From: an uncultured Lachnospiraceae bacterium
GTDB taxonomy: Bacteria; Bacillota; Clostridia; Lachnospirales; Lachnospiraceae
Direction: 5' to 3'
Assembly (NCBI GenBank): GCA_902803635.1
Contig: CADCQU010000157.1
Location: 1 to 17,507, forward strand
Length of the DNA: 17,507 nucleotides
How positions within the stretch are numbered: position 1 is the first letter of the stretch; the number at the start of each line of letters is the position of its first letter. A program made the translations under genes and the position numbers. The notes beneath the pieces were generated by a model that had not been told where the DNA came from, did no database searches, and saw only the letters and a program-made list of their open reading frames with translations. Positions 1 through 17,507 of the stretch are shown here, piece by piece.

Positions 1-85
1 AGCCCGCTACGCCTCCTTCCTCCGCCTTGTAGAAACGAATTTATCCTAAGCCAACTGTACACCTTATTTCTTAACAGCTCCTAAG
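1..85 (-). repeat. Interspersed repeat, left copy (inverted partner of 17422-17507)
   Basis: The reverse complement of this stretch matches the right end of the window. Positions 2-29 reverse-complemented align to 17477-17504 with 3 mismatches in 28. The 12-mer TTAGGAGCTGTT (complement of 73-84) is identical at 17422-17433. Between these blocks the copies diverge, with a shared A/T-rich part. No open reading frame is evident. It is most likely a non-coding interspersed repeat that continues past the left edge. Its function is unknown. Confidence 0.75.
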
Positions 86-124
86 AAATATTTAGTGATT
101 TTTGCTGAGATTTAAAAGATTTAC

Positions 125-153
125 TTCTTATCATTTGTCAAATATGGTAGAAT
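125..153 (+). promoter_or_regulatory. Probable extended -10 promoter of the ABC exporter unit
   Basis: A TAGAAT -10 box at 148-153 is preceded by TGG, giving the TGn extended -10 form. The -35 region is weak (TTCTTA at 125-130, spacer 17). The surrounding DNA is A/T-rich against a G+C-rich background, which fits a promoter. Transcription would start near 160, leaving a leader of about 245 nt before the first ABC gene. A CATTTG-T-CAAATA inverted repeat (132-144) lies between the boxes and could be an operator, or just an instance of the window-wide CAAATG word. Confidence 0.55.
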
Positions 154-226
154 AGGGGCAGGAGTTCTTGTCGGCGGGAGAGGTGATTGCCGAACGCGGT
201 GAGAGAGGACATGGTGAAACCTTGCA

Positions 227-326
227 AAAATGGCATCGCCCGAAGGCTTTGGAGGCTTTACAAGGCGGCGCGAATTTGTTAAGGCACATTTCTCGCGAAA
301 ATGGCATCGCCCGAAGCTTCGGAGGC
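227..326 (+). repeat. Direct repeat pair of 19 bp, each extended by a hairpin
   Basis: AAAATGGCATCGCCCGAAG occurs at 227-245 and at 298-316 (71-bp period). Each copy forms CCGAA/TTYGG: 240-244 with 248-252 (one G-U pair, loop GGC), and 311-315 with 318-322 (2-nt centre, perfect 12-bp palindrome 311-322). Both are followed by AGGC. The arms differ between copies but the pairing is kept, which suggests RNA structure. Confidence 0.7.
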
Positions 327-387
327 AACATTTGCCAAGGAGGATCGAGGAGGCGGCCTCCCGGCGGCCGGCAGGGACAGTACGGCA

Positions 388-393
388 AAGGAG
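388..393 (+). promoter_or_regulatory. Ribosome binding site that sets the start of the first ABC gene
   Basis: AAGGAG lies 11 nt upstream of the ATG at 405. This supports a protein starting MEEKKK rather than the TTG at 168, because the homologous part of the exporter begins shortly after 405. An ATG at 426 is an alternative start 7 codons further in. Confidence 0.6.
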
Positions 394-404
394 TGTGCAT
401 TTGT

Positions 405-2186
405 ATGGAAGAAAAAAAGAAAAGCATGAAGAGCGTCTTTGCGACGCTGCTTCGGGAGGTGAAGGATTTCAAGACCGCCTCGATTTTAACGCCGATCTGC
501 ATGGTCGGCGAGGTGGTGGTCGAGACGCTGATTCCGTTCCTCATGGCATCTATTATTGACGACGGCATCCAGAAAGGGGACATGGGGCGCGTGTACCTCG
601 TTGGCCTCGGGATGATCGGCCTTGCGCTCGCAGGGCTCTTCTTCGGCATCGGCGGCGGGCATTTCGGCGCGAAGGCTTCGACGGGCTTTGCGCGGAATCT
701 TCGGCGGGCCATGTTCCACAACATCCAGACCTTCTCGTTCTCGAACATTGACCGGTTTTCGACCTCCGGCCTTGTCACGCGCCTCACGACGGACGTGACA
801 AATGTCCAGAACGCCTACCAGATGGCTCTCCGGATGCTTGTTCGGGCACCTTCGTCCATGATTTTCGCGATGGTCATGGCCTTCATTATCAGCCCGAAAA
901 TCGCGTGCATCTACCTTGTGGCGGTCATTTTCCTCGCCGTCGTGCTCCTTTTCATCATGCAGCGGGCGACGAAGTACTTCAAGCGGGTATTCAAACAGTA
1001 CGATGCGCTCAACGAGTCTGTCCAGGAGAACGTGAGCGCGATCCGCGTGGTCAAGGCCTACGTCCGCGAGGAGTACGAGAATGACCGGTTCGCAAATGCC
1101 GCATGCAAGGTCTACAACCTCTTTGTGCGGGCCGAGAAAAACATCATCATCAGCATGCCCATCATGACCGCCACCGTCAACGTCGTCATGCTCTCCATCG
1201 CATTTGTCGGGGCGCATCTGGTGGTTGGGGGCGAGCTTTCGACCGGTAACCTCAGCTCCCTCATGGCCTACTGCATGAGCATTCTCATGTCCCTCATGAT
1301 GCTAGCGGCGGTATTTGTCATGATCTCGATGTCCACGGCGTCCGCAGAGCGTATCGCCGAGGTTATCGAGGAGGAGACGGACATTAAGAATCCGGCAAAT
1401 GGCGTCACCGAGATCCCGGATGGCCGCGTGGATTTCAATAACGTGAATTTTGCGTATACAAATGGCGGCGAGTGGGTGCTGAGAGATATCGACCTGCACA
1501 TACGCTCCGGCGAGGTCATCGGTATCCTCGGCGGGACGGGCTCGTCGAAGTCCTCGCTGGTGAACCTCCTCTCGCGGCTCTATGACGTGCAGGAAGGGAG
1601 CGTGTGCATTGGGGGTATCGACGTGCGGGAGTATGACCTGCCGACCCTCCGACACGGCGTCGCGGTCGTCCTGCAAAAGAACGTTCTCTTCTCGGGGACG
1701 ATCCTCGACAACCTCCGTTGGGGCAAGAAGGACGCGACGCTGGAGGAGTGTCAGGAGGCCTGCCGGATGGCCTGCGCGGACGAATTTATCGAGCGGATGC
1801 CGGACGGCTATGAGAGCCGGATCGAGCAGGGCGGGACAAATGTTTCCGGCGGGCAGCGGCAGCGGCTCTGTATCGCAAGGGCGCTTCTGATGTCGCCGAA
1901 GGTGCTCATTTTAGATGACTCGACGTCCGCCGTGGATACCGCGACGGACGCGAAGATTCAGGCGGCCATGAAGAAAGCAATTCCGGGGACGACGAAGTTT
2001 ATCATTTCCCAGCGTATTTCTACGGTGGAGAAGGCGGACCGGGTCATCGTCCTCGACGAAGGGCGGGTCTCGGGCTTCGGGACGCCGGCCGAGCTGCTTC
2101 GGACGAACCGGATTTACCAGGAGATTCATGAGACGCAGAAAGCCGGAAGCGGCGATTTCGACGTGAAAGGAGGTGAGGGGGCATGA
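405..2186 (+). CDS. Heterodimeric ABC exporter, subunit with degenerate ATPase site (fused TM and ATPase domains)
   Basis: A 593-aa half-transporter, type IV exporter fold: a hydrophobic six-helix domain (about residues 20-310) followed by a nucleotide-binding domain (about 345-580). Walker A is GGTGSSKS (376-383, Lys382). The signature is VSGGQ (480-484). Walker B ends in Asp504, and the next residue, normally the catalytic Glu, is Asp505. The switch His is Gln536. This pattern marks the non-hydrolysing site of asymmetric heterodimers such as TM287/288 and BmrCD. It pairs with the next gene, whose ATG overlaps this stop (ATGA). It would act in the cytoplasmic membrane, exporting drugs, lipids or peptides; the substrate cannot be read from sequence. 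The family call is firm, the substrate open. Confidence 0.95.
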   Translation: MEEKKKSMKSVFATLLREVKDFKTASILTPICMVGEVVVETLIPFLMASIIDDGIQKGDMGRVYLVGLGMIGLALAGLFFGIGGGHFGAKASTGFARNLRRAMFHNIQTFSFSNIDRFSTSGLVTRLTTDVTNVQNAYQMALRMLVRAPSSMIFAMVMAFIISPKIACIYLVAVIFLAVVLLFIMQRATKYFKRVFKQYDALNESVQENVSAIRVVKAYVREEYENDRFANAACKVYNLFVRAEKNIIISMPIMTATVNVVMLSIAFVGAHLVVGGELSTGNLSSLMAYCMSILMSLMMLAAVFVMISMSTASAERIAEVIEEETDIKNPANGVTEIPDGRVDFNNVNFAYTNGGEWVLRDIDLHIRSGEVIGILGGTGSSKSSLVNLLSRLYDVQEGSVCIGGIDVREYDLPTLRHGVAVVLQKNVLFSGTILDNLRWGKKDATLEECQEACRMACADEFIERMPDGYESRIEQGGTNVSGGQRQRLCIARALLMSPKVLILDDSTSAVDTATDAKIQAAMKKAIPGTTKFIISQRISTVEKADRVIVLDEGRVSGFGTPAELLRTNRIYQEIHETQKAGSGDFDVKGGEGA

Positions 2187-4414
2187 GTAAGAAGGAAAAG
2201 AATAGCCTCAATACGAAGAACGTTACGCTTTCGGATTATGAATTGCACGAGACGGGCTTTGAGATGGATGAGATAGGCGAGGGCGGACAAATGGTTCCGG
2301 CATCGCAAGGCAGAGAGAATGATGTGAAGAACGGACAAGTAGAGGAAGGGTCCCGAAGCGGAAATGCGGCTGGGGAGCGGACCCGAAGCGGAAATGCGGC
2401 CGAGGGTCGAAATGCCGGGAAGACGGACGAAAAAGCCCCTGGCAGGAAGGCGGCGGGCGGTAAGGCCGCGAAGGAGCCGGCAAAGAAGGTCGAGCTGACC
2501 GACGAGGAGCTGCGCGGGGCCGGAAGGGATGCGCGCCGCGGGGTCAAGATCAAGCTCCAGAATCCGGGGGCACTCTTTAAGCGCCTCATGGGCTATGTCA
2601 TGAAACGCTACAAATGGCAGTTTAGCCTGGTGGTGGTCTGCATTTTCGTGAGCACGCTGGCGACGGTTCAGGGCACGATGTTCATCAAGAACCTCATCGA
2701 TGATTTCATCACGCCCCTTTTTGGGCAGGCGCAGCCGGACTTCGGGCCCCTCGCGGCCGCTATTTTGCGCGTCGCTATTTTCTACGCCCTGGGTGTGCTC
2801 GCGAACTTCGTGCAGCAGACGCTTCTTGTCTACATCGGACAGGGGACGCTCCGCGACCTCCGCATGGACATGTTCCGGCATATGCAGAGCCTGCCGATCC
2901 GGTATTTCGATACCCACAAGCACGGCGACATCATGTCGATGTATACAAATGATATCGACACGCTCCGGCAAATGATTAGTCAGAGCATGCCGCAGTTTAT
3001 CAGCAGCGCGATTACCATCGTCTCAGTCCTGGTCAGCATGATTATCCTCTCCTGGCCGCTGACGCTGGTGAACCTTGCGATGGTGGCCCTCACGCTCTTT
3101 GTAACGGGCAAGGTGGCGGGCCGTTCCGGCGTGTACTTCGTGGAGCAGCAGCGGAATCTTGGCGCGCTCAACGGCTATATCGAGGAGACGATGTCCGGCG
3201 AAAAGGTTGTCAAGGTCTTCAACCACGAGGAGGAGGCCATCGAGGCCTTCAACGACCTGAACGACCGCCTCTGCGACAGCGCGGACCGGGCGAACCGTTT
3301 TGCAAATATCATCGCACCGATTAATGCGCAGCTGGGCAATCTCTCCTACGTGGTCTGCGCGGTGGTCGGCGGCCTCATGGCCATCGGCGGCGGCCTTATG
3401 ACCGTGGGCGACCTCGTGGCCTTCCTGCTCTTTAACAAGAGCTTCAGTATGCCGATCAACCAGATTTCCATGCAGCTAAACTCCGTGGTCATGGCCCTTG
3501 CCGGTGCGGAGCGCATTTTCCGGCTCCTTGACGAGGAACCGGAGAAGGATGAGGGCTATGTCACGCTGGTCAACGCGAGGATCGGCGAGGACGGCTCCAT
3601 CACGGAGACCAACGATCACACCGGCCGCTGGGCATGGAAGCATTACCACAAGGCCGAGGGGACGACGACCTACCAGCTCCAGCAGGGCGAGGTCGTCATG
3701 GACGGCGTGGACTTTGGCTATGACCCGGAGAAGCAGGTTCTCTACGACGTGAAGCTGTACGCGCATCCCGGCCAGAAGATTGCCTTTGTCGGCTCGACCG
3801 GCGCGGGCAAGACGACGATCACGAACCTGATCAACCGCTTCTACGACATCCAGGACGGCAAGATTCGGTACGACGGGATCAACATCAACAAAATCAAGAA
3901 ACCAGAGCTTCGCAAATCACTTGGTATCGTTCTTCAGGACACGCACCTCTTCACGGCGACGGTCATGGAGAACATCCGCTACGGCAAGCTGGACGCAACC
4001 GACGAGGAAGTCTACGCCGCGGCGCATTTGGCAAATGCGGACGGCTTCATCCGGAGGCTCCCGGATGGCTATAACACGATGCTCCACGGGGACGGCTCGA
4101 ACCTCTCGCAGGGACAGCGGCAGCTCCTTGCGATTGCGAGGGCGGCCATCGCGGACCCGCCGGTGCTGATTTTGGACGAGGCGACGAGCTCCATCGACTC
4201 CCGTACCGAGCGCATGGTGCAGGAGAGCATGGACAAGCTCATGCACGGGCGAACCTCGTTCGTGATTGCGCACCGGCTGTCCACGGTCCGGGACGCGGAC
4301 TGCATCATGGTCTTGGAGCAGGGCCGGATCATCGAGCGCGGGACCCACGACCAGCTCATCGCGCAGAGAGGGAAATATTACCAGCTGTATACGGGACTTG
4401 CGGTGAGTTCGTAA
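2183..4414 (+). CDS. Heterodimeric ABC exporter, subunit with catalytic ATPase site and long N-terminal extension
   Basis: A 743-aa partner of the preceding gene, starting at an ATG that overlaps its stop by 4 nt, so translation is probably coupled. Residues 1 to about 120 are a charged, low-complexity extension rich in Gly, Ala, Lys and Glu. The membrane domain spans about 140-450. An insert of some 45 residues precedes the ATPase domain (about 470-510, with a WAWKHYHK stretch), as in BmrD/TM288-like subunits. Walker A is GSTGAGKT (537-544, Lys543), the signature is LSQGQ (641-645), Walker B is Asp665 with catalytic Glu666, and the switch is His697. So the hydrolytic site combines this Walker A/B with VSGGQ from the partner, while LSQGQ belongs to the degenerate site. 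A strong terminator follows. Substrate unknown. Confidence 0.95.
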   Translation: MSKKEKNSLNTKNVTLSDYELHETGFEMDEIGEGGQMVPASQGRENDVKNGQVEEGSRSGNAAGERTRSGNAAEGRNAGKTDEKAPGRKAAGGKAAKEPAKKVELTDEELRGAGRDARRGVKIKLQNPGALFKRLMGYVMKRYKWQFSLVVVCIFVSTLATVQGTMFIKNLIDDFITPLFGQAQPDFGPLAAAILRVAIFYALGVLANFVQQTLLVYIGQGTLRDLRMDMFRHMQSLPIRYFDTHKHGDIMSMYTNDIDTLRQMISQSMPQFISSAITIVSVLVSMIILSWPLTLVNLAMVALTLFVTGKVAGRSGVYFVEQQRNLGALNGYIEETMSGEKVVKVFNHEEEAIEAFNDLNDRLCDSADRANRFANIIAPINAQLGNLSYVVCAVVGGLMAIGGGLMTVGDLVAFLLFNKSFSMPINQISMQLNSVVMALAGAERIFRLLDEEPEKDEGYVTLVNARIGEDGSITETNDHTGRWAWKHYHKAEGTTTYQLQQGEVVMDGVDFGYDPEKQVLYDVKLYAHPGQKIAFVGSTGAGKTTITNLINRFYDIQDGKIRYDGININKIKKPELRKSLGIVLQDTHLFTATVMENIRYGKLDATDEEVYAAAHLANADGFIRRLPDGYNTMLHGDGSNLSQGQRQLLAIARAAIADPPVLILDEATSSIDSRTERMVQESMDKLMHGRTSFVIAHRLSTVRDADCIMVLEQGRIIERGTHDQLIAQRGKYYQLYTGLAVSS
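2352..2400 (+). repeat. In-frame 30-bp tandem duplication in the N-terminal extension
   Basis: CCCGAAGCGGAAATGCGGC occurs at 2352-2370 and 2382-2400, a period of 30 bp (10 codons), giving RSGNAA twice. A decayed third unit (CGAAATGCCGG) follows near 2408. The duplication lies in the low-complexity extension before the first membrane helix of the second ABC subunit. Confidence 0.85.
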
Positions 4415-4426
4415 GCTGCTTTACGG

Positions 4427-4464
4427 AAACGCGGCACCTCCTTGGAAGGAGGGGCCGCGTTTTT
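4427..4464 (+). terminator. Intrinsic terminator of the ABC exporter unit
   Basis: A 9-bp stem AAACGCGGC/GCCGCGTTT (4427-4435 with 4454-4462), then one A/G mismatch, then a 7-bp stem CCTCCTT/AAGGAGG (4437-4443 with 4446-4452). A run of T follows (4460-4464). It begins 13 nt after the exporter stop codon and separates this unit from the thyA operon. Confidence 0.92.
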
Positions 4465-4518
4465 GTTACTGTTTATGTAGCCCTTCGAAAAAGGTTATTA
4501 TTCTTCATGAAGGGTCTA

Positions 4519-4652
4519 TCATTCTGAGCGAAGCGAAGAATCCCGTAAGGTTTTTCGCAAAGTTGACGGGATTCTTCGTCGCTTTTCATCATTCCTCATC
4601 GCCGAAGGCGATTAGATTCTGGGATGTCCGAAGGACGCGCTCCTCAGAATGA
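4519..4652. repeat. MITE/REP-like palindromic element with terminal inverted repeats
   Basis: A perfect 10-bp inverted repeat, TCATTCTGAG (4519-4528) and CTCAGAATGA (4643-4652), encloses three internal hairpins. These are a 13-bp perfect stem CGAAGAATCCCGT (4534-4546) with 4566-4578, extendable with one bulge; ATCGCC-GAA-GGCGAT (4598-4612); and GTCC-GAA-GGAC (4626-4636). The whole would fold as a cloverleaf. It has no coding capacity. Its edge, TCATTCTGAGCGAAGCGAAG, is a type of sequence I know as an intergenic repeat in many bacteria. I see no clear target-site duplication. It fills most of the 325-bp gap between the two operons; a further small inverted repeat CCCTTC/GAAGGG (4481-4486 with 4509-4514) lies just before it. 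Confidence 0.85.
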
Positions 4653-4721
4653 CAAGAAACGAGGGGCAACTGAACTGTAACGCGTTTTTTTGGCAGGGGT
4701 CAGGGATTGTATGTTCGGGGG

Positions 4722-4750
4722 TGTTGATTTGAGCGAGGGGGTGGTATAAT
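4722..4750 (+). promoter_or_regulatory. Promoter of the thyA-folA-ispG-polC operon
   Basis: TATAAT at 4745-4750 is preceded by TGG, a perfect extended -10. The -35 is weak (TGTTGA at 4722-4727 with spacer 17, or TTGATT at 4724-4729 with spacer 15). It lies about 40 nt before the thyA ATG, with a strong GGAGG at 4780-4784. No other promoter-like sequence is obvious within the four genes, so it may drive all of them. Confidence 0.7.
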
Positions 4751-4753
4751 GGG

Positions 4754-4768
4754 GAAAACGAGGTTTTC
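4754..4768 (+). promoter_or_regulatory. Small hairpin in the thyA leader
   Basis: A perfect GAAAAC-GAG-GTTTTC stem-loop lies at the very 5' end of the expected transcript, before the ribosome binding site. It could stabilise the mRNA 5' end or be an operator next to the promoter. It has only six pairs, four of them A-T, so its role is uncertain. Confidence 0.3.
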
Positions 4769-4789
4769 ATTTGCCAAAAGGAGGAGAAG

Positions 4790-5638
4790 ATGAGTCGGGC
4801 GGATGAGTTATTTGCGGCGATGTGCCGGGATATACTGACAAATGGGACGGACACGCGGGGGGAGAAGGTGCGCCCGCGCTGGGAGGACGGGACGCCGGCG
4901 TATACGATTAAGAAGTTCGGGGTGGTGAACCGCTATGATCTCCGGGAGGAGTTTCCGGCGATCACGTTCCGGCGGACGGCCCTAAAGAGCGCGATGGACG
5001 AGATTTTATGGATTTGGCAGAAGAAATCGAACAATATCCACGATCTGCACTCGCATATCTGGGACGAGTGGGCGGACGAGGAGGGCTCGATCGGGAAGGC
5101 CTACGGCTATCAGGCGGGAATTCCGTCAAAATATAAGGAAGGAATGTTTGACCAGACGGACCGGGTGTTGTATGATTTGAAGAATAACCCGTTCAGCCGC
5201 CGGATCGTGACGAGCCTCTACAACCACCAGGACCTTTCGGAGATGCGGCTCTATCCGTGCGCGTGGTCGGTGACGTTCAACGTGACGCAGCGGCCGGGGG
5301 AGGAGAAGCTGACCCTGAACGCGGTGCTGACGCAGCGGTCGCAGGATGTTCTGGCGGCCAATAACTGGAATGTCTGCCAGTACGCCCTGCTTTTGATGAT
5401 GTTTGCGCAGGTCTCGGACATGGTGCCGGGGGAGCTTCTGCATGTGATTGCGGACGCGCATATTTATGACCGACACGTGCCGATCATCGAGGAGCTGATC
5501 ACGCGGCCGGCTTATCCCGCGCCGAAGGTCTGGCTCGATCCGGATGTGAAGGACTTCTATGACTTCACGACGGAGCATTTGCATATTGAAAATTACCAGC
5601 ACGGACCGCAGGTGAAGGATATTCCGATTGCGGTGTGA
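4790..5638 (+). CDS. thyA: Thymidylate synthase (ThyA)
   Basis: A 282-aa folate-dependent thymidylate synthase. It methylates dUMP to dTMP using 5,10-methylene-tetrahydrofolate, releasing dihydrofolate. The catalytic Cys157 sits in LYPCAW. The phosphate/nucleotide segment is QRSQDVLAANNWNVCQYA, and the later DAHIYDRH motif contacts the nucleotide. The residue after the catalytic Cys is Ala158, where E. coli-type enzymes have His (PCH); I believe PCA is typical of a clostridial subgroup. Length is normal. The start is set by GGAGG five bases upstream. folA follows after 9 nt, so the dihydrofolate made here is recycled by the next gene product. It is the first gene of the operon that ends in polC. 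Confidence 0.96.
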   Translation: MSRADELFAAMCRDILTNGTDTRGEKVRPRWEDGTPAYTIKKFGVVNRYDLREEFPAITFRRTALKSAMDEILWIWQKKSNNIHDLHSHIWDEWADEEGSIGKAYGYQAGIPSKYKEGMFDQTDRVLYDLKNNPFSRRIVTSLYNHQDLSEMRLYPCAWSVTFNVTQRPGEEKLTLNAVLTQRSQDVLAANNWNVCQYALLLMMFAQVSDMVPGELLHVIADAHIYDRHVPIIEELITRPAYPAPKVWLDPDVKDFYDFTTEHLHIENYQHGPQVKDIPIAV

Positions 5639-5647
5639 GGAGGGCCT

Positions 5648-6145
5648 ATGAACTGTATCGCGGCGGTGGATGAGAATTGGGCGATTGGGAAGGACGGGAA
5701 GCTCCTGGTCTCGATTCCGGCGGATATGAAGTATTTCCGGTCGATGACGATGGGGAAGACGCTCATCATGGGGCGGAAGACGCTCGAATCATTTCCCGGG
5801 GGGCAGCCGCTCAAGCGGCGGAGAAACATTTGCCTCACGAGGGACAAGGACTTTGAGCGGGAGGGCGTGGAGGTCGCGCACAGCGTGGAGGAGGCGCTCT
5901 CGCTCGTTGCGGGGGAGAATCCAGAGGATGTCTTCGTCATCGGCGGCGAGATGGTGTACCGGGAGTTTCTGCCGTACTGCACGAAGGCCTATATCACGGC
6001 GATTGAATACACATACGCGGCGGATGCGCATTTTCCGAACCTCGACCGGGAAGCGGAGTGGACGCTGGCGGAGGAGAGCGAGGAGGGGACCTATTTCGAC
6101 CTTGCCTATACCTTCCGTGTGTATGAGAGAGAAGAGATAGGATGA
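5648..6145 (+). CDS. folA: Dihydrofolate reductase
   Basis: A 165-aa NADPH-dependent enzyme reducing dihydrofolate to tetrahydrofolate. Seen in order: IAAVDENWAIGKDG at the N-terminus, PADMKYF with the substrate-binding Asp26 (Asp27 of E. coli), the NADPH-binding GRKTLESFPGG, and VFVIGGEMVYREFL. The usual L-P-W-x-L-P stretch reads LLVSIP, so the conserved Trp (Trp22 of E. coli) is Val21; I recall similar LLxxIP forms in clostridial DHFRs. It starts 9 nt after thyA behind GAGGAGG and is followed by ispG after 13 nt. Pairing with thyA is functionally logical, because ThyA is the main source of dihydrofolate. Confidence 0.96.
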   Translation: MNCIAAVDENWAIGKDGKLLVSIPADMKYFRSMTMGKTLIMGRKTLESFPGGQPLKRRRNICLTRDKDFEREGVEVAHSVEEALSLVAGENPEDVFVIGGEMVYREFLPYCTKAYITAIEYTYAADAHFPNLDREAEWTLAEESEEGTYFDLAYTFRVYEREEIG

Positions 6146-6158
6146 AAAGGAGGGCGAG

Positions 6159-7226
6159 ATGTACCGCGAACATACGAAAGCAATCCGGATTGGGGACCGC
6201 TTTATTGGAGGGGGGCACCCGATTACGGTGCAGTCGATGACAAATACGAAGACAGAGGATGCGGAGGCGACGATTGAGCAGATTCTCCGACTGGAGGAGG
6301 CGGGCTGCGAGATTATCCGAAGCACCGTGCCCACCATGGAGGCGGCCGAGGCATTTGCCAAGATCAAGAAGGCCATCCATATCCCGCTGGTTGCGGACGT
6401 GCACTTCGACTACCGGCTGGCGGTCGCGGCGATTGAGAACGGGGCGGACGGCATCCGCATCAATCCCGGCAACATCGGCGGGCCGGAGCGGGTACAGGCC
6501 GTGGTGGCCGCCGCGAAGGAGCGGGAAGTCCCGATTCGCGTGGGGGTGAATTCCGGCTCGCTCGACAAGCGGCTCGTGGAGAAGTACGGGCGCGTGACGC
6601 CGGAGGGGCTGGTGGAGAGCGCCCTGGAGAGGGTGCGGATGATCGAGGATTTCGACTATGACCGCATGGTCATCTCGATTAAGTCCTCCGATGTGCGCCT
6701 CGGGGTGGCCGCGCACGAGCTCATCGCGAAAATGACCGATTACCCGCTCCATGTGGGGGTTACGGAGGCCGGCGGGCTCTTTGCCGGGGCTATCAAGTCG
6801 GCGGTCGGCATCGGGCTTATTCTGAACCAGGGCATCGGCGACACGATCCGCGTCTCGCTCACGGGCGACCCGGTGGAGGAGGTGCGGGCCGGAAGGCTGA
6901 TCTTGAAGTCCCTGGGGCTTCGCAAGGGCCAGGTCGAGGTGGTTTCCTGCCCGACCTGCGGGCGGACGCAGATTGACCTCATCTCGCTGGCCGGGAAGGT
7001 AGAAAAGATGGTCGCACCGATTCAGGCGGATCTCAAGGTCGCGGTCATGGGCTGTGTCGTGAACGGGCCCGGCGAGGCCGCCGAGGCGGATCTCGCGGTT
7101 TGCGGCGGGAAGGGCGAGGGGCTCATCCTGAGGCGCGGCGTGGTAATCCGAAAGGTCGCGGAGGAGAGCCTCCTGGAGGCATTCCGTGAGGAGCTGGAAA
7201 AGATACTTTCGGAAGAGAAGGAGTGA
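6159..7226 (+). CDS. ispG: 4-hydroxy-3-methylbut-2-enyl diphosphate synthase (IspG/GcpE)
   Basis: A 355-aa cytosolic iron-sulfur enzyme of the MEP pathway, converting methylerythritol cyclodiphosphate to HMBPP with electrons from flavodoxin or ferredoxin. The N-terminal TIM barrel begins with GGGHPITVQSMTNT and contains VADVHFDYRLA and GIRINPGNIG. The [4Fe-4S] ligands are Cys264 and Cys267 (SCPTCGRT) and Cys299 (MGCVVNGPGEA) with Glu306. Length fits the short bacterial form. AGGAGG lies just before the ATG. In many Firmicutes ispG stands directly before polC, often after dxr and rseP; here that ispG-polC pair is kept (7-nt gap) but the upstream neighbours are thyA and folA. Confidence 0.97.
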   Translation: MYREHTKAIRIGDRFIGGGHPITVQSMTNTKTEDAEATIEQILRLEEAGCEIIRSTVPTMEAAEAFAKIKKAIHIPLVADVHFDYRLAVAAIENGADGIRINPGNIGGPERVQAVVAAAKEREVPIRVGVNSGSLDKRLVEKYGRVTPEGLVESALERVRMIEDFDYDRMVISIKSSDVRLGVAAHELIAKMTDYPLHVGVTEAGGLFAGAIKSAVGIGLILNQGIGDTIRVSLTGDPVEEVRAGRLILKSLGLRKGQVEVVSCPTCGRTQIDLISLAGKVEKMVAPIQADLKVAVMGCVVNGPGEAAEADLAVCGGKGEGLILRRGVVIRKVAEESLLEAFREELEKILSEEKE

Positions 7227-7233
7227 GGTGTGA

Positions 7234-10200
7234 ATGGCAGGAGAAGGCAGAAGATTTTTTGAAGTGTTTCCGAAATTGACGCTCCCGGAGAAAATCCGGG
7301 AGCTTTTCGACCAGGTGCTGGTTGTGAAGGTGATCAAGAATTCGCGGACAAATGTCCTGAAAATTTATGTCGCCTGCGAGGATTGGATTAAGAAAGAGCA
7401 TTTTTATACGGTGGCGGGGGAGATTGAGAAGCAGGTCTTCCCGCGGAGCGGGGCGAAGGTGCAGCTTCTGGAGCGGTTTCATTTGTCGTCGCAGTACAAC
7501 CCGCAGAACTTCTACAAGGTCTACCGCAAGAGCATGGAGGCGGAGCTGGAGATGGTCAGCCCCCTCACGGCGCTTCTTTTCCGGCATTCGGAACTGCTTT
7601 TTCCGGAGCCGGACTGCATCGAGGCCCGCATTCCGAGCAACGATGTCCTGGCGGATCGTGCCACGGAGCTTTTGGAGTACATCGAGAAGGTATTTGTCGA
7701 GCGGGCCGGCTTCGGGCGGTGCCAGGTCACGATGACGCTTTTTGAAATCGACCGGAAGGCTCTCTTTGCCGAGGACAGGGCGAAGATCGAGAGCCACGTC
7801 GACGCCATCGTGCGCCGCGCGAAAAAGCGGGCGGAGGAGAAGCCCAAGGAGGAGGAGAAGCTGCCGACTCCGGAAAAGCAGCACCGGCAGGCCAAATTTG
7901 CCGTCACGAAAGACCCGGACCTCATCCTGGGGCGGCCCTTTGACGATCCGCCGGTCCCGATGGACAGCCTTGGCGAGGACCCGCACGAGGTGGTGGTCCG
8001 CGGCGAGATTTTCGACATTACGACCAAGGAGATGAAGAACGGGAAGATGATCATCATGGTCGCGCTCACGGACCATACGGACAGCATCCGCATGAAGCTC
8101 TGGGCCGAGCCCAAGGAGATGGACAAGTACATGGAAATCCTCAAAAAGGGGAGGTGGCTCATCGTCAAGGGCCGCATGGATTTCGACCGCTACGAGAAGG
8201 AGATCATGATCAACACCGTCTACTCCGCCAAGAGGTCCGCGCCCGACATTTTCAGCCGGATCGACGACGCCCCGAAAAAGCGTGTCGAGCTCCACTGCCA
8301 CACGAAGATGAGCGACATGGACGCGGTCTCCTCGGCGACGGAGATCATCGGCCAGGCGAAGGACTGGGGCATGACCGCCCTCGCCATCACCGACCACGGC
8401 GTGGTCCAGGCTTTCCCGGAAGCCCATCACGCGGCTCCGGAGACCGGCGATTTCAAGGTAATCTACGGCTGCGAGGGCTACCTCGTGGACGACGAGGTGC
8501 AGATCGTGACGGGTCCTGCGGACAAGGAGGCAAATGCCCCCGCCGTCGCCTTTGCGCTGACGACGACCGGTCCGGGGCCGAGCCGCTCGGACATTGTGGA
8601 AATCTCCGCCGTGCGCATCGTGGACGGGCGCATTTGCGAGACCTTTTCCACCCTTGTAAACCCCGAAAAGCCCCTGCCATTTGCCTTCCGGAAGGAGACG
8701 CGGATTACCGACGAGATGACGGCGGCCGCGCCAAGGCTCGCCGACGCATTCCTTGCATTTGCCGAGTTCTGTTCGGACGCGGTGCTCGTGGCCTTTGACG
8801 CGGAAATGCAGGCTGCCTTCCTGCGGGCGGCGGAGGAGAAGTGCTTCCCGGGCGCGGGAAGCCTCTTCGGGGAGGGGCGGACGCTCGCCGACCTTCCTGC
8901 GATGGTGCGCTACCTCCTCCCGCAGACCAGCCGGAACAGCCTGGAAAAGCTGGCCAAGAGCCTGAAAATCCCGCTCGACGACCCGGCGCGTTCCGCGTCC
9001 CGGGCGCGGGCCACGGCGGAGGTCTACCTGCAGCTCCAGAAGGAGATGAAGAAGGCTGAGCTCTTTACCTTCGAGGAGCTCAACAAAAAGGGCCTCATCT
9101 CCGAGGAGCGCATCCGGAACCTCCCGTACTATCACATCATCCTCTTGGTAAAGAACGAGGCGGGCCGGCGGAACCTCTACACGATGGTCTCGGAGTCGCA
9201 CCTCCGCTATTTCAAGAAGCGTCCGCGCATCCCGCGCTCGCTCCTCAAGGCCCACCGCGACGGCATCGTGGTCGGCTCGGCCTGCTCGGCAGGCGAGCTC
9301 TACAAGGCCGTGCTGGAGGAGAAGAGTACGGCGGAGATCGAGAAGATCGTCCGCTTCTATGACTATCTGGAAGTCCAACCGGTAGGAAATAATGAATACA
9401 TGGTGCGCGAGCACGACCATGGGATCCAGAGCGACGAGGATTTGCGGGAAATCAACCGGAAGATCGTGCAGCTCGGGGAGATTTACGACAAGTCCGTCGT
9501 CGCGACCTGCGACGTGCATTTTCTGAATCCGGGGGACGCCATTTACCGCTCCATCATCCAGTCGGGCCACGGCTTCAAGGACGAGGGGCAGCCGCCGCTC
9601 TACCTCCATACCACCGGGGAAATGCTGGAGGAATTTGCCTACCTCGGGAAGGAGAAGGCCTTCGAGATCGTGGTGGAAAATTCGAACAAAATCGCGGATA
9701 CCATCGAGAAGATCTCGCCGATCCATCCCGACAAATGCCCTCCGGTCATCGAGAACTCGGACACGGAGCTGGAGGAGATGTGCTATGCCACGGCGCGGTC
9801 CATCTACGGCGAGAACGTCCCCGAGCAGGTGACCTCGCGCCTTAAGAAGGAGCTGGGCTCGATCATCAAGAACGGGTACGCGGTCATGTACATTATCGCG
9901 CAGCGCCTCGTGCAGAAATCGCGCGAGGACGGCTACCTCGTCGGTTCCCGCGGCTCGGTCGGCAGCTCCCTCGTCGCCACGATGTCCAACATCACCGAGG
10001 TGAACCCCCTGCCGCCGCACTATCTCTGCGGCAAATGCCACTTCGTGGATTTCGATTCCCCGGAGGTGAAGGCCTACGGCGGCCGCTGCGGGGCGGACAT
10101 GCCCGACCGCAAATGCCCGGTCTGCGGAGAGCCTTTGAAAAAGCTTGGCTTTGACATCCCCTTTGAGACGTTCCTTGGCTTCAAGGGCGACAAGGAGCCG

Positions 10201-11622
10201 GACATCGACCTCAACTTCTCGGGCGAGGAGCAGACCGTCGCCCAGAACTACACCGAGGTCATTTTCGGCAAGGGCCAGACCTTCAAGGCCGGTACTATCG
10301 GCACGGTGGCCGAGAAGACGGCAGTCGGCCTCGCCGCGCACTATTTCGAGGAGAAGGGCATTGCCAAGAAGCACTGCGAGCTGGAGCGGCTCTCGAAGGG
10401 CTGCGTCGGCGTGCGCCGGACGACCGGCCAGCACCCCGGCGGGGTCATCGTGCTCCCGAAGGGCATGGACATCAACTGGTTCACGCCCGTCCAGCACCCG
10501 GCCAACGACATGACCTCGGATGTCATCACGACGCATTTCGACTACCACTCCATCGATCGGAACCTTCTAAAGCTTGACATCCTCGGCCACGATGATCCGA
10601 CCATCATCCGTATGCTGGAGGACCTTACCGGGACGAACCCCCTGGAGGTCCCGCTCGACGACCCGGGGGTCATTTCCCTCTTCTCCGGGACGGAAGCCCT
10701 CGGGGCGACCCCGGAGGAGATCGGCGTCGACCTCGGCGTCCTCGGCGTGCCCGAATTTGGCACGAAGTTCGTCATGCAAATGCTCCGCGAGACGAAGCCG
10801 AAGTCGCTCTCGGAGCTCGTCCGCATTTCCGGGCTTTCGCACGGGACGGACGTGTGGACTAACAACGCGCAGGAGTACGTAAAAAACGGGGACTGCACGC
10901 TCTCGACGGCCATTTGCACGCGGGACGACATCATGATCTACCTCATCGCCTGCGGGGTCGAGCCGGAGCACTCCTTCAAGATCATGGAGGGGGTCCGCAA
11001 GGGCAAGGGCTTAAAGCCGGAGCAGGAAGCGGAGATGCGGGAGCACAACGTCCCGAACTGGTACATCGAATCCTGCAAGAAGATCAAGTACATGTTCCCG
11101 AAGGCCCATGCGGCGGCCTATGTCATGAACGCCTTCCGCATCGCCTACTACAAGATCAACTACCCGCTCGCCTACTACGCGGCCATGTTCTCCATCCGCG
11201 TGACGACCTTCGACTACGGGACGATGGCCCTCGGGCGGAATGTGCTGGAGGAGGCCGCACGGGCAATCCAGGAGAAGGAGGAGCGCTCGGCGAAGGAGGA
11301 GGAGACGCTCAAGGACATGATGATCGTGCGGGAAATGTACGGCCGGGGCTTTACCTTCCACACGCTCGACCTTGCGAAGGCCGACGCGCTCCGCTTCACG
11401 GTTCTGGATGGCAAGCTCATGCCGTCCATCAACTCCATCCAGGGCCTCGGGGAGACCAATGCGAAGGCCATCGCCGCCGAGGTGAAAAAGGGACCCTTCC
11501 TCTCAAAAGAGGAGTTCCGCACCCGCACCCGGTCCTCGACGACGATCACCGACCTTCTGGAAACCTACGGGATCCTCGGTTCCCTCCCCGAAACCAACCA
11601 GCTCAGCTTTGATTTTGCGTGA
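7234..11622 (+). CDS. polC: DNA polymerase III alpha subunit, PolC type, with inactivated exonuclease domain
   Basis: A 1462-aa replicative polymerase of Gram-positive type (B. subtilis PolC is about 1440). In order: N-terminal domain (1 to about 200), a charged linker, an OB fold (about 250-340), PHP part 1 (HCH 354-356, TDH 386-388, YGCE with Glu414), an inserted DEDD-type exonuclease domain (about 430-610), PHP part 2 (DVH 760-762), then the polymerase. The polymerase has GSRGSVGSS (904-912), Cys932/935/961/964 zinc knuckle, catalytic Asp990 and Asp992 in PDIDLNFSG, and GQHPGGVIVLP. The C-terminus has a clamp-binding type motif QLSFDF (from Gln1456). The exonuclease lacks every catalytic residue: DVETTG is ALTTTG (Ala441, Thr443), HNxxFD is FDAEMQ (Gln526), and HRAxxD is SRARAT (Ser589, Thr594). 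Polymerisation should work; proofreading by this domain should not. Last gene of the operon; no clear terminator follows. Confidence 0.98.
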   Translation: MAGEGRRFFEVFPKLTLPEKIRELFDQVLVVKVIKNSRTNVLKIYVACEDWIKKEHFYTVAGEIEKQVFPRSGAKVQLLERFHLSSQYNPQNFYKVYRKSMEAELEMVSPLTALLFRHSELLFPEPDCIEARIPSNDVLADRATELLEYIEKVFVERAGFGRCQVTMTLFEIDRKALFAEDRAKIESHVDAIVRRAKKRAEEKPKEEEKLPTPEKQHRQAKFAVTKDPDLILGRPFDDPPVPMDSLGEDPHEVVVRGEIFDITTKEMKNGKMIIMVALTDHTDSIRMKLWAEPKEMDKYMEILKKGRWLIVKGRMDFDRYEKEIMINTVYSAKRSAPDIFSRIDDAPKKRVELHCHTKMSDMDAVSSATEIIGQAKDWGMTALAITDHGVVQAFPEAHHAAPETGDFKVIYGCEGYLVDDEVQIVTGPADKEANAPAVAFALTTTGPGPSRSDIVEISAVRIVDGRICETFSTLVNPEKPLPFAFRKETRITDEMTAAAPRLADAFLAFAEFCSDAVLVAFDAEMQAAFLRAAEEKCFPGAGSLFGEGRTLADLPAMVRYLLPQTSRNSLEKLAKSLKIPLDDPARSASRARATAEVYLQLQKEMKKAELFTFEELNKKGLISEERIRNLPYYHIILLVKNEAGRRNLYTMVSESHLRYFKKRPRIPRSLLKAHRDGIVVGSACSAGELYKAVLEEKSTAEIEKIVRFYDYLEVQPVGNNEYMVREHDHGIQSDEDLREINRKIVQLGEIYDKSVVATCDVHFLNPGDAIYRSIIQSGHGFKDEGQPPLYLHTTGEMLEEFAYLGKEKAFEIVVENSNKIADTIEKISPIHPDKCPPVIENSDTELEEMCYATARSIYGENVPEQVTSRLKKELGSIIKNGYAVMYIIAQRLVQKSREDGYLVGSRGSVGSSLVATMSNITEVNPLPPHYLCGKCHFVDFDSPEVKAYGGRCGADMPDRKCPVCGEPLKKLGFDIPFETFLGFKGDKEPDIDLNFSGEEQTVAQNYTEVIFGKGQTFKAGTIGTVAEKTAVGLAAHYFEEKGIAKKHCELERLSKGCVGVRRTTGQHPGGVIVLPKGMDINWFTPVQHPANDMTSDVITTHFDYHSIDRNLLKLDILGHDDPTIIRMLEDLTGTNPLEVPLDDPGVISLFSGTEALGATPEEIGVDLGVLGVPEFGTKFVMQMLRETKPKSLSELVRISGLSHGTDVWTNNAQEYVKNGDCTLSTAICTRDDIMIYLIACGVEPEHSFKIMEGVRKGKGLKPEQEAEMREHNVPNWYIESCKKIKYMFPKAHAAAYVMNAFRIAYYKINYPLAYYAAMFSIRVTTFDYGTMALGRNVLEEAARAIQEKEERSAKEEETLKDMMIVREMYGRGFTFHTLDLAKADALRFTVLDGKLMPSINSIQGLGETNAKAIAAEVKKGPFLSKEEFRTRTRSSTTITDLLETYGILGSLPETNQLSFDFA

Positions 11623-11627
11623 AGCAG

Positions 11628-11656
11628 TTGCATACGGGGGAGTTCCCGTGTATAAT
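11628..11656 (+). promoter_or_regulatory. Sigma-A type promoter of the DUF5717-DUF5716-TPR unit
   Basis: TTGCAT (11628-11633), a 17-bp spacer and a perfect TATAAT (11651-11656) lie directly after the polC stop. The spacer contains an inverted repeat ACGGG/CCCGT (11634-11638 with 11645-11649), possibly an operator or a weak remnant of a polC terminator; it has no T run. AGGAG at 11677-11681 precedes the ATG at 11694. Confidence 0.8.
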
Positions 11657-11693
11657 GAATTAATTAAGTAAAATTTAGGAGAATTAGAAGAAG

Positions 11694-14600
11694 ATGACGA
11701 TGCGAACAGGGGAGAAGGATACGGAGCTGCGATGGCAGACGGCGGGGGAGCTTTCCATCCAGCCGGAGCGGCTTGTGCTTAGCTGCGAGACGGGAGAGGT
11801 CTCGGCAGGCGAGGTGATTCTCCGTGCGCCGGAAGGCGTACGGATTATTGGCTATGCCTTCGCGTCCCTGCCCAGGCTTTCCGCAAGCCCCTCGGAGTTT
11901 TCGGCAAATACCGTCCGGCTTCTGATCCGCGTGGATACGACGGGAATCCCCGTCGGCGGGGTCGTGCAGGGGCTTGTGACCCTCTCGACAAATTTGGGCG
12001 AGTACGACATCCCGGTGGAGCTTTCGAAGGTCGCCCCGATGGCCCGTTCGTCTTCTGGGCGGCGGATTCGGAACCTTTCGGACTTCGTGCGCCTTGCGAA
12101 GGACTCCTACGAGGAGGCCTTCCGCTTCTTCTCGGGGAAGGAATTTGCCCGGATCCTTGCGACCGAGGCACCGCAGAAGAAGACGCTCTACGAGGCCCTT
12201 GTCTCCCCGCCGGTCACCTACCACCGGATGGAGGAGTTCCTTATCGCCTGCGGCCTGAAGGATCCTGTCATCGTCACCGCCGAGTCCAAGGGCGCATCCT
12301 TCTTCAACATCCGGGAGGACCGCCAGGAGACCCTGACGCTCAAGAAGAGCGAGTGGGGTTCGGTCAAGCTGGAGGCCGAGGTTTCGGGGAGCTTTTTAAG
12401 CCTTCCGAAGACGCGCGTCGTCAGCGAGGATTTCGTGGGGTCGGTCTGTGAATTTGCCTACATCATCCACCGGGGCGAGCTTTCGCACGGGAAGAATTCC
12501 GGCACCATCACCCTCCACTCCTTCTATTCCACCGTGACCTTCCATGTCACCGCCTCCTGCGAGGGGGCTTTGGAGATCGACCGCAATCTGGCGGAGCGCC
12601 GCGGAATGCTGGGCCTTGTGCAGGCGTACATCAACTGGCGTCTCGGGGAGTCGGACGACGGCTCGTTCCGTGACAAGAGCTTTTCCGCGCTCAATACGCT
12701 GCGCGACCTCGGCGGAAGGAGCATCCCCTACAGCCTCTACGAGGCCTTCGTGGAGGAGATGACCGGCAACCGCGAGAACGCCCTCCGCGTCCTTACGGGC
12801 ATCTCCCCGGAGGCGATGAAGGGGGAGCCGCTCGAGTACAGGGCCGCCTACCTCTACCTTGGGCAGAAGACGGGCTTCTTTGCCCCGGAGAGCGTGGACG
12901 TGGTGAACCGCATTCGCGACTGGCAGCGGCGGCAGCAGGATAACCTTTTGCTCCTCATGGTCTGGCTCCGCACGGATCCGGATCTTGCCCGTATGCCCGC
13001 AAGGAAGCTGGAGGCTTTGGAGAACGCGTTCGCGCGCGGGAAGCGCAGCCCCCTCATTTACCTCGACGCGGCGGAGCTTTTCCGAAAGGACGAGAAGCTT
13101 CTGGTACGGCTCTCGCCCTTTGCGCAGCAGGTGCTGCATTTTGCGGCGAAAAACCACTGGCTGACCCGTGACCTTGCCCGCCGGACGGCCTTCCTCGCCG
13201 GAAACGCGAAGGAGTTCTCGGAAAAGGTCCTGCGGCTTTTGGAGACCATCTACGGGCAATTTGCCGAGGACGAGGTGCTGGAGGCCATTTGTAAGATCCT
13301 CATCAAGGGCAATCCGCGCAAGGACATCTATTTCCGCTGGTACGAGCGCGGGGTCGAGCGGGACATCCATGTCACGCGCCTTTATGAATACTTCATGGAG
13401 ACCATGCCGGAGGACTACCAGCGGGTGCTCCCGCCGGCCGTTCTCCGCTACTTCCTCCTTGCGAACAACCTTTCGGACTACCGGAAGGCCATGCTTTATG
13501 CAAATGTCATCCGCAACCGCAACAAGGACCGCGAGACCTACGAGGCCTACCGGCCCAAGATGGAGGCATTTGCCGCGTCGGCAGCGGCAAATGGCCGGGA
13601 GAACCGGCATTTTGCGGTCATTTGCCAGGAATTTATTGACAAATTGCCGGAGGGGCGGGCGGGCGAGAGCCTTGCGCGGGCCCTCTTTGCCGAGCGCATT
13701 TACACGGACGATCCCCGGATCCGCGAGGTCATCGTGCGCCACGGCGGGCTTCTCAGGGAGGAGGTCGTCGCCGTGTACCGCGGGGAGGCCTACGTCCACC
13801 GGTATACGAAGGATGCCTGCATTTTGCTGACGGACGGCAAGGCCCACCGCTACTACAACGCGGTGGAGTATTCGGCGGAACCCCTGATGGACCGGGAGGC
13901 GCTGCTGAAGGACGTGGACGCGTCCCGCTACGCGGTTCCGGGACTCTGGCTGCACGTCGCGGCCCCGGAGGGGGAGCTTCTTCCGGCGACGGAGGAGACA
14001 GCTCCCGTCTATGCGCGGATTGCCGCGTCGCAGGCCTTTACGGCGGCCTTCCGCAGGGCGGCGGAGAAGGAATTTTTCACCTACCTTGCGAGGGAGCCGG
14101 AGGACGGGCGTTTTGACGGTCTGCTCGCGACCTACACGGGCTCGCTTGCGGGCGGGGAAGGCACGCTGCCGGAGGATCCCGCGGTCGTGGCCGAGATTCT
14201 TCTCCGCCGCGGCTATTGTAAGAACGCCTTCAGCCTTCTTCGGAGCATCGGCTTTGAAAATGCGGACCCGGAGCTGCTCCTCAAGGTGGCGGTCAGCCGT
14301 ATCGCCTACGTGAAGGAGGCACCGGATCCGGACACCCTCTTCATTGCACGGGCGGTGTTCCAGGGAGGTGTCTATGACGAGACGGTGCTTCGGTATCTCT
14401 GCCGGCATTTCGACGGCCCGCTCGATACCCTTTTGGCGGTCCGCAGGGAGGCAAATGCCGCTGGCGTCGAGACGGTGGAGCTTGACGGCCGCATCCTCCG
14501 GCGGGCGGTCCTGACCGGGCGGCGGATCCCGGAGTTCGGGAAGGTCCTGGGGCATTTTGCCGCTGCCGGCGGGGAGAGGAGCACCACCGAGGCCTACCTC

Positions 14601-15269
14601 ACCTTCGAGGCGCGGCTCTGCTTTGGCGGGAGCGTGACCATCAGCCGCGAGGCGGCGGATTTGATTGCCGAGTCCGTGGAGGAGGGACGCGGGCAGGAGT
14701 TTATCCGGAAGCTTTCTCTTCTATATTATTATGCGCGGAAATCGCGCCTAACGCTCCGCGAGGAGAATCTGGCGGACAAGCTCCTGGAGGAGTGCGCGCT
14801 GCGGAACATTCGCTTCAGCTTCTTTAAGGATCTTCCGATTGACCTTGTTTTACAGTACCATCTGGAGGACCGGGCCTTTGTCGAATACCGGGCGGAACCC
14901 GGGGATCTCGTGATCCTGCACTACCGACTCGGCCGGCCCGGCGCGGAGGGGGAGGAGAAGGAAGAGCCGCTTAGGGAGATGTATGCGGGAATCTTCTCGA
15001 AGGAGTTCGTGCTTTTCTACGGGGAGGAGCTGAGATGGTACGTCACGGTCCGCCACGAAGGGGCGGAACGGCGCACGAAGACGAGGACGCTCACCATGGC
15101 CAACGTGGACATGGAGGGGCGGAGCCGCTACCAGCTCATCAACCAGATGCTCCGCGCCTACGCGACGGGGGACGAGCAGGAGCTTCGCGAGCGGATCCGC
15201 GACTTCCGGCAGTCCGAGAGGATGGTGGAACGGCTGTTCGTGCCTGTGGAGGGAAAAACGCATGAATGA
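11694..15269 (+). CDS. Large cytosolic multi-domain protein, DUF5717-like (function unknown)
   Basis: 1191 aa with no signal peptide or membrane segment. Residues about 15-110 look like an Ig/MSP-type beta-sandwich (alternating strands ending VDTTGIPVGG...LSTNLGEYDIPV). A second, similar sandwich lies at about 205-295 (WGSVKLEAEVSG...FVGSVCEFAYIIHRGEL). Residues about 300-1030 are mostly amphipathic helices resembling irregular TPR/HEAT-type repeats, interrupted near 690-780 by a strand-rich part. Residues about 1040-1150 are strand-rich again (EYRAEPGDLVILHYRL, FSKEFVLFYGEELRWYVTV). The arrangement and neighbour match what I recall of DUF5717 proteins of Lachnospiraceae; that family name is from memory. 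It overlaps the next gene by 8 nt. It is probably a scaffold or client-binding partner of the Hsp70-like neighbour (inference). The start could also be the ATG two codons later. Confidence 0.85.
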   Translation: MTMRTGEKDTELRWQTAGELSIQPERLVLSCETGEVSAGEVILRAPEGVRIIGYAFASLPRLSASPSEFSANTVRLLIRVDTTGIPVGGVVQGLVTLSTNLGEYDIPVELSKVAPMARSSSGRRIRNLSDFVRLAKDSYEEAFRFFSGKEFARILATEAPQKKTLYEALVSPPVTYHRMEEFLIACGLKDPVIVTAESKGASFFNIREDRQETLTLKKSEWGSVKLEAEVSGSFLSLPKTRVVSEDFVGSVCEFAYIIHRGELSHGKNSGTITLHSFYSTVTFHVTASCEGALEIDRNLAERRGMLGLVQAYINWRLGESDDGSFRDKSFSALNTLRDLGGRSIPYSLYEAFVEEMTGNRENALRVLTGISPEAMKGEPLEYRAAYLYLGQKTGFFAPESVDVVNRIRDWQRRQQDNLLLLMVWLRTDPDLARMPARKLEALENAFARGKRSPLIYLDAAELFRKDEKLLVRLSPFAQQVLHFAAKNHWLTRDLARRTAFLAGNAKEFSEKVLRLLETIYGQFAEDEVLEAICKILIKGNPRKDIYFRWYERGVERDIHVTRLYEYFMETMPEDYQRVLPPAVLRYFLLANNLSDYRKAMLYANVIRNRNKDRETYEAYRPKMEAFAASAAANGRENRHFAVICQEFIDKLPEGRAGESLARALFAERIYTDDPRIREVIVRHGGLLREEVVAVYRGEAYVHRYTKDACILLTDGKAHRYYNAVEYSAEPLMDREALLKDVDASRYAVPGLWLHVAAPEGELLPATEETAPVYARIAASQAFTAAFRRAAEKEFFTYLAREPEDGRFDGLLATYTGSLAGGEGTLPEDPAVVAEILLRRGYCKNAFSLLRSIGFENADPELLLKVAVSRIAYVKEAPDPDTLFIARAVFQGGVYDETVLRYLCRHFDGPLDTLLAVRREANAAGVETVELDGRILRRAVLTGRRIPEFGKVLGHFAAAGGERSTTEAYLTFEARLCFGGSVTISREAADLIAESVEEGRGQEFIRKLSLLYYYARKSRLTLREENLADKLLEECALRNIRFSFFKDLPIDLVLQYHLEDRAFVEYRAEPGDLVILHYRLGRPGAEGEEKEEPLREMYAGIFSKEFVLFYGEELRWYVTVRHEGAERRTKTRTLTMANVDMEGRSRYQLINQMLRAYATGDEQELRERIRDFRQSERMVERLFVPVEGKTHE

Positions 15270-16512
15270 AGTGAGAAATGTCCTGGTCGGCTTTGTCCTG
15301 GGGCGGGAGGAGTCGCAGATCAGCTACTACGACCGCCGCGCGGGACAGCCGGTGCAGGTACCGACCAAGCTGGGCACGAACCTTTTTAGCTTTCCGACGG
15401 CCATCGCGAAGATCCGGGGGAAGGAGGAGTGGCATTTTGGCCATGAGGCTGCCTTCGCCGGACGTGAAAAGGACGGGGAGGTCGTCGAAGGGCTCTACGA
15501 CATTTTCTGCCAGAACACGCCGGTGTGGGTGGACGGGAAGGATGTCAGCCCCGTGGATTTGCTGGCCATTTATCTGCGGCAGGCCCTTGCCCTTTTGGGA
15601 CTCCGCGACATTTTGCGGAGCATTTCCTGCATCATGTTCACGACGGAGGAGCTCTCCGAGGGCTTTGTACGCAATCTCCGGGCTGCCCTCCTTAACATCG
15701 GTTTTTCGCCGGAACAGTTCGGGCTGCAGGATTTTATGGAGAGCTTCTACCACTATACTTTTCGCCAGTCCGAGGATTTCTTTCTGGCAAATGTCGCCCT
15801 CTTCCTTTTTAAAGGGAACCATGTGGAGCTTCGGCTTCTCGTGGAGGACAAGGGCGTGCGCCCGCACACGGTGATGGTGGAGCGGCTGCCGGGCGTGGAG
15901 CTGCCCGAGGAGAAGGAAGCCCGCGATGAGGCTTTCTACAGGTATGCGAAGAAGACATTTGATGAAGTGCGAATATCCGGTGTTTTCATTTGCGGGGAAG
16001 GCTTTGACACGGAGTGGTCGGAGATCTCGCTTCCCTTCCTGCTTTCCAACCGCCGGCGGGCCTTCTATGGGGACAACCTCTTCGTGGAAGGGGCCTGCTA
16101 TGCGGCCGTGGAAAAGAAGGAGCGCCGGAAGCTCCGGCTGCGCCAGTACGTCTCCGATTCCATGGTGCGCGTTGGCGTTGGCATGGACATGCTTTTGCGC
16201 GGAAACCCGACGTACTATCCGCTGATCGGTTCGGGCATCAACTGGTTCGAGGCCGAGGAGTCCTGCGAGTTCCTGCTCGACGGCCGCGACTTTTTGCTCT
16301 TCTCCCTCCGCTCCATAGACGGGAAGAACCGCAGCAGTCGGCAAATGCCTCTGCCGGGTCTTCCAAGCCATCCGGATTTCATGACGCGCATCCGTCTGTC
16401 GGCGCGGTGCCTGTCGCCGGAGGTCTGTGAGATTGTCGCCGAGGACCTTGGTTTCGGGGGCTTCTTCCCCTCCACGCACAAGGTCTGGCGGGAGGAGCTG
16501 GAGCTTTTGTAA
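15262..16512 (+). CDS. DUF5716-like protein with degenerate Hsp70/actin-like architecture
   Basis: 416 aa, no signal or membrane segment. The order of elements follows an Hsp70 ATPase domain. VLVGFVLGREESQISYYD (from residue 7) resembles phosphate loop 1 but with Val12 for the essential Asp. FSFPTAIAK and HFGHEA resemble PSVVAF/VGEEA. SPVDLLAIYLRQAL and an IMFTTEEL...FVRNLRAALLNIGF segment resemble the following helix and crossover. LFLFKGNHVELRLL (180-191) stands where phosphate loop 2 (DLGGGTFD) would be. GVFICGEGF (240-248), then RAFYGDNLFVEGACYAA, resembles the adenosine motif and following segment. If the fold is right, nucleotide hydrolysis is doubtful. The start has GGAGGG 8 nt upstream. 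I recall DUF5716 beside DUF5717 in Lachnospiraceae. The gene call is certain; the fold is my inference. Confidence 0.85.
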   Translation: MNEVRNVLVGFVLGREESQISYYDRRAGQPVQVPTKLGTNLFSFPTAIAKIRGKEEWHFGHEAAFAGREKDGEVVEGLYDIFCQNTPVWVDGKDVSPVDLLAIYLRQALALLGLRDILRSISCIMFTTEELSEGFVRNLRAALLNIGFSPEQFGLQDFMESFYHYTFRQSEDFFLANVALFLFKGNHVELRLLVEDKGVRPHTVMVERLPGVELPEEKEARDEAFYRYAKKTFDEVRISGVFICGEGFDTEWSEISLPFLLSNRRRAFYGDNLFVEGACYAAVEKKERRKLRLRQYVSDSMVRVGVGMDMLLRGNPTYYPLIGSGINWFEAEESCEFLLDGRDFLLFSLRSIDGKNRSSRQMPLPGLPSHPDFMTRIRLSARCLSPEVCEIVAEDLGFGGFFPSTHKVWREELELL

Positions 16513-16527
16513 AAGGAGGGGAATTCT

Positions 16528-17310
16528 ATGGCTGGATACCATTTATGCAGCGTGCAGACGGCGGAACGGCCGTTTTTCCTGGCGAATATTCAGGTGGCTA
16601 TCCGCTCGGTTGAGGAGCTGGCCTATTTTTTCAGCCGCTACCCGGCCCTTGTCGATGAGACGATTATGGACGGAGAGCTTGTGCAGTGGGTGGCCGTCGA
16701 GCTGAATCTGCCGCGTACCGCCGCCCGTATGAAGAAGGCCGTCGAGGAGGAGTCCGCCCGGAATTTTGCCGGCGCGGTTCTACGCGAGACGGGACTTCTC
16801 GCGCCGAGGGAGCTTGCCATGCTTCTGGCGTACTATGAGGAGCTGGATGCGATGAAGCCCGTGTTCCGAAAGAAAGCCGTCGCCGACGCGCTCCTTTCCA
16901 GCGGGAAAATTTCCGCCGCGATTGAGGCCTACCGGTATGTCGTAGACGCGCTCCAGGGCAGCTCCCTCCGCTCGCCGGAGCTTCTGGCGGCTGCGTGGCA
17001 CGACCGCGGCGTGGCCGAGATGCGTCTCATGCTCTATGAGGAGGCCATGGCTTCCTTTAAAAAGGCCATGCACGCCTCTGAGAAGGAGCAGTACAGGACC
17101 GATTACCTGGCCGCGCTCCTTATCGCTCGTCCCTTCGACCGGCGGGAGGGGGAGATTGAGGAGGAGCATATCAGCCCGGAGGAGCTTCTCATGGCGGAGG
17201 AGCTTGTCGCCGACGCCCGCACCGAGGACGACGGCGACAAGGTAGCAGAGCCGGTGGAGACCTACCTTGCCGGCCTCACCGCCGCCTACCATGCAGCGAC
17301 GGGGCTGTGA
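16528..17310 (+). CDS. TPR-like protein, third gene of the DUF5717/DUF5716 unit
   Basis: 260 aa, soluble, unrecognised as a named family. The N-terminal part (about 1-110) contains VAIRSVEELAYFFSRYPALVDETI and looks like an alpha-helical domain specific to this gene context. Residues about 115-200 show two TPR-like helical pairs (KAVADALLSSGKISAAIEAY; AAWHDRGVAEMRLMLYEEAM followed by ASFKKAMHASE). The C-terminus (about 205-245) is strongly acidic. The gene starts 15 nt after the DUF5716-like gene behind AGGAGGGG, so all three are probably co-transcribed. TPR proteins usually bind peptides or partners, so an adaptor or co-chaperone role is plausible but not shown. No terminator follows. Confidence 0.85.
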   Translation: MAGYHLCSVQTAERPFFLANIQVAIRSVEELAYFFSRYPALVDETIMDGELVQWVAVELNLPRTAARMKKAVEEESARNFAGAVLRETGLLAPRELAMLLAYYEELDAMKPVFRKKAVADALLSSGKISAAIEAYRYVVDALQGSSLRSPELLAAAWHDRGVAEMRLMLYEEAMASFKKAMHASEKEQYRTDYLAALLIARPFDRREGEIEEEHISPEELLMAEELVADARTEDDGDKVAEPVETYLAGLTAAYHAATGL

Positions 17311-17333
17311 GAAGTGAAATAAACAGATTTTTC

Positions 17334-17362
17334 TTGACGAAGACAGTTTTCTGTGCTATTGT
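17334..17362 (+). promoter_or_regulatory. Outgoing promoter at the right end
   Basis: TTGACG (17334-17339), a 17-bp spacer and TATTGT (17357-17362) give a good sigma-A type promoter pointing out of the window. The spacer contains ACAG-TTTT-CTGT (17343-17354). No gene follows inside the window; the transcript would run into the terminal repeat. Confidence 0.6.
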
Positions 17363-17392
17363 AGTGACGCTTTACAGTGGTAGAGTGTCACT
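17363..17392 (+). promoter_or_regulatory. Palindrome just downstream of the outgoing -10 box (operator or RNA hairpin)
   Basis: AGTGACGCT (17363-17371) pairs with AGTGTCACT (17384-17392) over 9 bp with one G-T pair and a 12-nt loop. It starts one base after the -10 box. That is the usual place for a repressor operator; alternatively it is a hairpin at the transcript 5' end. It is not followed by a T run, so it is not a typical terminator. Confidence 0.5.
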
Positions 17393-17421
17393 TATTCTAT
17401 TCACAGAGCCGCGTATGGAAG

Positions 17422-17507
17422 TTAGGAGCTGTTCGAAAATAACTTAGGAAAGATGCGAAGTATAAATTTCGTCCTGCAAGGCGGAGGATGGAGGCGATGC
17501 GGGCATC
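17422..17507 (+). repeat. Interspersed repeat, right copy (inverted partner of 1-85)
   Basis: It shares TTAGGAGCTGTT (17422-17433) and a 28-bp block (17477-17504, 3 mismatches) with the reverse complement of the left end. The intervening part is A/T-rich and only partly alignable. It runs to the last base, so the element probably continues outside. Non-coding. Confidence 0.75.

Follow-up and report, generated by a model that had tools for sequence, protein, structure and literature searches.

In canonical PolC, here represented by the E. faecium (9QPC) and G. kaustophilus (3F2B) enzymes, a DEDDh-family exonuclease sits within the PHP domain and keeps its catalytic residues. The Asp and Glu of motif I are present in wild-type E. 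faecium PolC, and the authors of a D431A+E433A mutant, in which both are replaced, call it exonuclease-inactivated (PMC12592400). In most clostridia three sites are putatively active in proofreading, namely the PHP sites of PolC and of DnaE1 and the DnaQ site of PolC (PMC12926913), so that loss of the DnaQ site would leave two. For the PolC-type replicase the same source states that the PHP site, not the DnaQ site, is the inactivated one. It also describes retained DnaQ-like domains with a dead 3'-5' exonuclease in many Pol I orthologs, PolA2/APEX and PolB2, polymerases tied to repair or translesion roles. PolCs without the exonuclease insertion were reported in 2013; they make up 6% of PolC, occur in Clostridia and Negativicutes with one exception in Thermotogae, and are paired with DnaE1 (PMC3919608). 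Mycobacterial DnaE1 proofreads through a zinc PHP site; in PolC the exonuclease is inserted in a loop adjoining this site, and M. tuberculosis DnaE1 has a loop of 29 residues at that position (PMC5636811).

We analysed a stretch of 17,507 nucleotides from an uncultured Lachnospiraceae bacterium, referred to as the window. It carries polC (7234..11622, + strand), which encodes the PolC-type alpha subunit of DNA polymerase III in a single unbroken open reading frame of 1462 aa. The product matches two NCBIfam equivalogs, NF001688 (1576 bits, cut-off 873) and TIGR01405 (1455 bits, above the cut-off), and has the Pfam domains PHP, DNA_pol3_alpha, finger, HHH_6 and OB in PolC order. Both catalytic aspartates of the palm, D990 and D992 (10201..10209, +), are retained. 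The first half of the PHP domain (aa 350-425; 8281..8508, +) keeps the ligands H354, H356, D363, H388 and E414, and the second half (aa 625-770; 9106..9543, +) keeps H634, C684, D760 and H762, giving a complete set of nine metal ligands (motif HHDHEHCDH). A preliminary description of the locus had reported the intact frame, the palm aspartates and part of this PHP set, all correctly. In domain order, PHP site and palm aspartates the window enzyme is like canonical PolC. Immediately 5' of polC lies ispG (6159..7226, +; NF001540, TIGR00612), and 3' of it are two large genes of unknown function, DUF5717 (11694-15269, 1191 aa) and DUF5716 (15262-16512, 416 aa). A PolC search of the source genome (G000) gave one PolC match, with DnaE1-like matches on separate contigs.

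At the same place as in 9QPC, the PHP domain of the window PolC holds a DnaQ-like (DEDDh-family) domain (aa 436-604; 8539..9045, +). It is matched by PF00929 over aa 444-597 with 51-54 bits, and the enzyme is thus not of the insertion-lacking type. Its catalytic columns were read from a MAFFT alignment of the window PolC and 257 further PolC rows and, independently, from a HMMER alignment to E. faecium PolC 9QPC; the two readings agreed. The five columns contain DEDHD in 219/258 rows of the MAFFT alignment. In contrast, the window PolC keeps none of the five residues. Motif I reads A441-L442-T443 (8554..8562, +) where canonical PolC has D-x-E, Q526 (8809..8811, +) replaces the Asp of motif II, and in motif III (A585...R590; 8986..9003, +) A585 and R590 take the places of the His and Asp of H-R-A-x-x-D. 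Loss of all five had been proposed in the preliminary description, which named A441, T443 and Q526 correctly; its motif III residues, S589 and T594, were misaligned, the true equivalents lying four residues upstream. The motif I replacements coincide with the two positions mutated on purpose in the E. faecium enzyme (PMC12592400). Together, these residues support the prediction that the exonuclease domain is catalytically dead.

The window genome is a draft of 411 contigs, and an assembly, sequencing or alignment artefact was therefore considered. We searched 42 genomes of the genus including that of the window, one per species, and found a PolC match in 42/42. All five columns were readable in 37 genomes, of which 31 keep none of the DEDDh residues and six keep one. 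None is kept in G003, whose sequence was read in two pieces, and one is kept among the three readable positions of G009; for G008, G038 and G040 the contig found does not include the exonuclease region. Among distinct own-genus rows of the MAFFT alignment (n=31), 26 have 0/5 residues and five have 1/5. L037 (UBA3689) has a PolC identical to that of L027 (= G007). The dead state is thus found in 36 other genus genomes, one per species, including the single-contig genome G001 (L032), and a separate database has it in its protein clusters P0002-P0004. Because at most one of the five residues is present in all 37 readable genomes, and two alignment methods concur, an artefact is not supported and can for practical purposes be dismissed. 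Loss of the DEDDh catalytic residues throughout the readable genus, and its recurrence in the family, is solid.

We also asked whether other acids could have rebuilt an active site that still cuts, with D453, E488, D522, E526 and D553 as candidates. Several of these are conserved as new acids in the genus (D453 in 87%, E488 in 94%, D522 in 84% and E526 in 61% of 31 rows). However, both motif I acids are gone in 35/37 genus genomes, L027 and L032 retaining the Asp only, the motif III Asp is replaced by Arg in 90%, and the window itself carries Q526 rather than E526. The loss of both motif I acids is also what was called exonuclease-inactivating in the E. faecium double mutant (PMC12592400). Judged from the conserved columns, an alternative acidic site is very unlikely and was dropped.

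Outside the genus, 197 further genera of the family were surveyed with one genome apiece; an additional genome, G193, had no match at 1e-60. The DEDDh site is active in 185 (G157 counted as active from two contigs), dead in four (G071, G121, G175 and G225), and the domain is missing in eight. These eight genera (L354-L361) fall into at least three separate tree groups. Both states also occur within single genera: genus g104 has a match in 29/31 genomes, with 22 active, six dead and one unreadable, and in the genus of G175 2/3 genomes are active. Searches at the level of the order and the class gave 52 and 76 matches; among the best-scoring 56 further loci, 51 of them outside the family, 56/56 were active. 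For 17 of the order- and class-level matches listed, the alignment starts no earlier than about residue 603-633, and these PolCs may be without the domain. The PolCs of g104 (L384, L387, L388, L390, L395 and L396) form groups on very long branches, exo-active and exo-dead alike, and several exo-active members also align to the window PolC with a break near residue 777-783.

Phylogenies were built from PolC. On an IQ-TREE phylogeny of the PolC body minus the exonuclease (56 hand-chosen rows, short search), no fewer than 11 changes are required to explain the active/lost label, and at least nine are forced by starred branches, counts that alone cannot separate loss from regain. The forced changes argue that DEDDh loss is tolerated repeatedly. 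The eight own-genus rows formed one clade with full support on this tree, on which the outgroup row L295 was misplaced. A FastTree phylogeny of 377 rows contained nine dead clades and 11 dead-or-deleted clades, with the own-genus rows within one. Grouping the own genus with G175 and two dead g104 species was rejected (p-AU 1.5e-6), the grouping having been picked after the tree was seen. Loss within the genus is most simply explained by a single event in its ancestor, as seen from alignment and tree. In G071 the dead domain is also shortened (126/168 columns filled); FastTree places it among three exo-less genera with a support of 0.997, a position suggesting that catalytic death preceded deletion. 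On IQ-TREE the grouping is unresolved and also includes one active row.

Does the dead domain still fold? An AlphaFold model of aa 346-772 had a mean pLDDT of 89.5, with values of 86-98 across the exonuclease. Its best PDB match in Foldseek was 9QPC, spanning PHP and exonuclease throughout (TM 0.88, 425 columns), and 2P1J and E. coli epsilon were matched as well, confirming that the PolC insertion has a DnaQ/RNase-T fold. When polymerase distance is equal, the domain differs at 0.45-0.55 per site between dead PolCs vs 0.28-0.40 between active ones, and the PHP halves are not faster. For dN/dS we used pairs selected by low polymerase divergence, which are few, at six per class. The domain gave 0.06-0.25 in the dead pairs, and its medians were 0.13 in dead and 0.043 in active pairs; the corresponding values were 0.042 and 0.024 for PHP and 0.043 and 0.021 for the polymerase. 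With less strict selection (197 dead pairs), where synonymous sites are saturated, the medians were 0.33 for the exonuclease, 0.14 for PHP, 0.12 for the polymerase and 0.33 for the N-domain; our conclusions rest on the close pairs and not on this set. The mean GC3 of polC is 0.74 in the genus vs 0.53. Selection on the dead domain is relaxed yet constrained. The earlier reading of a dead exonuclease, as opposed to gene decay, is borne out by the genus-wide replacement, the open frame, the folded model and a dN/dS well below 1, with inactivity deduced from the residues. Whereas the variants reported in 2013 are missing the domain, the window PolC has kept it, folded and under purifying selection, without its catalytic residues. 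In E. coli, epsilon contributes to structural integrity and processivity, functions separable from proofreading (PMC4478557), and by analogy a scaffold role may be envisaged for the dead PolC domain.

With a dead domain throughout the genus and several further losses in its relatives, these bacteria probably correct copying errors in another way. The preliminary description had named the PHP site, a separate exonuclease or mismatch repair as possible substitutes. All nine PHP ligands are kept in 40/41 distinct dead PolCs, the 41st (L352) being a fragment that keeps its four readable ligands, and in 8/8 PolCs without the exonuclease domain, so that the complete set is retained in each of the 48 distinct PolCs, dead or without the domain, in which nine ligands can be read. 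The ligands are also intact in 327 active rows, and such retention is therefore expected even without compensation. The nine-ligand site of the window PolC resembles that of M. tuberculosis DnaE1 (PMC5636811), with the difference that PHP activity has been demonstrated for the DnaE enzyme and is predicted for this PolC. By motif position, D760 corresponds to D226 of M. tuberculosis DnaE1, and D226N abolishes the PHP exonuclease activity of that enzyme, which is inhibited by millimolar Mg (PMC5636811). In the alignment, E. faecium PolC has N at the D760 position and is a mirror case of the window enzyme; its exonuclease-inactivated DEDDh mutant hence says little on PHP activity here. To our knowledge, no exonuclease activity has been demonstrated for the PHP site of any PolC. 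The partner polymerase also keeps its site, as the PHP ligand motifs of DnaE1 were present in 20/20 congeners read, 18 of which fit one strict combined pattern. Judged from these residues, compensation by PHP appears the likeliest step; the intact ligands of PolC may instead only stabilise the fold, and editing may be done by the partner DnaE1 or by a nuclease outside PF00929.

Two attempts to find a stronger PHP signal were abandoned. Y632, the Tyr two residues before H634, is fixed in the own genus. It also occurs in four further lineages that lost the exonuclease (L326, L352, L357 and L359), compared with 5/330 active PolCs read. It was dropped as a convergent PHP change because equally strong shared changes exist in the polymerase domain, and a scan for changes common to the exo-lost lineages, with random active sets and other domains as controls, showed no enrichment of PHP over the polymerase domain. 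The idea that PHP and exonuclease are never both lost was likewise set aside as proof: an altered PHP motif was found in eight active-exo rows vs 0/55 complete exo-lost rows (48 distinct), with a Fisher p of 0.61, duplicates and related rows included. The eight PolCs with intact DEDDh and an altered PHP motif, which belong to the same family and mirror the window case, are L328, L336, L344, L346, L348, L353, L364 and L368; one ligand is altered in L348 and more in the other seven.

A stand-alone exonuclease could proofread in trans, the candidates being a DEDD protein of KapD-like type and a DnaQ that escaped recognition. The window genome encodes a 322-aa DEDD protein (L002) with weak likeness to KapD (50 bits, cut-off 169), most congeners have matches of similar length and profile range (L002 being the one example inspected), and some carry further DEDDh proteins. 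However, matches of equal length and range are also present in active-PolC relatives, so the KapD-like type was not gained with the loss. Moreover, 13/18 good genomes have no PF00929 match beyond PolC and the KapD-like type, and G022 (98% complete) has none at all. An extra stand-alone DnaQ as a common feature was not found with PF00929 across the genus and 22 relatives, a search whose reach excludes unrelated nucleases. On PolC itself PF00929 scored 28-56 bits or gave no match in congeners. The score was 125-138 bits for 19 relatives with an active PolC and 97 bits for the dead G175 PolC, and neither of the exo-less genomes tried (G199 and G076) had any match. We consider proofreading in trans improbable. 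Of the substitutes proposed in the preliminary description, the PHP ligands and mismatch repair genes are retained, whereas a widespread added DnaQ was not found.

MutS scored above the cut-off in 37/42 genus genomes, with fragments in the remaining five, and MutL likewise in 37/42, the other five being drafts. Their retention in most congeners would also fit a replicase with no effective proofreading, in which polymerase selectivity and mismatch repair suffice and a higher mutation rate is tolerated. The dead domain should indeed yield no DEDDh editing, and the root-to-tip length in the midpoint-rooted PolC tree is 0.62 for the own genus vs 0.52. On the other hand, g104 has dead and active PolCs both on long branches, so that branch length does not track loss, and the dead state persists through a genus whose PolCs differ at up to about half of their residues. 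In B. subtilis, the strongest mutators, with neither PolC proofreading nor MutL function, were selected against, which is not reported for loss of proofreading alone (PMC11890065). We regard this alternative as rather unlikely, if less so than proofreading in trans.

The explanation that we favour, and hold with moderate confidence, is that DEDDh proofreading was lost, that the zinc PHP site of PolC and/or DnaE1 carries fidelity together with MutS/MutL, and that the domain persists as a scaffold. The PolC of the genus ancestor would have lost its catalytic residues, with inactivity following from those replacements. We propose that the domain is under the observed purifying selection because a structural job remains for it, for which candidates would be to serve as a wall of the DNA channel on the PHP side or to place the polymerase correctly on DNA. 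Mismatches at the 3' end would be edited at the zinc PHP exonuclease sites seen in PolC and/or its partner DnaE1, and the MutS and MutL encoded in these genomes would clear remaining errors. The replicase would then act like the PHP-proofread mycobacterial DnaE1, having returned from the DEDDh exonuclease to the zinc site, the older of the two. A wider proposal is more speculative, and we offer it as possible rather than probable: clostridial PolC could revert to zinc PHP, leaving the main replicase with this one editing site, repeatedly in one family, with the dead domain reused as a non-catalytic element of the PHP editing channel and then deleted in some lineages.

In the titles and abstract openings searched, which left subscription journals and preprints largely outside, we found no description of a PolC exonuclease that is retained and dead. 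The earlier impression of novelty holds for this retained state; it does not extend to loss of the DEDDh proofreader in PolC, which is not itself new given the insertion-lacking PolCs reported in 2013 (PMC3919608), a type that likewise has no DEDDh proofreading and also occurs in the eight genera here. The vestigial DnaQ-like domains of other polymerases (PMC12926913) are retained and dead in the same manner; unlike their repair and translesion hosts, the window PolC is an essential replicase. The family shows the reverse of the direction stated for PolC several times, even among congeneric species (in g104 and in the genus of G175). Such sister pairs offer a natural experiment that bears on whether PolC edits DNA through its PHP site, on the mutation-rate cost of living without DEDDh proofreading and on the path of the domain from enzyme to scaffold to deletion. 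Separately, short PolC-like proteins of 790 and 925 aa (L441:2762-5134 and L442:1113-3890) are encoded alongside a normal PolC in Lachnospiraceae G020 and G044, and in the L441 protein the DnaQ-like domain precedes PHP rather than lying within it.
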